A stretch of 64,000 nucleotides of DNA from positions 186,001-250,000 of the forward strand of contig JAGVPB010000048.1 of the NCBI GenBank assembly GCA_020052415.1, given 5' to 3'. The notes below the pieces were generated by a model that searched no databases, was not told the DNA's origin, and saw nothing but the letters and a program-made list of their open reading frames with translations. Numbering within the stretch: the first letter of the stretch is position 1; every line of letters starts with the position of its first letter. A program made the translations under genes and the position numbers. The stretch is from Bacteroidales bacterium (lineage in GTDB: Bacteria > Bacteroidota > Bacteroidia > Bacteroidales > JAADJA01). Positions 1-64,000 of the stretch are shown in pieces.

Positions 1-145
1 CAAACAGGATACGGGTTAATGGCGGCGGTTTTTCTTCCTCTTCCTGCAATTGTCCGTAAACAAAGGGAAAAGATAGAAATAAAATGATCAAACTAAAAAG
101 TATTTTTAACCTCAAGGCAATATCTGATTTTGAAACAAAATCCAT
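1..145 (-). CDS. N-terminus of an exported protein, cut by the window edge
   Basis: Reading the minus strand from an ATG at 145 gives 48 open codons that run off the left edge. The visible part is a signal peptide: a short leader with Lys/Arg (residues 1-13), a hydrophobic core rich in Leu, Ile and Phe (about 14-29), then Val-Tyr-Gly-Gln where signal peptidase I probably cuts. After it comes an acidic run of four Glu and a proline run. The mature function cannot be read. It is divergent from the GH3 gene at 332, so the stretch 146-331 should carry both promoters; I see no strong consensus box there. Confidence 0.6.
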   Translation of the reverse strand, partial: MDFVSKSDIALRLKILFSLIILFLSFPFVYGQLQEEEEKPPPLTRILF

Positions 146-331
146 ATATGAACGTTCATTTTTTGCAGGTATTATACTGCTGCAAAATATATTCAAAGGT
201 ATGGCAAAAGGATAAATCTGTTCGCAGAAAAACATAAATATATAAACAGCGTATTGTTAGGAAAAATCAGGCCGTAAATTATTACAGACCATTACAATTG
301 ATATTTTAGCGACCCAAATCGAAATACAACA

Positions 332-3301
332 ATGATTAAAAAACAATATATAATTCTTCCCTTCTTTTTTATTGTTTCTGTGACCTTTGCACAATCAGAT
401 GATCTTACAAAGTCCGGTCTTATTGATTCAACGGCAAGTTCATGGGCAGACTCGGTACTGAAGACACTTTCCCTTGACGAAAAAATTGCCCAGTTAATGA
501 TGATCAGGACGTACTCTAATAAAGATGAGACATATTATCTGGGTGTTGAACATACCATTTTAAAGTATAAAATCGGAGGGTTATGCTTTTTCCAGGGAGG
601 CCCCGTCCGCCAGGCAAACCTGACCAACCGTTACCAGGAATTTTCTAAAATACCCCTTCTCATCGCGATGGATGCAGAATGGGGACCTGGGATGAGACTC
701 GACAGCACTTATTCCTTTCCATACCAAATGACTCTTGGAGCCATGAACGATGACCATCTCATTTATGAAATGGGCGCTGCTATTGCCGGCCAACTAAAGT
801 TGTTGGGCGTCCATATCAATTTTGCACCTGTGGCCGATATTAATAATAATCCGGTAAATCCTGTCATTAACAGCCGTTCATTCGGTGAATCGCGGTTCGA
901 AGTAACAAAAAAATCCCTGGCATATATGAAAGGCCTGCAGGATAACGGGATTATTGCAACGGCAAAACATTTTCCGGGACATGGCGATACCGATACCGAT
1001 TCGCACTACGCACTTCCCGTAATAAGCCATTCAAGGGAAAGGCTTGATTCTGTCGAATTATACCCTTTCAGCCACCTTATAGATAACGGGCTTGATGCTG
1101 TGATGATCGCTCACCTGCTGGTGACAAGCCTCGATAGTACAAAAAATACACCCGCAACACTTTCCAAAGCTATTGTTACAGACCTGTTAAAGAATGAGCT
1201 GGGCTTTCAAGGCCTTGTAATTACTGATGCTCTTGATATGAAAGGGGTCACTGCAAATCACAGTCCCGGAGAAATTGAACTGAAGGCTTTCCTTGCGGGA
1301 AATGATATATTGCTGTTACCCCAGAATGTTGAGGCTGCGATCAACGAAATAAAGAATGCAGTCGGTTTGGGAAATATTCCGGAAGAAATGGTAAATGAAA
1401 GATGTTTGAAAATTTTAAAATATAAACAAAAAGCCGGACTTGACAACTATTCGCCGGTTATGACAGATTCATTATTTGAAAGGCTGAATATAGTAAACAA
1501 TGAACTTCTAACCCGAAAAATTTTTGAATCGGCAATTACTGTAGTTAAAAACGAAAATAACTTAATTCCACTGATAAGGCCGGATACCTTAAAAATTGCT
1601 TCATTGTCAATTGGATCTCCTGAAATCAATAAATTTCAGGAAATGCTGGGAAATTATTGTCCGGTTGACCATTACAATATCCTCAGCAGTTTTACCGAAA
1701 AAGAGGCTTCCGGATTAATTGAAAAATTAAAGAATTATAATCTCATCATCATCGGAATTCACAATTCCAATATTTTTGCCAGCAAGAACTTTGGGCTTTC
1801 TCTTGCAAGCTTTAATCTGATTGACCGGATAGCAGAGCAGACTAAAGTTATTCTCACTGTTTTTGCAAATCCTTACAGCATTAACAGCATTTTGCATCCC
1901 GACAGCCTTGCTTCAATAATTGTGGCCTACCAGGATAATAATATTTCCAATGAAATTGCGGCACAGATCATTATGGGTAGTATAGCTGCCATTGGAAAAC
2001 TACCGGTTTATTCATCGCCTGACTTTCCCTCTGGATTCGGATTAAAAATAAATTCGGTTGGAAAACTTAAATACGTTTTACCTGAAGAAGTTGGAATTGC
2101 AGGTCACGATTTCGACAGAATTGATTCTATCGCTTTGATGGCCATCAGAGAAAAGGCTACACCCGGTTGCCAGATAGTCGTTGCAAAGGATGGGAAAGTC
2201 ATTTACCGCAAATCGTTCGGCTATCATACTTATGAAAAAGCAGATATTGTTAAGAACACCGACCTCTATGACCTTGCTTCGCTTACAAAAATAGAGGCTA
2301 CCACCCTTGCAGTAATGAAATTAGTTGATGGTCAAAAGTTCGATATTGACTTTAAGCTTGGCTGGTACCTGCCCTGGTTAAAAGGAACGAACAAGGAAAA
2401 TATTATCGTTCGTGAATTGATGGCGCATCAGGCACAACTTACAGCATGGATTGCATTTTATATTCCGACTGTAAACAGGAAAAGGCCAAACAGCACCTTT
2501 TATTCTGATACAGTTGACAAGGATCATAATGTGAAAGTTGCCGACAATCTTTACATGCGTGATGATTATAAAAAAACCATATTTGATTCCATAGCATCCT
2601 CCCGGTTGCTTAAAAAAAAAGAATACGTTTATAGCGACCTCGGTTTTATTCTGCTCAGGCAATGTATTGAAAACGTGGCAAACGAACCCCTTGATAAATT
2701 TACCGAATCAACTTTTTATAAACCCCTTGGATTGCAAACTATTTGTTTTAATCCGTTGGACAGGTTTGATCTGGCAAGGATAGTTCCGACCGAAAAGGAT
2801 GATTATTTTCGCAATCAGCTCATACATGGTTATGTTCACGATCCCGGAGCCGCCATGCTGGGCGGAGTTTCAGGACATGCCGGCCTGTTCTCCAACGCAG
2901 GTGATGTTGCGGTAATTATGCAAATGTTACTGCAAGGAGGAGAATATGGCGGGATCAGGTATTTTAATCAAACCATTGTGGAAGAATTTACCAAACAGCA
3001 ATTTCCAATGGAAGGCAACAGGCGGGCCATCGGATTCGACAAGCCTGACCTTGAAAACCGCGATAACGGGCCTACCTGTGAAAGCGCTTCGGAACTGAGT
3101 TTCGGACATACCGGGTTCACCGGAACATACGCATGGGCCGATCCAAAATATAACCTCGTTTATATCTTTCTTTCAAACAGAATTTACCCTACTGCAAAGA
3201 ATGATAAGTTGATTAAGATGAAGGTTAGGAAAGAAATTCAAAAAGTCGTTTATGAAGCAGTTCTGAATTCAATTCCTGAAACGGTTTCGGAAAATCGGTA
3301 A
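332..3301 (+). CDS. GH3 beta-N-acetylglucosaminidase-like / beta-lactamase-fold fusion
   Basis: A 989-residue exported protein with a signal peptide at residues 1-20. The N-terminal half is a glycoside hydrolase family 3 domain of the NagZ type: the Lys-His-Phe-Pro-Gly-His-Gly-Asp motif (K212, H213) and the Thr-Asp-Ala-Leu-Asp-Met stretch with the likely nucleophile D299. Residues about 400-570 resemble a GH3 C-terminal domain. From about 590 to the end lies a class C beta-lactamase-like serine hydrolase with the Ser-x-x-Lys motif (S650, K653), a Tyr-Ser-Asp in the Tyr-x-Asn position and a His-Thr-Gly near the C-terminus. Such fusions are known in Bacteroidota and are thought to act on peptidoglycan fragments in the periplasm; the substrate here is inferred. 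Confidence 0.9.
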   Translation: MIKKQYIILPFFFIVSVTFAQSDDLTKSGLIDSTASSWADSVLKTLSLDEKIAQLMMIRTYSNKDETYYLGVEHTILKYKIGGLCFFQGGPVRQANLTNRYQEFSKIPLLIAMDAEWGPGMRLDSTYSFPYQMTLGAMNDDHLIYEMGAAIAGQLKLLGVHINFAPVADINNNPVNPVINSRSFGESRFEVTKKSLAYMKGLQDNGIIATAKHFPGHGDTDTDSHYALPVISHSRERLDSVELYPFSHLIDNGLDAVMIAHLLVTSLDSTKNTPATLSKAIVTDLLKNELGFQGLVITDALDMKGVTANHSPGEIELKAFLAGNDILLLPQNVEAAINEIKNAVGLGNIPEEMVNERCLKILKYKQKAGLDNYSPVMTDSLFERLNIVNNELLTRKIFESAITVVKNENNLIPLIRPDTLKIASLSIGSPEINKFQEMLGNYCPVDHYNILSSFTEKEASGLIEKLKNYNLIIIGIHNSNIFASKNFGLSLASFNLIDRIAEQTKVILTVFANPYSINSILHPDSLASIIVAYQDNNISNEIAAQIIMGSIAAIGKLPVYSSPDFPSGFGLKINSVGKLKYVLPEEVGIAGHDFDRIDSIALMAIREKATPGCQIVVAKDGKVIYRKSFGYHTYEKADIVKNTDLYDLASLTKIEATTLAVMKLVDGQKFDIDFKLGWYLPWLKGTNKENIIVRELMAHQAQLTAWIAFYIPTVNRKRPNSTFYSDTVDKDHNVKVADNLYMRDDYKKTIFDSIASSRLLKKKEYVYSDLGFILLRQCIENVANEPLDKFTESTFYKPLGLQTICFNPLDRFDLARIVPTEKDDYFRNQLIHGYVHDPGAAMLGGVSGHAGLFSNAGDVAVIMQMLLQGGEYGGIRYFNQTIVEEFTKQQFPMEGNRRAIGFDKPDLENRDNGPTCESASELSFGHTGFTGTYAWADPKYNLVYIFLSNRIYPTAKNDKLIKMKVRKEIQKVVYEAVLNSIPETVSENR

Positions 3302-3353
3302 AATAACTTTGTAAGGTATTTCCATTATTCATTTGAAAGGAACCATTTTCAAT

Positions 3354-3383
3354 TTTGCAAATTATTTTCATTTATTACTTTTG
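3354..3383 (+). promoter_or_regulatory. Bacteroidota-type promoter of the 3451-4885 pair
   Basis: TTTG at 3354-3357, an 18-base spacer, then TACTTTTG at 3376-3383. This fits the -33 TTTG / -7 TAnnTTTG consensus of the primary sigma factor in this phylum. Transcription would start near 3390, about 60 bases before the ATG at 3451. Confidence 0.6.
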
Positions 3384-3450
3384 GCAATTCATACATGAGC
3401 AGGAAAAAATAAATTGTTGATATTTAAAATTTTATAACAGATCGTTTAAC

Positions 3451-4272
3451 ATGGCATTTTATAAAAAATCAGTATTTTGGTGGATATTTTCATTTTTCTT
3501 TACCATTTTCATAGCGTATTACCAGCGAACCACGGGACCAACCTATCCGGTTCGGGGAAAGATCAACATCAGCGGTCAGGAGTTAAAATACAAACTTTTG
3601 ACATCGAATGACAGCGATAAGCCTGCTGAAATTTCAGTAAAGGGAAATATGAGCAGCGTGAAAGGCCATATTGAATACAAAAAATACAACACTGAAGAAG
3701 ATTGGCGGATCACTGAGATGCAGGTAAAGGAAGGCAAATTGACAGGAGAACTTCCACCCCAGCCCCCTGCCGGGAAATTAACTTACAGGGTTATTTTGAA
3801 TGAGGAGGGACAATCTTATACACTGCTGGACAAACCGGTTGTGATCCGTTTTAAAGGACCGGTTCCGGCTTATATTCTGTTTCCGCATATCATTCTGATG
3901 TTCCTTGCCATGCTTTTTTCAACCAGAACGGGCATTGAAGCCCTTCTCAAAAGGGAAAAAACGCTCAACTATACTCTGATCACCGGTATCCTTCTGTTTT
4001 TTGGAGGAATGTTTCTTGGGCCGGTTGTTCAGAAATATGCTTTCGGGGCATTCTGGACAGGTTGGCCTTTCGGGCATGACCTGACTGATAATAAAACTCT
4101 CGTCGCATTTATTGCCTGGATAATAGCATATCTGAGGTTAAGGAAAAATAATTCAAACCGCGGCTGGGCAGTTGCTGCTGCCATCATACTCCTTATGGTT
4201 TACCTGATCCCGCATAGCATGTTCGGTTCAGAACTGGATTACTCGACCGGCGAAATAGGAACCGGAAAATAA
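3451..4272 (+). CDS. Multi-pass membrane protein of unknown function
   Basis: A 273-residue protein I cannot assign to a named family. A membrane anchor at residues 9-23 is followed by a roughly 110-residue soluble, beta-rich region (Gly-Lys-Ile-Asn-Ile-Ser-Gly onward), then about four hydrophobic helices near 140-157, 172-192, 214-230 and 237-257. The topology suggests a periplasmic domain between helix 1 and the rest. It lies 10 bases upstream of the rhomboid protease gene and shares its promoter at 3354-3383. Co-transcription with an intramembrane protease makes it a candidate partner or substrate, which is inference only. Confidence 0.8.
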   Translation: MAFYKKSVFWWIFSFFFTIFIAYYQRTTGPTYPVRGKINISGQELKYKLLTSNDSDKPAEISVKGNMSSVKGHIEYKKYNTEEDWRITEMQVKEGKLTGELPPQPPAGKLTYRVILNEEGQSYTLLDKPVVIRFKGPVPAYILFPHIILMFLAMLFSTRTGIEALLKREKTLNYTLITGILLFFGGMFLGPVVQKYAFGAFWTGWPFGHDLTDNKTLVAFIAWIIAYLRLRKNNSNRGWAVAAAIILLMVYLIPHSMFGSELDYSTGEIGTGK

Positions 4273-4282
4273 GGTTGGAATT

Positions 4283-4885
4283 ATGACAATACTGATAATC
4301 GGAATCACTGCCATCATTTCATTGCTGGCCTTTCAAAATAAGGTACTATTCGACAAAATGAAATTCAATGCCTGGGAAATCCACCACAGGAAAGAGTGGC
4401 ACCGGTTTATTTCTTATGGTCTGATCCATGCCGACTGGATTCATTTGCTTGTGAATATGTTCGTAATGTATTCATTTGGAAAGATAGTGGAAGAAATTTT
4501 TCAGTACAATTTTCAATACAAAGGCTACATTTATTTCTTTCTGTTGTATGCAGGAGGAATTGCGTTTTCTACTATCTGGGATTTCGGCAAGCACAAAGAC
4601 GATATTTACTACAATGCTGTTGGCGCATCAGGGGCAGTGTCAGCAGTTGTATTTTCTTCCATTATCTTATTCCCGTCCGGTAAAATATTTCTGTTTATGA
4701 TACCCGTCGGCATACCTGCTCCGATTTTCGGATTACTGTATTTGATATATTCTGCTTATATGGCAAAAAAAGGAACCAGCAACATTGGCCACAGCGCACA
4801 TTTCTGGGGTGCTGTTTTCGGAATAATATTTACCATTGCTGTTAAACCTGAATTTCTAACAAGATTTATCGAACAGTTGTTGTGA
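4283..4885 (+). CDS. Rhomboid family intramembrane serine protease
   Basis: 200 residues with about six hydrophobic segments. The catalytic dyad is visible: Gly-Ala-Ser-Gly with S116, and a C-terminal Ala-His-Phe-Trp-Gly with H173. The first loop carries the family signature Ile-His-x-Asp-Trp-x-His-Leu-x-x-Asn-Met (about 48-60). Rhomboids cleave transmembrane helices of other membrane proteins. Length is that of the minimal six-helix bacterial form. It follows the membrane protein gene by 10 bases, so the two form an operon. The physiological substrate cannot be read from the sequence. Confidence 0.9.
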   Translation: MTILIIGITAIISLLAFQNKVLFDKMKFNAWEIHHRKEWHRFISYGLIHADWIHLLVNMFVMYSFGKIVEEIFQYNFQYKGYIYFFLLYAGGIAFSTIWDFGKHKDDIYYNAVGASGAVSAVVFSSIILFPSGKIFLFMIPVGIPAPIFGLLYLIYSAYMAKKGTSNIGHSAHFWGAVFGIIFTIAVKPEFLTRFIEQLL

Positions 4886-4890
4886 TTTAA

Positions 4891-5093
4891 TTCGTAACTA
4901 TTCAGCCGGTACAAAGTGTTAAGAAACAAATGCTTGCCATCTCGCCTTTGGCGAGACAGACATCACAGATCAGACTAAATTCACTTTTATCAATCCCGCC
5001 TCTTGTGGGACTACCATAGGTAGTTTTAAAATCTGTGTTAATTTGTGAAATCTGTGGCAAAATTGGCATATTTAGGGGCTGAGCAGTTACGAT
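4891..5093 (+). repeat. 203-bp MITE-like intergenic element with terminal inverted repeats
   Basis: The ends are inverted copies of one another: 4891-4907 (TTCGTAACTATTCAGCC) and the complement of 5077-5093 (ATCGTAACTGCTCAGCC), 14 of 17 identical. The interior has no credible ORF but holds a short palindrome (CTCGCC-TTT-GGCGAG near 4939-4953) and a tract of AATCTGTG-type words near 5030-5060. A related left end recurs at 13944. The structure suggests a non-autonomous mobile element; no target-site duplication is obvious by eye. Confidence 0.55.
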
Positions 5094-5132
5094 AATTCTT
5101 ACCTTACCAAACAGGAACAGTGATCAGACCCT

Positions 5133-6158
5133 TTAACCTTTATTCCTGTTTAAATTGAACCTTCGGCCGTAGAAAAAACGGATCACACCGACACGGTAGC
5201 TCATTGAATTAGGATGTTCCTTACTTGTGTTCCCGGTGAAATTATCATCAATAGCTGTTATTCCAGCATACGAACGAACGGAATTGTAAACCAGGGCTGC
5301 ACGTGCAGATAGTCTTCCGGAAACATAAGATCCCCGCCTGTTTTCTGTTGACTCAGGGTAACCAATCTCATAATTCTGATATGCTATACCGGGCACAAGG
5401 GAGAGAGACAAATAAAATTTTTTCCACATAACGAAAGTATGTGTGTAACCGCCGGTTACACCCATTCCTGTAACCTCGGCATTATTAAAACAAAGCGACG
5501 GATTGCATTTTTCTCTTATTTCGTAGGGTATGAAACTTGAATCCCCTGAGACACTGAACAGTGAAAAATAGCCTCCAAGAAGGAAGGAACCTGCACTTTT
5601 TCGCTGAATATCGGTTTGAACAAATGCAGCACGGTGAGAATACTTTTTATGATTGAATGCATAAATACAGCTTCCACCAAGACTTGCCGAAACTATATCG
5701 GACCGCTGAGGGTATGGAGAATTAAAATCCCAGTTATCAAAGTAGGAATCCGGGTTTTCGATATAAAAGCCCTGGTAAACCTGCGCATAAAAATCAATCG
5801 CAAGGCTTCGGGTAAAAATATTGGTAAGGATATCGAACTTTTTGGTTTCGCCATACCTTTCATTGTCATTGTTGATCAAAGGGAAATTAAACGCCACTCC
5901 AAGCCCGAACCATTTATAGTTAACTCCTAAACCAAGATTAAGGCTGCTGTTTGGGGCATAACTGACATTGTAATTCGAGTCGTTGTCGAGGATATCGAAA
6001 CTGCTGAATTTATTAACGCCATAAAGCCTGATGGAAAGCTTATCAGAAAGATCTTTAATATAAACCGTATCGAATTTCTGACGCTTATGTTTGGAACTCT
6101 GTGCCTGCAGAGAACTAAAAAAGGCGAATATACAAATTATTGAAAGGGCAATTTTCAC
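5133..6158 (-). CDS. DUF4421 outer-membrane-type protein
   Basis: 341 residues with a cleavable signal peptide (residues 1-19, ending Ser-Leu-Gln-Ala-Gln). The rest is a series of alternating hydrophobic/polar strands rich in Tyr, Phe and Gly typical of a beta-barrel, including the Gly-Leu-Gly-Val-Asn-Tyr-Lys-Trp and 'FNFPL' stretches I associate with DUF4421, a Bacteroidota family of unknown function. The last strands end in Phe-Phe-Tyr-Gly-Arg-Arg-Phe. It is monocistronic and divergent from the SRPBCC operon. Outer-membrane location is inferred from composition. Confidence 0.8.
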   Translation of the reverse strand: MKIALSIICIFAFFSSLQAQSSKHKRQKFDTVYIKDLSDKLSIRLYGVNKFSSFDILDNDSNYNVSYAPNSSLNLGLGVNYKWFGLGVAFNFPLINNDNERYGETKKFDILTNIFTRSLAIDFYAQVYQGFYIENPDSYFDNWDFNSPYPQRSDIVSASLGGSCIYAFNHKKYSHRAAFVQTDIQRKSAGSFLLGGYFSLFSVSGDSSFIPYEIREKCNPSLCFNNAEVTGMGVTGGYTHTFVMWKKFYLSLSLVPGIAYQNYEIGYPESTENRRGSYVSGRLSARAALVYNSVRSYAGITAIDDNFTGNTSKEHPNSMSYRVGVIRFFYGRRFNLNRNKG

Positions 6159-6179
6159 AAATTCAAAATAAATTCATAA

Positions 6180-6187
6180 CAAACTTA
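6180..6187 (-). promoter_or_regulatory. -7 box for the DUF4421 gene
   Basis: On the minus strand this reads TAAGTTTG, a match to TAnnTTTG, about 20 bases before the ATG at 6158. A clear TTTG -33 element is not seen. Confidence 0.4.
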
Positions 6188-6441
6188 TAGAAAATATCTC
6201 AGATGTGTTGATAGAAAAAGATAAAAGTTTACTGCCTGACTTGCACATGACGGAATAAACGGGAATTGGACAGTTGGCAGTCAGCAGCAGGCAATAACGA
6301 AAATTGTCAAATTGTAAATAAAAATAATTTGTTTATTCGTAGCAAATGAATGCAACCTTTTAATAACCTAAATTGTATAAGACATTGTAAATGCCATAAT
6401 TTTTTCATAAGGTTTTTGGTAAGTTGATATTTATTTAGGTT

Positions 6442-6469
6442 AAAGCCCGCTCCCATCCAGCGGGCTTTT
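6442..6469 (+). terminator. Strong hairpin terminator inside a divergent intergenic region
   Basis: Perfect 10-bp stem AAAGCCCGCT (6442-6451) / AGCGGGCTTT (6459-6468), 7-base loop, then TTTTG. The flanking genes point away from each other, so no annotated gene ends here. On the minus strand the trailing T-tract is shorter, so plus-strand function is more likely. The rest of the 6159-6577 gap shows no coding region. Confidence 0.65.
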
Positions 6470-6500
6470 GAATTCAAAAGTTAAAAATTCAGAATAAGTG

Positions 6501-6508
6501 TAACTTTG
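6501..6508 (+). promoter_or_regulatory. -7 box for the SRPBCC/two-component operon
   Basis: TAACTTTG matches TAnnTTTG and lies 70 bases before the ATG at 6578. The nearest TTTG (6467-6470) is too distant for a normal -33, so only the -7 element is supported. Confidence 0.4.
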
Positions 6509-6577
6509 CTTTCACATAAAAATCAAATTTTAGTTTGAATAGCAATTAAATATTAAACAACATACAAAACTTTAAAA

Positions 6578-7027
6578 ATGAACATTGACGTAAAAATTAA
6601 AGACAAAATTTTAAAACCGGTTGAGGAAGTTTTTGATGCCGTCATTAACACCGACAAACTTTCAAAATATTTCATTTCAAAAGCAAGCGGTCCGGTTAAA
6701 GAAGGTGAAACCGTAACCTTGTATTTTGAAGATGTCGGAGCGCAATTGCCGATTACGGTCACTGCCGTTAAAACCAATGAGCGCATAACATTTCATTGGG
6801 CTGCAAGCGGTTTAATGGCACAGGTTGACATTGTTTTTACGGCACTCGACTCCAATTCAACTTCCATTTCAATATCGGAAAAAAGCTTTCCCTTTGATCC
6901 TGCCGGCGTGTCCAAAGCGCTCCAGCAAACCCAGGGCTGGACGGATTTTACCTGCTCACTGAAAGCTTATCTGTATAGTGGTATTAATTTGAGAAACGGC
7001 ACGACAAAGGATTCAATGCAGAAATGA
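6578..7027 (+). CDS. SRPBCC / AHSA1-like ligand-binding protein
   Basis: 149 residues with the layout of the START/Bet v1-like superfamily, close to the AHSA1 (Activator of Hsp90 ATPase homologue 1-like) group: an N-terminal strand, the 'VFDAVINTDKLSKYFI' helix region, the Thr-Phe-His-Trp strand near residue 72 and a long C-terminal helix containing the Gln-Gly-Trp-Thr-Asp-Phe motif. It is probably cytosolic. The stop codon overlaps the start of the sensor kinase (ATGA, 7024-7027), implying translational coupling and a shared role in signalling. The ligand is unknown. Confidence 0.85.
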   Translation: MNIDVKIKDKILKPVEEVFDAVINTDKLSKYFISKASGPVKEGETVTLYFEDVGAQLPITVTAVKTNERITFHWAASGLMAQVDIVFTALDSNSTSISISEKSFPFDPAGVSKALQQTQGWTDFTCSLKAYLYSGINLRNGTTKDSMQK

Positions 7028-8805
7028 AAAGCATTTCAATTTCTGAAAAACTGATTTTTTATTTTGTCAGTCTGGGCATTGTCGTTATAATTATTATAGG
7101 TTTTTATTCCTTTTATTTTACAAAAAAAGCTTTGCTTAGCAGGACTTTCGATCAGCTGACATCTTTAAGGCTGGAAAAGAAGAACAGAATCGAACAATTC
7201 TTCCTTGACCGCGACCGTGACCTCAGCCTTATTTCCAAATCTGAAGAAATAATAAAAATTATTGATGTTATAAACTCACATTCAAACCCCGCAAACTGGA
7301 TTAATAAGTTTCAGTATAATTCTTACCTAAGCAAGTACATTAGCTCCTATGGCTATTATCAAAGCCTTTATATAACAAATAGTCATGAGGTTGTGCAATA
7401 TATAAGTTCGTCACAATCCGGTGTGGAAATCAATCCTGAAATTGAATATGTTTCCAATCCAAACCTTCTTGACTTTTGTAAAGAAATCGAACTATCGGGA
7501 AAAACGATCATCCAGGACTTAACCAAGTCAAAATTGCTGATTTATATTGGCACTCCTGTTTTTAATGAAGCTATAGACATGATCGGTTCTGTGGTGCTGG
7601 AAATACCTGTTACAGCCATCAATAATATTATGTTCGGATACTCAGAAAATAACGGACTTGGAGAAACCGGTGAAACTTACCTAGTGGGTAATGACTACCT
7701 CATGAGAAGCAATTCCAGGTTTAAAGAAAATGCTGTGTTTAATATTAAAGTTAATTCCACATCTGTGATGAAGGCATTCCTTGGCGAAACCGGAGCTGAG
7801 ATTGTGTGCGATTACAGAAATATTTCCTGCTTAAGTTCATACAGCAGAGTAAATATAGAAGGGCTTCGCTGGGTAATACTGGCCGAAATTGATGAACAGG
7901 AAGCGATGATACCGGTATATGCCATACGAAACAGCATTTTACTCATAAGCGTAATTATCGCTGCAAGTGTATTCGTATTTGCATTCGTGATATCAAAAAG
8001 AATAACATTGCCTCTAAAAAGACTTCAAAAAGCAAGTGAGCAAATAGGAGCTGGAAATTATGATACACGGCTGACAGTTTCTTCAAAGGATGAAATCGGA
8101 TCCCTTACGGATACATTCAACGATATGGCTTCGCGTTTGAAAAAGCAAAACGAAGAAATTGAAGAAGAAAAGACTAAAAGGGTCAGTTCGCTGATTGATG
8201 GTCAGGAAATGGAACGACAACGATTATCAAGAGATTTGCACGATAGCCTGGGACAATCAATTTTAGCTGTAAAAATCAAGCTTGAACAAGCAAAAAATGC
8301 CAGCGCCGAAAAGAGTCAGCAAATCATTTTTGAAACACGGGAACTTTTAAAAAATACCATCCAGGAAATCAGAAATATTTCGAATAACCTGATGCCTCCG
8401 GTTTTAGAGGCTTTCGGTATCGAACATGGGTTGAAAAATCTTTGTAAAGACACTACTGAAAATACCGGAATTAAAATAAACTTCACAACTGAAAATATTC
8501 CTGGTTCTCTTGATCCGCGATTACAAATCTACTTGTACCGGATTTCACAGGAAGCAATAAATAATATTACCAAGCACTCTTCTGCAACTCTGGCTTCTGT
8601 AAAAATTTCCTGTTGCCGGAATTGTATTTCGCTGAATATTGCAGATAATGGAAAAGGATTTGAAGTTCAAAAAAACACAAGCAAGGGTAATGGCATTATG
8701 AACATGAAAGAAAGAGTGCAATTACTCAGAGGTGAATACAAAATATTATCTTCGCCCGGAAAAGGTACCCGGATAAATATTGAAATACCTGTGTTATCAA
8801 CATGA
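7024..8805 (+). CDS. NarL-family sensor histidine kinase with extracytoplasmic Cache domain
   Basis: 593 residues. Order of parts: membrane helix about 10-31; a 270-residue extracytoplasmic region with the Gly-Glu-Thr-Gly-Glu-Thr-Tyr-Leu-Val-Gly motif of dCache sensors; second helix about 301-323; HAMP domain about 325-377; HisKA_3 dimerization domain with the phosphoacceptor H406 in Arg-Asp-Leu-His-Asp-Ser-Leu-Gly-Gln; and a HATPase domain with Glu-Ala-Ile-Asn-Asn and Asp-Asn-Gly-Lys-Gly-Phe. Cache domains usually bind small molecules such as amino acids or organic acids. It overlaps the next gene by four bases, so it very probably phosphorylates that regulator. Confidence 0.93.
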   Translation: MKSISISEKLIFYFVSLGIVVIIIIGFYSFYFTKKALLSRTFDQLTSLRLEKKNRIEQFFLDRDRDLSLISKSEEIIKIIDVINSHSNPANWINKFQYNSYLSKYISSYGYYQSLYITNSHEVVQYISSSQSGVEINPEIEYVSNPNLLDFCKEIELSGKTIIQDLTKSKLLIYIGTPVFNEAIDMIGSVVLEIPVTAINNIMFGYSENNGLGETGETYLVGNDYLMRSNSRFKENAVFNIKVNSTSVMKAFLGETGAEIVCDYRNISCLSSYSRVNIEGLRWVILAEIDEQEAMIPVYAIRNSILLISVIIAASVFVFAFVISKRITLPLKRLQKASEQIGAGNYDTRLTVSSKDEIGSLTDTFNDMASRLKKQNEEIEEEKTKRVSSLIDGQEMERQRLSRDLHDSLGQSILAVKIKLEQAKNASAEKSQQIIFETRELLKNTIQEIRNISNNLMPPVLEAFGIEHGLKNLCKDTTENTGIKINFTTENIPGSLDPRLQIYLYRISQEAINNITKHSSATLASVKISCCRNCISLNIADNGKGFEVQKNTSKGNGIMNMKERVQLLRGEYKILSSPGKGTRINIEIPVLST

Positions 8806-9455
8806 ACTTAATAAAGATTGTGCTGGTGGATGACCACCGGATATTCCGCGATGGATTAAAATCTCTGTTGTCCGAAGCTAATTTTATAGAGGTTATTGGT
8901 GAGGCTACAGATGGCAATGAATTATATAAGTTGCTAAAATCACTGAAACCTGACCTTGTTATAATGGATATCAGCATGAAGGGTCCTTCGGGAATTGATG
9001 TATCCGCGCAGATTGCTGCTTCCTATCCTGAAATTAAAGTCATGATCCTGTCCATGCACACCAATGAAGAATTTGTGATCAATGCAATTAAAGCAGGAGT
9101 TAAAGGTTACCTGTCGAAAGATACTTCCGGGGAGGAATTACTTGATGCAATAAAAATCATTTATGAGGGAGGCGAATGGTACAGCAAGCTTGTTTCCGAC
9201 AATTTTATGAAAAACTATGCTAAAAAGTTTAAAGCAGAACAAAGCCTTTTGGAAAATAAAACCCTCACGCAGAGAGAAATTGAAATACTGAAGCTTGCAG
9301 CGACAGGACATACCAACAAGGAGATTGCAGATAAGCTCTTCATAAGTACAAAAACCGTTGATTGCCATAAAAATAATATCGTGCAAAAACTGAAACTGAA
9401 AAATACTGCCGAAATGGTTCTTTATGCAGTTAAGAACAAGATCATAGAAATATAG
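8802..9455 (+). CDS. NarL/FixJ-family response regulator
   Basis: 217 residues: receiver domain about 1-120 with the acidic pair D10/D11, phosphoacceptor D56 (Val-Ile-Met-Asp-Ile-Ser) and a conserved Lys near 106, then a LuxR-type helix-turn-helix at about 150-215 (Leu-Thr-Gln-Arg-Glu-Ile-Glu-Ile-Leu and the recognition-helix Ser-Thr-Lys-Thr-Val). A cytosolic transcription factor, translationally coupled to the kinase through ATGA at 8802-8805. The TorF-like protein and ammonium transporter downstream on the same strand are plausible targets, which is inference. Confidence 0.95.
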   Translation: MNLIKIVLVDDHRIFRDGLKSLLSEANFIEVIGEATDGNELYKLLKSLKPDLVIMDISMKGPSGIDVSAQIAASYPEIKVMILSMHTNEEFVINAIKAGVKGYLSKDTSGEELLDAIKIIYEGGEWYSKLVSDNFMKNYAKKFKAEQSLLENKTLTQREIEILKLAATGHTNKEIADKLFISTKTVDCHKNNIVQKLKLKNTAEMVLYAVKNKIIEI

Positions 9456-9598
9456 CCTTACATTTTTATTTCACTGACGGTATAGGAAATTTACCTATTA
9501 AATAAGCTTTTTACTTATAAATAAATCAGAATTTATCCTATTGTTATTAATGACAATAAGATGTGATTTTTGCGCAAATAATTTAATGATTTATTTGT

Positions 9599-10387
9599 AT
9601 GTCAGCGAAATTTATTAAGCCGTGTTTATTTCTAACATTCGTATTTTTTATAAGCTGTACCATAAAATCTCAGGATTCGGGCAGCGACACTATTGCAGGA
9701 AAAGATAAGAGCGGATCAGCAGTAAAATTAAATGTAGGCTCTGATATCATGAGCCGTTATATTTGGAGGGGAACTGATTTTGGCGATTCTCCGGCTGTAC
9801 AGCCAACACTATCCATTTCGGTTTCAAATTTTGAAGCCGGGTGCTGGAGTTCTGTCGCGACAAACAGTTTCTATAAAGAAATAGATTTGTATGCAAAATA
9901 TACTGTAAAAAACTTTTCCCTGATTTTTACCGATTACTATGTCACTTCAGTAAATGGAACACCGGCTTCACCGGATACACGGTATTTCGTTTATGATGAT
10001 CAAAAAACCGCCCATTCATTTGAAGGATCATTACTTTATAAAGGCAGTGAAAAGTTCCCGCTTTGGTTGCTCGGCGGTGTTTTCTTTTATGGAAATGATA
10101 AAAGGTGGGGTTATGATGCAGAGAAAGACTCAACGAACCAGACTTATTATTCCTCATATCTTGAGGCAGGTTACACTTTCAGTATAAAGGATAGCAGCGC
10201 CGATGTGTTTCTCGGATTTACCCCAGCTGCAGGCGCTTATGGCAATACACTCGGTGTAATAAATATTGGAGTAACAGGTTATCGCAAAATAAAAATCACT
10301 GACGAATTTGAATTGCCTGTTAAAGCTTCCTTAATATTTAATCCTCAATCATCCAATGTATATTTTGTGTTTGGGATAACACTTTAA
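9599..10387 (+). CDS. TorF-family putative outer-membrane porin
   Basis: 262 residues with a signal sequence (residues 1-24) containing a Cys at the end of its hydrophobic core (Ile-Ser-Cys-Thr), so lipid modification is possible. The mature part begins with the TorF/Gcw_chp signature: Val-Gly-Ser-Asp-Ile-Met-Ser-Arg-Tyr-Ile-Trp-Arg-Gly and a Pro-Ala-Val-Gln-Pro motif, followed by alternating beta-strands ending in Phe-Gly-Ile-Thr-Leu. It lies 38 bases before the ammonium transporter gene, suggesting a two-gene operon for uptake of a nitrogen compound across both membranes. Confidence 0.8.
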   Translation: MSAKFIKPCLFLTFVFFISCTIKSQDSGSDTIAGKDKSGSAVKLNVGSDIMSRYIWRGTDFGDSPAVQPTLSISVSNFEAGCWSSVATNSFYKEIDLYAKYTVKNFSLIFTDYYVTSVNGTPASPDTRYFVYDDQKTAHSFEGSLLYKGSEKFPLWLLGGVFFYGNDKRWGYDAEKDSTNQTYYSSYLEAGYTFSIKDSSADVFLGFTPAAGAYGNTLGVINIGVTGYRKIKITDEFELPVKASLIFNPQSSNVYFVFGITL

Positions 10388-10425
10388 TAATAAAATAAAT
10401 TTATAATCCTTTAAACTCATTCATT

Positions 10426-11643
10426 ATGATAGATACAGGATCAACCGGCTTTATGCTGTTGGCAACAAGCCTGGTAATGCTAATGACGCCGGGTTTGGCA
10501 TTTTTTTATGGCGGATTAGCCACAAAGCGTAACATTTTAGGTATTATGATTCAAAGTTTTGTTTCCCTGGGCTGGACTACCGTATTGTGGGTATTCTTTG
10601 GTTATTCATTATGCTTTAGCGGAGGCGAGGGCGGAGTTATAGGCGATTTCAGCAAGGCTTTTCTTAGAGGTATTGCTATTGATTCGATGTACTCCAACGG
10701 AAAAATTCCTGAATTTGTATTCTTTGCATATCAAATGATGTTTGCAATCATCACTCCCGCTCTTATTACAGGAGCTTTTGTGAACAGGATCACCTTCAAA
10801 GCCTATTTTATATTCCTTACAGTTTGGCAGATTCTGGTTTATTATCCGTTTGTTCACATGATCTGGGGTGGCGGGCTACTGGCACAATGGGGTGTTCTCG
10901 ACTTTGCAGGTGGAATTGTTGTTCATGCAACTGCCGGCTTTGCTGCATTAGCTTCGGTTTTTTATGTAAAAGCAAGGGTTGATAAAAACTCCACACCAAA
11001 TAGTATCCCTCTTGTCGCGATCGGAAGCGGATTATTGTGGTTCGGATGGTATGGATTTAATGCAGGGAGTGAAGTTGCCGTGGACTTCGTTACCTCAACA
11101 GCGTTTATAAATACCGATATTGCCGCGTCTTTTGCAACCATAGCATGGTTATTTGTTGAATGGATTCGCGAAAGAAGACCAAAATTTGTTGGTTTGCTCA
11201 CAGGTTCCATCGCAGGACTTGCGACTATAACACCCTGTGCAGGTTTTGTCCCTGTATGGGCTTCTCCCATTATTGGTACTGCAGCGGGCCTGGTTTGCTA
11301 TTTTGCAGTTCATTTCAAAAATAAAATGAAATGGGATGACGCCTTAGATGTGTGGGGTGTTCATGGCGTAGGAGGCGTTCTTGGAACAATTCTACTTGGC
11401 GTATTCGCTTCAAAGGCAATTAACGGTGCAGGAGCCGATGGCCTGATTTTTGGCGGCGGTTCATTTTTGATTAAGCAGGTGGTTGCTGTTGTTTCAGCAT
11501 CTATTTATGCATTTATTTTTACTTATTTAATGCTCATAATCATCAATGTGGTGACTCCCGTTAAAGTAGATGAAAAAATTGAAAAATTAGGCCTTGATGA
11601 AGGATTGCACGGCGAAAAGGCCTATGATGAAGGAGTGTTGTAA
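10426..11643 (+). CDS. amt: Ammonium transporter (Amt/Rh family)
   Basis: 405 residues with about 11 transmembrane helices. Family hallmarks: Phe-Phe-Tyr-Gly-Gly-Leu in the first helix, the Asp-Phe-Ala-Gly-Gly-x-Val-Val-His motif, and the twin pore histidines in Val-His-Ala-Thr-Ala-Gly (about residue 168) and Val-His-Gly-Val-Gly-Gly (about 313). It conducts ammonium across the inner membrane. The N-terminus is a helix rather than a cleaved signal, as in several Bacteroidota Amts. The C-terminal tail ends in an acidic, Gly-rich segment and no GlnB/GlnK gene follows, so PII control cannot be inferred locally. A strong terminator lies 90 bases downstream. Confidence 0.95.
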   Translation: MIDTGSTGFMLLATSLVMLMTPGLAFFYGGLATKRNILGIMIQSFVSLGWTTVLWVFFGYSLCFSGGEGGVIGDFSKAFLRGIAIDSMYSNGKIPEFVFFAYQMMFAIITPALITGAFVNRITFKAYFIFLTVWQILVYYPFVHMIWGGGLLAQWGVLDFAGGIVVHATAGFAALASVFYVKARVDKNSTPNSIPLVAIGSGLLWFGWYGFNAGSEVAVDFVTSTAFINTDIAASFATIAWLFVEWIRERRPKFVGLLTGSIAGLATITPCAGFVPVWASPIIGTAAGLVCYFAVHFKNKMKWDDALDVWGVHGVGGVLGTILLGVFASKAINGAGADGLIFGGGSFLIKQVVAVVSASIYAFIFTYLMLIIINVVTPVKVDEKIEKLGLDEGLHGEKAYDEGVL

Positions 11644-11730
11644 TATTTGAAATCCTTATTAAACAAAACATTTGTCAAAATAATTTTCGCCGGTAATATT
11701 CCTGCTAAAAACGTGAGCCCTTAAATGACA

Positions 11731-11774
11731 ACCCTGCCGGGATAAAGTGCAAACCCGGCAGGGTGTTTTGTTTA
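11731..11774 (+). terminator. Rho-independent terminator after amt
   Basis: Perfect 11-bp stem ACCCTGCCGGG (11731-11741) / CCCGGCAGGGT (11754-11764) with a 12-base loop, followed by GTTTTGTTTAATTTT. It closes the TorF-like/amt unit. The remaining gap to 11938 shows nothing else I can support. Confidence 0.85.
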
Positions 11775-11938
11775 ATTTTAATCCATCCAATAACTTCGAT
11801 AAGCAATTCTATTCGATGAATTACTTTATTTAATTTTGAGCCTGGAGATTTTGGGATTGAGGTGATAAGTAAATATATTTCTCCATACAATAGTCAATCG
11901 GATTAGTCTCTTCTTTACAAAAAATAACATTAGTCAAT

Positions 11939-12637
11939 ATGAAAAAGATAATACAATTAACACTGATGATGCTTCTCGGAGCGGCTCAAATTCTCGGACA
12001 AGAGAAAGATGATGACGCGAAATTTACAAAATCATTTAACCAGGACAATTGCACTTTTCTGACCACCGGGCGTAATTTATATTTTATTCTTGAACCCGGG
12101 TATAAGTTGATTTTACAGGGCATTGAAGGAAACGACACCGTGACCCTTGAAATATTAGTCCTTAATGAAACCAAAAAAATAAACAATATTGAAACAAGGA
12201 TTGTTACTGAAACAGAAACAGTAAATAATCAAACTATTGAAATTGCGTGGAATTATTTTGCATTTTGTAAAGAAACTGGTACCATTTTCTATTTTGGAGA
12301 AGATGTGGATAACTATAAAAATGGAAAGGTGATCAATCACAACGGCTCATGGCTGGCCGAAGGTAAAAACAGCCCGGGTGTTTTAATGCCGGGGCTGATT
12401 CTTTTAGGCTCCCGGTATTACCAGGAAATAGCTCCGGGTACAGCCATGGACAGAGCAGAAATAGTGAGTATTGATGAAACGCTTGAAACTCCGATGGGAA
12501 CTTTTACAGGCTGTTTAAGAACCAGGGAAACAAATGCTCTAAATCCTTTGGAAAAAGAATATAAGATTTACGCTCCCGGTATAGGACTGATAAAAGATGA
12601 GGATTTGCTGTTGGTGAAATATGGTTTTATAAAATGA
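11939..12637 (+). CDS. Secreted protein of unknown function
   Basis: 232 residues with a clear signal peptide (residues 1-20, ending Gln-Ile-Leu-Gly-Gln). The mature part is a mixed strand/loop protein with repeated Thr/Glu-rich strands and no catalytic motif I recognise. The central Glu-Ile-Ala-Trp-Asn-Tyr-Phe-Ala-Phe-Cys-Lys and the later Pro-Gly-x-Gly-Leu-Ile-Lys stretch resemble a family of single-domain exported proteins with unknown role. It stands alone between the amt terminator and the CDF gene. Periplasmic or surface location is inferred from the signal peptide. Confidence 0.75.
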   Translation: MKKIIQLTLMMLLGAAQILGQEKDDDAKFTKSFNQDNCTFLTTGRNLYFILEPGYKLILQGIEGNDTVTLEILVLNETKKINNIETRIVTETETVNNQTIEIAWNYFAFCKETGTIFYFGEDVDNYKNGKVINHNGSWLAEGKNSPGVLMPGLILLGSRYYQEIAPGTAMDRAEIVSIDETLETPMGTFTGCLRTRETNALNPLEKEYKIYAPGIGLIKDEDLLLVKYGFIK

Positions 12638-12726
12638 TTTGATGGTTTGGAGTAATTATTAGTTCAAATTTATTAAGGAAGATGGTGGGAGTAAAGGAAT
12701 GATGGAATGAACCAAATATTTGATTA

Positions 12727-13452
12727 ATGTGTCACGAAACAACACTTGAAATAGAAAGCCAAACTGACGATCACGGCCATCATCATGACAGCCCTAAACA
12801 CTTTCATGATCATCCTGTCGAATCAGACTACAGTCAAACACACGAGCTGCGTACAAGCTGGGTTGTTTATCTGACGGCAGCTACAATGGTGCTGGAAATC
12901 ATTTTCGGCTATTGGACCAATTCAATGGCTCTCCTTGCTGACGGGTACCACATGGCTTCTCATGTTTTTGCACTCGGCCTTTCATGGATTGCTTATGTTG
13001 TCGCCCGCAAGTATTCGCAAACCGACAGTTTTTCTTTCAGTAAAAAGAAAATCCTTGCGCTTTCAGGCTTTACCAGTGCTGTCGTACTGCAGGTGATAGC
13101 GGTAATAATGGCTTACCAGGCGGTAAACAGATTACTTCATCCGCTTGCCATTAAATTTGGCGAGGCTATTTTTATTGCAGTAATCGGACTTGCAGTAAAC
13201 GGACTTAGCGCTATATTACTTCATCATAAGCATGAACACCACGACCACAACATTCGCTCGGCTTACCTTCATGTTCTTGCTGACGGACTGACCAGCATCA
13301 CAGCAATCATTGCACTGACCATAGGTATGATTTACAACTTGTATTTTCTCGACAGTCTCAGCGGAATAATCAGTTCGGTTATAATTACAAAATGGGCTAT
13401 TGAACTTATAAAAGGTTCCGGAAAAGACCTCATTGATTTTAAACACAAATAA
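12727..13452 (+). CDS. CDF metal efflux transporter (DmeF-like), short form
   Basis: 241 residues with six predicted helices. The N-terminus is His-rich (about 18-31) and another His cluster (His-His-Lys-His-Glu-His-His-Asp-His) sits between helices IV and V. Metal-site residues are in place: Asp-Gly-Tyr-His-Met-Ala-Ser-His in helix II and His-Val-Leu-Ala-Asp in helix V. The pattern matches the DmeF (Co/Ni/Zn) branch of the cation diffusion facilitator family. The protein stops just after helix VI, so the cytoplasmic C-terminal dimerization domain of most CDFs is absent. Its TAA overlaps the next ATG (TAATG), implying coupling to the DUF3788 gene. Confidence 0.88.
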   Translation: MCHETTLEIESQTDDHGHHHDSPKHFHDHPVESDYSQTHELRTSWVVYLTAATMVLEIIFGYWTNSMALLADGYHMASHVFALGLSWIAYVVARKYSQTDSFSFSKKKILALSGFTSAVVLQVIAVIMAYQAVNRLLHPLAIKFGEAIFIAVIGLAVNGLSAILLHHKHEHHDHNIRSAYLHVLADGLTSITAIIALTIGMIYNLYFLDSLSGIISSVIITKWAIELIKGSGKDLIDFKHK

Positions 13453-13871
13453 TGGATACAAGCGTATTTTCCGAAAAAAACACAATACCCGGCGACAGTG
13501 ACCTGGTTACTTCTTTGGGAAAGACGTTTCCTTTATGGATGGAGATTAAGGATTATGCTTATTCCAAATATCCTGCAGCAATTGCTGAATGGTATTACCC
13601 CGGTGAAAAATATGGCTGGAGTTTCAGAATAAAAGATAAAAAGCGGGCTATAATTTATTTATTACCAAGAGAAGGGTTTTTTAAAGTTGCATTTGTTTTC
13701 GGACAAAAGGCAATGGATGCCATTATGCAAAGCCAGATTTCAGACCCGGTAAAAACAGAACTTGAATCTGCAAGAGTTTATGCTGAGGGAAGGGGCATCA
13801 GGATTGACATTAAGAACAATGACTTGATAAAGGATATAAAGTTGTTGATTGATATTAAGGTTGCAAGTTAA
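13452..13871 (+). CDS. DUF3788 family protein
   Basis: 139 residues, soluble. It shows the DUF3788 core: Trp-Tyr-Tyr-Pro-Gly-Glu-Lys-Tyr-Gly-Trp-Ser (about 46-57), a Leu-Pro-Arg-Glu-Gly-Phe-Phe-Lys-Val strand, and Glu-Gly-Arg-Gly-Ile-Arg-Ile-Asp near the C-terminus. The family has no established biochemical function; the fold suggests a small-molecule or nucleic-acid binding protein. The start codon overlaps the CDF stop by one base, so it should be made at a related level. An accessory role in metal sensing is only a guess. Confidence 0.85.
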   Translation: MDTSVFSEKNTIPGDSDLVTSLGKTFPLWMEIKDYAYSKYPAAIAEWYYPGEKYGWSFRIKDKKRAIIYLLPREGFFKVAFVFGQKAMDAIMQSQISDPVKTELESARVYAEGRGIRIDIKNNDLIKDIKLLIDIKVAS

Positions 13872-13943
13872 TATGACTTTTCGGTCGGGTATTGCTATTT
13901 GAAATAAAACTATCAATCACTTTTTTATTATAAACCAATCCGG

Positions 13944-13980
13944 GTAACTACTCAGCAGGTTCAAAGTCTTTTGGCGAGAT
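13944..13980 (+). repeat. Partial copy of the 4891-5093 repeat element
   Basis: GTAACTACTCAGCAGGTTCAAAGT at 13944 resembles the left end of the element at 4891 (GTAACTATTCAGCC, then GGTACAAAGT), and TTTGGCGAGA follows in both. No matching inverted right end is visible, so it looks like a degraded or solo end. Confidence 0.4.
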
Positions 13981-14023
13981 TATGACGCAAGCTAATGCGT
14001 AATCCGGATATAAATATTTCGTC

Positions 14024-14031
14024 TATTTTTG
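14024..14031 (+). promoter_or_regulatory. -7 box for the 14067 gene
   Basis: TATTTTTG matches TAnnTTTG, about 36 bases before the preferred ATG at 14067. No clear -33 element. Confidence 0.35.
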
Positions 14032-14066
14032 TTAGTGATTATCATTTTCACTAAAATTTGACAGAT

Positions 14067-15542
14067 ATGAAATTCCGATTTCCTGCTTTAACATCCGCTT
14101 TGTTCATTGGGTTTACCATTTCAGCAATTTCGCAGATAACAGTTACTCTCGAAGACTTGGAGTACGCGGAAGGGCAAAATTACAAAATGTACGGCCGGAC
14201 CACCCTGTACATTGTTCAAACATTGACCGGTAAAATAGGAGGCCCGCACACCTGGGATTTTTCAACCGGACCGACGAATATAAATTATACCTTCGATCAT
14301 GTATTGCCTTCTGCAACCCCTTGCGAGGCAAATTTCCCGGCGGCTGCAATAGCAGAAAAACGTACCGGGGACGGAAGTGCAGCTTACCTTTTTCTCGATT
14401 TTCAGAGCGGAACAGGTAGGGTAAACTACGGCGCTTGCCAGCCAGGAGTGCTCGACATTCCCTATGTTTTCAATCCTCCAATAGTTGATTTTCCGGCTAC
14501 CATCAATTTTATGGACTTCTGGGACGGGCAGTCGGAATTTGCTGCACAAAGCTCAGGAATTGACCTGACCGTTGAATACTTTTTCACCGCATTTTGCAAT
14601 GCCTACGGAACACTTACCCTGCCCGGCGGACTTGGCAGTTTCCCTTGTTTACAGGTGAACTACCTCGAGCATTTTAAATATTACTGGGAGGGTATGCTGA
14701 TACAGGAATCGTATATCCGGTCTTTCTACTGGCTCATCGAAACCGCCGGAATAGCCGTTATCATCGTTTCTGAAGAAGGCTCAACGCCTCCGCCTGAAAA
14801 TTTTTCTTATTCTGCAGGATACAACCGCATGTATGAAAGCTCAAAATTTATTGTTTCCAATGAGTTCAGCCTCGATGTTAAAGTGTTTTTGGAGGGACCA
14901 TATAATTCTTCCACAGGCTTAATGAATACTTCAATCAACGCCGGATTTGTTCCCTTATCACAACCTTACAACATTCCCCCCTGGAATTATACCGGTACAG
15001 AGATGGTTATTGCGCTTCCTTCGGCAGATATAGTTGACTGGGTGCTGGTTGAGTTGCGGGATGCAACCCAAGCTTCGCTGGCTACCGGGAGTACAAGGAT
15101 AGCACGGCAAGCAGCATTTCTGTTAAAGAATGGTAATATTGTTGGCCTTGATGGTTCATCTCAGCCTGCGTTTGATGTTCCGGTTGTAAATGGCCTCTTC
15201 GCTTTGGTTTGGCACCGCAATCATGCCGGGGTGCTGTCTGCGGCAGCTGTGCCCGGGTCCAGCGGAATATACAGCTATGATTTTACAAATGCCGAAAGTA
15301 AAGCTTATGGTGGCGCATCCGGGCATAAACAAATCAGCGCCGGTGTCTGGGGAGTGTTTTCAGGGGATGCTGATGCCGATGGCGATATTTCCCTGATTGA
15401 TAAAACAGGCGAATGGAATTCCGATGCAGGCCACGTCGGTTATATCTCATCTGATTTTAATATGAACAGCCAGGTTATTAACAAGGATAAAAACGATTAC
15501 TGGCTACCCAATGTTGGAAGCGGATCATCAGTACCCGAATAG
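14067..15542 (+). CDS. Large secreted protein with a C-terminal dockerin-like region
   Basis: I prefer the ATG at 14067 over the upstream TTG at 14058 because it puts a standard signal peptide first (Lys-Phe-Arg then a hydrophobic core ending Ile-Ser-Gln). The protein is about 491 residues. The N-terminal 250 residues look like a beta-sandwich lacking catalytic motifs. The last 60 residues hold Gly-Asp-Ala-Asp-Ala-Asp-Gly-Asp-Ile and Asp-Phe-Asn-Met-Asn-Ser-Gln-Val, a paired calcium-loop pattern like dockerin or EF-hand repeats seen in Bacteroidota surface proteins. No type IX sorting domain is visible. Function unknown; possibly a surface adhesin. Confidence 0.75.
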   Translation: MKFRFPALTSALFIGFTISAISQITVTLEDLEYAEGQNYKMYGRTTLYIVQTLTGKIGGPHTWDFSTGPTNINYTFDHVLPSATPCEANFPAAAIAEKRTGDGSAAYLFLDFQSGTGRVNYGACQPGVLDIPYVFNPPIVDFPATINFMDFWDGQSEFAAQSSGIDLTVEYFFTAFCNAYGTLTLPGGLGSFPCLQVNYLEHFKYYWEGMLIQESYIRSFYWLIETAGIAVIIVSEEGSTPPPENFSYSAGYNRMYESSKFIVSNEFSLDVKVFLEGPYNSSTGLMNTSINAGFVPLSQPYNIPPWNYTGTEMVIALPSADIVDWVLVELRDATQASLATGSTRIARQAAFLLKNGNIVGLDGSSQPAFDVPVVNGLFALVWHRNHAGVLSAAAVPGSSGIYSYDFTNAESKAYGGASGHKQISAGVWGVFSGDADADGDISLIDKTGEWNSDAGHVGYISSDFNMNSQVINKDKNDYWLPNVGSGSSVPE

Positions 15543-15916
15543 AAAGTGATGGTTGAATTGTTTATACTAAAATATACGTGTATTCAGGGATAATTTAAGA
15601 CCAACCAACCAAGGTTGAGGAAGATATTATGTTGACATCTTATTATAAAATAAAATGTATTACTATTGATTTGGTGACTACAATAGATGGTTTTATGGCT
15701 CTTGCTCCTGAGAAAAATTATCTTGCTGTACAATTTATTTATTGAAGAAACAAAAGCGTTAAAAACCCTTGCTTAAGATTAACAATATAAATAAGCGTGT
15801 TTTTTACTTTTTTTAATTACCTTAAAATTCTCAAATTGTTGTTAAGAAAATCTCAATAACTTTATAAACACCAAACAATTTTTAAACTAACTTTCGGGAA
15901 AATTTTATAAGGAGTT
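15543..15916 (+). other. 374-base gap before the restriction-modification operon
   Basis: A+T-rich and without a convincing gene. A 38-codon ORF (15629-15745) is open but has no helix-turn-helix or other sign of a controller protein. AAGGAG at 15909-15914 sits two bases before the ATG at 15917, unusually close for a ribosome binding site. TAACTTTC near 15888 is a near-match to a -7 box. Confidence 0.5.
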
Positions 15917-16852
15917 ATGCATCCATTTGAAAAAAATTTATTAGTATCCGTCGAGGAGATTGAACTTGAACTTAGAGGTATTAAGGAAATAATTTGGTCT
16001 GATTTCTGGCTTAATCCAAGAAAACTTAGAGGAAGTGATTTTTTAATGCGATGGTCCCAAGGCGTTTGGAGTGAGAAGCGGTTAATTGATGCTACAAATA
16101 AAACAAATCAGTTTTATGCTATTCCTTATGGACCAAGCGGAACAGCACCAACAGACGACGTTAGAGCATTTGAACTTTACTTTGAAAGATTAGAAGCTGC
16201 AGGACTTGGCAATATAAAGCGGCCAGACCTTTTAGTTTTCAAAATCGCTCACAAGCCATATGTTGACAAATTTCTTGCAGATATTGGTGGAGAAGAAGAA
16301 TTGCCATTTATAATAGAGGACAAACTTAAAGACATTATTTCAAAAGCTATTATTGCCGTAGAGTGCGAAAACTCACTTTGGGTTGCAGGGAAAATGCCTG
16401 ATTTTAATACTCCATTGAAGGCACAAAAACGACTTGGCGGCAAATTAGGACTTAAAAAGAATGCAGTTCTCCCGACAGTTATTATCAAAGAAGAGGATAG
16501 AATTCCTTTGAGCAGATGGCAAAAAGAAAACAAAGTTCCAATTCATGTTTGGCATGTATTCTTCGACAAGGCCTATGGTCTTTCATTTGATGAAGCACAA
16601 AGATTAGTGGCCGATGGTTTCATCTTACCAACTGAGCAAGTTTTTCAAGCGCCAGGCGGGGCAACTACAAAAAAAGCGATCTATAAGTATTACTACAATT
16701 ATGCTTATCCTCTTGGCATTTCAAATGAAAGGCCTCAATTAGTTCCTGCATATATTGAAGATAAAAATGGACATATTCTACCGTATGTAAAATTTGAAGG
16801 TGGTTCGTTGGAAATCACTTCGGAAGCCATTGACCTGCTAATGAATCTCTAA
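15917..16852 (+). CDS. Type II restriction endonuclease, AccI-like
   Basis: 311 residues, cytosolic. The sequence resembles the AccI endonuclease family (R.AccI cuts GT^MKAC), though recognition by eye is moderate. A candidate catalytic core is Arg-Pro-Asp (D104) followed about 45 residues later by Glu-Cys-Glu (E149, E151), similar to the Asp...Glu-x-Glu arrangement of BamHI-type enzymes. It is translationally coupled to the methyltransferase (TAATG at 16850-16854), a typical arrangement for a type II pair. Codon use is more A+T-rich than in the flanking genes, consistent with transfer. The target site cannot be predicted from sequence alone. Confidence 0.75.
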   Translation: MHPFEKNLLVSVEEIELELRGIKEIIWSDFWLNPRKLRGSDFLMRWSQGVWSEKRLIDATNKTNQFYAIPYGPSGTAPTDDVRAFELYFERLEAAGLGNIKRPDLLVFKIAHKPYVDKFLADIGGEEELPFIIEDKLKDIISKAIIAVECENSLWVAGKMPDFNTPLKAQKRLGGKLGLKKNAVLPTVIIKEEDRIPLSRWQKENKVPIHVWHVFFDKAYGLSFDEAQRLVADGFILPTEQVFQAPGGATTKKAIYKYYYNYAYPLGISNERPQLVPAYIEDKNGHILPYVKFEGGSLEITSEAIDLLMNL

Positions 16853-18369
16853 TGGGAAAAGTAAAAACACATCAAAAGTTACCAACCAATTGGAATGAAC
16901 GCGAAATTCTTCGTAAGAAGGGACAGTTTTGGACACCAGGTTGGGTTGCTGATGCGATGGTTGCTTATGTTTCCGAAAATACAGATTTGATTTTCGACCC
17001 GGCAACCGGAAGAGGGGCATTTTACGAAGCATTATTACAAATAAACAAACCGGATATTTCATTTTACGGAACTGATATTGACAATGAGGTATTAACTGAT
17101 AGAATTTATTGCCGCGAAAAATGCTTCGTTGAGGAAAGAGATTTTATTAAAAATCCACCTCAGAGAAAATTTAAAGCGATAGTTGCAAATCCACCATACA
17201 TAAGGCACCATCGAATTGATGAAGAAACAAAATATTTTCTTAAGCAACTTTCATTAAGTATTACAGGACACTCAATTGATGGTAGAGCTGGCTATCACAT
17301 TTATTTTCTGATTCAGGCATTGAACTTACTGGAGCAAGACGGGAAACTTGCCTTTATTATGCCTGCCGATACATGTGAAGGAAAGTTTGCAGTAAATCTA
17401 TGGAAATGGATATCAGAAAAATTTTGCATTGAATGTGTAATTACATTTGACGAAAAAGCAACACCCTTTCCAAATGTTGATACAAATGCAATAGTTTTCC
17501 TAATCAAAAATTCTAAACCTGTTGCAAGATTAAATTGGATTAAAGCTTCACAAGCTAATTCAACAGATCTTTTTAATTTTATTACCTCAAACTTTATAAA
17601 ACAAAAGTTTGAAACTATTACAGTTATTAATCGCGAACTTATTGAAGGAATTTCTACGGGTTTTTCAAGACCTCAGCAAATACATAATGGATTTAGATTT
17701 CATTTATATGACTTTGCAAATGTAATGAGGGGCATTGCAACAGGGTCAAATGAATTTTTCTTTTTAACGGCACAACAAGTTCATGATTTAGAAATACCAA
17801 AAGATTTGTTGAAAAGAGCAATTGGTAGAACCAGGGATGCAACTCAAAATATTTTGACTTTAAAAGACATCGAGGATTTAGAAAGATTAAATCGCCCCAC
17901 TTACCTGTTGTCAATTAGCAGTCAGGACATACTTCCAAAAAGCGTTTTGAATTACTTAAAAACAGGAGAAAAAATAGGATTGCCTATCCGTTCACTTATT
18001 CAACAACGCAAGCCCTGGTATAAAATGGAAAAACGTGAAGTGCCGCCACTACTATTTGCCTATCTTGGCCGACGTAATACAAGATTCATTAAAAATGATG
18101 CTAAAGTTTTACCATTAACAGGCTTCCTTTGTATTTATCCAATTTACAATGATAAGGAATTTACAGACAAGCTATGGCAGGCTCTTAATCATCCTGACAC
18201 CTTAGAGAATTTAAAACTTGTGGGTAAAAGTTACGGTTCTGGTGCTATAAAAGTTGAACCAGGTAATTTGAGCAGACTATCTATACCCGAACATATCGTA
18301 ACCCAATTTAATTTAATTCGACCTTATATAACAAAAGAGGGCCAACTTGAAATTTTTCGAGAAGAATAA
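16852..18369 (+). CDS. N6-adenine DNA methyltransferase of a type II R-M system
   Basis: 505 residues. The S-adenosylmethionine-binding motif I is Phe-Asp-Pro-Ala-Thr-Gly-Arg-Gly-Ala-Phe (about residue 44) and the catalytic motif IV is Asn-Pro-Pro-Tyr (about 113), followed by Ile-Arg-His-His. The order I then IV, then a long C-terminal target-recognition region, fits the gamma class of TaqI/AccI-like adenine methyltransferases. It should protect the host site against the nuclease encoded immediately upstream. Its start overlaps the nuclease stop, so both come from one transcript; making the nuclease first is notable because no separate controller gene is visible. Confidence 0.9.
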   Translation: MGKVKTHQKLPTNWNEREILRKKGQFWTPGWVADAMVAYVSENTDLIFDPATGRGAFYEALLQINKPDISFYGTDIDNEVLTDRIYCREKCFVEERDFIKNPPQRKFKAIVANPPYIRHHRIDEETKYFLKQLSLSITGHSIDGRAGYHIYFLIQALNLLEQDGKLAFIMPADTCEGKFAVNLWKWISEKFCIECVITFDEKATPFPNVDTNAIVFLIKNSKPVARLNWIKASQANSTDLFNFITSNFIKQKFETITVINRELIEGISTGFSRPQQIHNGFRFHLYDFANVMRGIATGSNEFFFLTAQQVHDLEIPKDLLKRAIGRTRDATQNILTLKDIEDLERLNRPTYLLSISSQDILPKSVLNYLKTGEKIGLPIRSLIQQRKPWYKMEKREVPPLLFAYLGRRNTRFIKNDAKVLPLTGFLCIYPIYNDKEFTDKLWQALNHPDTLENLKLVGKSYGSGAIKVEPGNLSRLSIPEHIVTQFNLIRPYITKEGQLEIFREE

Positions 18370-18563
18370 ATTAAGTTTAGAAAGATAAAAAATAGTTTTT
18401 TACAGTCATACTCAATTAATGGAACATATAATCATTGAAATCGAAAGAAATTTTTAATAAAAAATTTAAACTATTTAAGTGGTTACATGATTACTTAGTA
18501 AATACAACTCTTTTCCTCATTCCGCTAAAACACCTTCCCTCTCCGCTGACATTTATTTCATAA

Positions 18564-18668
18564 ATAAACTTCATCGAAGTTCCGATAAACTTCTCCGAAA
18601 AGCTGATAAATTTCTTCAAAATTATTATAAACTTTATCGAAGCTTTGATAAACTTCATTTGATTGCCG
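18564..18668. repeat. 21-bp tandem repeat, five units
   Basis: Five units of 21 bases start at 18564, 18585, 18606, 18627 and 18648, each opening with ATAAACTT or ATAAATTT and containing TC-GAAG or TCxxxAA in the middle. Because 21 is a multiple of three, several frames stay open, giving false ORFs with a seven-residue period on the minus strand. The array lies in the 18370-18755 gap, which holds no other supported feature except a -7 box at its end. Confidence 0.8.
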
Positions 18669-18719
18669 ATTGACTTTACAATAATATGAAGCACAAAAAG
18701 CCAGATAAAAATAACTTCG

Positions 18720-18727
18720 TACTTTTG
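18720..18727 (+). promoter_or_regulatory. -7 box for the membrane glycosyltransferase-like gene
   Basis: TACTTTTG matches TAnnTTTG, 29 bases before the ATG at 18756. No clear TTTG -33. Confidence 0.4.
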
Positions 18728-18755
18728 AATTTTGTGACAAAGTTTTTTAGGCTCT

Positions 18756-20093
18756 ATGAAAAAATTCCTGCTTGTCTTTTTCCTTGTCAACTTATTCCTC
18801 GCTTCATTTTACCTTGATATTTGGATCAACGCAAATACCACCTCCCGTGCACTTCCAATTATCACCTATTTTGAGAATGGGACCTTTAAGATTGATAAAT
18901 ACCACGAAAAAACCTGCGACAAAGCTTATATTAACGGCCATTATTATACCGACAAGGCTCCGCTTCCGACCTTTCTTACACTACCCTTTTTCGGCCTGTT
19001 GAAATCGTCCGGAATGATTAAACCTGATGAAACCGGCAGTCTTTTCGGAAAGCACGTTTACATACTGGGGAGTATTCTCACGGCAAGCATTCCGATTACA
19101 ATTCTTCTTTTGATGGTTTTTCTGAAGATCAGAAACCAAAACCTGTCTGTTTCTCCTGTACTACTGGCCGTGCTTCCTTTCTATGCATCCTTTATCTTTC
19201 TTTTCTCAGGAACCTACTTTGCCCATATATTATCCGGAATATTTCTGATCGGTTCATATATTTACCTGAAACGCGAAAATCATTTGCTTTCCGGTGTCCT
19301 TGCCGGTTTGAGCTTTTTATGCGAATTCAACCTTGCCGTAATTTTCCTTGTCTGGGGTGTTCAGTTAATTATTAAGTACAGGAAATTGTCTCCTTTGATT
19401 TTGTTCTCAGCCGGGGTTTTACCCTCGGTCATTTTCATTTTGATCTACAACTATATTTTCAGTGGTTCGCCATTCACCATGCTTTACAGATTCCACAATT
19501 TTGATGAGATCCACAACAATTATGGCTTTCTGTTTCCTTCTTTCAAATCTGTCTGGGGATTGAGTTGCAGCTGGTATAAAGGATTGCTGTTCTATTCCCC
19601 CTTTCTGATCCTTGTTTTTTTCTTAGCTTTGAAGTCCATGAAAGATAAGGGATTCTTTACTCTTCTCACCCATCCTCTATTGCTAAGTTCTTTGGTCTAT
19701 TTCTTTTTTACAGCCTCTTACTTCGGGTGGTGGGGAGGCTGGACACAGGGACCGCGGCTTTTGCTGGCTTTGGCAATGCTATTGACTTATGAAGGCATCC
19801 TGTTTATTTCGAACCGGGAATTTTCGAAATTCTTTTTCTGGATTGTTATCGCTTTTGGTTTGCTGATCACCCTTCTTTCGAAGATAACTGTTGCTTATTC
19901 GGTTCCGACAAATGTTGCCAATCCAATGATTGACCTGGTGATACCAGAGTTCATTCATGGAAAGTTTAATGAGAACAACATACTCACAATGGCTTTCAAT
20001 CTCAGGCCTGTTTATTCTTTTGTTGTTTTTGTTCTGGTATTTACGTCAGGTATCGTTTTTCTGAACCAGTGGTATAAAAAGCTGGAAAAATAA
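18756..20093 (+). CDS. Polytopic membrane protein, GT39/ArnT-like
   Basis: 445 residues with about ten membrane helices. After a first helix comes a soluble loop containing Tyr-Tyr-Thr-Asp-Lys-Ala-Pro-Leu-Pro (about residue 68), the motif that lipid-linked sugar transferases of the GT39/ArnT type carry as 'YxDKxP'. These enzymes use polyprenyl-phosphate sugars to glycosylate lipids or proteins on the outer face of the inner membrane. The acidic residues of the first loop that such enzymes use for catalysis are not evident, so the assignment is to the superfamily only. Monocistronic, downstream of the 21-bp repeats. Confidence 0.7.
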   Translation: MKKFLLVFFLVNLFLASFYLDIWINANTTSRALPIITYFENGTFKIDKYHEKTCDKAYINGHYYTDKAPLPTFLTLPFFGLLKSSGMIKPDETGSLFGKHVYILGSILTASIPITILLLMVFLKIRNQNLSVSPVLLAVLPFYASFIFLFSGTYFAHILSGIFLIGSYIYLKRENHLLSGVLAGLSFLCEFNLAVIFLVWGVQLIIKYRKLSPLILFSAGVLPSVIFILIYNYIFSGSPFTMLYRFHNFDEIHNNYGFLFPSFKSVWGLSCSWYKGLLFYSPFLILVFFLALKSMKDKGFFTLLTHPLLLSSLVYFFFTASYFGWWGGWTQGPRLLLALAMLLTYEGILFISNREFSKFFFWIVIAFGLLITLLSKITVAYSVPTNVANPMIDLVIPEFIHGKFNENNILTMAFNLRPVYSFVVFVLVFTSGIVFLNQWYKKLEK

Positions 20094-20097
20094 AGGG

Positions 20098-20192
20098 AAA
20101 TGGAATGATGGAATGTTGGAAGATTGGAATATTGGAATGTTGTGCCAAAGGCACTCCTTCAGAGGAATAATGGAATGTTGTGCTAAAGGCAA
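20098..20192. repeat. GGAATG-rich degenerate repeats
   Basis: The words GGAATGATGGAATG, TGGAATATTGGAATG and two copies of TGGAATGTTGTGCyAAAGGCA are packed into 95 bases (y is C or T). The same GGAATGATGGAATG word occurs before the CDF gene near 12696. No coding potential. Confidence 0.55.
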
Positions 20193-20197
20193 TCCGG

Positions 20198-20278
20198 TCC
20201 ACGAGTTTTACGAATCAATCAATTCAATTGAATTTACCAATTCAGCCGATTCAACCAATTTAACCAACTCAATCTGAT
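20198..20278 (-). repeat. Degenerate reverse-oriented copy of the 48-bp repeat family
   Basis: On the minus strand this reads TTGGTTGAATCGGCTGAATTGG and later ATTCGTAAAACTCGTGG, resembling the TTGAATCGGTAAATTCGT / ATTCGTGG words of the arrays at 23439 and 47030. Confidence 0.5.
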
Positions 20279-20282
20279 ATTT

Positions 20283-20376
20283 ATACCCTATTTCCCTTAT
20301 TTCCCTTATTTCCCCTATTTCCCTTATTTCCCTTATTTCCCTATTTCCCCTATATCCCTTATACCCATATTCCCCT
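20283..20376. repeat. 9-bp microsatellite, about ten units
   Basis: Unit CCCTTATTT with C/T variants, repeated about ten times, running right up to the stop codon of the 20377 gene on the minus strand. The array would be the 3' untranslated region of that gene. Confidence 0.8.
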
Positions 20377-21135
20377 CTAAAGGAAGAACGGGATCACAGC
20401 TTTCCTTTCAACAGGATATTCCTTGAATTTCCTAAGGTACCATCTGTGATGATCCAATGCCCGTGGCAAAAGATTCACTAATGTCCAGATAAAAAATGAA
20501 AATGTCGGAAGGCACCATGTCAACAGTGCATAGCCGCCCCACTCCACCATTTCACCTAAAAAATTGGGACTGGATACATATTTGAATAATCCGCCAAAAG
20601 GTATTTTATATCCATTTCCTTCTTTTCTCAGGCTGATTAATATCCTGTCATGATACAGGTTAATGATAAAACCGGCTACAAAAAGTAATGCTCCGGCCAC
20701 GAACCTGGGATCCGACATCCAGTCAGAAGGATAACCCTGCGAAAGATAGCCAAACCAATAACCATTTATGTAACCATTGATAAGATTAAAAAACAGTGCA
20801 AAGATCATGATCAGAACAGGCATTTTCTTTCCTTTGGTTCGAATGCGTAAAGGAAATATAACGACCCTGTGGAAGTAATGAAATGTCCAAAGCAGAATGG
20901 CAATCAGGATAACGACGTCAAAATTGAATCCTCTGTTAAATGCAAGAAAAACAAAAACCAGCAGTGCAGGAAGTTCCATCAGGAACCACGCCAGGCGGTT
21001 GTTGATCAACGGCCCCCAGCCTGATTTCGCATGGCGGCCGTAAGGGGCCGTTATTCTTAACAGAAACGGAAAGATTACAGCGGCTATTCCTATCCAAATG
21101 TAAACGAGATATTGAAAAGTAATTTCAGTCATCAC
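20377..21135 (-). CDS. Steroid 5-alpha-reductase (SRD5A-like) membrane enzyme
   Basis: 252 residues with about six to seven helices. The C-terminal half is very like animal SRD5A1: Gly-Tyr-Lys-Ile-Pro-x-Gly-Gly-Leu-Phe-x-Tyr-Val (about 178-190), then Pro-Asn-Phe-Leu-Gly-Glu-x-x-Glu-Trp-Gly-Gly-Tyr-Ala, and His-His-x-Trp-Tyr-Leu-Arg-Lys-Phe. These enzymes use NADPH to reduce the delta-4 double bond of 3-oxo-steroids or related enones. Length matches the family (about 255). It overlaps the upstream SDR gene by one base (21135) and is co-transcribed. The natural substrate here is unknown. Confidence 0.85.
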   Translation of the reverse strand: MMTEITFQYLVYIWIGIAAVIFPFLLRITAPYGRHAKSGWGPLINNRLAWFLMELPALLVFVFLAFNRGFNFDVVILIAILLWTFHYFHRVVIFPLRIRTKGKKMPVLIMIFALFFNLINGYINGYWFGYLSQGYPSDWMSDPRFVAGALLFVAGFIINLYHDRILISLRKEGNGYKIPFGGLFKYVSSPNFLGEMVEWGGYALLTWCLPTFSFFIWTLVNLLPRALDHHRWYLRKFKEYPVERKAVIPFFL

Positions 21136-22115
21136 TATTTTATTAAACCGGCATTAATGAACCAATCAAAAGTATCCTTCAACGTGAGCTCAATGGATCG
21201 CGGATAATATCCAAATTCCATTTGGGCTTTTTTACAGGATATTTTACGGTTTGAGTGGTTGAGAATTTCAAGCGAATCGCGAGTGTATAAAGGTTGTTCA
21301 TTTCTAATCACTGCATAAAACTGAATAAATGGAACTCCCAATGCAGCAATAAAAGAAGGGACGATCAGAGTTGGTGTCTTCCTTTTCGTGACCTCCCCTA
21401 TCATTTGTGAAAGCTCTTTCAAACTCAGCCAGGTTCCTGAGATTATGTATCTTTCACCGGTACGTCCAACTTCGGCAGCACGAATGGCAGCGTCAGCCAC
21501 ATCTCTTACATCCACCCAGTTGTAGCCTCCGGGGACAAGCATCGGTAAAGTATTTTTATAAATCTGTATCAGGGCACGTCCCAGAAAAGAAGGGTGGTGA
21601 TCATAAGGGCCTATAATAGCCGTAGGTGTTATTATTACTGCATTAAGGCCGGATTTAGCCGCTTCCAGTACAAGTTTCTCACTTTCGGTTTTTGATTGTT
21701 CATAAATCATCCGGGAATGGTTGATCATGGGGCGATTCTCATCCAGCACTTCTTCCAGAGGAAATGGATCGAGCGCATGAATGCTGCTGAAATGAACCAG
21801 CCTATTTATTCCGGTTTTCAGGCAAACTGAAATGACATTTCTTGTCCCTTCAACATTGGTGAGATAAACCTTATCCCTTGCCCTTTCATCTATGGAAATT
21901 TTAGCTGCAAGGTGGTAAACTACATCCGCATCCTGACAAAGCATTTCAAGGGAAGATAAATCGAGAAGGTCACCTTTAACTATTCTTACTCCGATTCTCT
22001 CAAGGTCATTTTTATCTTTATGAACCAATGCTACAACCTCAATACCTTTATTTACCAACTCCCTGCTTAAAACATTCCCAACATGGCCGCTGGCTCCAGT
22101 GACTGCAACTTTCAT
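21135..22115 (-). CDS. Extended SDR, 3-beta-HSD / dihydroflavonol-reductase-like
   Basis: 326 residues with a Rossmann NAD(P) site at the N-terminus (Gly-Ala-Ser-Gly-His-Val-Gly, residues 7-13) and the catalytic Tyr-x-x-x-Lys (Y138, K142) with Ser110/Ser111. Overall it resembles the 3-beta-hydroxysteroid dehydrogenase / dihydroflavonol reductase branch, which oxidizes or reduces a hydroxyl on sterols, flavonoids or sugars. Its stop overlaps the first base of the SRD5A-like gene. An oxidoreductase that could make a 3-oxo-4-ene next to a 5-alpha-reductase suggests a two-step sterol-type conversion, which is inference; a nucleotide-sugar role remains possible. Confidence 0.85.
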   Translation of the reverse strand: MKVAVTGASGHVGNVLSRELVNKGIEVVALVHKDKNDLERIGVRIVKGDLLDLSSLEMLCQDADVVYHLAAKISIDERARDKVYLTNVEGTRNVISVCLKTGINRLVHFSSIHALDPFPLEEVLDENRPMINHSRMIYEQSKTESEKLVLEAAKSGLNAVIITPTAIIGPYDHHPSFLGRALIQIYKNTLPMLVPGGYNWVDVRDVADAAIRAAEVGRTGERYIISGTWLSLKELSQMIGEVTKRKTPTLIVPSFIAALGVPFIQFYAVIRNEQPLYTRDSLEILNHSNRKISCKKAQMEFGYYPRSIELTLKDTFDWFINAGLIK

Positions 22116-22287
22116 CCAAAATGGTTTTTATTCAGGCTCAAAAATAAAATAATTCATGAGAATCTTATGGATTTAAAAGCATTCAACCTCAATCTTAACA
22201 CACAGGATTCGAGTTGTTGAACACAAGTAATTCATGTTTGTTTTTGAATTAATTTAGTAAATCATTTAACCCTTAATTCATTATACA

Positions 22288-23370
22288 ATGGACAACTTGA
22301 AAAAATACCGCTTCAGCATCTTCCTTTCACTAATTATTCTCATGTTTGTATGCTTTGAACTTTATAATCATTACCAGAACCGCAGCATTTCGCACCGGCT
22401 TCAGCAGTTAAACAGCAAATCTGTTTATGCTGTAAGTGAAGATACAACCGTATATCGCATCAATAAGGAAGAATTTGAAAAAATTGTAAATGAAGATGTG
22501 CAAAACCAACTGAATACAATAACCAGCGAAGTCTTTAAGTGGCTCAGCGTGGTAATCAGTTCGGTGTTTGCAATACTCGCATTTTTTGGAATTAAGGAAT
22601 TGAACAGAAGCATCAATGATAAAATCGGAACAGCAGTCAAAGAGCGGGTCGAAAAAGAATACCAGCAAATTAAAGGGGTTCAGGGTTCCTTTGAAGAAAA
22701 AATTGAGGAAATTATTACAAATGTCAGGCGAAAGGCTGAGAAGGAACAGGGATTTTTCATGAATGCACTTGCTTTGAAGATCGAAATTGATGATGCCCTC
22801 GAACATGTCAGCCGCGATACCGGAAATTATCAGTTGAGGTTAAACAGTTTTAAACAGAAGCTGGCCAACCTGAGCCTCGATGATGAAGAACTTAAAAAGA
22901 GCCTTCTGGAAAAAGTGTTTCTATATATTTATAAATCGGGAATGGATAATGATCTGAATAAGTTGCGGGATGAATACAAAGATCGTTACCAGTTCAACTA
23001 TATAACCTGGGCGAATATTGCAATCGCCAATATGAACATGTACGAGTCATATAACGCTGAGGTCAACAAGCAATATGCTTTTGAAGCCTGTAATAAAGCG
23101 CTCGAACTTTTACCTGGCTATGGTGACGCTTATGCAGTAATGCTGGTTATTTACGCGATCGGACTATCCCGAAAATCAAAGGTGGACAGGCAGAAAGTCA
23201 TTGATCTTTTCCGTGAGATCAATTATGGTTCGGACAGCACTCCGGCACAGGAAACCTGCAGGTATCTGAACCGGCTTACGGGCCGCTGGCTTGAATATGT
23301 GGACTACCTCAAAACTAATTTCCCAGAGGAAACAAAACTGATGTATTCAAGCCTGGAACCAAAACCGTGA
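22288..23370 (+). CDS. Membrane-anchored coiled-coil / TPR-like protein
   Basis: 360 residues, family not recognised. Two hydrophobic helices (about 9-27 and 84-104) flank a short soluble loop. Residues about 108-150 are highly charged and likely form a coiled coil. From about 215 to 300 alternating helices with Tyr-Ala-Phe-Glu-Ala-Cys-Asn-Lys-Ala-Leu-Glu-Leu-Leu-Pro and Gly-Asp-Ala-Tyr-Ala resemble TPR repeats. The bulk is predicted cytosolic, so it may be a membrane-tethered scaffold. It is divergent from the SDR gene and followed by intergenic repeats. Confidence 0.75.
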   Translation: MDNLKKYRFSIFLSLIILMFVCFELYNHYQNRSISHRLQQLNSKSVYAVSEDTTVYRINKEEFEKIVNEDVQNQLNTITSEVFKWLSVVISSVFAILAFFGIKELNRSINDKIGTAVKERVEKEYQQIKGVQGSFEEKIEEIITNVRRKAEKEQGFFMNALALKIEIDDALEHVSRDTGNYQLRLNSFKQKLANLSLDDEELKKSLLEKVFLYIYKSGMDNDLNKLRDEYKDRYQFNYITWANIAIANMNMYESYNAEVNKQYAFEACNKALELLPGYGDAYAVMLVIYAIGLSRKSKVDRQKVIDLFREINYGSDSTPAQETCRYLNRLTGRWLEYVDYLKTNFPEETKLMYSSLEPKP

Positions 23371-23438
23371 TGAGGACTGTAGATTGCCGACTGTGGACTG
23401 CTGTTTGCCGACTTGATTTGATTGCTTGGTTAAATCAG

Positions 23439-23536
23439 TTGAATCGGTAGATTCGTGTAATTCGTGTAATTCGTGGACTAAATCTGTTGAATCGGTTGAA
23501 TCGGTAAATCTGTGTAATTCGTGTAATTCGTGGATC
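23439..23536 (+). repeat. 48-bp repeat family, two units
   Basis: Units begin at 23439 and 23487 with TTGAATCGG (48 bases apart), with an extra nine-base TTGAATCGG duplication at 23496. Each holds ATTCGTGTAATTCGTGGA. The same unit forms the array at 47030-47190. Not coding. Confidence 0.7.
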
Positions 23537-23555
23537 GAATTGCTGAAGTTTAAAA

Positions 23556-24569
23556 TTAGTAATTGATTAATTGATAGAACTTCTTGATTCCTTTGTCATA
23601 GTAAAAAGCTATTACATAACAAATCACCAGAACAACAACCAGGGACAAAGTATTATAATGATACCCAAAATATTCAAGCCCATAAATGAAAAGTAATTTC
23701 ACCGCAAAATGGATAAGATAAAGGGAGAATGAAATAATACCGGTGAAAATGAGAAATTTATTTAACCATTTTATATTGAATGTATAAAGCAATATTCCAA
23801 ATGATGTATAACCGACAAGTGAAGGAATATCGTTAAGCATCTTGCCTACGAAACCAAATTTGAGCGAAAACGCAACATAAAGTCCCAGTCCGACAACACT
23901 CATTAGGAATAAATATAATTTTTTGATATTCCAGAAGAGTAAACCTCCTGAAAAAATATTTTCCGCAAAATACATCCCCAGCATAAACTCCCAAACATAT
24001 TGTAAAAAGAAGCTGTTCCAAACGCGTAATTCAGCTTTGTTCAAAATCAGCACGAGAAAGCTCCAGGCTATGCTTACAATGATACCAACAATCAGAAACC
24101 TTATGCCTGGTAATTTCTTTTTTAATATTACCAGAAGCGGAAAAACCAGGTAAAGTTCAAAGATCACCGATATAAACCAGAAATGATAACCAAATGTACC
24201 GATGTATTTCTCACTAAACATCTTGTAAAGTAAAAGATGGCTGAAATACTTACCCCAGGAAACTGTATGAATTGGGATGAATAAACACAAAATCGCAACG
24301 AAGGTCACAGTAAATATATAAGGTATGTAAACCTTCAGAAAACGCTTTTTTATATAACTAACAAACGGCAAAGGATGTTTGAGATGTGAAAGATAAAGTC
24401 CAAAACCTGAGATAAAAATGAAAGTATGAACACCGGCACCACCGAAATTAATGAGCTGATTCCAAAAATCAGGTAATCCCATTTTTTGAAACAGGTGAAA
24501 GACCACAATTGTCAGCATTCCAAAACCCTTTAAAAAATCCAGGACTTCGATATATTGTTTTTTCGGCAT
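23556..24569 (-). CDS. Acyltransferase 3 family membrane protein
   Basis: 337 residues with about ten helices. The first helix region carries the family signature with a conserved His (Val-Val-Phe-His-Leu-Phe, about residue 21), followed by Phe-Ile-Ser-Gly-Phe-Gly-Leu-Tyr and Lys-Arg-Phe-Leu-Lys-Val-Tyr-Ile-Pro-Tyr. Members such as OafA/WecH move acyl groups (often acetyl) onto sugars of surface polysaccharides at the inner membrane. The substrate is not deducible. It is monocistronic and ends next to the 48-bp repeats; the 489-base gap upstream (to 25058) is A+T-rich. Confidence 0.88.
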   Translation of the reverse strand: MPKKQYIEVLDFLKGFGMLTIVVFHLFQKMGLPDFWNQLINFGGAGVHTFIFISGFGLYLSHLKHPLPFVSYIKKRFLKVYIPYIFTVTFVAILCLFIPIHTVSWGKYFSHLLLYKMFSEKYIGTFGYHFWFISVIFELYLVFPLLVILKKKLPGIRFLIVGIIVSIAWSFLVLILNKAELRVWNSFFLQYVWEFMLGMYFAENIFSGGLLFWNIKKLYLFLMSVVGLGLYVAFSLKFGFVGKMLNDIPSLVGYTSFGILLYTFNIKWLNKFLIFTGIISFSLYLIHFAVKLLFIYGLEYFGYHYNTLSLVVVLVICYVIAFYYDKGIKKFYQLINY

Positions 24570-24965
24570 TCAGCTTCCTTTTTGATAATTCAAAAATATG
24601 AAAAATCAAACCAGATTGAATTTTTAAAAAAAATATTTATCAGTTCACTGTTGTTCATTAAATCCGCCGCTTTCCAAACGGATAAACTCATAAATATATA
24701 ATTCAAAACCGGTGAGTTATTTATTTGTTAACAAATGGATGTTTAAAAAAATTTTTTAAATCGGCAACTCTTTGTAATATTGGCAATTAAACCAATTCAA
24801 AGGTGAAAAGTTCATCGGTTTACAGGTACATTTTAGCAGAAACTTGATTTTTGTGCAAACAACTGTGAACCGTTGTTGCATTTCATTGTTTTGTATTCTG
24901 TTTAACTACCATGGCTTGTAAACGGATAAAATGCTGTATTACAATCCATGCACTAAAATGTCACT
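24570..24965 (+). other. A+T-rich gap upstream of the ATP-grasp operon
   Basis: No credible gene. TAATATTG near 24776 is a one-mismatch -7 box and TTGATTTTTG near 24844 another weak one, so transcription of the downstream operon could start within this stretch. No stable hairpin is obvious. Confidence 0.4.
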
Positions 24966-25055
24966 ATGAAAACACAACAATCGGACGCGTCATCATCAGA
25001 TTCAGAGCCTTCACCTGATGACCGAAAATATTCAGTAACTCAAAACGGAATCTGA
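24966..25055 (+). CDS. Possible 29-residue peptide upstream of the ATP-grasp gene
   Basis: An ATG at 24966 opens 29 codons ending TGA at 25053-25055, three bases before the RimK-like gene. The peptide starts Met-Lys-Thr-Gln-Gln-Ser and is rich in Ser, Asp and Glu (Asp-Ala-Ser-Ser-Ser-Asp-Ser-Glu). Placement before an amino-acid ligase raises the idea of a substrate or leader peptide, but an ORF of this size can occur by chance. No homologue is known to me. Confidence 0.25.
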   Translation: MKTQQSDASSSDSEPSPDDRKYSVTQNGI

Positions 25056-25058
25056 GCC

Positions 25059-26549
25059 ATGCAAAAGATAGTCGTTTTGAACGCTCCGCAATCATGGAAA
25101 TTCGACATCGCCGGAGTAGAAGTGATAGCAACCAATGAATACCTCTCCAATGCACAATTTGCCGGTCTCAAAAACGCCAGGGTTTTTAACCTGAGCCGGG
25201 ACTATAGTTACCAATCTCAAGGCTACTATGTTTCGCTTATTGCTGAAGCCCGCGGCCACAAGCCACTTCCTGATGTAAAGACACTTCTCGACCTGAAAGC
25301 GCCTTCAATGGTTAAGGTTGTTTCGGATAACCTGGATGAGCTTATCCAGCGAAGCCTGAAGCATGTGATCGCGTCGGATTTTGTCCTGAATATCTATTTT
25401 GGACAGAATGGTAATTTGCAATTTGTAAAACTTTCTTCCGAATTGTATAAACTTTTTCAGGCTCCATTATTAAGGGCAAAATTCAGTTATAATAAAAAAT
25501 GGACACTTCAGAGCATTAAGGCCATTTCATTGAATGATATTCCTGAGGAACAGCTCGATGGCATTCGTAATTATGCCGGCGATTATTTCACTAAAAAGCG
25601 TTACGACCGGCCACGGCCGGATAAATCGGTTTATGATATTGCGATTTTATATTCATCCGAAGTTGAAGCTCCGCCTTCAAACAAGCAGGCCATCAACAAA
25701 TTTATAGAGGCCGGTGAAAAATCCGGGTTCAATGTTGAGATCATCACACAGGAGGATTTTCATCGCCTGCCTTCATTTGATGCGTTACTGATCCGGGACA
25801 ATACAAAAGTGAATAACCACACCTATAAATTTGCAAGACGCGCTCAATCCGAAGGCCTTGCCATTATAGACTATCCCGATACCATACTTAAGTGCAGCAA
25901 TAAAGTTTATATTGCGGAGCTGCTTCAAATGACAAATCTTACCACACCCAAAACCATGATCATACACCAGGCCAATAAAAGTGAGGTTATAAATAATCTT
26001 GGGCTTCCGGTTGTGCTGAAATCACCCGACTCAACTTTTTCTTTAGGTGTCAAAAAAGTAGAAACCGCCGAAGAATTAAATATCCAGATAAAAAGGATGC
26101 TTGAACAATCCGATATGATACTCGGGCAGCAATACATGTTCACTGAATTCGACTGGCGGATTGGAATACTTGATAACAAAGCCATCTTTGCCTGTAAATA
26201 TTACATGGCCAAAGGGCACTGGCAAATCTATAACTGGCTTGCAAGGTCGAAGAAAGATATTACGGGACAATTCGAGTGCGTTCCGGTTGAGAATGTCCCG
26301 CCTGCCATCATTAAATCAGCATTGAAAGCCGTTGCTATGGTTTACAACTATGGATTCTTCGGCGTGGATATTAAAGAGGTGAATGGCAAACCTTATATCA
26401 TTGAGATCAACGATAATCCCAATATTGACGCGGGTGTGGAAGATCAGGTAACAAAGGACGAGCTATACATGACCATCATGCTCAGTTTAAAAAACCGCAT
26501 TGAAGAAAAAATTTTTAATGGGAACAGGAAGATTTTACAGGCTGTTTGA
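25059..26549 (+). CDS. RimK-like ATP-grasp ligase with N-terminal RLAN domain
   Basis: 496 residues, cytosolic. Residues 1-180 match the RLAN (RimK-like ATP-grasp N-terminal) domain, including Ala-Arg-Val-Phe-Asn-Leu and Gly-Tyr-Tyr-Val-Ser-Leu-Ile-Ala-Glu-Ala-Arg-Gly. From about 200 follows an ATP-grasp domain with Val-Val-Leu-Lys-Ser-Pro-Asp and the metal-binding Tyr-Ile-Ile-Glu-Ile-Asn-Asp-Asn-Pro (about 447-455). ATP-grasp enzymes join an acyl-phosphate to an amine; RimK adds glutamate to a protein tail. The acceptor of this subfamily is unknown. The end overlaps the GCS2 gene by 32 bases, tying the two together. Confidence 0.88.
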   Translation: MQKIVVLNAPQSWKFDIAGVEVIATNEYLSNAQFAGLKNARVFNLSRDYSYQSQGYYVSLIAEARGHKPLPDVKTLLDLKAPSMVKVVSDNLDELIQRSLKHVIASDFVLNIYFGQNGNLQFVKLSSELYKLFQAPLLRAKFSYNKKWTLQSIKAISLNDIPEEQLDGIRNYAGDYFTKKRYDRPRPDKSVYDIAILYSSEVEAPPSNKQAINKFIEAGEKSGFNVEIITQEDFHRLPSFDALLIRDNTKVNNHTYKFARRAQSEGLAIIDYPDTILKCSNKVYIAELLQMTNLTTPKTMIIHQANKSEVINNLGLPVVLKSPDSTFSLGVKKVETAEELNIQIKRMLEQSDMILGQQYMFTEFDWRIGILDNKAIFACKYYMAKGHWQIYNWLARSKKDITGQFECVPVENVPPAIIKSALKAVAMVYNYGFFGVDIKEVNGKPYIIEINDNPNIDAGVEDQVTKDELYMTIMLSLKNRIEEKIFNGNRKILQAV

Positions 26550-27747
26550 GGTAAGCGGTATTGAACTGGAGTACATGATCGTTGACTGCAATACTTTGAA
26601 AGTCAGGCCCGTTGCAGATCAATTGCTGTTTAGCAAGGCCGGAAATAATGGTTCGGATGTAATAAATGGGAATATAGGCTGGTCGAATGAACTTGTGAAT
26701 CATGTCATCGAATTGAAAACGGTTGAACCGGTGAGTAAGCTTAACGGAACAGGTTCTCACTTTAGTGAAAATATTTCTGAAATTAATTCGAAACTCAAAA
26801 GTTATAATGCAATGCTTATCCCAACCGCTGCCCACCCTTTTATGGATCCGTCCACCGAAACCAAGCTCTGGCAACACGAAAACAAAGAAATTTATGCTCT
26901 GTACGACCGCATTTTCGGTTGCAATAATCATGGCTGGTCAAATTTACAGAGCATCCATCTGAACCTGCCGTTTAACGGCGATGAGGAATTTGGAAGACTG
27001 CATACGGCAATTCGCTTGCTGTTGCCTTTAATCCCGGCTATTGCAGCAAGTTCGCCATTGCGCGACGGTAAGCTGACGGGCTGGGCGGATTCGCGCATGC
27101 AGGCTTATCTGCATCATCAGGAAAAGATGCCATCGCTGATGGGAAAACTCATACCTGAGGTTGTGTTTTCTGAAGATGATTATTATAGTAAAATTTTCGA
27201 TCCAATCCTCAGGGATATTAAACCGTGGGATAAAGATCACATCATGGATCATCATTTTTTAAATTCAAGGGGAGCCATAGCCAGATTCGACCGGGGAGCC
27301 ATCGAGATCAGGGTGACCGACCTTCAGGAATGTCCCGATGCTGACATTGCTGTATCCTCCCTCATCATCGAAACACTTAAATTGCTGGTTCATGAAAGTC
27401 ATTCAAAATTTGAAGAACAACATTTGATCAGTGAAGACAAGCTTTATGACATTTTTTATAATGTTATTAAGTTTAGCGAAAACACCTGGATTGACGACCC
27501 TGAATATTTAAGGCTTTTCGGAATAACTGATAAAAAGATTACTGCACGTGAAATATGGAAGAAATTGTTCATGGAAGTTAAGGAAATAATGGGGCCTAAG
27601 GATGCAGAGATTATCGGATATATTTTAGAAGAAGGTTCCCTTTCATCGCGGATTATTAAGAGGCTTAATGGAGAACCGGATCACGAACAAATTGTTTCTG
27701 TTTATAAGGAACTCGCGGTATGTCTTGAAAAAAACAGGTTGTTTTAG
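26518..27747 (+). CDS. GCS2-family carboxylate-amine ligase
   Basis: About 409 residues from the ATG at 26518; an upstream in-frame TTG (26500) would add six residues. It overlaps the ATP-grasp gene by 32 bases. The glutamate-cysteine ligase type 2 fold is indicated by Gly-Ile-Glu-Leu-Glu-Tyr-Met-Ile-Val-Asp near the N-terminus (metal-binding glutamates), Ser-Ile-His-Leu-Asn-Leu and the late Ala-Ile-Glu-Ile-Arg-Val-Thr-Asp. The family activates a glutamate-like carboxylate with ATP and joins it to an amine. Pairing with a RimK-like ligase is a recurrent arrangement proposed to make a small peptide-like metabolite or protein modification; the product is not known. Confidence 0.85.
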   Translation: MGTGRFYRLFEVSGIELEYMIVDCNTLKVRPVADQLLFSKAGNNGSDVINGNIGWSNELVNHVIELKTVEPVSKLNGTGSHFSENISEINSKLKSYNAMLIPTAAHPFMDPSTETKLWQHENKEIYALYDRIFGCNNHGWSNLQSIHLNLPFNGDEEFGRLHTAIRLLLPLIPAIAASSPLRDGKLTGWADSRMQAYLHHQEKMPSLMGKLIPEVVFSEDDYYSKIFDPILRDIKPWDKDHIMDHHFLNSRGAIARFDRGAIEIRVTDLQECPDADIAVSSLIIETLKLLVHESHSKFEEQHLISEDKLYDIFYNVIKFSENTWIDDPEYLRLFGITDKKITAREIWKKLFMEVKEIMGPKDAEIIGYILEEGSLSSRIIKRLNGEPDHEQIVSVYKELAVCLEKNRLF

Positions 27748-27932
27748 TGTAAATACTAAGCAGTGTCTATCGGTTTGGCAAACGAAATCAAAAAAGTAAT
27801 CAGAAGGAAAATTGTGCTCAATAGATTCGAGTCGTACCCATTCTGTGAACAAATAAATTTCCGGTTTGTTAAGCAGAGAACGAGCTGGAATTAATTGGAA
27901 ATTTACTGTTTACTAAACTAATTTACACTAAT

Positions 27933-29603
27933 ATGAAAACTAAATACTTTCTTCTCACAGGCACTTTGATATTACAATTAACCCTTGCTTTAGGACAATG
28001 GTCAACCGACCCTGAAAATCCCGGGATAGTATCTGATTTTACAGGATTTCAAAACAATCCCAAGGCTTTTACGGATGATAATGGTGGTGTATTTGTTTTC
28101 TGGCTCGATGACCGGCTTTATTCCACACAGGGTGCACGCGAAATATATGGCCAGCATTACAACTCTGATGGTTATGCCCTCTGGGAAGAAGATGGCCGGT
28201 TAATATTAAACCATTCTCATAAAATAACCTGGTTTAATGTCAGTAGTATATTTAACGGGGAAATCATTATTGGCTGGGTATCTTATACTGGCGGTGGCTC
28301 AGATTCATTAAGAATCCAGCGTCTTGATGCGAATGGTTCGAAAGTGTGGACTAATGATCTGCTTGTCGCTCATTCCTCCTATGATCCATCAGCTATTTTA
28401 GGATTTTATGGTTATCATATCATTCATGATAATTCAGGATATTGCATTGCGATTGGAACGGTCTATTATGGTGGTTCAAGCGGAAACAGGATTACCCGGT
28501 TTACCAGTGATGGGATTTTAACCGGCTGGTATAATGGCGAGCCTGAAGGAACCCAGTATAATTTTGGATCATCAGGGTTGCAACGGTCTTATGATGCCTT
28601 CGACAATATTTATTTGTATTATTCAACCGGCAATGGAGCTGGCGCCGAACTTATGTGTCTTAAAGTGAACACCGCAGGCGATACGCTTTGGGGCCCGGTG
28701 AGCGTTCTGGCAGGCACCTCAGGACTTTCTTATCAATTTTCCGGCATCAGCGATGAGAATGGGATGACCTTTGTCTGGCAGGGGAACGGAGTTAATGCAG
28801 AAAATTTATATGCAAGGAGACTGACTGCAGATGGTTATTTTGATTGGAGTGGTTCTACCTTTACGATTTGCGATGCTGAAGGATCTCAATCCAATTTCTA
28901 TATGAAAAAATCGGGCAATTTATATTACGTTGTATGGGCTGACGGCAGGCCCGGCGTCAACCCTGGGTATTTTGATATTTATGCTCAAAAATTTGATATT
29001 AACCAGAATATTTACTGGGCAGCCAATGGTATTGAAGTTTCCAGCCTGAATACCTATATTCCATATCCTAAATTTGAATTTGCAGACAACAACAGCATCA
29101 TTGTATGTCATCAATCAACTGTTGCAGGGTTTGTCGCGCAGAAAGTTCTGGATAATGGAACACTGGAATGGGAAGTGGCAGGAAATCAGATTTGTATTCC
29201 ATCGTATAACCCTTTTTATGGTGAGCATATTGAATTGCAATCCGGTAATAATGTTGTTGCTGTTTGGGCTAAAGCAAATCCCAGCGGGGGAGCCGATGAC
29301 ATTTACATCTCCCGGATTGACAACCTGGGAATCACAGGTCAAAAGAATATTATTGAAGATCAGATTAAATTTTATCCAAATCCCGCTTCAGAAAAAGTTG
29401 TTATTTACCTGCCGGATAACTTTATTAATCCTGAAATTAAAATTATTGACTCTTTTGGTAAGGTGGTAATCACCTCGAATTCACAATCAGCAGAATTTAA
29501 TGGAAGGTTCGATATTTCTACTTCAGATTTACCGGCAGGAATATATATCCTTCAGGTTAAAAGCGGAATTGAAATAAATTTCGGGAAATTAATAATCAAC
29601 TGA
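27933..29603 (+). CDS. Secreted protein with type IX secretion sorting domain
   Basis: 556 residues: signal peptide (1-20, ending Ala-Leu-Gly-Gln), a long beta-propeller-like body with repeated Asp-Gly-Xxx-Tyr and Trp-Asp/Trp-Ala-Asp-Gly motifs spaced about 50-60 residues, and a C-terminal domain of about 75 residues beginning Ile-Lys-Phe-Tyr-Pro-Asn-Pro-Ala and ending in the Leu-Pro-Ala-Gly-Ile-Tyr-Ile-Leu-Gln-Val pattern. That tail is the type A sorting signal of the type IX secretion system, so the protein should be moved across the outer membrane and anchored or released. No catalytic motif seen. Monocistronic and convergent with uvrA. Confidence 0.88.
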   Translation: MKTKYFLLTGTLILQLTLALGQWSTDPENPGIVSDFTGFQNNPKAFTDDNGGVFVFWLDDRLYSTQGAREIYGQHYNSDGYALWEEDGRLILNHSHKITWFNVSSIFNGEIIIGWVSYTGGGSDSLRIQRLDANGSKVWTNDLLVAHSSYDPSAILGFYGYHIIHDNSGYCIAIGTVYYGGSSGNRITRFTSDGILTGWYNGEPEGTQYNFGSSGLQRSYDAFDNIYLYYSTGNGAGAELMCLKVNTAGDTLWGPVSVLAGTSGLSYQFSGISDENGMTFVWQGNGVNAENLYARRLTADGYFDWSGSTFTICDAEGSQSNFYMKKSGNLYYVVWADGRPGVNPGYFDIYAQKFDINQNIYWAANGIEVSSLNTYIPYPKFEFADNNSIIVCHQSTVAGFVAQKVLDNGTLEWEVAGNQICIPSYNPFYGEHIELQSGNNVVAVWAKANPSGGADDIYISRIDNLGITGQKNIIEDQIKFYPNPASEKVVIYLPDNFINPEIKIIDSFGKVVITSNSQSAEFNGRFDISTSDLPAGIYILQVKSGIEINFGKLIIN

Positions 29604-29637
29604 TTTGGATTCAGGTGTCCGATATTCGGTTTCATGT

Positions 29638-32493
29638 TTAGTTTATCCGGCTCGCATTCAATACCTCCTTTAGGTACATTCCTGTGTAACTCTCCGGGAA
29701 TTCAGTAATTTCTTCAGGCGTTCCTTCACACACAACACGTCCTCCTTTATCACCACCTTCAGGTCCAAGATCAATCACATGATCGGCTACTTTAATGACC
29801 TCCATGTTGTGTTCAATAACGAGCACAGTATTGCCTTTATCAGTAAGCTTATGCAACACGTTGAGTAAAACGTTCACATCTTCGAAATGAAGGCCGGTTG
29901 TGGGTTCATCCAAAATGTATAATGTTTGCCCGGTATCGCGCTTCGAAAGCTCTGCTGCAAGCTTCACCCTCTGGGCTTCTCCTCCTGAAATGGTTGTCGA
30001 ACGCTGACCAAGTGTAATATAACCCAGTCCGACATCCTTCAGGGTCCTTATTTTTTGAATTATAGCAGGAATGTTTTCGAAAAAGTCAACCGCCTGGTCA
30101 ATGGTCATTTCAAGTACATCGTTAATGGATTTACCTTTATATCGGACCTCAAGGGTTTCGCGATTGTAACGTTTCCCGTTGCAATCCTCGCAATGAACCT
30201 GAACATCGGGCAGGAAATTCATTTCAATCACCCGGACTCCAGCCCCGCCGCAGGTTTCGCACCGGCCGCCTTTCACATTAAATGAAAATCTGCCGGGCTT
30301 GTATCCTCTTATTTTTGATTCCGGCAATTGAGCATACAGCTTCCTGATTTCATCGAAAACGCCGGTATAGGTTGCAGGATTCGATCGAGGTGTACGTCCT
30401 ATCGGTGACTGATCAATGTCAATTACCTTGTCAATATTTTCAATCCCTTTAATTTCATTATAAGCGAGGGGTCTGACTTCGGAACGATAAAAATGCCTGC
30501 TTAAAACGGGAAAAAGTGTTTCATTGATCAGTGTTGATTTTCCGCTTCCCGAAACTCCCGTAATGCAGATAAATTTACCCAGTGGTATCCTGAGATTCAC
30601 ATTTTTAAGGTTGTTGCCCATTGCCCCGGAAAGGTCAAGATATTTCCCGTTTCCTGCCCGCCGCTTTTCCGGAATATGAATTTTACGGGTACCTCTGATA
30701 TAGGCACAGGTTATGGTATCGCAATCAATCATCTCCCGCGGGGAACCCGAAGCTACTATTTCCCCGCCATGTACACCGGCTCCGGGGCCAATATCAACTA
30801 CATAATCAGCCGCAAGAATGGTTTCTTTATCATGTTCCACAACTATCACCGAATTACCAATATCTCTTAAATCCTTAAGAGAGTTGATCAGCCTGAGATT
30901 ATCGCGCTGATGCAGGCCTATCGAAGGTTCATCCAGTATATATAGTACATTGGTCAATTGTGAACCGATTTGTGTTGCCAGCCGGATGCGCTGTGATTCC
31001 CCTCCGGATAGGCTTCGCGCAGGCCTGTTTAAAGCCAGGTAATCCAATCCGACATCAAGGAGAAACCGGATTCGGGCCTTAATTTCCCGGAGGATCTCAT
31101 GGGCAATATGCTTTTTCTTGTCGTCGAGCTTTTCCTCAAGCTCATTTACCCATTGGTCCAATTGAACAAGATCGAAATTTGCAACCTCAGAAATATTTTT
31201 GCTGTCAATCCTGAAATAAAGCGATTCCTTCTTAAGCCTTAATCCATCGCATTCAGGGCAGTGAACGGTATTCATAAAATTTTGTGCCCATTTCTTAATG
31301 CTGTTTGAAGTTGATTCGTTGTACTGGTTGATTATAAAATTGACGATGCCTTCAAAATTCAAAGAATAGGTGGATGTGATTCCAAGGTACTCCTTTTTAA
31401 TGGTGTAGTTTTCATCTGAACCGTATAAAATTGTAGTTATTGCCTCGTCAGGAAGAGTTTCAACCGGCGAATTGAGATCAAAGCCGTACTTCTCCCCTAT
31501 GGCCTCCATTTGATGAAATATCCAGCTCGGTTTGTATTCACCAATAGGAGCTATTCCACCTTTCCTGATGCTCTTGGATTTATCAGGAAATATTTTATTG
31601 AGGTTAATTTCAGTAATGGTACCCAGACCGTTACATTTCGGGCAGGCGCCATAGGGAGAGTTAAAAGAAAAGGTATTGGGTTCGGGTTCATTGTAAGATA
31701 TTCCTGAAACGGGGCACATCAGCGCTTTGCTGTAATGCCGGATTTCATTGTTTTCACTGTTAAGGATTATAACCGAACCTTTGCTCTGCCTCATTCCCAA
31801 CTGAACCGATTGAATCAGTCTTTTTTCAGATTCGCTGTTCACAGTGACACTGTCAATCACAATCTCAATATCATGTACTTTGTACCGGTCGAGTTGCAAC
31901 CCGAATTTCAGTTCCTGGATTATTCCGTCGGTTCTTACTTTTAAGTAACCCTGCCTCCTGAATTGTTCAAAAAGTTCCCTGTAATGTCCCTTGCGGCCTT
32001 TAACAACAGGTGAAAGAATGACGACGGTTGTACCTGAGAACTGGCTTTTCACATGTTCATAAATCTGTGATTCGGTGAACCTAACCATTTGGTCGCCGGT
32101 TACATAAGAATAAGCATCGGAAATTCTCGCGTACAATAACCTCAGAAAGTCGTAGATTTCAGTTATCGTTCCGACAGTTGATCTGGGATTCTTATTTACC
32201 GACTTTTGCTCAATGGAGATCACCGGGCTTAAACCGGTGATTTTATCTACATCCGGGCGTTCAAGGTTACCGATGAATTGACGGGCATAGGCGGAAAGGG
32301 TTTCCATATAACGGCGCTGCCCTTCGGCATAAATGGTATCGAATGCAAGAGAGGATTTTCCGCTGCCGCTTAAACCAGTAATGACAACCAGTTTGTTTCG
32401 GGGTATTTTAACATTGATATTTTTCAGGTTGTGCTCCCTGGCGCCATATACTTCAAGTATATCCTCCTTCATTATTCTATCAGCCGTTTTCAT
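29638..32493 (-). CDS. uvrA: Excinuclease ABC subunit A
   Basis: 951 residues, the normal size. Two ABC ATPase modules: the first Walker A is Gly-Leu-Ser-Gly-Ser-Gly-Lys-Ser-Ser, the second Gly-Val-Ser-Gly-Ser-Gly-Lys-Ser-Thr; signatures Leu-Ser-Gly-Gly-Glu-Ser-Gln and Ile-Ser-Gly-Gly-Glu-Ala-Gln. Zinc-finger cysteines are present (Cys-Pro-Lys-Cys, Cys-Pro-Glu-Cys, Cys-Glu-Thr-Cys ... Cys-Glu-Asp-Cys). It is the damage-recognition subunit of nucleotide excision repair, loading UvrB on lesions. It is the last of a minus-strand run (lpdA, rfbC, lytic transglycosylase, uvrA) with 41 bases after the preceding stop. Start MKTADRI at 32493 is reasonable; MKEDILEV eight codons further in is an alternative. 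Confidence 0.97.
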   Translation of the reverse strand: MKTADRIMKEDILEVYGAREHNLKNINVKIPRNKLVVITGLSGSGKSSLAFDTIYAEGQRRYMETLSAYARQFIGNLERPDVDKITGLSPVISIEQKSVNKNPRSTVGTITEIYDFLRLLYARISDAYSYVTGDQMVRFTESQIYEHVKSQFSGTTVVILSPVVKGRKGHYRELFEQFRRQGYLKVRTDGIIQELKFGLQLDRYKVHDIEIVIDSVTVNSESEKRLIQSVQLGMRQSKGSVIILNSENNEIRHYSKALMCPVSGISYNEPEPNTFSFNSPYGACPKCNGLGTITEINLNKIFPDKSKSIRKGGIAPIGEYKPSWIFHQMEAIGEKYGFDLNSPVETLPDEAITTILYGSDENYTIKKEYLGITSTYSLNFEGIVNFIINQYNESTSNSIKKWAQNFMNTVHCPECDGLRLKKESLYFRIDSKNISEVANFDLVQLDQWVNELEEKLDDKKKHIAHEILREIKARIRFLLDVGLDYLALNRPARSLSGGESQRIRLATQIGSQLTNVLYILDEPSIGLHQRDNLRLINSLKDLRDIGNSVIVVEHDKETILAADYVVDIGPGAGVHGGEIVASGSPREMIDCDTITCAYIRGTRKIHIPEKRRAGNGKYLDLSGAMGNNLKNVNLRIPLGKFICITGVSGSGKSTLINETLFPVLSRHFYRSEVRPLAYNEIKGIENIDKVIDIDQSPIGRTPRSNPATYTGVFDEIRKLYAQLPESKIRGYKPGRFSFNVKGGRCETCGGAGVRVIEMNFLPDVQVHCEDCNGKRYNRETLEVRYKGKSINDVLEMTIDQAVDFFENIPAIIQKIRTLKDVGLGYITLGQRSTTISGGEAQRVKLAAELSKRDTGQTLYILDEPTTGLHFEDVNVLLNVLHKLTDKGNTVLVIEHNMEVIKVADHVIDLGPEGGDKGGRVVCEGTPEEITEFPESYTGMYLKEVLNASRIN

Positions 32494-32534
32494 AGTTTAT
32501 AGGCATCAGGCTATGGATAAGTTGATAACCCAAT

Positions 32535-33536
32535 TTAGTTTATTTCTTTCACACGCAGTGTATCGTTAAAAATAGCATCGAAATCTTCCACCTGTTTCAT
32601 CAATGCGTCATATCGCATTGAACGGTCCACAGGCGCTATGAAGAAATACGATTTACCTGAAGGATTGGGCAGTACATTGGACCTTAACCAGGGATTGTAT
32701 TCTTTAAGCAGTTTATAACTCATTTTATTCTCTTCTGCAAATGCAACAAGGTCAGAGATTGCGCGGTCCGACACAATTTTCTCAACCGGTATCTGGAAAT
32801 ACAAATCGGCATTGCGCAGGTAAAAACCGTACTTTGTTGGATGCTCATAAATGGTTTTTAAAGCTGTAATCCTGAATATGTACCTTGAAGTTTCCTCATT
32901 CAGAAAAAGATCATAGTAATTATATGCTTTTTGCTTTTCCATGATTTCCATAATCCTCCTGTTACCAGCATTATAGGCAGCCGCTACCAATGTCCAGCTT
33001 TTATAATCTTCAAATGAATCCTTAAAGTAGCGGCAGGCTGCGACCGTAGATTTCTCAATATGATACCTTTCATCCACATCTTTATTTATCTCAAGGCCAT
33101 AAATTTTTCCTGTACTCTCGATGAACTGCCAGAATCCTGTAGCCCCTTTTGGTGAAACCACATTCATTAATCCGCTCTCAGCCATTGCGAGATATTTAAA
33201 ATCCTCCGGAATATTGTATTCTTTCAGGATAGGCACTATTACAGGAAACCACCTGTTGGCCCGTTTAAGCGTTAATATTGTGGAAGAATGCCAATAAGTA
33301 TTGATCAATAATTCACGATCAAAATTTTCTCGAACAAGGATATTGTTTAATGGTACGATTTCTCCTGCAAAATCAACCGATTCCGGTACTTCGGGTGTAA
33401 AGATTTTATAATTTCTTGCAAAAGCCTGATAATAGTCTGTATTGCTTATTTTTTCCCTTTGTCCTGAAAAAATGAATAATAAGGCCATGATGCCGGTAAA
33501 GGCCAGAATTGTTGTTAAAAGATATATTTTCCGCAT
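32535..33536 (-). CDS. Lytic transglycosylase (SLT/MltD-like)
   Basis: 333 residues with an N-terminal membrane anchor or signal (about 5-25). The SLT domain has the catalytic Glu in Met-Ala-Glu-Ser-Gly-Leu-Met (E120), then Gly-Ala-Thr-Gly-Phe-Trp-Gln-Phe and Ala-Ala-Ala-Tyr-Asn-Ala-Gly-Asn. Such enzymes cut peptidoglycan glycan strands with formation of 1,6-anhydro ends, in the periplasm. The C-terminal 80 residues match the linker seen in MltD-type proteins but no complete LysM repeat is evident, so it is shorter than classical MltD. Nine bases after rfbC; probably one transcript. Confidence 0.92.
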   Translation of the reverse strand: MRKIYLLTTILAFTGIMALLFIFSGQREKISNTDYYQAFARNYKIFTPEVPESVDFAGEIVPLNNILVRENFDRELLINTYWHSSTILTLKRANRWFPVIVPILKEYNIPEDFKYLAMAESGLMNVVSPKGATGFWQFIESTGKIYGLEINKDVDERYHIEKSTVAACRYFKDSFEDYKSWTLVAAAYNAGNRRIMEIMEKQKAYNYYDLFLNEETSRYIFRITALKTIYEHPTKYGFYLRNADLYFQIPVEKIVSDRAISDLVAFAEENKMSYKLLKEYNPWLRSNVLPNPSGKSYFFIAPVDRSMRYDALMKQVEDFDAIFNDTLRVKEIN

Positions 33537-33545
33537 TTGAATTGA

Positions 33546-34091
33546 CTAATTAAACTTCGATTTGAAAACCGCGAACAAAGGTGCAGCTTTATCCTTTTCA
33601 GAAATAACCGGATCAGAGATTTTCCAGTCAATATTAATATCCGGGTCATTCCACCGAATGCTTCCTTCCGAATCTTTATTATAATAGTTTGTACATTTAT
33701 ACTGGAAGATTGTATCATCTGCAAGCGTAAGAAAACCATGAGCAAAACCCGGTGGAATCCATAGTGTGGTTTTATTATTTTCGTTGAGTTCCTGTGAATA
33801 CCACTTTCCGTACGATGGTGATCTCTTTCTTATATCAACAGCCACGTCCAGAACTGCACCTTTAACAACCCGCACCAGTTTCCCCTGTTCAAAAGGCGGA
33901 TTTTGAAAGTGGAGTCCTCTCAAAACATTTTTGGCAGACATGGACTCATTATCCTGTACAAACTCAACCTTTATTCCCAGATTGCCCAAAGAATCAATCC
34001 TGAAAGATTCGAAAAAGTATCCCCTGTCATCTCCAAAAATGCGGGGCTGGATCATAAGCAATCCGTCAATATAAGTTTTAGTTATTTTCAT
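33546..34091 (-). CDS. rfbC: dTDP-4-dehydrorhamnose 3,5-epimerase
   Basis: 181 residues, the standard size. A cupin fold with Arg-Gly-Leu-His-Phe-Gln (catalytic His about residue 63), Val-Lys-Gly-Ala-Val-Leu-Asp-Val-Ala-Val-Asp and Ile-Pro-Pro-Gly-Phe-Ala-His-Gly-Phe. It epimerizes C3 and C5 of dTDP-4-keto-6-deoxyglucose on the way to dTDP-L-rhamnose, a precursor for surface polysaccharides. rfbA, rfbB and rfbD are not in this window, so the pathway must be completed elsewhere. It sits between lpdA and the lytic transglycosylase on the minus strand. Confidence 0.95.
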   Translation of the reverse strand: MKITKTYIDGLLMIQPRIFGDDRGYFFESFRIDSLGNLGIKVEFVQDNESMSAKNVLRGLHFQNPPFEQGKLVRVVKGAVLDVAVDIRKRSPSYGKWYSQELNENNKTTLWIPPGFAHGFLTLADDTIFQYKCTNYYNKDSEGSIRWNDPDINIDWKISDPVISEKDKAAPLFAVFKSKFN

Positions 34092-34143
34092 TTTTTAGAT
34101 TTTGTGGAATATCCGCAAAATAACAATTTGTTATTCCTTTCAT

Positions 34144-35535
34144 TTAAAGATGAATAACTTCACCGTACGCTGCAGCAACAGCTTCCATCACAGCTTCCGA
34201 CATGGTTGGGTGAGGATGAATGGATTTAAGTATTTCATGGCCTGTAGTTTCCAGTTTTCTTGCTGAGACTGCCTCCGCTATCATCTCCGTAACATTATCA
34301 CCGATGTAATGAGCGCCGAGCCATTCACCATATTTAGCATCGAAAATAACTTTTACGAATCCGTCTTTATTTCCTGCAGCACTTGCCTTTCCTGATGCGG
34401 AATATGGGAACTTTCCGACTTTAATTTCAAAACCGGCATCAATAGCTTGCTTTTCAGTCATCCCCACAGAAGCAATTTCAGGATTGGTATAAGTGCATCC
34501 GGGGATGTTCCCGTAATCAATAGGTTCAGGGTTGAGTCCGGCAATTTTTTCCACACAACAAATACCCTCAGCAGATGCAAGGTGGGCAAGGGCCGGACCA
34601 GGAACGATATCGCCAATTGCATAATAGCCTTCAACATTTGTATGGTAATACTCATCTACCAATATTTTATCCTTTTCAGTTTTTATTCCCACCTCTTCAA
34701 GGCCGATGCCTTCGATGTTCGATTTGATCCCCACTGCCGATAAAACAAGATCCGCTTCAATAAATTCTTCACCTTTTTTGGTTGTAACCTTTACCTTACA
34801 AGTCTTCCCTTTTGAATCAATTGATTCAACTGTTGAGCCGGTCATCACCTTTATTTTGGCTTTCTTAAAGCTGCGTTCCAGTTGCTTTGCAACCTCCTCA
34901 TCTTCGATGGGAACAAGAGTCGGCATGAATTCGACAAGGGTCACTTCCGTGCCTATTGAATTATAGAAGAATGCGAACTCCGCGCCAATCGCACCTGATC
35001 CGACAATGACCATGGATTTGGGTTGTTTCGGAAGTACCATGGCTTCACGGTAGCCGATCACTTTTTTCCCGTCTTGTTTGAGGTTCGGAAGTTCTTTCGA
35101 ACGGGCTCCTGTGGCAATGATGACATGCTTTGCTTCAAAAACAGTTTTCTTACCCGATTCATCGGTAACTTCAACCTTTCGGCCAGGCAGAACTTTTCCA
35201 AAACCCTGTATATGATCAATTTTATTTTTTTTAAAAAGAAACTGAATTCCTTTACTCATGCCATCAGCAACTTCCCTGCTGCGTTTAATGATGGCTCCGA
35301 AATCGGGCTTTGCCTCTCCGTTTAAACTGATCCCATAATCCGCAGCATGTTTTAAATAATTGAAAACCTGCGCGCTTTTTAACAAAGCCTTGGTAGGGAT
35401 GCATCCCCAGTTCAGGCAAACACCTCCTAATTCTGCCTTTTCCACAACGGCAGTCTTAAGTCCAAGCTGTGAAGACCTGATGGCAGCAACATACCCTCCG
35501 GGGCCGCTTCCGATCACAATTACATCATAGTTCAT
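34144..35535 (-). CDS. lpdA: Dihydrolipoyl dehydrogenase
   Basis: 463 residues. FAD-binding Gly-Ser-Gly-Pro-Gly-Gly-Tyr at the N-terminus, the redox-active disulfide Cys-Leu-Asn-Trp-Gly-Cys (C41, C46), an NAD-binding Gly-Ser-Gly-Ala-Ile-Gly-Ala-Glu-Phe and the C-terminal His-Pro-His-Pro-Thr catalytic motif. It reoxidizes dihydrolipoamide for 2-oxoacid dehydrogenase or glycine-cleavage complexes. No E1/E2 or glycine-cleavage genes are adjacent, so its partner complex cannot be told from here. A TAATTTCG on the minus strand near 35566-35573 is a near-consensus -7 box. First gene of the minus-strand run ending in uvrA. Confidence 0.96.
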   Translation of the reverse strand: MNYDVIVIGSGPGGYVAAIRSSQLGLKTAVVEKAELGGVCLNWGCIPTKALLKSAQVFNYLKHAADYGISLNGEAKPDFGAIIKRSREVADGMSKGIQFLFKKNKIDHIQGFGKVLPGRKVEVTDESGKKTVFEAKHVIIATGARSKELPNLKQDGKKVIGYREAMVLPKQPKSMVIVGSGAIGAEFAFFYNSIGTEVTLVEFMPTLVPIEDEEVAKQLERSFKKAKIKVMTGSTVESIDSKGKTCKVKVTTKKGEEFIEADLVLSAVGIKSNIEGIGLEEVGIKTEKDKILVDEYYHTNVEGYYAIGDIVPGPALAHLASAEGICCVEKIAGLNPEPIDYGNIPGCTYTNPEIASVGMTEKQAIDAGFEIKVGKFPYSASGKASAAGNKDGFVKVIFDAKYGEWLGAHYIGDNVTEMIAEAVSARKLETTGHEILKSIHPHPTMSEAVMEAVAAAYGEVIHL

Positions 35536-35724
35536 GTTTTATTTGTTTTGTTTATTTAAGTTTGCGAAATTATAAAAAAACATCCTTCATTAGTGATTCT
35601 TATAATCTGAAAGCCCATCAAACTTTTAATGTATGATCAACTTTCAGTTTTTCATGAAAACCTGTTTATTAATTAGAATATTGAAAAATTACGTATTCGT
35701 TAATAATTATTGGTTATGAACTAT

Positions 35725-35755
35725 TTGATATTTACTAACGATATCATAGTTTTGT
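35725..35755 (+). promoter_or_regulatory. Near-consensus promoter for the PLP enzyme/homoserine dehydrogenase pair
   Basis: TTTG at 35725-35728, a 19-base spacer, and TAGTTTTG at 35748-35755. The predicted start near 35762 gives a leader of about 48 bases before the ATG at 35810. No riboswitch-like fold is apparent in the leader. Confidence 0.65.
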
Positions 35756-35809
35756 CGCGTTGAAGTAAGGATTGAATTCATAAAATAGTAATCAATTATA
35801 AGATACACA

Positions 35810-37270
35810 ATGAAAGAACAAGGCAAAAGCCATTATGTTGAAGCTGCCAAAAGATCAATGGGGTGGCATCAGGAAAATCTTAAACGGATTAAACAACAGA
35901 AATTCGACACCATTGCTGTTCATGGAATTTATTCGATGGAAGAGGCGCTCAATTTTAACCAGGGATCCATTATAGAACCCATATATATGTCAACATCGCA
36001 GGCATACCGCGATGCTGATGAAATGGAAGCCGCTCTCGGTTATGAGATTCCTACCTGGTGTTATTCGCGAATCGCCAATCCATCCATGTATTACCTCGAA
36101 GGTGTGCTTGCACTGCTCGAAGGATATGGTTCTGACATTGAAACCTCGTGCTGTGCTACTTCATCCGGAATGGGTGCAATTGCAAGCGCTGTAGATCCTT
36201 TTTTGGTTTACGATCCGAAAAACCCGGAGCAGAAAATGAATTTCGTCGCAACCAGCCAGGTTTATGGTGGTACTTTTCAACAGTTTGCCATTCGCAAGGA
36301 CAAAGAGAAAAATATTGAATGGAGGAAAATCATTCACTCGGACAATATTGATGAATGGGCTTCACTCATTGATAAGAATACCCGGTTTTTATATGGAGAA
36401 ATGCCAAGTAACCCAGGACAGGCTTTTTTCGATTTGGAAAAAGTCATCGAACTCGCGCATAGTCATGGCATTCCGATGATTGTTGATGCCACGGTAGCAA
36501 CACCTGCCCTGATGAGGCCTCTGATACTGGGAGCGGATATTGTTGTACAATCCATTTCAAAAACAATTACTTCCGGCGGATTTGGAATCGGCGGAGCTGT
36601 AATTGCCAGAAAAAACATTATTTCCAATGTCAGCAATGATCAGATGAAAGCCGATTTTGGAATGTATCTTAAACTTTTGCCCAACAGGGATAATGGCCCG
36701 AATATTTCACCTTTCAATGCGATTATGGCTTTGAATGATGTCAGGACATTGAGGTCGAAAGTGGATCAGTTCAGCCGGTCAACCATGAAAATTGCTGAAT
36801 TTCTTACTCAGCATAAATCTATCGAACAAGTTGATTATTTAGGGCTTCCATCGCATCCACTTCATGAGATCGCTAAAAAATACATGGTGCTCGTTGACTC
36901 GGAATACGATGAAGGCAAAAAAGTCAATCGTTATGGCCACCTGATGTCATTCAGGATTAAGGGCGGTGCACAAGCCACAAGAAATGTCTTCGATGGCTTT
37001 AAAATGATCTGGCGGGCTACCGATCTCGGAAGAGTAAAATCCGTTGCTACCATACCTGCCATTTCCACCCATTCACAACAAGGAGAAGAAGGAAGAAAAC
37101 TTGCAGGTATTCCATCTAACCTCATCCGCCTTTGCGTAGGTGGCGAGCATCCGGATGACATTATCAGGGACATAGAAAGAGGACTTTCAACCCTTGACGG
37201 TAAAAGTTATCCGGTTTCTTCACCTGAATTTTCAGCTGGCGGGGCATCTTCCGCCAAATTAGAAAGATAA
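35810..37270 (+). CDS. Cys/Met metabolism PLP-dependent enzyme
   Basis: 486 residues, longer than typical cystathionine gamma-synthase (about 380-400) because of an extended N-terminus and some insertions. The PLP lysine is K251 in Ser-Ile-Ser-Lys-Thr-Ile-Thr-Ser-Gly-Gly, with Val-Asp-Ala-Thr-Val-Ala-Thr-Pro upstream and an Ile-Arg-Leu-Cys-Val-Gly-Gly-Glu C-terminal motif. The family makes or breaks C-S bonds of homocysteine, methionine or cystathionine. It precedes homoserine dehydrogenase by 21 bases, so an O-acyl-homoserine sulfhydrylase or cystathionine synthase role is likely; methionine gamma-lyase is the alternative. Confidence 0.88.
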   Translation: MKEQGKSHYVEAAKRSMGWHQENLKRIKQQKFDTIAVHGIYSMEEALNFNQGSIIEPIYMSTSQAYRDADEMEAALGYEIPTWCYSRIANPSMYYLEGVLALLEGYGSDIETSCCATSSGMGAIASAVDPFLVYDPKNPEQKMNFVATSQVYGGTFQQFAIRKDKEKNIEWRKIIHSDNIDEWASLIDKNTRFLYGEMPSNPGQAFFDLEKVIELAHSHGIPMIVDATVATPALMRPLILGADIVVQSISKTITSGGFGIGGAVIARKNIISNVSNDQMKADFGMYLKLLPNRDNGPNISPFNAIMALNDVRTLRSKVDQFSRSTMKIAEFLTQHKSIEQVDYLGLPSHPLHEIAKKYMVLVDSEYDEGKKVNRYGHLMSFRIKGGAQATRNVFDGFKMIWRATDLGRVKSVATIPAISTHSQQGEEGRKLAGIPSNLIRLCVGGEHPDDIIRDIERGLSTLDGKSYPVSSPEFSAGGASSAKLER

Positions 37271-37291
37271 ATAACAAATAAATTTATTATA

Positions 37292-38311
37292 ATGAAACAC
37301 AAAATTGGTATATTGGGTTTTGGTACAGTCGGCCAGGGGATCAGTGAAATCCTTCTTGACAAAAAAGAGTACCTGAAGAAAAAATATGGTTTTAAATTCG
37401 ACATCGTGGCTGTTGCTGATTTTATATTTGGGAATGTTTACAATCCCAAAGGTTTGAATATTCCTCAGCTTCTTAAAGAGGCAAAAGCCGGAAAAAAATT
37501 CACTCAGGATGTTGTGGATTGGGATAATAAAAAAATTATTCAGAAATCGAATACAACAGTCTGGTGCGAGCTTACTTATACTGATCTTAATACCGGAGGC
37601 CCTGCGATTGATCATGTAAAAACAGCCCTGAAATCAGGGAAGCATGTTATTACAAGTAATAAAGGGCCTGCAGCTTTATTTTATCCTGAGATGAAAAAAC
37701 TGGCAGATAAAAACAATATTAAGTTTATGATAGAAGGCACAGTTGTTGCCGGAACTCCGGTTATTAACCTGACCGAAGGTCCACTTGCCGGTTGTGAAAT
37801 CAGTAAAATCCGCGGCATATTGAACGGCACCACCAACTACATGCTTACTGAAATGGAGAAAGGCATGAGCTATGAAGATGTGCTTAAAGTTGCACAGGAA
37901 AAAGGATATGCTGAGGCAGATCCAACAGGCGACGTAGAAGGATATGATGCAAGAGGAAAAGTAACCATCCTTGCAAACATAGTAATGGGTGCAGGGATTA
38001 AGATCGCTGATGTCGCTTGTAAAGGCATAACCGGAATTAAACCTAAGGACATCGAAACTGCAAAAAAGCAGAACAAGCGATGGAAACTCATTGGTTCGGT
38101 TGAGAAAAAAGCAGGTAAAATAACAGCGTCGGTAGGTCCCGAAATGATTGATCTGGGGCATCCGCTTGCAGGAGTCATGGGTGCTATTAATGCTTTAACA
38201 TTTACAACTGACCTTCTGGGTGATGTTACAATTGTGGGTCCGGGTGCAGGGAAGATAGAAACCGGGTTTGCTATTCTAACGGATTTATTAGCAATACATA
38301 GAAATTCCTAA
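37292..38311 (+). CDS. Homoserine dehydrogenase, short form
   Basis: 339 residues. NAD(P)-binding Gly-Phe-Gly-Thr-Val-Gly-Gln-Gly at the N-terminus, Ile-Thr-Ser-Asn-Lys-Gly-Pro (catalytic Lys region, about 118), Gly-Ile-Leu-Asn-Gly-Thr-Thr-Asn-Tyr and Glu-Ala-Asp-Pro-Thr-Gly-Asp-Val-Glu-Gly-Tyr-Asp. It reduces aspartate semialdehyde to homoserine for threonine and methionine synthesis. There is no ACT domain and no fused aspartokinase, so threonine feedback via ACT is absent. It shares a transcript with the upstream PLP enzyme, linking it to sulfur amino acid synthesis. Confidence 0.92.
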   Translation: MKHKIGILGFGTVGQGISEILLDKKEYLKKKYGFKFDIVAVADFIFGNVYNPKGLNIPQLLKEAKAGKKFTQDVVDWDNKKIIQKSNTTVWCELTYTDLNTGGPAIDHVKTALKSGKHVITSNKGPAALFYPEMKKLADKNNIKFMIEGTVVAGTPVINLTEGPLAGCEISKIRGILNGTTNYMLTEMEKGMSYEDVLKVAQEKGYAEADPTGDVEGYDARGKVTILANIVMGAGIKIADVACKGITGIKPKDIETAKKQNKRWKLIGSVEKKAGKITASVGPEMIDLGHPLAGVMGAINALTFTTDLLGDVTIVGPGAGKIETGFAILTDLLAIHRNS

Positions 38312-38349
38312 ATTTGTACTTGTAAAATTTTTTATAAAATCATACGGTT

Positions 38350-38676
38350 ATGCACAGGCTGATTGAAAATGCCTTACCTGAAATTTCCAGGTTTAGTGAA
38401 AAGTATCACGTTGAGAGATTGTATTTGTTTGGTTCGGCTACTCAGTCTTCATTTAAAGAAACAAGTGATGTAGATTTCCTTGTTACTTTTAAAGAAATTC
38501 CTGTTCTTGAATATGCAGATAATTTCTTTGATTTTAAATTTGAACTGGAAGATTTATTAAACAAAGAAATTGACCTGATAAGTGAAAAGTCCCTCACAAA
38601 TCCTTATTTAATCAAATCCATTGACAGAACCAAAGTGTTATTGTATGACAGAAGAGATTCAAAAATATTTGCATGA
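38350..38676 (+). CDS. MntA-like nucleotidyltransferase antitoxin
   Basis: 108 residues. The minimal nucleotidyltransferase motif is exact: Gly-Ser, ten residues, Asp-Val-Asp, followed by a third acidic site in Lys-Glu-Ile-Asp-Leu-Ile. In characterised MntA/HepT pairs the MntA enzyme adds AMP groups to the HEPN toxin and silences it. Its 3' end overlaps the HepT-like gene by 32 bases, the usual gene order and coupling for this module. It starts 38 bases after homoserine dehydrogenase. Confidence 0.9.
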   Translation: MHRLIENALPEISRFSEKYHVERLYLFGSATQSSFKETSDVDFLVTFKEIPVLEYADNFFDFKFELEDLLNKEIDLISEKSLTNPYLIKSIDRTKVLLYDRRDSKIFA

Positions 38677-38980
38677 TATTCATACTTCGGTATTAGCCAT
38701 TCATGACTATCTCAATGATTGTCCGGATTTTCAACATTTCACGGGTAACAGAATGTTAAAAATGGCAATAGAAAGAGAATTTTCGATTATTGGGGAAGCA
38801 GTCAACCGTATTTTAAAACTTGATCCATTAATTAAAATTTCTGATCATAGGAAAATCATCAGCGTCAGAAACTATATTATTCACGGGTATGACAGTGTAG
38901 AATATGAAACGTTATGGAGCATCATAAACCGGCATCTTCCGGTTTTGGAAAAGGAAATAAACATTTTATTAAACAAATAA
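38645..38980 (+). CDS. HepT-like HEPN toxin (DUF86)
   Basis: 111 residues from the ATG at 38645; the in-frame TTG at 38621 is less likely. The helical HEPN domain carries Arg-Asn-Tyr-Ile-Ile-His-Gly-Tyr, an exact Arg-x4-His-x-Tyr motif (active site of the RNase, and the Tyr AMPylated by MntA in studied pairs). It overlaps the antitoxin gene by 32 bases. The next gene, an aldehyde ferredoxin oxidoreductase, starts only three bases after the stop, so read-through expression is expected. Confidence 0.9.
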   Translation: MTEEIQKYLHDIHTSVLAIHDYLNDCPDFQHFTGNRMLKMAIEREFSIIGEAVNRILKLDPLIKISDHRKIISVRNYIIHGYDSVEYETLWSIINRHLPVLEKEINILLNK

Positions 38981-38983
38981 GCC

Positions 38984-40753
38984 ATGTCCTATACCGGAAA
39001 TTTTATTCATATTGATCTGAGTACAAAAAGCCAAACAATTTGTGCAACCGATAAAAATCTCACCGATCTTTACATAGGTGGAAAAGGTCTTGGATTTGCA
39101 CTTCTTGAAAAAATTGCTCCAAATCCCGATCCTCTGGGACCCGACAATCCTTTGATCTTTGTTAACGGCCCTTTTACAGGTACAAAAGTGCAAACCAGCG
39201 CCAGAACCACGTTGGTCACTAAATCTCCATTAACCAACTCAGTTTTAGATAGTCATTGCGGGGGAAACTTTGGTCCCCGGCTTAAATTTTCCGGATTCGA
39301 TTATCTTCTGATCACTGGAAAATCAGATAAACCCGTTTATCTCTATGTTACTGATAGGGTGGTTGAGATAATAGATGCAACTGATTTATGGGGTAAAGGA
39401 ATATTTTATACCGATGACACCCTGAAGGCCAGGCATCCGGGAACAGATCCGCGTGTTGCAGCCATCGGACAAGCTGGTGAAAACCTGTCAAAGATAGCTT
39501 GTATAGGTGTTGATAAACACAGGCAATACGGACGTGGTGGCGCAGGAGCAGTAATGGGATCGAAAAATCTGAAAGCCATCGTCGTTGATGGTAATCTGCC
39601 GGTCAAGTATTTTGATGAAGAAAAATTCAAAGAAGTGAACCTCCGGCTGACGCGTGAAATAACAGCAAATGATGGGGTAAAATTCCGCAGGATCAAAGGA
39701 ACAATGAAATGCGTCAGAAGCGGGCAAACCAATGAATATCTTCCGACAAAAAATCACCAGTTGGTACAGTTTGATGATTTTGAAAAGATCAGTTCGGAGG
39801 CAGCAAGAGAAGAACTGAACTGGGAAGATACAAGTTGCTTTAATTGTGCGATCCGTTGTTCAAAATGGGCAAGGTGGGACGGCCATGAAATTGAGGGCCC
39901 GGAATATGAATCTACTGCATTCCTTGGATCCGGCAGCATGGTAAACAACATTAAAGATGTGAGTTGGGCAAATGAGATTTGCAATGACCTTGGACTGGAC
40001 ACGATCAGTACCGGTCTGACCTGTTCTTTTGCTATGGAATGTTATGAAAAAGGAGTACTCGATGATTGGCAGGGTGTAAAAATGGTATGGGGAAATGCCG
40101 GGGAACAGCGTAAATTCATTGAACTCATGGCTCACAGAAAGGGCATAGGCGAAATATTTGCCGACGGGACAAGAGATGCGGCAATTAAACTCGGAAAGGG
40201 CAGCGAAGCCTGGGCAATCAATACTTACGGAATGGAGCTTTCCGGAATTAATCCGAAAGGTTCACTTACTATGGGAGTCATGTTTGCAGTGGCTGATTTT
40301 GCGAGCCATACAAGATTATGGATCGCCGAACAGGAAATGGGTCCGGATTTTACAGTTGAAGATATTCCACAGGCACTGGCAGATGGTATAGATACGGTAA
40401 ATGTGCGAAACTGCCTTGTGATTTGTGATTTCGTTCCTCTTAACCTTGAAAAGTTAGCCGAATTGCTGAACGCCGCAACAGGGTCCGACCATACGGCAGA
40501 TTCGTTAATGAAGGCTGGTGCACGACTGACTCACCTTGCCCGCCGGTACAATCTTCGTAATGGCAGGACACACACAGATGATACTTTACCCGGCAGATTT
40601 TTTAATGAGGAATCTTTAGCCGGATTTATGAGAGGTAAAAAGCTGGATCGCGAATATTTTAATTCTATTGTCAGGAAATATTATTCCCTGCGAGGATGGA
40701 ATGAAAAGGGACAACCTTCTGATCAGATTATGCAGGAGGCCAGTATTCTTTAA
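38984..40753 (+). CDS. Aldehyde:ferredoxin oxidoreductase family
   Basis: 589 residues, close to the family norm (about 600). The N-terminal domain has Ile-Gly-Gly-Lys-Gly-Leu-Gly and Gly-Pro-Phe-Thr-Gly-Thr, and the pterin-binding region Gly-Arg-Gly-Gly-Ala-Gly-Ala-Val-Met-Gly-Ser-Lys-Asn. The [4Fe-4S] ligands are C285, C288 and C292 (Cys-x2-Cys-x3-Cys) plus a late Cys in Arg-Asn-Cys-Leu-Val-Ile-Cys-Asp-Phe. Members hold a tungsten-bis-pterin centre and oxidize aldehydes to acids, passing electrons to ferredoxin. No ferredoxin or cofactor gene is adjacent. It follows the HepT gene by three bases. Substrate unknown. Confidence 0.92.
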   Translation: MSYTGNFIHIDLSTKSQTICATDKNLTDLYIGGKGLGFALLEKIAPNPDPLGPDNPLIFVNGPFTGTKVQTSARTTLVTKSPLTNSVLDSHCGGNFGPRLKFSGFDYLLITGKSDKPVYLYVTDRVVEIIDATDLWGKGIFYTDDTLKARHPGTDPRVAAIGQAGENLSKIACIGVDKHRQYGRGGAGAVMGSKNLKAIVVDGNLPVKYFDEEKFKEVNLRLTREITANDGVKFRRIKGTMKCVRSGQTNEYLPTKNHQLVQFDDFEKISSEAAREELNWEDTSCFNCAIRCSKWARWDGHEIEGPEYESTAFLGSGSMVNNIKDVSWANEICNDLGLDTISTGLTCSFAMECYEKGVLDDWQGVKMVWGNAGEQRKFIELMAHRKGIGEIFADGTRDAAIKLGKGSEAWAINTYGMELSGINPKGSLTMGVMFAVADFASHTRLWIAEQEMGPDFTVEDIPQALADGIDTVNVRNCLVICDFVPLNLEKLAELLNAATGSDHTADSLMKAGARLTHLARRYNLRNGRTHTDDTLPGRFFNEESLAGFMRGKKLDREYFNSIVRKYYSLRGWNEKGQPSDQIMQEASIL

Positions 40754-40937
40754 GAAATTTTTGAATTACTTTTATTCTTCCTTGAAAATTTTTAAACTGA
40801 ATAATTTATAATTTATAATAGCTTGGGGAAACTTAGAGTCTTCGTGTCTTTGTGGCGAAGATTATGCTTCCACTAAATCTCAAAGAAACAAAGGGATCAC
40901 AAAGTTTGTGAATTCATCAGGTTAAAGATTGTATCCG
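40754..40937 (+). other. Short convergent gap with a degenerate CTTTGTG-type repeat
   Basis: Contains CTTCGTGTCTTTGTGGCGAAG (near 40841-40861), a palindrome-like relative of the CTTTGCG repeat family at 51.6 and 54.8 kb. No coding potential. Confidence 0.4.
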
Positions 40938-43900
40938 TCATTCCAGGAAGATCCTGATTTCTTTTTTAACATATTTGTTTTCAGAGGCGTCAAGGAAAAC
41001 AGCAAGGCTATAGATATCATCAAAAACAGAATTGATTGTGGCATTTTCAATCCTGCTGATTTTCCAATCATTTAAATAAACCTTAAGGGTATCATTCGAA
41101 TCCTGCAAACCCTCAACAAGTATTGAATATGTGTCTCCGGCAAGCAGGTCATCAACAATCCGCATTCCAATAGAAGAAGCGCCAGGTTGGGGTTCATAAA
41201 CCAAAGGAAGGACTTTAATTCCATATTCAATCTTATAATCAAGAACCATGACATCTGCCAGATAAATTACCTGGATTAGAGATGGGTTGAGGGTCTTTGG
41301 CTCGAAATTCCCTGTGGCTGTAATCTTCCTAATGATTGTTCCTTCCGGCAGGGTCGGATTAAACTCAAGTTTCAGGGATGATGGTCCGGTGTGTACAAAT
41401 TGGTAAGAAATGTTATCTTCTTCTTTTTTCATGTTAAAATGAATTAAATGTTCGCCAACGCGGATATTTCTCACTTCTACAGAATCCCAGTCAGCAGGGA
41501 AAGCCGGAGAAAATTTCAGGGTAGAATTCAATGCGTCAGGTTCCAGTCCAAGCATACCTTCAATAGCAGGCTGAAGTACCATTGTTTCGGACCAGCATTG
41601 ATGCCTGCAAACTCCTGAAGGCTTATAGGTTTCGCCATTCAAAACCTCTTCAATATAGCCCAGTCCCCAGTGCTTATAAACCTGAAGATTGTTCATAATA
41701 TGAGCGAATCCCTGCACATCATTGCCATAATTGTATTCAGCAAGCGCAGCCCATCCGGTGAACAAAGGCCATACACTTCCTGAGTGGTAGCTCCGGGGAT
41801 TAAAGTCCGGGCTATCCTCGCCCAATATCCGGCAACCCCAGTCGGTACTGAAATTACATCCCGCAATAACCGGTAAAACCAACGATGCTTTATCATTGTC
41901 TGCCTGCCTAAAATACATGGGAATGGTAGGCATGATGGACCGGCCAGCATGATAAGATCCATCAATAAACTTACCCTGATAGTAATACTGTTTGTCCTTG
42001 TTCCAGAAATCTGAATTGAGGATGTTTTTTACAAGGATTGATTCAACCGAAAAGGATTTAGCCTCATTGTTCAATCCTATGGCTTCTGCCATATTGCCGG
42101 CTTCATTAAGAGCTTGTACCCAACAGGAGGTCAGGTAAAGGGTGGAATGGGTTCCAAACAAACTGCCTCCCTCTTCCCATCCGTGCCCGACATTTGTATT
42201 TTCTATCAAATGGTCTCCATCAGTGTCAGTCGAAAAGCAAAAATCAATAGATTTCTTTATTGCCTGCCAGTTCGACCTGATGAATTCGATATCTCCGGAA
42301 TATTTTAAATATTTTCCTGCAAGAATGATGAACAATGGGGTCGCATCGGCGGCATCATAATGAACAACCCCGGAAGTGCTTACTTCATGATAAATTTTAC
42401 CGTTCAAATCCTGAAACTTAATATACATTTCGAGGATGGATTTCACTTTTTCGTAATCGCCGTAGTCAAGCAATGCAAATCCGCTCCATTCGCCGTCCCT
42501 TCCGAAATACCAGGCGTAGCCGGGCCGGCCGTCAATTTTGTGACCGCCATCCCAACCGGTTCCTGTAGTGGAATAACCGGCAACCAATGATTTTCCCAAT
42601 CCGGGTGTGTGAACGTAAAACCGGTCGGTGGCAATAAGAGCCCATAAATAGCCTTCATTAAAAACAGGATCGGGCGATTTGATCACCAATGATTTTTTGT
42701 AAAGAAGATTTTCGTAATAGGTACTCGCCACATTATAAACCGAATCAGGCTTTAGAAAAGCAAACTTATAGTTTTCGGTTGCCTCCTCATAAGCTGTTTG
42801 GCCTTCTGCCGTGCATCCCGAAGTAAGAAGGATGTTTAACTCATCTACAGATTTGAGACTGAAATTATACATTCCTCCGACAATAAATTCATTGGTTTTC
42901 AAACCTGTTATTTTGCAGGAGTCCGTCTGATTTTTACCTTTAAACCATTCCACTTTGAAATCTTTAAACTGGCCTGTCAGGGTATTCACAGGCTTTTTAT
43001 CAGAACCGATAAGACTCAGAAAGTCACCACTTTCTTCCTGAATTAATACTGCATTCAGGTTTGGATCAAAGTTGTAGGCTAACTTTTTAAATACAGTTTC
43101 CGAATAGGGCCACATCAGCCGAAGGTTGCTGCTAAACCGGATAAAAATTTCTGCAGGTTCGGTACCTGACCAGGAATAATGAACAATACCAATAGGTGAT
43201 TCCGGCGAAACGGTTATGGTTTCTGTTAATGAACCCTGTATAAATTTATAATTTCTTATAAATGATTCGGGCCTTACTTCTATTGCAGGTGAAATATTGG
43301 CTAACCACAGTATGGAATCAGTGGACTGGAATTTTAATCCTGCTTCATAATCCCGAAAAGCCATAAACGGATGCGACCAGATTTCAGATATACCGGCGTT
43401 TTCATTGCCCATAATTACCATCCTTTCACCGGCAACATCCCAGAAATCAGTTCCGGATTTCTCTTTGTGAAGAACAATATTGCTTTTATTGATTTTCCAT
43501 TCTGAATCGGTCATTTGCAATTTTTTTGAATAATTATGTAAATCAGGCGACACTTCCTGCGTACCGAATTTCCAATGATGAATTGATTGACCGGATGCTT
43601 CGGTAGCAAGATAATGAATGCAATTATTCAGAAATAGCTCAAGATGAACTTTATTGTTATTGGGTGACGACAGTGCTGTATAGGCACCAATGGCAATCAC
43701 TCTGCCCGATCCGACTTTATACTCTAAAGCAAGTTTTGTGTCCTCTCTTAAAAATATATAATCCCAATCAATTGCGATAACTTCACCTTTCGCAGGTAAT
43801 GTGTTTTCAAAAAAACCATTGATCCGAACCGTAGTATCATGTTGTGGCTTGAAAATATACGCCCCGCCATTCATTCCCTCAAAAACAGGGTGGCTTCTGA

Positions 43901-44348
43901 AAGCATGAAGGCCAAGCTGACGGCCATAGCCTTCGTCTAAAGCTGTTTTGTTTTTGGTTTCGATGGGCATTGTTTCAATTCCCAGATCATTGAGCATTCG
44001 AAAGCCTTCAAGTGTGAGGAGAAGAGCGCCCCCGTTTTCGACAAACCGGTTCAGAGTACCCTTTACAGATTCGCCGATTAAGTTAAAAGTTGAATCATTA
44101 TGATGAAACCAGAGGGCATCATAATCATCGAGGTTTTGGATTGATGGGATATCAGAAAGGAATAGCTTATCCACCCCATAATCCTTGTTTTTACTGAGGA
44201 ATTCATAAGCTTCGCTGACTTCAGTGTCATCCTGGCTCAGAGAATCTTTTACCAATAAACCTATACTGATGGTTTGGCCGGATGTCCGGTAACAAAAGTA
44301 CAATAGGCCGGCACATAATATGATCTTTAAATATGGATTCATTTTCAT
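40938..44348 (-). CDS. Exported multidomain glycosidase, six-hairpin (glycogen-debranching-like)
   Basis: About 1136 residues from the ATG at 44348, chosen because it begins a signal peptide (Leu-Lys-Ile-Ile-Leu-Cys-Ala core); the longer frame to 44381 would bury it. Residues about 25-270 resemble a ThuA/GATase-like domain (Asp-Ala-Leu-Trp-Phe-His-His-Asn). The catalytic part (about 600-970) is an (alpha/alpha)6 barrel like amylo-alpha-1,6-glucosidase: Ala-Trp-Tyr-Phe-Gly-Arg-Asp-Gly-Glu-Trp, Gly-His-Gly-Trp-Glu-Glu-Gly-Gly and Ser-Tyr-His-Ser-Gly-Ser-Val-Trp-Pro. The Cys of the signal could be lipidated. It should act on a glucan or related oligosaccharide outside the cytoplasm; substrate uncertain. 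The gene lies downstream of the glycyl radical enzyme. Confidence 0.82.
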   Translation of the reverse strand: MKMNPYLKIILCAGLLYFCYRTSGQTISIGLLVKDSLSQDDTEVSEAYEFLSKNKDYGVDKLFLSDIPSIQNLDDYDALWFHHNDSTFNLIGESVKGTLNRFVENGGALLLTLEGFRMLNDLGIETMPIETKNKTALDEGYGRQLGLHAFRSHPVFEGMNGGAYIFKPQHDTTVRINGFFENTLPAKGEVIAIDWDYIFLREDTKLALEYKVGSGRVIAIGAYTALSSPNNNKVHLELFLNNCIHYLATEASGQSIHHWKFGTQEVSPDLHNYSKKLQMTDSEWKINKSNIVLHKEKSGTDFWDVAGERMVIMGNENAGISEIWSHPFMAFRDYEAGLKFQSTDSILWLANISPAIEVRPESFIRNYKFIQGSLTETITVSPESPIGIVHYSWSGTEPAEIFIRFSSNLRLMWPYSETVFKKLAYNFDPNLNAVLIQEESGDFLSLIGSDKKPVNTLTGQFKDFKVEWFKGKNQTDSCKITGLKTNEFIVGGMYNFSLKSVDELNILLTSGCTAEGQTAYEEATENYKFAFLKPDSVYNVASTYYENLLYKKSLVIKSPDPVFNEGYLWALIATDRFYVHTPGLGKSLVAGYSTTGTGWDGGHKIDGRPGYAWYFGRDGEWSGFALLDYGDYEKVKSILEMYIKFQDLNGKIYHEVSTSGVVHYDAADATPLFIILAGKYLKYSGDIEFIRSNWQAIKKSIDFCFSTDTDGDHLIENTNVGHGWEEGGSLFGTHSTLYLTSCWVQALNEAGNMAEAIGLNNEAKSFSVESILVKNILNSDFWNKDKQYYYQGKFIDGSYHAGRSIMPTIPMYFRQADNDKASLVLPVIAGCNFSTDWGCRILGEDSPDFNPRSYHSGSVWPLFTGWAALAEYNYGNDVQGFAHIMNNLQVYKHWGLGYIEEVLNGETYKPSGVCRHQCWSETMVLQPAIEGMLGLEPDALNSTLKFSPAFPADWDSVEVRNIRVGEHLIHFNMKKEEDNISYQFVHTGPSSLKLEFNPTLPEGTIIRKITATGNFEPKTLNPSLIQVIYLADVMVLDYKIEYGIKVLPLVYEPQPGASSIGMRIVDDLLAGDTYSILVEGLQDSNDTLKVYLNDWKISRIENATINSVFDDIYSLAVFLDASENKYVKKEIRIFLE

Positions 44349-44641
44349 GTAAAATTTATGAGCCAAATTACCACTTTTCAATTTATCTTTCTATGGGAAA
44401 ATTAGAGGTTTTAAATATTATTTTCAAGATTAATTAGCCAATGACTATTCACCCCTTATTATTGGTTGAATATTTATAGAATATCATTGATGGATAACAA
44501 AAATATAATTGCCCTGTTAAGATTTCGAGCTAAGCAAGGAATCTCCTGAATTTTCCAGGTTATGTTTCTTACTATCGGTGCTTACAAAACTATGTCCGCT
44601 ACTCTGAATTCGTTGCAGACGATATAGTTTAATAAGAGAAG

Positions 44642-47005
44642 TTATCCCTGCTGATGCTCCGTCCTCGCGATGATCTCATCCTGCAACTCCTCTGTGAGGT
44701 CAACAAAATAATCACTGTAACCTGCCACACGGACGATCAGGTCACGGTAATTTTCAGGATTTCTTTTTGCTTTTCTCAAAGTATCTGCACTCACTACGTT
44801 GAATTGAATATGATGCCCGTCGAGCCGGAAATAGCCCCGGATAAGATTTTTTAAATCCTCAATTCCTTCATCATTGGAAAGGAAAGCAGGTGTAAACTTC
44901 TGGTTTAGTAATGTGCCTCCGGTCCTTATATGATCGATTTTGGAAGCTGATTTCAGGACTGAGGTTGGTCCTTTTCTGTCAACACCCTGGACCGGTGAAA
45001 TGCCTTCCGACAATGGCTTTTCGGCTTTGCGTCCGTCCGGCATTGCGCCTATCACACTTCCAAAATAAACATGACAGGTAGTCGGTAATAAATTTACTCT
45101 GTGAACGCCCCCTCTTGCAGTAGGCTTGCCATCAATAGCTTGAAAGAACATTCCGAAAACCATTCGCATGATGTCGTCGGCATAATCATCGTCATTACCA
45201 TATTTTGGTGTGTTTTCAAGCAACTCTTTTCTGAATTCCTCATAATCCACAAAATCATTGGCCAGTGCTTCGAGTAAACCGGTCATGTTAATGGTCTTTT
45301 TGTCAAAAACATGATATTTAAGCGCTGTCAGTTCATCGGAGATGCTGCCTAATCCCACACCCTGGATGTAGCTTGTGTTGTAGCGGGCGCCGCCATCATG
45401 ATAATCCTTTCCCTTCAGGATACAGTCATCGATCAAAACCGAGAGGAATGGAACAGGCATTTCATGGGCGTAAATCCGGTCTATGATATTGTTGCCTTTA
45501 ATTTTTATCTCAATGAAATGATTCAGTTGATTATCAAAGGCAGCCATCAGCTCTTCGAAAGTCTTAAATGATGCAGGATCTCCTGTTTGCAATCCTATGG
45601 TTTTTTTTGTCCCGGGATCGAATCCGTTGTTCAAGGTTATTTCGAGAACCTTCGGGATGTTGAAATAGCCGGTCAGAATATAAGCCTCCTTGCCGAAAGC
45701 GCCGGTTTCGACACAACCGCTGGCTCCGCCATTTCTGGCATCTTCTATGGATTTCCCAACACGAAGCATTTCCTGTATAATAGCATCGGTATTGAAAACC
45801 GAAGGCTGACCATAACCGGTTTTAATGATTTTCAAAAATCTTCTAAGATATTGATCCGGATTTTTTTTGCTTACCTGCACCATTGTTCCTGGTTGCAGTA
45901 GCCTCATTTCCTCAATCACATCGAGTATCAGGTATGTCAGCTCATTTACCGCATTAGATCCATCGGCTTTAACTCCTCCGAGGTTGATGAGGGTAAAATC
46001 GGTGTAGGTATTACTTTCCTTAGCGGTGACGCCAATCTTGGGAGGAGCAGGATGATTATTGAATTTGATCCAGAACGCCTGCAGGAGTTCTTTCGCTTTT
46101 TCATACGTCAAGGAACCATCAGCAATTTCTTTTTGGTAAAAAGATAAAAAGTGTTGGTCGAGCCTGCCCGGATTGAAGGAATCCCATGGATTTACCTCCG
46201 TGATCACACCGATATGGACGAACCAATAGTATTGAAGCGCTTCATGGAAAGTACGAGGAGCATTGGCGGGAACATAACGACAAATACCAGCCATTTCTGC
46301 TAATTCTGCTTTCCTGATATCAACTTTCTCCGCATTAGCAAGTTTATCAAGTTCAATTGCATGCCGGTTTGCAAACATAATCAGCGCTTCTGCCGCAATG
46401 GACATTGCCTTCAGCTGTTCATTTTTATTTATTGAATCAGAATCATTTTTGAAGTCAAGTTTTTTCTGCTGCATTTGAATTTCGGTAATGAAATCATTCA
46501 TTCCTTTCCTGTATATTTTATCATCCAAAACTGTATGTCCGGGTGCACGCTGTTCCTTGAACTCAGTAAAAACACCGGCATGATAGGCGTTCTTCCATGC
46601 TTCCGGGAGTTCGTTGAACATTTTATCCCTGATGGCTTTGCCTTTCCAATATGGCGCTATAATGTCTGCATATACCTTCCTCGTTTTCGGTTCAGAAGTA
46701 AAAGGAACCTTTTCACGTGAATGAAGGATTTCAAGGTCTTCCTGTGAGTGAACACAAATTTCAGGGTAAGTAGGCGCTGCTTGTGGCGCCGGACCACGCT
46801 CGCCTACAATCAACTCGCCATCATTAATGCAGATATATTTGTTTTCAAGGATATATTTGAAAGTTAAGGCTCTTTTGACTGGTATGCTTACGTTTTCAGC
46901 TTCATTATTTTGATAAAACCTGGTAACGAGCAATGCTCTTTCATCTGAAATAAATGGCCTGGTTTGGGTACTTTGTTTCCGGAGCCTGATTATTCTTTCA
47001 GTCAT
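44642..47005 (-). CDS. hypD: Glycyl radical enzyme, trans-4-hydroxy-L-proline dehydratase-like
   Basis: About 787 residues from the ATG at 47005; upstream frame to 47071 is repeat-derived. Glycyl radical loop Arg-Val-Ala-Gly-Tyr-Ser with G762, and active-site Gly-Cys-Val-Glu-Thr-Gly with C431. Other motifs match the hydroxyproline dehydratase subgroup as I recall it: Arg-Ala-Pro-Gly-His-Thr, Trp-Asp-Ser-Phe, Thr-Tyr-Thr-Asp-Phe, Leu-Thr-Gly-Tyr and Leu-Pro-Thr-Thr-Cys-His. HypD removes water from hydroxyproline to give pyrroline-5-carboxylate, normally followed by reduction to proline; no proC is in this window. It lies downstream of its activase on the minus strand. Oxygen-sensitive, so implies anaerobic growth. 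Confidence 0.88.
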   Translation of the reverse strand: MTERIIRLRKQSTQTRPFISDERALLVTRFYQNNEAENVSIPVKRALTFKYILENKYICINDGELIVGERGPAPQAAPTYPEICVHSQEDLEILHSREKVPFTSEPKTRKVYADIIAPYWKGKAIRDKMFNELPEAWKNAYHAGVFTEFKEQRAPGHTVLDDKIYRKGMNDFITEIQMQQKKLDFKNDSDSINKNEQLKAMSIAAEALIMFANRHAIELDKLANAEKVDIRKAELAEMAGICRYVPANAPRTFHEALQYYWFVHIGVITEVNPWDSFNPGRLDQHFLSFYQKEIADGSLTYEKAKELLQAFWIKFNNHPAPPKIGVTAKESNTYTDFTLINLGGVKADGSNAVNELTYLILDVIEEMRLLQPGTMVQVSKKNPDQYLRRFLKIIKTGYGQPSVFNTDAIIQEMLRVGKSIEDARNGGASGCVETGAFGKEAYILTGYFNIPKVLEITLNNGFDPGTKKTIGLQTGDPASFKTFEELMAAFDNQLNHFIEIKIKGNNIIDRIYAHEMPVPFLSVLIDDCILKGKDYHDGGARYNTSYIQGVGLGSISDELTALKYHVFDKKTINMTGLLEALANDFVDYEEFRKELLENTPKYGNDDDYADDIMRMVFGMFFQAIDGKPTARGGVHRVNLLPTTCHVYFGSVIGAMPDGRKAEKPLSEGISPVQGVDRKGPTSVLKSASKIDHIRTGGTLLNQKFTPAFLSNDEGIEDLKNLIRGYFRLDGHHIQFNVVSADTLRKAKRNPENYRDLIVRVAGYSDYFVDLTEELQDEIIARTEHQQG

Positions 47006-47029
47006 AGTTAAATTCGTTTTATTTCGTGT

Positions 47030-47190
47030 AATTCGTGGACTGTATTGGTTGAATCGGTAAATTCGTGACATTCGTGTAATTCGTGGACTGAATTAGTTGA
47101 ATCGGTAAATTCGTGACATTCGTGTAATTCGTGGACTGTATTGGTTGAATCGGTAAATTCGTGACATTCGTGTAATTCGTGGACTAAATC
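47030..47190 (+). repeat. 48-bp tandem repeat, three full units and a partial fourth
   Basis: Units start at 47030, 47078 and 47126 (partial at 47174), each beginning AATTCGTGGACT and containing GGTTGAATCGGTAAATTCGTG or a one-base variant. Because 48 is a multiple of three, the minus strand is open as a 16-residue peptide repeat, which I regard as non-coding. The array lies between the activase and the glycyl radical enzyme. The same family occurs at 23439 and, degenerate, at 20198. Confidence 0.9.
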
Positions 47191-47230
47191 AGCTCCGAAG
47201 TATTTTGTCATATTCATGCAGTGGTTAAGA

Positions 47231-47995
47231 TCATCCCCCTATTTTCGTTTTAAAACCGTTGCTTTCAAACAGATTACGATATTCCTGCATTTCGGTTTCC
47301 GGTAATTTCTTTATACCTGCCATGATGTTTATTATTCCGAACTTTTTGTACTTGTTTTCAGCAATTTTATGAAAAGGCAGAAGGTTAATCTCTGGTTTCA
47401 CCGGATATTTTCCAAGAAGTTTTATTATGGAACCGATATTGTCGCCGGTGGCAGTGATTTCGGGTATCATAGGAATACGAATGATGACATTTGCATCTTT
47501 ATTTAAAAGGAAATCAAGGTTTTCCAGAATTTCCGTATTTGAAACCCCTGTATATTTCAGATGCTGAACCGGATCCGCAAGTTTGATATCATAAAGGAAC
47601 AGTCCGGTAAAAGGAAGTATCTGTTTAAACAAAGTTTTATGGGCATAACCGGAAGTATCAATAGCCGCAGGAATACCGCTTTCAGAGCATTTTTTTAATA
47701 TCCTCTTCAGAAATTCCGGCTGTGCCAAAGGTTCGCCACCTGAAAAAGTAACTCCGCCGCCTGATTCTTCATAAAAGACTCTGTCCTTTTCGATCTCGGT
47801 GAATAATTCTTCTGTTTCAACAGTTCGGCCAATCACCTCATTATTTAATCCGAAAGGCGGGAATAATCTGCCTTCCGGGTTGTGACACCAACCGCATCCA
47901 AGATGACAGCCTTTCATAAAAACCGTTGTTCTGATGCCAGGCCCATCGTTGACTGAAAAGCGCTGAATATTGAAAATCACACCGTTCACCGACAT
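47231..47995 (-). CDS. Glycyl-radical enzyme activase, compact radical-SAM form
   Basis: 254 residues. The radical-SAM cluster motif is C30-x3-C34-x2-C37 (Gly-Cys-His-Leu-Gly-Cys-Gly-Trp-Cys-His), followed by Thr-Phe-Ser-Gly-Gly-Glu-Pro-Leu. Only one further Cys is present, so the ferredoxin-like insert with two extra [4Fe-4S] clusters, found in most activases of dehydratase-type glycyl radical enzymes (about 300 residues), is missing. It generates the glycyl radical on the enzyme encoded at 44642-47005 by cleaving S-adenosylmethionine. The two genes are in the same direction but separated by the 48-bp repeats. Confidence 0.9.
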   Translation of the reverse strand: MSVNGVIFNIQRFSVNDGPGIRTTVFMKGCHLGCGWCHNPEGRLFPPFGLNNEVIGRTVETEELFTEIEKDRVFYEESGGGVTFSGGEPLAQPEFLKRILKKCSESGIPAAIDTSGYAHKTLFKQILPFTGLFLYDIKLADPVQHLKYTGVSNTEILENLDFLLNKDANVIIRIPMIPEITATGDNIGSIIKLLGKYPVKPEINLLPFHKIAENKYKKFGIINIMAGIKKLPETEMQEYRNLFESNGFKTKIGG

Positions 47996-48237
47996 AATTA
48001 TTATTGAATTGGATCCGAAAATTATTGAAAAATCTACAGTTTGCCGTCATTGAAAATCTTATGCAGCGGGTATTCACCAAAGCCAGCATTCAAAAAGCCT
48101 GCGCCCTGATAGGTTATACATCCTGATAATTATAAACCGAAATGACATAAACAAATGACTATATTTATTTTACAAAGATATTGAATAATATGATTTTGAT
48201 CAGATTGAGAAACAGAAATACTAATTTATTGCCGGAT

Positions 48238-49386
48238 TCATTCCGGATCATTGGAATTTTGAAATACAAGGGATATCAACCGCCGGGCATTGACTTCGTT
48301 TGAGTACAATTGATTCAGGATGGTTTTTCTCTGATCAATTTCTTCCTTTTTAAAGTCTTTATTGAACAACAGTTTAAGCTTTTCCTTCTGGGCTTTTGCT
48401 GTATTTGCTATTTCGCACAGATTATTAAGGCCGGTTCCGTTCAGCATTTTATCATTGACAAGGCAGAACCTTCCTTTATAAAGCGTATTCAAAAGTTTCA
48501 GTTTTAAACCTGTAGCCTGAAAAGTCACTAAAATATTGACATGTGCCTTTTTGATGAGGTCAAACATTTGATCATCATCAGGATTTGCAATTAATTCGAG
48601 ATTCGGATTTCCCGCCACCATTTTTTTAATCCGATCCGGTGGTTTCATTCCCGCGATAACGAGTTTAAAATTGACATCATTGAAAACCTCATTTATCAGG
48701 TAAGCCACGGCATACGTATTTTCAGGCACTTCTATGTTTCCGTTATAAAGCGCATAATTTCCTGAACCGGGTAAGGTTTCGACAGTTTCGTTCGCATGAA
48801 AGCTGGGAAGGTATTCCACCCGGTTGCCCGGAAAGTGCTTTTTCAGATATGCCGTATCCTTTTGCGATACAACAAGCATCAGAGAGGCATGCCGGAGGAC
48901 TTTCTGATATAACCGTAATTTAAGGCTGGCCATCAGAAAATAAAGTTTTTTGGCCGGATGGTTGTCCGCCCTGAACAGGCTGTAATAGTACCAGTGTTCA
49001 ATATTACTTTCCCTGTATATCAGGAATCTGTTTTGTAACCTGGGATCATCAATATAATAGCAGCTGTGAAGTCCTTCGAACAATATAGGGTAATCATTTT
49101 TCAGCAAATTTCCGATCAGATCATTTGACCTGCGGCTCGAAACAATGTATGGTTTTAACGATAAAGCCGATCTCAGTCCCAGCAACCTCGGGTAGTAATA
49201 CACCTTCTCACAAATGGTGTTCAATTCATTACTCCGGTCGCGTCCCGGATATTCGTAACAGTGAAGTATAATTTTTACACCTTTACGATGGAGAAATTTC
49301 ATTTTATACCAAACATCTATAACTCCTCCATAGTTAGGTGGATAAGGAATATCAAATGCGACGATATTTAAATAATTTTCAGACAT
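48238..49386 (-). CDS. Glycosyltransferase, GT4-like
   Basis: About 382 residues from the ATG at 49386, which overlaps the upstream gene by eight bases; the longer frame to 49449 lies within that gene and is less likely. The N-terminal domain has Tyr-Pro-Pro-Asn-Tyr-Gly-Gly-Val (about 15-22), the acceptor-side signature of GT-B transferases, and the C-terminal half carries Asn-Gly-Asn-Ile-Glu-Val-Pro-Glu-Asn and a Lys-Leu-Lys-Leu-Leu-Asn nucleotide-sugar site. It probably adds a sugar to a surface polysaccharide or lipid at the cytoplasmic face. Operon partner of the transferase at 49379-50485. Confidence 0.85.
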
Positions 49387-50485
49387 ACTCCATATAAATA
49401 TCCAATATGATTTTTTCCTCCTTTTCCCAGCATAGTTCTGACGATGCAATTTTAAGGTTTTCTTTCCACTTCAGTATCTTTTTATCATCCGAAAGCATTT
49501 CGATGATTTTGTCAGCAATTGTTTCAGGAGCGTGATTCGAAAGGGTGTCGCCAATCCCGTAATTTTCAATGATCTTTTTTATTTCAACCAGGGGTGATGC
49601 AAGAACAGGTATTCCGGCATGAATGTAATCAAAAAGTTTGTTAGGAAGGCTGTACCTGTAATTCAGGTTCGTATCCTTATCGAGGGTCAGACCCAGATCA
49701 GCATTCATGGTGTATTGATATAAATCGTGCATACTCTGACGTGGAATGAACCGTATGTTATTACTTTTTTTAGCCTGGTTTTTCAAATTTTCAATAACAT
49801 CCCCGCCACCAATTATCAGCAGTAGTATTTCGGGGATGAATTTCATAGCTTCGATCAGTTCTTCGGCTCCGCGCTGAATATTGATTCCCGAACCCTGCAA
49901 AATAAGTATTTTTTTATCCTCCGGCAATCCAAGATCGCTCCGGGTCTTAACCTTATGGAATGCCTGCGAACGGGGAACATTTCTGACCACCTTAACTTCA
50001 ATGCCGTATTTTTTGGTAAATATTTCAGCGATTGAATCACTCACAGTCATTGCTGTTTTCAATTTCGGGAATATCCATTTTTCGATCCGCTCCCAAATAC
50101 TTTTTACAAATTTCCGGTTAATCACTTCAGGGGTTTCGGTAAACAGCTCATGACTATCATAAACAAGAGGCACCCTTTTTAATTTGTGGATCAGAAAATT
50201 CGGAAGAAGCGTATCAAGATCATTCGATACCAGCAAGTCAGCATTATGGGTTAGAAGGTAGAAAAACAACCGGGTATTGTATTCGGCATAGAAAAACGGG
50301 CCTTTTTCGAAAAGCAGATTCATCCGGTGCATTTTATATTTCCTGGGTTCCAGGGGCAGGCTGTCCTTTTTTTTTCTTCCTACCAGAATCACATTAAATG
50401 AAAGCCCCGTTAAAGTGTTGCAGACTCTATCCACTCTCTGATCAGTAACCAGGTCGTTAATCACGGAAACCAGAACTGTTTTCAA
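49379..50485 (-). CDS. Glycosyltransferase family 4-like
   Basis: 368 residues. GT-B fold: an N-terminal Rossmann half with Asn-Asp-Leu-Asp-Thr-Leu-Leu and Tyr-Asp-Ser-His-Glu-Leu-Phe, and a C-terminal half with Leu-Gln-Gly-Ser-Gly-Ile-Asn and Pro-Asn-Lys-Leu-Phe-Asp-Tyr-Ile (E-x7-E-type donor region partly replaced). It transfers a sugar from a nucleotide donor, likely in envelope polysaccharide synthesis. The last eight bases overlap the start of the next transferase gene. Divergent from murB; a TAATTTCG on the minus strand near 50503-50510 may be its -7 element. Confidence 0.87.
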
Positions 50486-50539
50486 TATCCTCCTGTTAAA
50501 TTTGCGAAATTAAATAATCAGCGCTGTTGATGAATTATT

Positions 50540-50547
50540 TATCTTTG
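50540..50547 (+). promoter_or_regulatory. -7 box placing murB transcription start at its ATG
   Basis: TATCTTTG matches TAnnTTTG. Six to seven bases downstream is 50553-50554, the murB ATG, so the message would be leaderless or nearly so. Confidence 0.4.
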
Positions 50548-50552
50548 GAACG

Positions 50553-51569
50553 ATGAACATGATAAACAATCACAGCCTCAAGCCGTACAACACTTTCGGT
50601 ATCAATGTAGATGCTAAATATTTTATTGAAGTTGCTTCGGTTGCCGAAATTAAAGAGGTTATCGAATACATTAACATACATAAGATACCTTTTCTTATAC
50701 TTGGAGGCGGAAGTAATATCCTTTTTACCAGTGACTTTGACGGGCTTGTCATTAAAATTAACCTGAAGGGAATTGATCTCGTTCAGGAGGATGACGATCA
50801 CTACTTTTTAAAAGTTCAGGCGGGTGAAAACTGGGATGATCTTGTAAAATATTGTGTTGAAAATAATTATGCCGGCCTTGAAAATCTCTCCCTGATTCCC
50901 GGATGTGTGGGTGCCTGCCCGATACAGAATATCGGCGCTTATGGAGTGGAAATGAAAGATCATTTTCAGGAATTAGAAGCCTTTGACCTGACCGACGGTT
51001 CAATCAGGACAATGAGTAAAACGGACTGCCGGTTCGGCTATAGAAGCAGCATTTTTAAAAATGAATTAAAAGGAAAAGTCATCATTCTTTCAGTCACTTT
51101 TCGTCTGGATAAATTACCGGTATTACGAACCGGATATGGCGCCATTACTGATGAATTGAATAAGATGGAAGTTAAAGAACGCTCCATTCAAAGCATCCGC
51201 AATGCGGTTATAAATATTCGCCGGAGCAAACTTCCTGATCCTACTGAAATTGGCAATGCGGGCAGCTTTTTTAAGAATCCAACTGTTTCGCCAGTTTTCA
51301 GAAATAAATTATTGAAATCTCATCCTGGCATGGTTTCCTATTCTCAATCCAATGGTGATTACAAGCTTGCCGCCGGCTGGCTTATCGAGCAATGCGGATG
51401 GAAAGGCAAACGGATTGGCGATGCCGGGGTTCATGGAAAGCAAGCGTTGGTATTGGTGAATTACGGTAAAGCAACCGGAAAGGAAATATTGGATTTAGCT
51501 GATGAAATAAAAAAATCGGTCTTTGAGACCTTCGGGGTATTGCTGGAAAGAGAGGTGAATGTGGGATGA
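50553..51569 (+). CDS. murB: UDP-N-acetylmuramate dehydrogenase
   Basis: 338 residues, type I MurB. FAD-binding Leu-Gly-Gly-Gly-Ser-Asn-Ile-Leu (about 50-57), Ile-Gly-Ala-Tyr-Gly-Val-Glu, the catalytic Ser in Asn-Ala-Gly-Ser-Phe-Phe-Lys-Asn-Pro, and the C-terminal Leu-Leu-Glu-Arg-Glu-Val. It reduces UDP-GlcNAc-enolpyruvate to UDP-MurNAc with NADPH, an essential cytosolic step of peptidoglycan synthesis. The second Met (50559) is an alternative start. It stands alone here, divergent from the glycosyltransferase pair, unlike the mur clusters of many bacteria. Confidence 0.96.
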   Translation: MNMINNHSLKPYNTFGINVDAKYFIEVASVAEIKEVIEYINIHKIPFLILGGGSNILFTSDFDGLVIKINLKGIDLVQEDDDHYFLKVQAGENWDDLVKYCVENNYAGLENLSLIPGCVGACPIQNIGAYGVEMKDHFQELEAFDLTDGSIRTMSKTDCRFGYRSSIFKNELKGKVIILSVTFRLDKLPVLRTGYGAITDELNKMEVKERSIQSIRNAVINIRRSKLPDPTEIGNAGSFFKNPTVSPVFRNKLLKSHPGMVSYSQSNGDYKLAAGWLIEQCGWKGKRIGDAGVHGKQALVLVNYGKATGKEILDLADEIKKSVFETFGVLLEREVNVG

Positions 51570-51600
51570 AAGACAATAAGTATAACACGGATAATTCTTC

Positions 51601-51654
51601 ACGCAAAGGCGCGAAGAAAAAATAAAAAAGAAATATTCCTTGGCGCCTTTGCGT
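51601..51654 (+). repeat. Palindromic repeat after murB
   Basis: ACGCAAAGGCGC (51601-51612) and its exact complement GCGCCTTTGCGT (51643-51654) are separated by 30 A+T-rich bases, then CTTTGCGTGAT follows. It belongs to the CTTTGCGC family that fills 54791-55009. It could fold as a hairpin at the murB 3' end. Confidence 0.65.
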
Positions 51655-51710
51655 CTTTGCGTGATACTTAAAGAATAAAGCCGTTGAATAGTTATGATAA
51701 ATGCTTTTAA

Positions 51711-53816
51711 TTGAACAGTAAAAAAGACATAATTAAAGTTAAGGAAAAGCTGATAAACTTTTTAATCAGCCCATGGTTGCTTGCCATGCCTGTGGCTGTT
51801 ATTATCATCCTGTTTCTTCCACCTATTAAAAAATACAAAATTGACCTTATAAAAACCGGTGTACGTGATAAACCGGATAGCTTTGTGACTTACTCCGACC
51901 TGGATGGCGACGGCTATAGTGAAAAAATTATTCTTTTTAATAACCAGAGAGGCGACGCAGCGATTAAAGTAGTTAACCAATCGGAAGTGCAGATGGGTTG
52001 GTGGGATTTTAAAGGCATTATTTACAATGATACTCCTAAGTTCGGAGATTATGATCATGATGGCAAACCGGAGATTTATTTTATTTCCAATTATCTCGAT
52101 TCATTATTCCTGAACATTTTAAGTCCAGCGCAAAACCAAAGCTTTATAACAAAGCAACAATTTGTAACGCTTGCCAATGTTAAAGACCGTCTCAATGACT
52201 ATTCAGTATCTAACTGGTATTTTTGTGATCTTCAACTTGATGATAGCGATGAGGTATTATTTCACATTTTTGCAGGATATTCATTACAGCCGCGAAGATT
52301 ATATGCTTACGATCAAAAACATGACAGTTTACTTGCCGGACCCTTGATGGGATGCCAGACATATTTTATTCCAACGCAACTTGATGAAGACCAATACATT
52401 GAGTTTTTAGGACAAACCTCTAGTACCGGAAATATGCTGCAGGGCATGAATATACCTTACAATGACAGAAGTTCATGGTTTATGGCTCTTGATCATAAAT
52501 TGAAATTTATTTTCGAACCTATCGAATTTAAAGGACATAAAACCTTCCTTGAAAGTCAGACCATGTCTGTTGACAATTCTACCAATATCCTTGTGTTATT
52601 TGAACTCTTCAGTGATACACCATTGAATCCTTGTCTTTTATTATATGATTCTTTGGGTAACCTGATTAAAAAGAAAGAACTTGAGAAACCAACCAGTAAA
52701 GAATATTATACATTACTATTTCATGATTCTCCAAATCAGGATAGGCTATTATTAAAAGATGCTTCAGGATTAATCTATAAAGTGGATGATAATTTTAACC
52801 TGCAAAAAACCGGACAGTTGCCGGGTAATTTTTCCGGGCAGTTTACTTCATTTGATATAGACAACGATGGATCAGATGAATTTATCTTCATGAGTACTGA
52901 TTTTGAAAGGTTATATATAACCAGAATTGATTTTTCGCATACAGCTGAAATCAAAATTCCATTTGAGAAGGTATATTATTATTTATCAAAACAGGAAAAT
53001 GGAAAGAATGCACCCTTTCTTTATGTCAAACGTGGGGATAGGGAAATGTGGTTCAGCTATGGTTTCAACAAGCTTTGGTATGCAAAATTCCCCATCTGGA
53101 TTGGAATATACTTTACTATTTTTGGATTTATCCAGGTGATCCGCAGATTTCAGGTCATTCAGCAGAAAAAGCTTAAAGCCCGCGAGGATCAGTTGGCCGG
53201 ACTCCAGATGGAGGCAGTGAGTACCTACCTTGATCCTCATTTTACCTTCAACACTCTCAATACCATCAGTTCGCTCATCTATAAAGAGGAAAAAGGTAAA
53301 GCCCATGAGGTTCTCACCAGATTTACTTCGCTCATCAGGGCTACCCTGATGCAATCAGGGAAAGTGGCACGAACCCTGAGTGATGAACTGGAGTTCGTAA
53401 GAAATTACCTAGACATTCAACAGTTCCGGTTCGGAAATTTATTTACCTGGGAAATCAAAAACGAGGACAATATTCTTCTTTCGATACCTGTCCCTAAAAT
53501 GCTGGTGCAGCAATATACTGAAAACGCTATAAAGCACGGATTGAAGAACAAAGGCAAGGGAGGCAGGCTCGACATCATCCTGCAGCATCAGGATAATGAA
53601 ACAAGAATTATTATTCGCGATAATGGCGTAGGGCGTGAAAAAGCAAAGGAATTCGGCGAAGCAGGAACAGGCAGGGGGCTTTTGACTATGCAGAATATCT
53701 TTGACCTTTTCGAAAAGACCAATAAAATCAAGATATCCCAAACCATCAACGACCTGACTGATGATTCGGGGAATCCGTCAGGAACAGAGGTGATCCTGAC
53801 AATCCGGAAATTGTAA
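51711..53816 (+). CDS. LytS/YehU-type sensor histidine kinase with FG-GAP-like repeats
   Basis: 701 residues from a TTG at 51711; the next in-frame ATG (51786) would cut into the first membrane helix (about 17-35), so TTG is kept. The extracytoplasmic part (about 36-450) contains Asp-Leu-Asp-Gly-Asp-Gly, Asp-Tyr-Asp-His-Asp-Gly and Asp-Ile-Asp-Asn-Asp-Gly, calcium-loop motifs of FG-GAP/VCBS beta-propellers. A second helix (about 459-477) leads to the His_kinase domain with H510 in Asp-Pro-His-Phe-Thr-Phe-Asn-Thr-Leu and a HATPase with Asp-Asn-Gly-Val-Gly. It should phosphorylate the LytTR regulator downstream. Ligand unknown. Confidence 0.88.
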   Translation: MNSKKDIIKVKEKLINFLISPWLLAMPVAVIIILFLPPIKKYKIDLIKTGVRDKPDSFVTYSDLDGDGYSEKIILFNNQRGDAAIKVVNQSEVQMGWWDFKGIIYNDTPKFGDYDHDGKPEIYFISNYLDSLFLNILSPAQNQSFITKQQFVTLANVKDRLNDYSVSNWYFCDLQLDDSDEVLFHIFAGYSLQPRRLYAYDQKHDSLLAGPLMGCQTYFIPTQLDEDQYIEFLGQTSSTGNMLQGMNIPYNDRSSWFMALDHKLKFIFEPIEFKGHKTFLESQTMSVDNSTNILVLFELFSDTPLNPCLLLYDSLGNLIKKKELEKPTSKEYYTLLFHDSPNQDRLLLKDASGLIYKVDDNFNLQKTGQLPGNFSGQFTSFDIDNDGSDEFIFMSTDFERLYITRIDFSHTAEIKIPFEKVYYYLSKQENGKNAPFLYVKRGDREMWFSYGFNKLWYAKFPIWIGIYFTIFGFIQVIRRFQVIQQKKLKAREDQLAGLQMEAVSTYLDPHFTFNTLNTISSLIYKEEKGKAHEVLTRFTSLIRATLMQSGKVARTLSDELEFVRNYLDIQQFRFGNLFTWEIKNEDNILLSIPVPKMLVQQYTENAIKHGLKNKGKGGRLDIILQHQDNETRIIIRDNGVGREKAKEFGEAGTGRGLLTMQNIFDLFEKTNKIKISQTINDLTDDSGNPSGTEVILTIRKL

Positions 53817-53982
53817 ACTGTGCCTGATAACTTTAATTTAATCCCAATAATCATAGTACCACGTCATTGCGAGAAACTTTAAATGGGCATTGTGTGTAAG
53901 GGTTTCGAAGCAATCTGTTTTTATATCATTCATCTCCAATTCAATTTTTTTCTCTACTTTTATTCCACCATATTATAACATT

Positions 53983-54720
53983 ATGAAGCCTTTTACTGCA
54001 ATCATCGTTGATGATGAGCAGGAAGCCAGGGATATTCTGGCTAACCTGCTTAAAGACTATGTACCCGACATTCGTGTCGTAGCTCAGGCTGCCTCTGCCG
54101 ACGAAGCCATAGACTTTATCCTTCAGGAAGATCCTGATATAGTTTTTCTCGATATTGACATGCCGGGTAAAAATGGGTTCGAGGTAGCACACAGCATCAG
54201 CGCCCAACAACTTCAAACGACAATTGTTTTTGTTACGGCTTACAACCAGTTTGCCATTGATGCAATTAAATGCTCTGCTTTTGATTATCTCTTAAAGCCG
54301 GTGAGCCTCGGCGATCTGAAAACATGTATTACAAGATACAGGGCATCAAACAAGGTACAAAACCTACAACAGTCCGTCAACCAACTGATGAACTGCCTTA
54401 ACCGCGAAAAATTAAGTTTTCACAGCCGCACCGGAACCATTTTCATTGATCCTCAAACCATTGTTTATTGCGAAGCTGAAGGCAATTATACCGATCTGTT
54501 TCTTGAGGAAGGTAAAAGGCAAACTGTTTCGCAGAGCCTGGGCAGTGTTGAAACAATGCTTGATGGTAATGGTTTTTCAAGAATCAGCCGTTCGGTCATC
54601 ATCAACCGGCGGTTCCTGAACCAGATCAGCCGTAAAGAAAAAAAGTGTAAACTGATTGCAGCAGAAAAAGAATATTCTCTCGAAATAAAAAGTTCATATA
54701 TGCGCAAGTGGATGAAATGA
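53983..54720 (+). CDS. LytTR-family response regulator
   Basis: 245 residues from the ATG at 53983; the longer frame to 53890 has a non-receiver leader and is less likely. Receiver domain 1-120 with D10/D11 and phosphoacceptor D57 (Val-Phe-Leu-Asp-Ile-Asp-Met-Pro-Gly), conserved Lys near 107 (Leu-Leu-Lys-Pro-Val), then a LytTR DNA-binding domain with Cys-Glu-Ala-Glu-Gly-Asn-Tyr-Thr and Arg-Ser-Val-Ile-Ile-Asn. A cytosolic transcription factor paired with the kinase upstream; the 166-base gap between them has no visible terminator. The C-terminus abuts the CTTTGCG repeat island. Confidence 0.94.
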   Translation: MKPFTAIIVDDEQEARDILANLLKDYVPDIRVVAQAASADEAIDFILQEDPDIVFLDIDMPGKNGFEVAHSISAQQLQTTIVFVTAYNQFAIDAIKCSAFDYLLKPVSLGDLKTCITRYRASNKVQNLQQSVNQLMNCLNREKLSFHSRTGTIFIDPQTIVYCEAEGNYTDLFLEEGKRQTVSQSLGSVETMLDGNGFSRISRSVIINRRFLNQISRKEKKCKLIAAEKEYSLEIKSSYMRKWMK

Positions 54721-54790
54721 GTGTGAAAGAAATATCACGCCAAGACGCTAAGACGCTAAGATGTATTTCCATTTATCCATCCTTTGCGGC

Positions 54791-55018
54791 TTTGCGTGCA
54801 ACCTCTTTGCGCCTTTGCGCCTTTGCGCCTTTGCGTGCAACCCCTTTGCGCCTCTGCGCCTTTGCGTGCATTTCCTTTGCGCCTTTGCGTGCAACCCCTT
54901 TGCGCCTCTGCGCCTTTGCGTGCAATCCCTTCGCGCCTTTGCGCTTTTGCGTGCATTTCCTTTGCGCCTTTGCGTGCAACCCCTTTGCGCCTCTGCGCCT
55001 TTGCGTGCAATCCCCTAA
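54791..55018 (+). repeat. TTTGCGTGCA repeat array upstream of the GxxExxY gene
   Basis: The decamer TTTGCGTGCA occurs at 54791, 54830, 54861, 54884, 54915, 54946, 54969 and 55000; spacings are 39, 31, 23, 31, 31, 23 and 31, all one less than a multiple of eight, reflecting an 8-base sub-unit CTTTGCGC. The rest of the 54721-55086 gap is short A+T-rich flank. Several frames on both strands are open, which is a by-product of the repeat. Confidence 0.92.
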
Positions 55019-55086
55019 AGACTTTGAGAGAAAATTTATAATTATTACGGCTCGATTTTGACATTATAATTTAAAAACTATACACC

Positions 55087-55464
55087 ATGACAGAAAACGA
55101 ACTAGCAAAAATTATCGTTGACAAATGTTTCCTTATCCACAAAACCCTTGGTCCCGGTTTGTTTGAATCGGTTTATGAGGAAATTCTTGCTTATGAATTG
55201 GACAAAGCAGGTTTATCTTTTACCAGGCAGGAGGCAATACCGGTTATTTGGGATAACATGAAATTGGATATCGGGTTTAGATCAGATATTATTGTTGAAA
55301 ACAAAGTGATCATCGAAATAAAATCTATCGAAATTCTGGCTCCGGTTAATTACAAGCAATTATTGACCTACCTCAGACTGACAGGATTAAAGCTCGGATT
55401 GCTTATAAATTTCAATGAAGAACTGATAAAAGATGGGATTCATAGGATTGTAAATAATCTTTAA
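55087..55464 (+). CDS. GxxExxY protein (PD-(D/E)xK-like)
   Basis: 125 residues. The name-giving motif Gly-Leu-Phe-Glu-Ser-Val-Tyr lies at about 24-30, and Phe-Arg-Ser-Asp-Ile-Ile-Val ... Ile-Ile-Glu-Ile-Lys-Ser gives a plausible Asp...Glu-x-Lys nuclease core at about 60-80. The family (PF13366-like) has no established function, though its fold suggests DNA cleavage. The gene is bracketed by same-orientation copies of the TTTGCGTGCA repeat (54791-55018 and 55534-55574), a layout that suggests the repeats are its own substrate or vehicle. That link is inference. Confidence 0.9.
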   Translation: MTENELAKIIVDKCFLIHKTLGPGLFESVYEEILAYELDKAGLSFTRQEAIPVIWDNMKLDIGFRSDIIVENKVIIEIKSIEILAPVNYKQLLTYLRLTGLKLGLLINFNEELIKDGIHRIVNNL

Positions 55465-55516
55465 TAATCTCTCGCCTGGTTGCCAGGACGTAAAGATTTA
55501 TTTCTATTTATACTTC

Positions 55517-55578
55517 CTTCGCGCCTTTGCGCCTTTGCGTGCAACCCCTTTGCGACTTTGCGCCTTTGCGTGCATTTT
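55517..55578 (+). repeat. TTTGCGTGCA repeats downstream of the GxxExxY gene
   Basis: Decamer copies at 55534 and 55565, 31 bases apart as in the upstream array and in the same orientation. The remaining bases to 55705 show no coding sequence. Confidence 0.85.
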
Positions 55579-55705
55579 ATTATTCATCCTCAATTTCCCT
55601 GCACTTCATCCATAAAAACCCCACGTTCATACAATAACTCGCCCCTTTTGTAACAAAAGCATTTTTAGCTTCTAAATTTGGCTGATAATAATATTACCGG
55701 CTATC

Positions 55706-56357
55706 ATGGCATTAAACGCAAAAATAATATTCTCAACCACCGGATTTCACGGTAGCGACCTGACAAAACATAATGCCAAAGCCGGATTTTTTCGGCCCGA
55801 ATTGAGCGTTCATTTCCTTGTTTCTATAGCAGGAACATTGGAAGTGAATGCTTGCGGCCGGATTGCCCGGAAGATATTATTTTAATTTGAATAGCAAAGA
55901 CAAGCGCATGAATCATTCTGAAGATATCCAGTACAAAACACCCGCACTACAGCTCTACCCAAGCGCTTCATATTCATCCGGGAAGTATCCCGGCAATTCC
56001 AGTAAGAACATCAGGTCATTCGAATTGATTGTGCCTTCTGCACAGCGGCAAAAAGTGGCATCCGAAAGAGAGGCAATTCTTTTCCTTGGTTCTGTGACGC
56101 CTGACTCCAAAGTGACAATTACCGAAGAGGGATTTACAGTTTCATCAATATTTATACTTAAAAATATCGGAGAAACGCCTCTTCGCTTTTATACATCATT
56201 TGACCCAACCGGCCCCGTGCCGGATAATACACCCGTACTGCAGCCCGGCGACGAAGACGAATACACTGCCCTCGAACTCGGAGCTAAAGGCAATAAGTTT
56301 TTGATGGTGTACAACCCGGATAAAGAGAATGTGGGGGATTATGTGGTGGAAGTCTGA
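55706..56357 (+). pseudogene. Frameshifted gene of unknown function
   Basis: An ATG at 55706 opens a frame (Met-Ala-Leu-Asn-Ala-Lys-Ile-Ile-Phe-Ser) that stops at 55885; a second frame, open from 55848 to 56357, appears to continue it. Joining them near 55850-55855 by dropping one base (the T at 55853 would do) gives about 216 residues. The C-terminal part has a beta-sandwich look (Val-Thr-Ile-Thr-Glu-Glu-Gly-Phe-Thr-Val-Ser and Pro-Gly-Asp-Glu-Asp-Glu-Tyr). Family not recognised. The break could be a real mutation or a base-calling error. An alternative is a shorter intact gene starting at 55848 or 55908. Confidence 0.5.
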
Positions 56358-56396
56358 GAAATAAATTTTGTGATCGCAGTTTTCAATTAAATTATT

Positions 56397-57230
56397 ATGA
56401 AGAATATTCTGATTTTTTTAGCAATATTGACACTACCTTCAGTAATTATTGCTCAGAATAATTGGCAAGATGTAGTTTACCTAAAGAACGGCAGTATTAT
56501 AAGAGGAATGATTGTTGAACAAATTCCAAATGTATCTTTGAAAATACAAACTACTGATAGAAGTATATTTGTCTTCAATTTTAATGAAATTGCTAAGATA
56601 ACAAAAGAAGAAAATCTTTTAAACAGTACAAATCAAATGAGTAGAGAGATTCAAAAAAAACAAAATATTCATAAAGGTTTGTATTTAGGTTTTCATGTGA
56701 TTCCAGGAGCAAGTTCAGTTTATATTCAAGATCCAATATTTAAAGCAGGTTTTAACTCAGGAGTTGATTTTGATGTCTATTTCAATGATCATATTGGTAT
56801 TGAAGCTGGTGTTTCATTTCAATATTTAAATATATATTATTATTACGATTACGGATATGATCCTAACCATTTATTAGTAAAGATTAAAGGTCATTCGATA
56901 AATGGATATATTACTTCGGTCGGATTCCCTATTAAAGTCATTTTCAGAATAGGTAATAAACATGGCTTTTTCTTTGAACCAGGTCTTAATTTTTATCATC
57001 CCCTTTCCAACAAAGCTGAAGATCCCTATAATAGCTACAGTGGAACACAAATGAAATTAGTTATCTCAGAAGAGATTAATTTGGGAATGATGATTAAAGC
57101 GTCAAAACACACATATTTAAAATTTGGTTTATTTGAACATTATTCATTGACAAAATATTTTGCAGACGAAAATAGCAAGGGATTTTTGTTTGGGTTAAAT
57201 ATAGGGTTTTTATACAAATTAAATCAATAA
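56397..57230 (+). CDS. Outer-membrane beta-barrel protein
   Basis: 277 residues with a signal peptide (1-19, ending Ile-Ile-Ala-Gln). A short strand-rich region (Val-Tyr-Leu-Lys-Asn-Gly-Ser-Ile-Ile-Arg-Gly) typical of small beta domains that precede porin-like barrels in Bacteroidota is followed by a linker rich in Asn/Gln/Lys (about 75-93) and about eight amphipathic strands rich in Tyr and Phe. No specific family is named with confidence. Codon use is more A+T-rich than in purB nearby, in keeping with the accessory nature of this region. Confidence 0.8.
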   Translation: MKNILIFLAILTLPSVIIAQNNWQDVVYLKNGSIIRGMIVEQIPNVSLKIQTTDRSIFVFNFNEIAKITKEENLLNSTNQMSREIQKKQNIHKGLYLGFHVIPGASSVYIQDPIFKAGFNSGVDFDVYFNDHIGIEAGVSFQYLNIYYYYDYGYDPNHLLVKIKGHSINGYITSVGFPIKVIFRIGNKHGFFFEPGLNFYHPLSNKAEDPYNSYSGTQMKLVISEEINLGMMIKASKHTYLKFGLFEHYSLTKYFADENSKGFLFGLNIGFLYKLNQ

Positions 57231-57347
57231 AATTTGAATACTATAATCACCACCACCCGCAAGTGTTCCGAAGGATCACTCGTGGGAATAAACCGTCTGC
57301 CGCAGTTAGCTTTAGAAGTGGCGGGCAGGTAAGCAAAGCTTGTAACT

Positions 57348-57698
57348 TTGTCCATTAGCCAAACCGCCATCTTCATCGCCTCCGCCGGTTTGTGCCAGCC
57401 CTGCCGTGAACTTAAGAAAATATTATCCGCAAGGAACATAGAATTTACTGAGTTCAAATTGCCGGTTCCGCTAAAAGATACTTTCCTGGTCAAGCTTTCT
57501 AAATATGTTAAATATATGCCCACGATATTCATAGACTTAAACGGCAGCCGCATCTTTGAGTCGAAGGATCCTTATATCCAGGGCAGCATAACGGGCGAAG
57601 GTTTGATAGATATTTACCGGGGCACGCATAAAACCATAACCCGTGAGGATTACGAGTTATTTACCTCAACCGGCAAGGGAATATCGAAAAGGAAATGA
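57348..57698 (+). CDS. Thioredoxin-fold (glutaredoxin-like) protein
   Basis: 116 residues. The redox motif Cys-Gln-Pro-Cys (C16, C19) follows a beta strand (Ala-Ile-Phe-Ile-Ala-Ser), and Met-Pro-Thr-Ile-Phe supplies the cis-proline loop, so a complete thioredoxin fold is present. The only start in frame after the TAA at 57330 is a TTG at 57348, which is weak; a few N-terminal residues may have been lost. The stop overlaps the next small gene (ATGA at 57695-57698). Upstream at 57247-57280 lies a wobble-paired hairpin. Partners unknown. Confidence 0.75.
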   Translation: MSISQTAIFIASAGLCQPCRELKKILSARNIEFTEFKLPVPLKDTFLVKLSKYVKYMPTIFIDLNGSRIFESKDPYIQGSITGEGLIDIYRGTHKTITREDYELFTSTGKGISKRK

Positions 57699-57820
57699 AC
57701 AGGATTGATTATTCCATCCTTCGGGAATTCTCGTCAACAGACAGCCTTGATACCGATGTACCGCGGGAAGTCATGGAGCATGTAAATGATTATCTCATTG
57801 AGTTGAACGATATGCTTTAG
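57695..57820 (+). CDS. 41-residue protein coupled to the thioredoxin-fold gene
   Basis: ATG at 57695 overlaps the previous stop; 41 codons end in TAG at 57818-57820. The peptide starts Met-Asn-Arg-Ile-Asp-Tyr-Ser-Ile-Leu-Arg and has an amphipathic acidic second half (Glu-Val-Met-Glu-His-Val-Asn-Asp-Tyr-Leu). No Cys. The ATGA overlap and length-neutral codon use support a real gene, but no homologue is known to me. It might be a binding partner of the thioredoxin-fold protein. Confidence 0.5.
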   Translation: MNRIDYSILREFSSTDSLDTDVPREVMEHVNDYLIELNDML

Positions 57821-57825
57821 TTAAT

Positions 57826-57857
57826 CTTTGCGCCTTAGCGCCTTTGCGTGAAAAAGT
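57826..57857 (+). repeat. Short CTTTGCG repeat copy
   Basis: CTTTGCGCCTTAGCGCCTTTGCGTG followed by AAAAAG, a degenerate member of the family at 54791-55009, located right before a transposase remnant. Confidence 0.6.
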
Positions 57858-57872
57858 CTGTCGCCAGGATGG

Positions 57873-58028
57873 CAAAACACTATTGATTCCCTGCTTGCAG
57901 ACAGGAATTTCGCAGGCATACATTGGATGGATTATCTCAACACCAGCTGTATAAGATACCATATTCGTATCCGTGAGAATTTCAGAGTTCCTATTCCAAA
58001 GAACGGTCATATCGTAAAAGCAGCATGA
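57873..58028 (+). pseudogene. IS4-type transposase remnant
   Basis: About 51 codons open in frame ending in TGA at 58026-58028. The translation contains Leu-Leu-Ala-Asp-Arg-Asn-Phe-Ala-Gly, a variant of the Ala-Asp-Arg-Glu-Phe motif of IS4-family DDE transposases, followed by Tyr-His-Ile-Arg-Ile-Arg-Glu-Asn. No start codon, flanks or inverted repeats remain. The stretch 58029-58386 after it has no supported gene; an open frame at 58201-58410 looks spurious. Confidence 0.6.
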
Positions 58029-58386
58029 TTGTTCAATCACTTACAAATCAACCAACAAAGTTTTAATAGCAGCATTGTAAAGACAAAAGGATAACCTTGT
58101 TACCTGTCGGGTTCAAAACCTTTGTAAAATGGATTTAAAAATTTAAGATATAGAAGTAATAAATATTTGATAGAAAGTCCGTGTTAATTTCAGTGTAAAG
58201 ATGGAAGTTACCAGTCATTTATCTCATCAATACTTTTATTTCGTGCAGTTGTTGAATGGTCTGAATGGTAATGAAAAACGACAGAGTACCGCCAGTTTAA
58301 AAATTCGTTATTGCAATTCTTCGGTCGAAAGAATCCATTTTCGGATGCAAATTTCAGATAAAAAAATTTTGATATTAATAATTTTC

Positions 58387-58394
58387 TATTTTTG
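58387..58394 (+). promoter_or_regulatory. -7 box for purB
   Basis: TATTTTTG matches TAnnTTTG; a TTTG at 58368-58371 lies 15 bases upstream, a short spacer. Transcription would begin about 13 bases before the ATG at 58415. Confidence 0.45.
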
Positions 58395-58414
58395 GTTGTT
58401 TAAATCCTGAAATT

Positions 58415-59770
58415 ATGGAAATCACAACAGTTAATGCAATATCCCCTATAGACGGAAGATACAGGAAATACGTCGAAGGATTGTCGTATTATTTTTCGGA
58501 AGCGGCTTTAATCAACTACAGGGTATTTATCGAAATTGAATACTTCATTGCCCTTGTTAATCTTGAATTACCTGAAATGAAAGGTTTTGACAAAAGCAAG
58601 ATCGAGAGCCTCAGAGCCATCTGCAGGGATTTCACTTTCCGTGATGCCGAAGATGTCAAAAACATTGAAAAAACTACGAACCACGACGTAAAAGCGGTCG
58701 AGTATTATCTTAAAAAGGAATTCGACAAGCTTGGACTTGGCAAGTACAAGGAATTCCTTCATTTCGGGTTGACCTCCCAGGATATTAATAATACAGCTTT
58801 TCCGTATTCACTCAAGCTGGCATGCAACGACAGCCTTTTCCCGCAGATGGATAAAGTTGTGAATAAACTTACGTTGATGTCGAAAGAGTGGAAAAATATA
58901 ACTATGCTTGCCCGGACGCACGGACAACCTGCCTCGCCTACAAAACTTGGAAAAGAAATTTATGTTTTTGTTGACCGGCTGAAACACCAGATAAAACTGC
59001 TTAAATCGCTGCCTTTCACAGGAAAATTTGGCGGGGCGACCGGCAATTTTAATGCCCATTATACCGCTTACCCTGACATCAACTGGCATGAATTTGCAAA
59101 TAATTTTCTCAAGGACATAGGACTGGTTCGTCAAAAGGTCACAACACAAATTGAGCATTACGATTACCTCGCGGCATTTTTTGATAATATCAAAAGGATC
59201 AACACTATTTTAATTGATCTGAACCGGGATCTCTGGGCTTATGTTTCGATGGAATATTTTAAGCAGAAGATCAAAGAGGGTGAAATCGGATCTTCAGCGA
59301 TGCCGCACAAAGTGAACCCCATTGATTTTGAAAATTCCGAAGGTAACCTCGGATTAGCCAACGCCTTGTTTGAGCATTTATCAGCAAAGCTTCCGGTGTC
59401 GAGATTGCAAAGGGATCTCACGGATTCTACTGTTTCAAGAAATATCGGACTTCCGCTTGCCCATTCATTGCTGGCTTATAAAATGCTGATGAGAGGCTTG
59501 CTCAAATTGCTTCTGAACAAGGAAAAAATTGATCTTGACCTTGAAAATAACTGGGTTGTTGTGTCCGAAGCTTTGCAGACTATCCTTCGTCGTGAGGGTT
59601 ATCCGAAACCTTACGAAAAACTTAAGGATTTTACCCGTTCCAACGCTAAAATAGATGAGAAGGCAATTAAAAAATTCATTGATTCCCTAAAGGTTTCAGA
59701 AGCCGTAAAAGCCGAATTGCGTCGCATTACGCCATTCAATTACACCGGAAACACTACATTTAACGGATAA
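58415..59770 (+). CDS. purB: Adenylosuccinate lyase
   Basis: 451 residues. The fumarase/aspartase signature Gly-Ser-Ser-Ala-Met-Pro-His-Lys-Val-Asn-Pro (about 290-300) carries the catalytic flexible-loop Ser. Other family motifs: Thr-Arg-Ala-like Ala-Arg-Thr-His-Gly-Gln-Pro-Ala and Thr-Asn-His-Asp-Val-Lys-Ala-Val-Glu-Tyr. The enzyme cleaves SAICAR and adenylosuccinate, releasing fumarate, in purine synthesis in the cytosol. Full length for the family. It precedes the ABC exporter by eight bases, so the two are probably co-transcribed. Confidence 0.97.
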   Translation: MEITTVNAISPIDGRYRKYVEGLSYYFSEAALINYRVFIEIEYFIALVNLELPEMKGFDKSKIESLRAICRDFTFRDAEDVKNIEKTTNHDVKAVEYYLKKEFDKLGLGKYKEFLHFGLTSQDINNTAFPYSLKLACNDSLFPQMDKVVNKLTLMSKEWKNITMLARTHGQPASPTKLGKEIYVFVDRLKHQIKLLKSLPFTGKFGGATGNFNAHYTAYPDINWHEFANNFLKDIGLVRQKVTTQIEHYDYLAAFFDNIKRINTILIDLNRDLWAYVSMEYFKQKIKEGEIGSSAMPHKVNPIDFENSEGNLGLANALFEHLSAKLPVSRLQRDLTDSTVSRNIGLPLAHSLLAYKMLMRGLLKLLLNKEKIDLDLENNWVVVSEALQTILRREGYPKPYEKLKDFTRSNAKIDEKAIKKFIDSLKVSEAVKAELRRITPFNYTGNTTFNG

Positions 59771-59778
59771 TTTGACGG

Positions 59779-61605
59779 ATGTTCAAAAAATACCTGCGCG
59801 TACTTGCCTATATAAAACCATTTTGGGTCTATGCGTTGCTGAATGTCATTGCTAACCTTTTCGTTATTGTATTTTCGCTTGTTTCGTTCGTAATGCTGAT
59901 CCCCTTTCTGAACCTGTTGTTCGGGATTGAAAAACTTGTTGAAACAAAACCGGAAATAATTCTTAGTCCTGAATCCATCCTTGATTTTCTGAATTATTTT
60001 ATAAGCCAGATTATTATCAGCAAAGGAAAAGCTGAGGCATTGCTGTTTATTTGCATTTTCCTGCTGAGTACTTTCTTTATGAGAAATTTGTGCCGTTTTC
60101 TGGCTTTATTTTTCCTCGCTACTGTCCGGATTGGCGCCGTTCAGAATCTCCGTGATGAAACTTACAAAAAGCTTACAATTCTGCCGTTATCCTTTTATAC
60201 CCGGCATAAAAAAGGAGATATTATTGCCAGGATAACAACTGATGTTCAGGAAGTGGATTATTCCATCATGAACTACATCGAGATGATTGCCAGGGACCCT
60301 ATCACCATCCTGACTTATTTTGTAACATTGTTCATTATGAGCCCGCAATTGACCATTTTTGTCATTATTTTACTTCCCTTAACCGGTTTCATTATCGGAC
60401 GGATCGGCCGCACTCTCCGGAGGGAGTCAAAAACAGGCCAGTTGAAGTTCGCAGGTTTGCTGTCAGTGATTGAAGAAACTATTTCCGGATTAAGGATAAT
60501 TAAAGCCTTTACTGCTATTGATTTTTCCAATGCCAGGTTCAGGAAATTGAATTCGGAGTATTCCAGGTTATCATTAAAAATTTACCGTACCCGCGACCTG
60601 TCATCTCCCTTGAGTGAATTCCTTTCATCGGTGGTGATCATCGTTGTTTTATGGTTTGGAGGCCGCCTGGTCCTTAGTGAAGATCCGGCGATCACCGCAA
60701 CTCTTTTTATTACTTATATTGTGATTTTTTCTCAAATTATCCCGCCGGCAAAAACCTTTGCAAGCGGATTTTATAATATGCAAAAGGGGATTGCATCAGC
60801 TGAAAGAATATTTGAAATACTCGATGCCGAGGAGATCATTGAGGAAAAACCTCATGCTTTAAGCATTCATACTTTCAACACAAAAATTGAATATAAGAAT
60901 GTATATTTCAGGTATCAGAACGATTATGTTTTAAACAATATCAATTGCATCATTGAAAAAGGAAAGATCATTGCGCTCGTCGGGCAGTCGGGTGGGGGAA
61001 AATCCACTTTTGCAGATCTTTTGCCGAGGTTTTATGATACAACAGAGGGAGAAGTCCTGATTGACGGCCATCCGATACGGGATTACAAAATTGATGATGT
61101 GAGACGGCTTACAGGGATTGTAACCCAGGAACCCATCTTATTTAATGACACGGTATTTAATAATATTGCTTTTGGTAAGGATAATGTAACTGAAGATGAT
61201 GTGATTAATGCTGCCAAAGTTGCTAATGCTCATGAATTCATCGAAAAAATGGAAGAGGGTTATCAATCCAATATCGGGGACAGGGGATCCAAACTTTCAG
61301 GGGGTCAGAAACAGCGGTTAAGCATTGCGAGAGCCATTCTCAGGAATCCACCCATACTGATTCTTGACGAAGCCACTTCCTCACTCGATACTGAATCCGA
61401 ACGCCTCGTTCAGGATGCTCTCGCAAAGGTTATGTCGAACCGTACTTCAATTGTTATTGCTCACCGCCTTTCGACCATACTGCATGCTGATGAGATCATT
61501 GTATTGCAGAAAGGAGTCATCGCCGAGCGGGGAACCCATCATGAACTGCTTGCCAGACAAGGGATTTATAGAAAACTTTACGATCTTCAGACTTTTGATT
61601 CATAG
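59779..61605 (+). CDS. MsbA-like ABC exporter
   Basis: 608 residues: six membrane helices in the first 330 residues, then an ATPase with Walker A Gly-Gln-Ser-Gly-Gly-Gly-Lys-Ser-Thr (about 403), signature Leu-Ser-Gly-Gly-Gln-Lys-Gln, Walker B Ile-Leu-Ile-Leu-Asp-Glu-Ala and the H-loop Ile-Ala-His-Arg-Leu-Ser. Size and layout match half-transporters such as MsbA that flip lipid A core or other lipids in the inner membrane as homodimers. The cargo is not proven. It follows purB by eight bases, a chance pairing or operon without clear functional tie. Confidence 0.92.
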   Translation: MFKKYLRVLAYIKPFWVYALLNVIANLFVIVFSLVSFVMLIPFLNLLFGIEKLVETKPEIILSPESILDFLNYFISQIIISKGKAEALLFICIFLLSTFFMRNLCRFLALFFLATVRIGAVQNLRDETYKKLTILPLSFYTRHKKGDIIARITTDVQEVDYSIMNYIEMIARDPITILTYFVTLFIMSPQLTIFVIILLPLTGFIIGRIGRTLRRESKTGQLKFAGLLSVIEETISGLRIIKAFTAIDFSNARFRKLNSEYSRLSLKIYRTRDLSSPLSEFLSSVVIIVVLWFGGRLVLSEDPAITATLFITYIVIFSQIIPPAKTFASGFYNMQKGIASAERIFEILDAEEIIEEKPHALSIHTFNTKIEYKNVYFRYQNDYVLNNINCIIEKGKIIALVGQSGGGKSTFADLLPRFYDTTEGEVLIDGHPIRDYKIDDVRRLTGIVTQEPILFNDTVFNNIAFGKDNVTEDDVINAAKVANAHEFIEKMEEGYQSNIGDRGSKLSGGQKQRLSIARAILRNPPILILDEATSSLDTESERLVQDALAKVMSNRTSIVIAHRLSTILHADEIIVLQKGVIAERGTHHELLARQGIYRKLYDLQTFDS

Positions 61606-61665
61606 TTTTCTTAAATTGAGATGTAGTGCTGTTGTGATTTTTCGTTTATGAATTTATTTATTTTT

Positions 61666-61673
61666 TATTTTTG
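61666..61673 (+). promoter_or_regulatory. -7 box for the DUF5606 gene
   Basis: TATTTTTG matches TAnnTTTG; the predicted start is about ten bases before the ATG at 61691. The -33 region (around 61640) is weak. Confidence 0.45.
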
Positions 61674-61690
61674 CCATCAAATATTTCACT

Positions 61691-62206
61691 ATGGATTTAA
61701 GTAAAATTTTAGCAATATCAGGTAAGCCGGGATTGTACAAATCCCTTACACAATCAAAGAATGGTTTTATTGTTGAGTCTTTACAGGATGGAAAGCGATT
61801 CACAGCATTCGCCAGTGAACGGATCAGTACACTTGAGGAAATAAGCATCTATACCGAAAGTGAAGATATTCCGCTGAAAGATGTTTTTAAGATGATATTT
61901 GAAAAGAAACAGGGGGAGGCTGCCGTAACTCCTGCCTCACAGGATGAAATAAAAACCGATTTTGAAAATATTTTACCAAATTATGACAGGGAGCGGGTTT
62001 ATGTATCGGATATAAGAAAAGTATTTAACTGGTATAACACCTTGCTTGAACATAAATTACTTGATTTTACTGATGACAAAAAAGATGAAGATAAAGAACC
62101 GGCTGATGTTGAAGAACCCGGTGAACCGGATAAAAAATCTGAAAAAGCAGCTACCACACCTGGTGTAATTAAAAAAACAAAGGCTAAAAAAAACAAAAAC
62201 AATTGA
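61691..62206 (+). CDS. DUF5606 domain protein
   Basis: 171 residues. The first 75 residues match DUF5606, a small Bacteroidota domain (Ile-Leu-Ala-Ile-Ser-Gly-Lys-Pro-Gly-Leu-Tyr at 6-16, then Ser-Glu-Arg-Ile-Ser-Thr-Leu-Glu-Glu). A second conserved helix pair spans about 78-125, and the last 45 residues are a charged Glu/Lys/Pro tail ending in a lysine run. Cytosolic; function unknown, with the lysine tail suggesting nucleic-acid or ribosome contact (inference). A terminator begins two bases after its stop. Confidence 0.88.
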   Translation: MDLSKILAISGKPGLYKSLTQSKNGFIVESLQDGKRFTAFASERISTLEEISIYTESEDIPLKDVFKMIFEKKQGEAAVTPASQDEIKTDFENILPNYDRERVYVSDIRKVFNWYNTLLEHKLLDFTDDKKDEDKEPADVEEPGEPDKKSEKAATTPGVIKKTKAKKNKNN

Positions 62207-62207
62207 T

Positions 62208-62229
62208 GTCCCCGGAAGGGGACTTTTTT
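62208..62229 (+). terminator. Compact terminator just ahead of pyrK
   Basis: GTCCCC (62208-62213), a GGAA tetraloop (GNRA type), GGGGAC (62218-62223) and six T. It ends 11 bases before the pyrK ATG at 62240, so pyrK-pyrD expression needs read-through, a promoter inside the DUF5606 gene, or a control that opens this hairpin. Confidence 0.85.
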
Positions 62230-62239
62230 ATAATTGCTG

Positions 62240-63016
62240 ATGACAAAAGTAATTGCGGATCACATCGTAATAAATAAATTCTCTCCTGTTGAAGGTCATT
62301 ATTTTATAAAGCTTCAGTCGCCGGTAGAAATACCAACGATAAATCCGGGAAATTTTGCTGAAATCCTGGTGGACAGTACACCTGAGGTTTTTCTTCGCCG
62401 GCCATTTTCCATCCTTGATGTTCACTATAAGAAAAAATGGATCAGTTTTTATGTAAAGGCCATTGGTCAAGGCTCAAAACGTTTGGGTGATCTTAATAAG
62501 GGTGACAAAGTAAATTTGATTTATCCGTTGGGCAACTCGTATGGTATCCCTGTTAATGCTAAAAAAGTTCTGATTGTCATGGGTGGTTCAGGAATCGCGC
62601 CATTCATTCTCCTTGCGAAGGAACTAATGAAAAAAAATGTAAAGGTTGTATTTCTTCTTGGTGGCAGGTCATCGAAGGAAATACTTCTTACAAGCGAATT
62701 CTCAAAATATGGTGAAGTCCTGATGATGACAGAAGATGGCAGTTTGGGTGAAAAAGGATTGGTAACAGAACATTCATTGTTTAAAGGTACATTTGATTTT
62801 GATCTGGTTTACACTTGTGGTCCTGAGCCTATGATGAAGGCAGTTGCAGAAATCGCCGTAAAAAGAGGAACTGCTTGCCAGGCATCACTCGAAAATATGA
62901 TGGCTTGTGGATTTGGGATTTGTTTATGCTGTGTTACACCTACTCATGAAGGGAATAAAAGAGTTTGTTATGAAGGGCCTGTCTTTGATGTAAATTATTT
63001 GAAATGGCAAACCTGA
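62240..63016 (+). CDS. pyrK: Dihydroorotate dehydrogenase electron-transfer subunit
   Basis: About 258 residues from the ATG at 62240; a TTG two codons upstream (62234) is the alternative. FAD-binding Arg-Arg-Pro-Phe-Ser-Ile (about 55-60), NAD-side Gly-Gly-Ser-Gly-Ile-Ala-Pro-Phe, and a C-terminal [2Fe-2S] cluster region with [10 protein letters not shown] and a later Cys. It passes electrons from PyrD to NAD+. It overlaps pyrD by 13 bases. The presence of this class 1B form points to NAD-linked pyrimidine synthesis that works without oxygen. Confidence 0.96.
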
Positions 63017-63915
63017 ATGTAAAAATTCATAACCTTGAATTCAGAAATCCGGTTACCGTTGCCTCAGGGACCTTTGGATTCGGGGAGGAAATGTCAGAGT
63101 TTTTTGATTTGAACCGGTTAGGCGGAATTTTTGTGAAAGGGCTTACTGTAAAAAACAGGGAAGGCAATGATTATCCACGGATGGCAGAGACTCCATCAGG
63201 AATGCTGAATTCAGTCGGTCTTCAAAACAAGGGAATAGATTATTTTATTGAAAAAATCTATCCGAATATTAAACATCTCGATACCCACATCATTGCAAAC
63301 GTGAATGGAGGTACTATTGAGGAATACGTTGAGGTAACCGAAAAACTAAATGATCTGGAAAAGGTAACTGCGATCGAACTCAATATTTCCTGTCCCAATG
63401 TAAAACAGGGCGGTATGTCGTTCGGAATCAGTTGTCCGTCTGCAATTGCAGTGACCGACGCGGTCAGGAAGGCATACAAAAAAACACTGATCGTTAAATT
63501 ATCCCCTAATGTTACTGATATAGCTGAAATGGCACAAGCAGTTGAAGGTGCCGGTGCCGATTCGGTCTCTCTGATCAATACACTTTTAGGTATGGCCATC
63601 AATGCCGAAACGCGTAAACCTGTCTTATCTACCGTTACCGGCGGACTTTCCGGCCCGGCAATAAAACCGGTCGCATTAAGAATGGTCTGGAAGGTTTATA
63701 AAGCGGTTAAAATCCCGATTTTTGGTATTGGAGGAATTATGAATGCAACCGATGCAATTGAATTTATTTTAGCCGGATCAACTGCAATCCAGGTTGGAAC
63801 GGCCAATTTTATTGATCCGCTTGTATCCTTAAAAATTATTGACGGTATTGAAGAATATCTTCACCGACACAATATTGCTACAGTCGCAGAATTGGTTGGG
63901 GCGCTTGAAGTTTAA
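63004..63915 (+). CDS. pyrD: Dihydroorotate dehydrogenase, class 1B catalytic subunit
   Basis: 303 residues. FMN-binding Lys-Gly-Leu-Thr-Val-Lys, Asn-Ser-Val-Gly-Leu-Gln-Asn, the catalytic base C130 in Ile-Ser-Cys-Pro-Asn-Val, and Gly-Ile-Gly-Gly-Ile near the C-terminus. The Cys (not Ser) base marks the class 1 enzymes, and the PyrK partner next door confirms 1B. It oxidizes dihydroorotate to orotate in the fourth step of pyrimidine synthesis. The start overlaps pyrK by 13 bases, so translation is coupled. Confidence 0.97.
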
Positions 63916-63930
63916 TTACTTCCTGATTGT

Positions 63931-64000
63931 CTAATTCTTTGGTTTGATTTGTTCTTTCAGGATATTTATTTCATTTAAAAGCAGGCCTTTTTCTTTTTCC
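63931..64000 (-). CDS. C-terminus of a convergent gene, cut by the window edge
   Basis: On the minus strand, 22 codons are open from the right edge to a TAG at 63931-63933. The peptide (Glu-Lys-Glu-Lys-Gly-Leu-Leu-Leu-Asn-Glu then Ile-Leu-Lys-Glu-Gln-Ile) has a coiled-coil-like pattern. Too short to assign. Confidence 0.4.
   Translation of the reverse strand, partial: EKEKGLLLNEINILKEQIKPKN

Follow-up and report, generated by a model that had tools for sequence, protein, structure and literature searches.

Hydroxyproline, the substrate of the glycyl radical enzyme (GRE) HypD, is an amino acid of collagen. The closest described HypD system is that of C. difficile (6vxc; PMC7077986), in which the activase gene is adjacent to and upstream of hypD, as it is at the locus described here. 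In the activase of C. difficile (L175), nine Cys are spread over the 89 residues between the CX3CX2C and GGGVT motifs, and a proC-type gene lies nearby. In contrast, the same two motifs are separated by 41 residues without Cys in the activase that we describe, and its genome has no proC match.

In two papers on GRE activases, the role of the ferredoxin-like domain is called 'still largely unknown' (PMC10239695) and its clusters are said to be 'of unknown function' (PMC11528403). The former describes IbsAE as able to form a glycyl radical when the auxiliary clusters are absent; such clusters can therefore be dispensable in vitro. It also states that the radical formed by 4-Hpad-AE is short-lived without them (PMC10239695). 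The IbsAE gene still encodes the ferredoxin-like domain, whereas the activase gene described here does not. By its title, a 2014 study by Selvaraj reportedly finds that 4-hydroxyphenylacetate decarboxylase needs the domain if its radical is to last. A published precedent for GRE activases without the insert is GRM5, which has the sole microcompartment (GRM) activases that lack the insertion (PMC6325248). These activases belong to microcompartment loci. To our knowledge, the partner of the GRM5 activases is not HypD. Our literature search, as far as the sources were accessible, found no description of a HypD activase without the ferredoxin-like domain, and prior notice is possible.

The locus and its glycyl radical enzyme

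The window, meaning the whole stretch of 64,000 nucleotides from a Bacteroidales bacterium that was analyzed, carries an activase gene and hypD side by side, with the coordinates and strands that an earlier note on this DNA had given correctly. The features are as follows.

47231..47995, minus strand: hypE-like radical SAM activase of 254 residues, cluster-less form (family profiles, AF2 model, match to PFL-AE 3cb8)
47885..47908, minus strand: CX3CX2C motif CHLGCGWC, residues 30-37, for the radical SAM cluster of the activase (Cys in 102/102 aligned activases at all three positions)
47762..47884, minus strand: Cys-free 41-residue linker of the activase, modeled with short strands, where long forms carry the ferredoxin-like insert of 81-90 residues
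44642..47071, minus strand: HypD glycyl radical enzyme, ORF of 809 residues, probable start near 47005 (NF043068, 6vxc, active-site identity)
45707..45715, minus strand: Cys-Val-Glu of the Cys loop (C434/E436 in C. difficile numbering; HypD alignment)
44720..44722, minus strand: radical-bearing glycine of RVAGY (G765 in C. difficile numbering; HypD alignment)
47004..47192, no strand: tandem repeats of 48 bp that separate hypE from hypD and also underlie the N-terminal extension of the hypD ORF

The true start of hypD is probably Met23 and the N-terminal extension spurious, because the first 22 residues of the ORF are encoded within the 48-bp repeats and their flank and the family alignment of the product begins at residue 24. 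With this start, the activase gene lies 225 bp upstream of hypD.

By its sequence, the window's enzyme is HypD. It scores 1259.8 bits against the NF043068 profile, above the curated equivalog cut-off of 1100, its best PDB match is C. difficile HypD (6vxc), and both the GCVETG Cys loop and the RVAGY glycyl loop are found. All 14 active-site positions that we checked are identical to C. difficile HypD (F152, R156, H160, W277, D278, K326, S334, D339, F340, C434, E436, Y450, T645, and G765); the roles of most of these residues are taken from PMC7077986. The same 14 residues are present in 83 of the 85 HypD rows that have every site; these 83 include the window itself, the reference from C. difficile, and three rows that are a genome's second copy. 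In the two exceptions (L157 and L163) Thr replaces Glu436. Four more rows are cut by contig ends, among them L141, which has Leu for Phe340 at the broken end.

Does this enzyme act on another substrate, for example a different hydroxyproline isomer? The genome without a proC match would fit such a reading, as would five HypD positions that separate two subtypes, one of which (335) adjoins the substrate-binding Ser334. However, the identity of all checked catalytic and binding positions leads us to reject a different substrate, which we consider very improbable. The flanks of other short-form loci also speak against it, since they hold peptidase and racemase families that fit the breakdown of proline or hydroxyproline peptides. 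In fetched flanks of up to about 6-10 kb, many of them cut by contig ends, and with each neighbor cluster named from one member, an S37 peptidase cluster occurs at 6 short loci, an Xaa-Pro peptidase family at 4 short and 2 long loci, and a proline racemase family protein at 2 short and 1 long loci; the window is among none of these. The earlier interpretation holds in part: its HypD-like enzyme with a GCVETG motif, its activase without the insert, and its absence of proC stand, and its suggestion of a possibly different substrate is unsupported, given the 14 matching sites and the equivalog cut-off passed.

An activase without the ferredoxin-like insert

The ferredoxin-like insert with two four-Cys motifs that is expected of a HypD activase is absent from the window's activase, and with it the two additional iron-sulfur clusters of the classical form. 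The protein has four Cys in total, three in CX3CX2C and a single further one, Cys103, as had been noticed before. Activases that partner HypD have either short linkers of 38-56 residues or long ones of 81-90 residues with 7-10 Cys. We call a form short if its linker has at most 2 Cys; among 49 short rows, the linker has no Cys in 39, one in 9, and two in 1. Forms with four or five Cys also occur (L134, L164, and L188), and these look like one-cluster stages or side lines. Cys103 probably does not represent a cluster ligand that remained from the insert, because Cys is found at this position in 85 of 102 aligned activases, including 2 of 3 PFL-activase rows.

Family profiles place the gap. NF043069 (the T4HPD activase profile) matches the protein in two stretches, mainly residues 52-254 on profile positions 97-299 and, in the search of the own genome, an N-terminal stretch on positions 2-40, and the missing part is therefore the ferredoxin-like insert. 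NF043069 gives the best family score of the window's activase, which adjoins hypD, although at 294 bits it is below the curated cut-off of 425. The general GRE activating protein profile TIGR02494 is passed (274.2 bits against a cut-off of 174.35), and the PFL activase profile TIGR02493 is not (177.3 bits against 231.75). No second full-length HypE was found in the own genome, in which the next best NF043069 match has an E-value of 1.4e-9, nor was a second GRE of family PF02901; we therefore set aside a second HypE or PFL-like GRE encoded elsewhere. In addition, the activase groups with activases beside HypD in an 11-row starred set, within the partner set of this enzyme.

The AlphaFold (AF2) model of the activase (pLDDT 92.8) aligns with PFL-AE 3cb8, solved with SAM and peptide, over 242 residues (Z 34.0, 1.4 Å), and in fold the predicted structure looks like PFL activase. 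PFL activase likewise has one radical SAM cluster motif and no ferredoxin-like domain, its fold is nearly identical, and PFL-AE entries are the closest solved structures. The shared lack of the insert and the closeness of the PFL-AE structures would fit a PFL-type activase recruited to HypD, rather than a HypE that lost its insert. However, the HypE model scores well above the PFL activase profile; a starred branch (99) of the activase tree separates the three PFL-AE rows from the rest; and the linkers of short HypD partners, at 38-56 residues, are longer than the 33 residues found at each of nine loci (L198-L206) beside GREs <30% identical to HypD. The short linker also aligns with long HypE at both ends, and the short form of Enterococcus nests within the group of C. 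difficile and Tepidibacter (99 and 100, starred). PFL activase differs from the window's activase in its partner, its sequence clade, and its shorter linker. On profile scores, activase tree, and linker length we reject a recruited PFL activase, an origin to which we give very little credence, and treat the gene as a HypE without its insert.

Distribution and phylogeny of the short form

HypD is over its cut-off in 25 of the 60 genomes formed by the own genome and its relatives. The activase beside it is short in 18 and long in 5. In one genome (G033) it is short-looking but split and contains a stop, and in another (G006) it lies beyond the contig end. Both kinds occur in the own genus, in which G011 and G016 have the long form, next to a HypD of another lineage. 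These long-form loci lie near the same three-gene block as the window's pair, on its opposite side. We take this block to be two glycosyltransferases and a murB-like gene, with no Pfam match for one of them. No common pathway neighbor of hypE and hypD is conserved across genera.

A draw of 296 Bacteroidota genomes gave 29 new activase loci that were read, 12 of them beside a HypD part of at least 50% identity: 6 short, 4 long, 1 with five Cys, and 1 (L189) with a stop and left unmeasured. Three more short-looking matches (G110, G175, and G283) lie outside the 29 loci. Short forms served as seeds in neither this draw nor that of 60 genomes. They did so in a scan of named genomes, and the ratio of short to long forms in that scan is biased accordingly. 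Among the best 80 of its 586 confirmed stretches, short forms lie beside HypD in Bacteroidota, Ignavibacteriota, Calditrichota, Zixiibacteriota, Krumholzibacteriota, Neomarinimicrobiota, Myxococcota, Verrucomicrobiota, Enterococcus, an Olavius symbiont, and a short contig named Heimdallarchaeota, with the proviso that names of metagenome-assembled genomes may stem from mis-binned contigs. The Heimdallarchaeota HypD (L129) sits on a 3.1-kb contig and is without the glycyl loop. The HypD counts exclude loci with another GRE or none in view (L124, L149, L150, L152, L155, L167, L169, L172, and L174) and L173, at which a HypD start sits behind a run of N; they include L089, a HypD fragment, as a partner.

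The short activase is a widespread, stable version and no local oddity. We reject a local deletion or a decaying gene because further short forms are known from the genus, from the order, and from other phyla, and because HypE dN/dS is 0.17 in the single unsaturated pair, the other six of seven pairs being saturated at dS. Gene order is no marker of the two types, since hypE precedes hypD in 49/49 short rows and also in 28/38 long rows.

How often did the short form arise? We built a HypD tree of 88 rows and 792 columns, with the activase excluded and HypD rows <680 residues omitted, by a quick LG+G4 search without a mixture model. The window's HypD clade (support 94, short of a star) has a short activase in 43 of 44 rows; the exception in the best tree is a cluster-bearing Desulfofundulus (L151) on a long branch. 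Three Enterococcus rows nest within Clostridia, with C. difficile and Tepidibacter (support 100). Over 83 HypD rows, 3 changes of the cluster-less label suffice. In AU tests, from which L174 was dropped, the 43 non-Enterococcus short rows are compatible with a single clade (p 0.474), whereas a single clade of all 46 short rows, including the three from Enterococcus, is rejected (p 6e-52). The activase tree, from which the columns of the insert were taken out, has little resolution (45 of 99 inner branches open) and requires 11 changes among HypD partners; it agrees on the placement of Enterococcus (99). On the HypD tree, the short activases fit one large clade and, in Enterococcus, a second origin. 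Direction cannot be read from the tree alone, and loss of the insert is likelier than gain because other GRE activases share it (PMC6325248).

Fate of P5C and electron supply

As the earlier note had observed, no proC adjoins the pair, and none was matched at E 0.001 in the whole own genome, which is 97.4% complete. Among 17 genomes of the genus, proC is over its cut-off in none; five have weak matches below the cut-off, and several of the genomes are incomplete. Likewise, no proA is over its cut-off in the own genome, in which a weak match below the cut-off falls in an aldehyde-dehydrogenase-like frame. P5C dehydrogenase and ornithine aminotransferase are both over their cut-offs there, the former away from hypD and cut by a contig end (475 residues read). 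Because neither proC nor proA was found and these two enzymes are present, P5C is probably converted to glutamate or ornithine and not to proline, as judged from gene content.

Other genomes bear on this point. Among 42 genomes of different family codes (G017-G059, which bear 43 such codes, with G059 omitted), P5C dehydrogenase is over its cut-off in 11/12 genomes with HypD against 13/30 without (p 0.0055, not corrected for kinship), and proC is over its own in 4/12 against 18/30 (p 0.17). Three genomes with HypD fragments (G002, G008, and G059) are in neither group, and G006 and G033 count as HypD-bearing and as neither short nor long. Among the 18 short-HypE genomes, P5C dehydrogenase is not over its cut-off in 3 (G003, G004, and G009, with completeness of 89, 73, and 84%), and proC is present in 3 (G023, G030, and G054). 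A proC-type neighbor cluster, of which one member was identified as proC, occurs in the fetched flanks of 5/40 cluster-bearing or one-cluster loci, all of them Clostridia, versus 0/47 short loci. We read the missing proC as a sign that P5C has another fate and not that the reaction differs, and the genome suggests that hydroxyproline is used oxidatively instead of by the reductive clostridial route. We infer that hydroxyproline is a source of carbon and nitrogen by way of glutamate or ornithine.

It is likely, in our judgment, that the two genes form a complete hydroxyproline dehydratase system of a cluster-less subtype, with flavodoxin-type activation and with P5C passing to glutamate or ornithine. 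The sequences show which genes these are, that the cluster motifs are missing, how the genes are linked and conserved, their phylogeny, and the gene content of the genome; for activity, electron donor, and direction of flux, we infer the following scheme. HypE would bind SAM on its single [4Fe-4S] cluster and be reduced by one electron that a soluble carrier donates directly; by analogy with PFL activase, this carrier is most likely flavodoxin. It would then form a 5'-deoxyadenosyl radical and, without a ferredoxin-like domain, take hydrogen from the RVAGY glycine of HypD. HypD would dehydrate trans-4-hydroxy-L-proline to P5C, and P5C dehydrogenase, ornithine aminotransferase, or both would then act on P5C/glutamate semialdehyde, the former yielding glutamate and the latter ornithine. 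The own genome encodes two flavodoxin-like proteins, one over the TIGR01752 cut-off and one below it; flavodoxin is a candidate donor on the PFL-activase analogy. From the model, a mechanism like that of PFL activase seems likeliest, and the activation path may differ from that of the known HypD system, given this fold and a short form kept by a large HypD clade.

A small ferredoxin could instead dock on the short HypE and supply the missing domain in trans, as a split activase. Long forms with conserved cluster Cys do occur beside related HypDs, and the short linker retains anchors from the outer parts of the insert, among them an invariant Gly. However, only one of the 47 short loci (L089) has a small ORF (60-159 residues) with the pattern C..C..C...C in its fetched flanks, so there is no conserved dedicated ferredoxin partner beside the genes. 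We reject a partner ferredoxin encoded nearby and hold a split activase in general, including one served by a ferredoxin encoded at a distance, to be unlikely, favoring direct electron transfer from flavodoxin.

More tentatively, HypD might have two old activation types, one of which, found in several phyla and perhaps in Heimdallarchaeota, would have lost the clusters permanently and would take electrons directly from flavodoxin, with Enterococcus having become alike independently; we hold this possible rather than probable. If so, the auxiliary clusters would be optional, as a module whose presence depends on the electron supply or the oxygen history of the cell and not on the GRE reaction. 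The loci offer natural matched pairs, with the same enzyme and substrate residues and an activase with or without the domain, along with the forms of four or five Cys, and the function of the auxiliary clusters is therefore directly testable.

Annotation can miss short activases. The NF043069 cut-off is passed by 0/60 and 0/296 genomes in the two draws, long-form carriers included, when scored stretch by stretch with the short forms split in two. In Enterococcus gilvus, a 259-residue gene beside hypD is annotated merely as 'radical SAM protein'.

HypD-like enzymes with an altered Cys loop

Two HypD-like glycyl radical enzymes, from an Aminicenantes MAG and a Theionarchaea MAG (loci L157 and L163), adjoin a long activase. 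In both, the Cys loop reads Cys-Val-Thr-Ile-Ser, replacing Cys-Val-Glu-Thr-Gly. Because activity of C. difficile HypD is lost when the Glu of this loop is exchanged (E436Q; PMC7077986), these two enzymes may catalyze a reaction different from that of HypD.

Activases of other loci

Three HypD activases are intermediate in the Cys number of the linker, the residues between the CX3CX2C and GGGVT motifs:

L134: linker of 61 residues, 4 Cys
L164 and L188: linker of 77 residues, 5 Cys

Judged by Cys number, this suggests at most one auxiliary cluster in each. Short activases also occur beside a different glycyl radical enzyme, with 33-34% identity to C. difficile HypD, in Clostridium aminobutyricum and Clostridia MAGs (L149, L167, L169, and L172). 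A 919-kb plasmid of Enterococcus gilvus (L211) carries hypD and an activase of 259 aa, neighbored by genes for thioredoxin and for glycine reductase (grdA, grdC).

Repeats and other genes

Repeats and further genes were found in the window and elsewhere in the same genome:

window 47004-47192: tandem repeats with a 48-bp unit, in the hypE-hypD gap
window 38984-40753, + strand: aldehyde ferredoxin oxidoreductase-like protein (214.9 bits, under the model's cut-off)
contig C81, L066:492-2702: NifS-like cysteine desulfurase fused to selenide water dikinase SelD

In the relative G010 (L013), a repeat of another kind lies immediately upstream of hypE. A repetitive stretch at window 54700-55064, with open frames of repeated units on both strands, is probably an intergenic repeat. 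The NifS-like/SelD fusion is adjoined by a rhodanese-like P-loop protein, which may be a tRNA 2-selenouridine synthase; the gene content of this locus suggests that the organism uses selenium.
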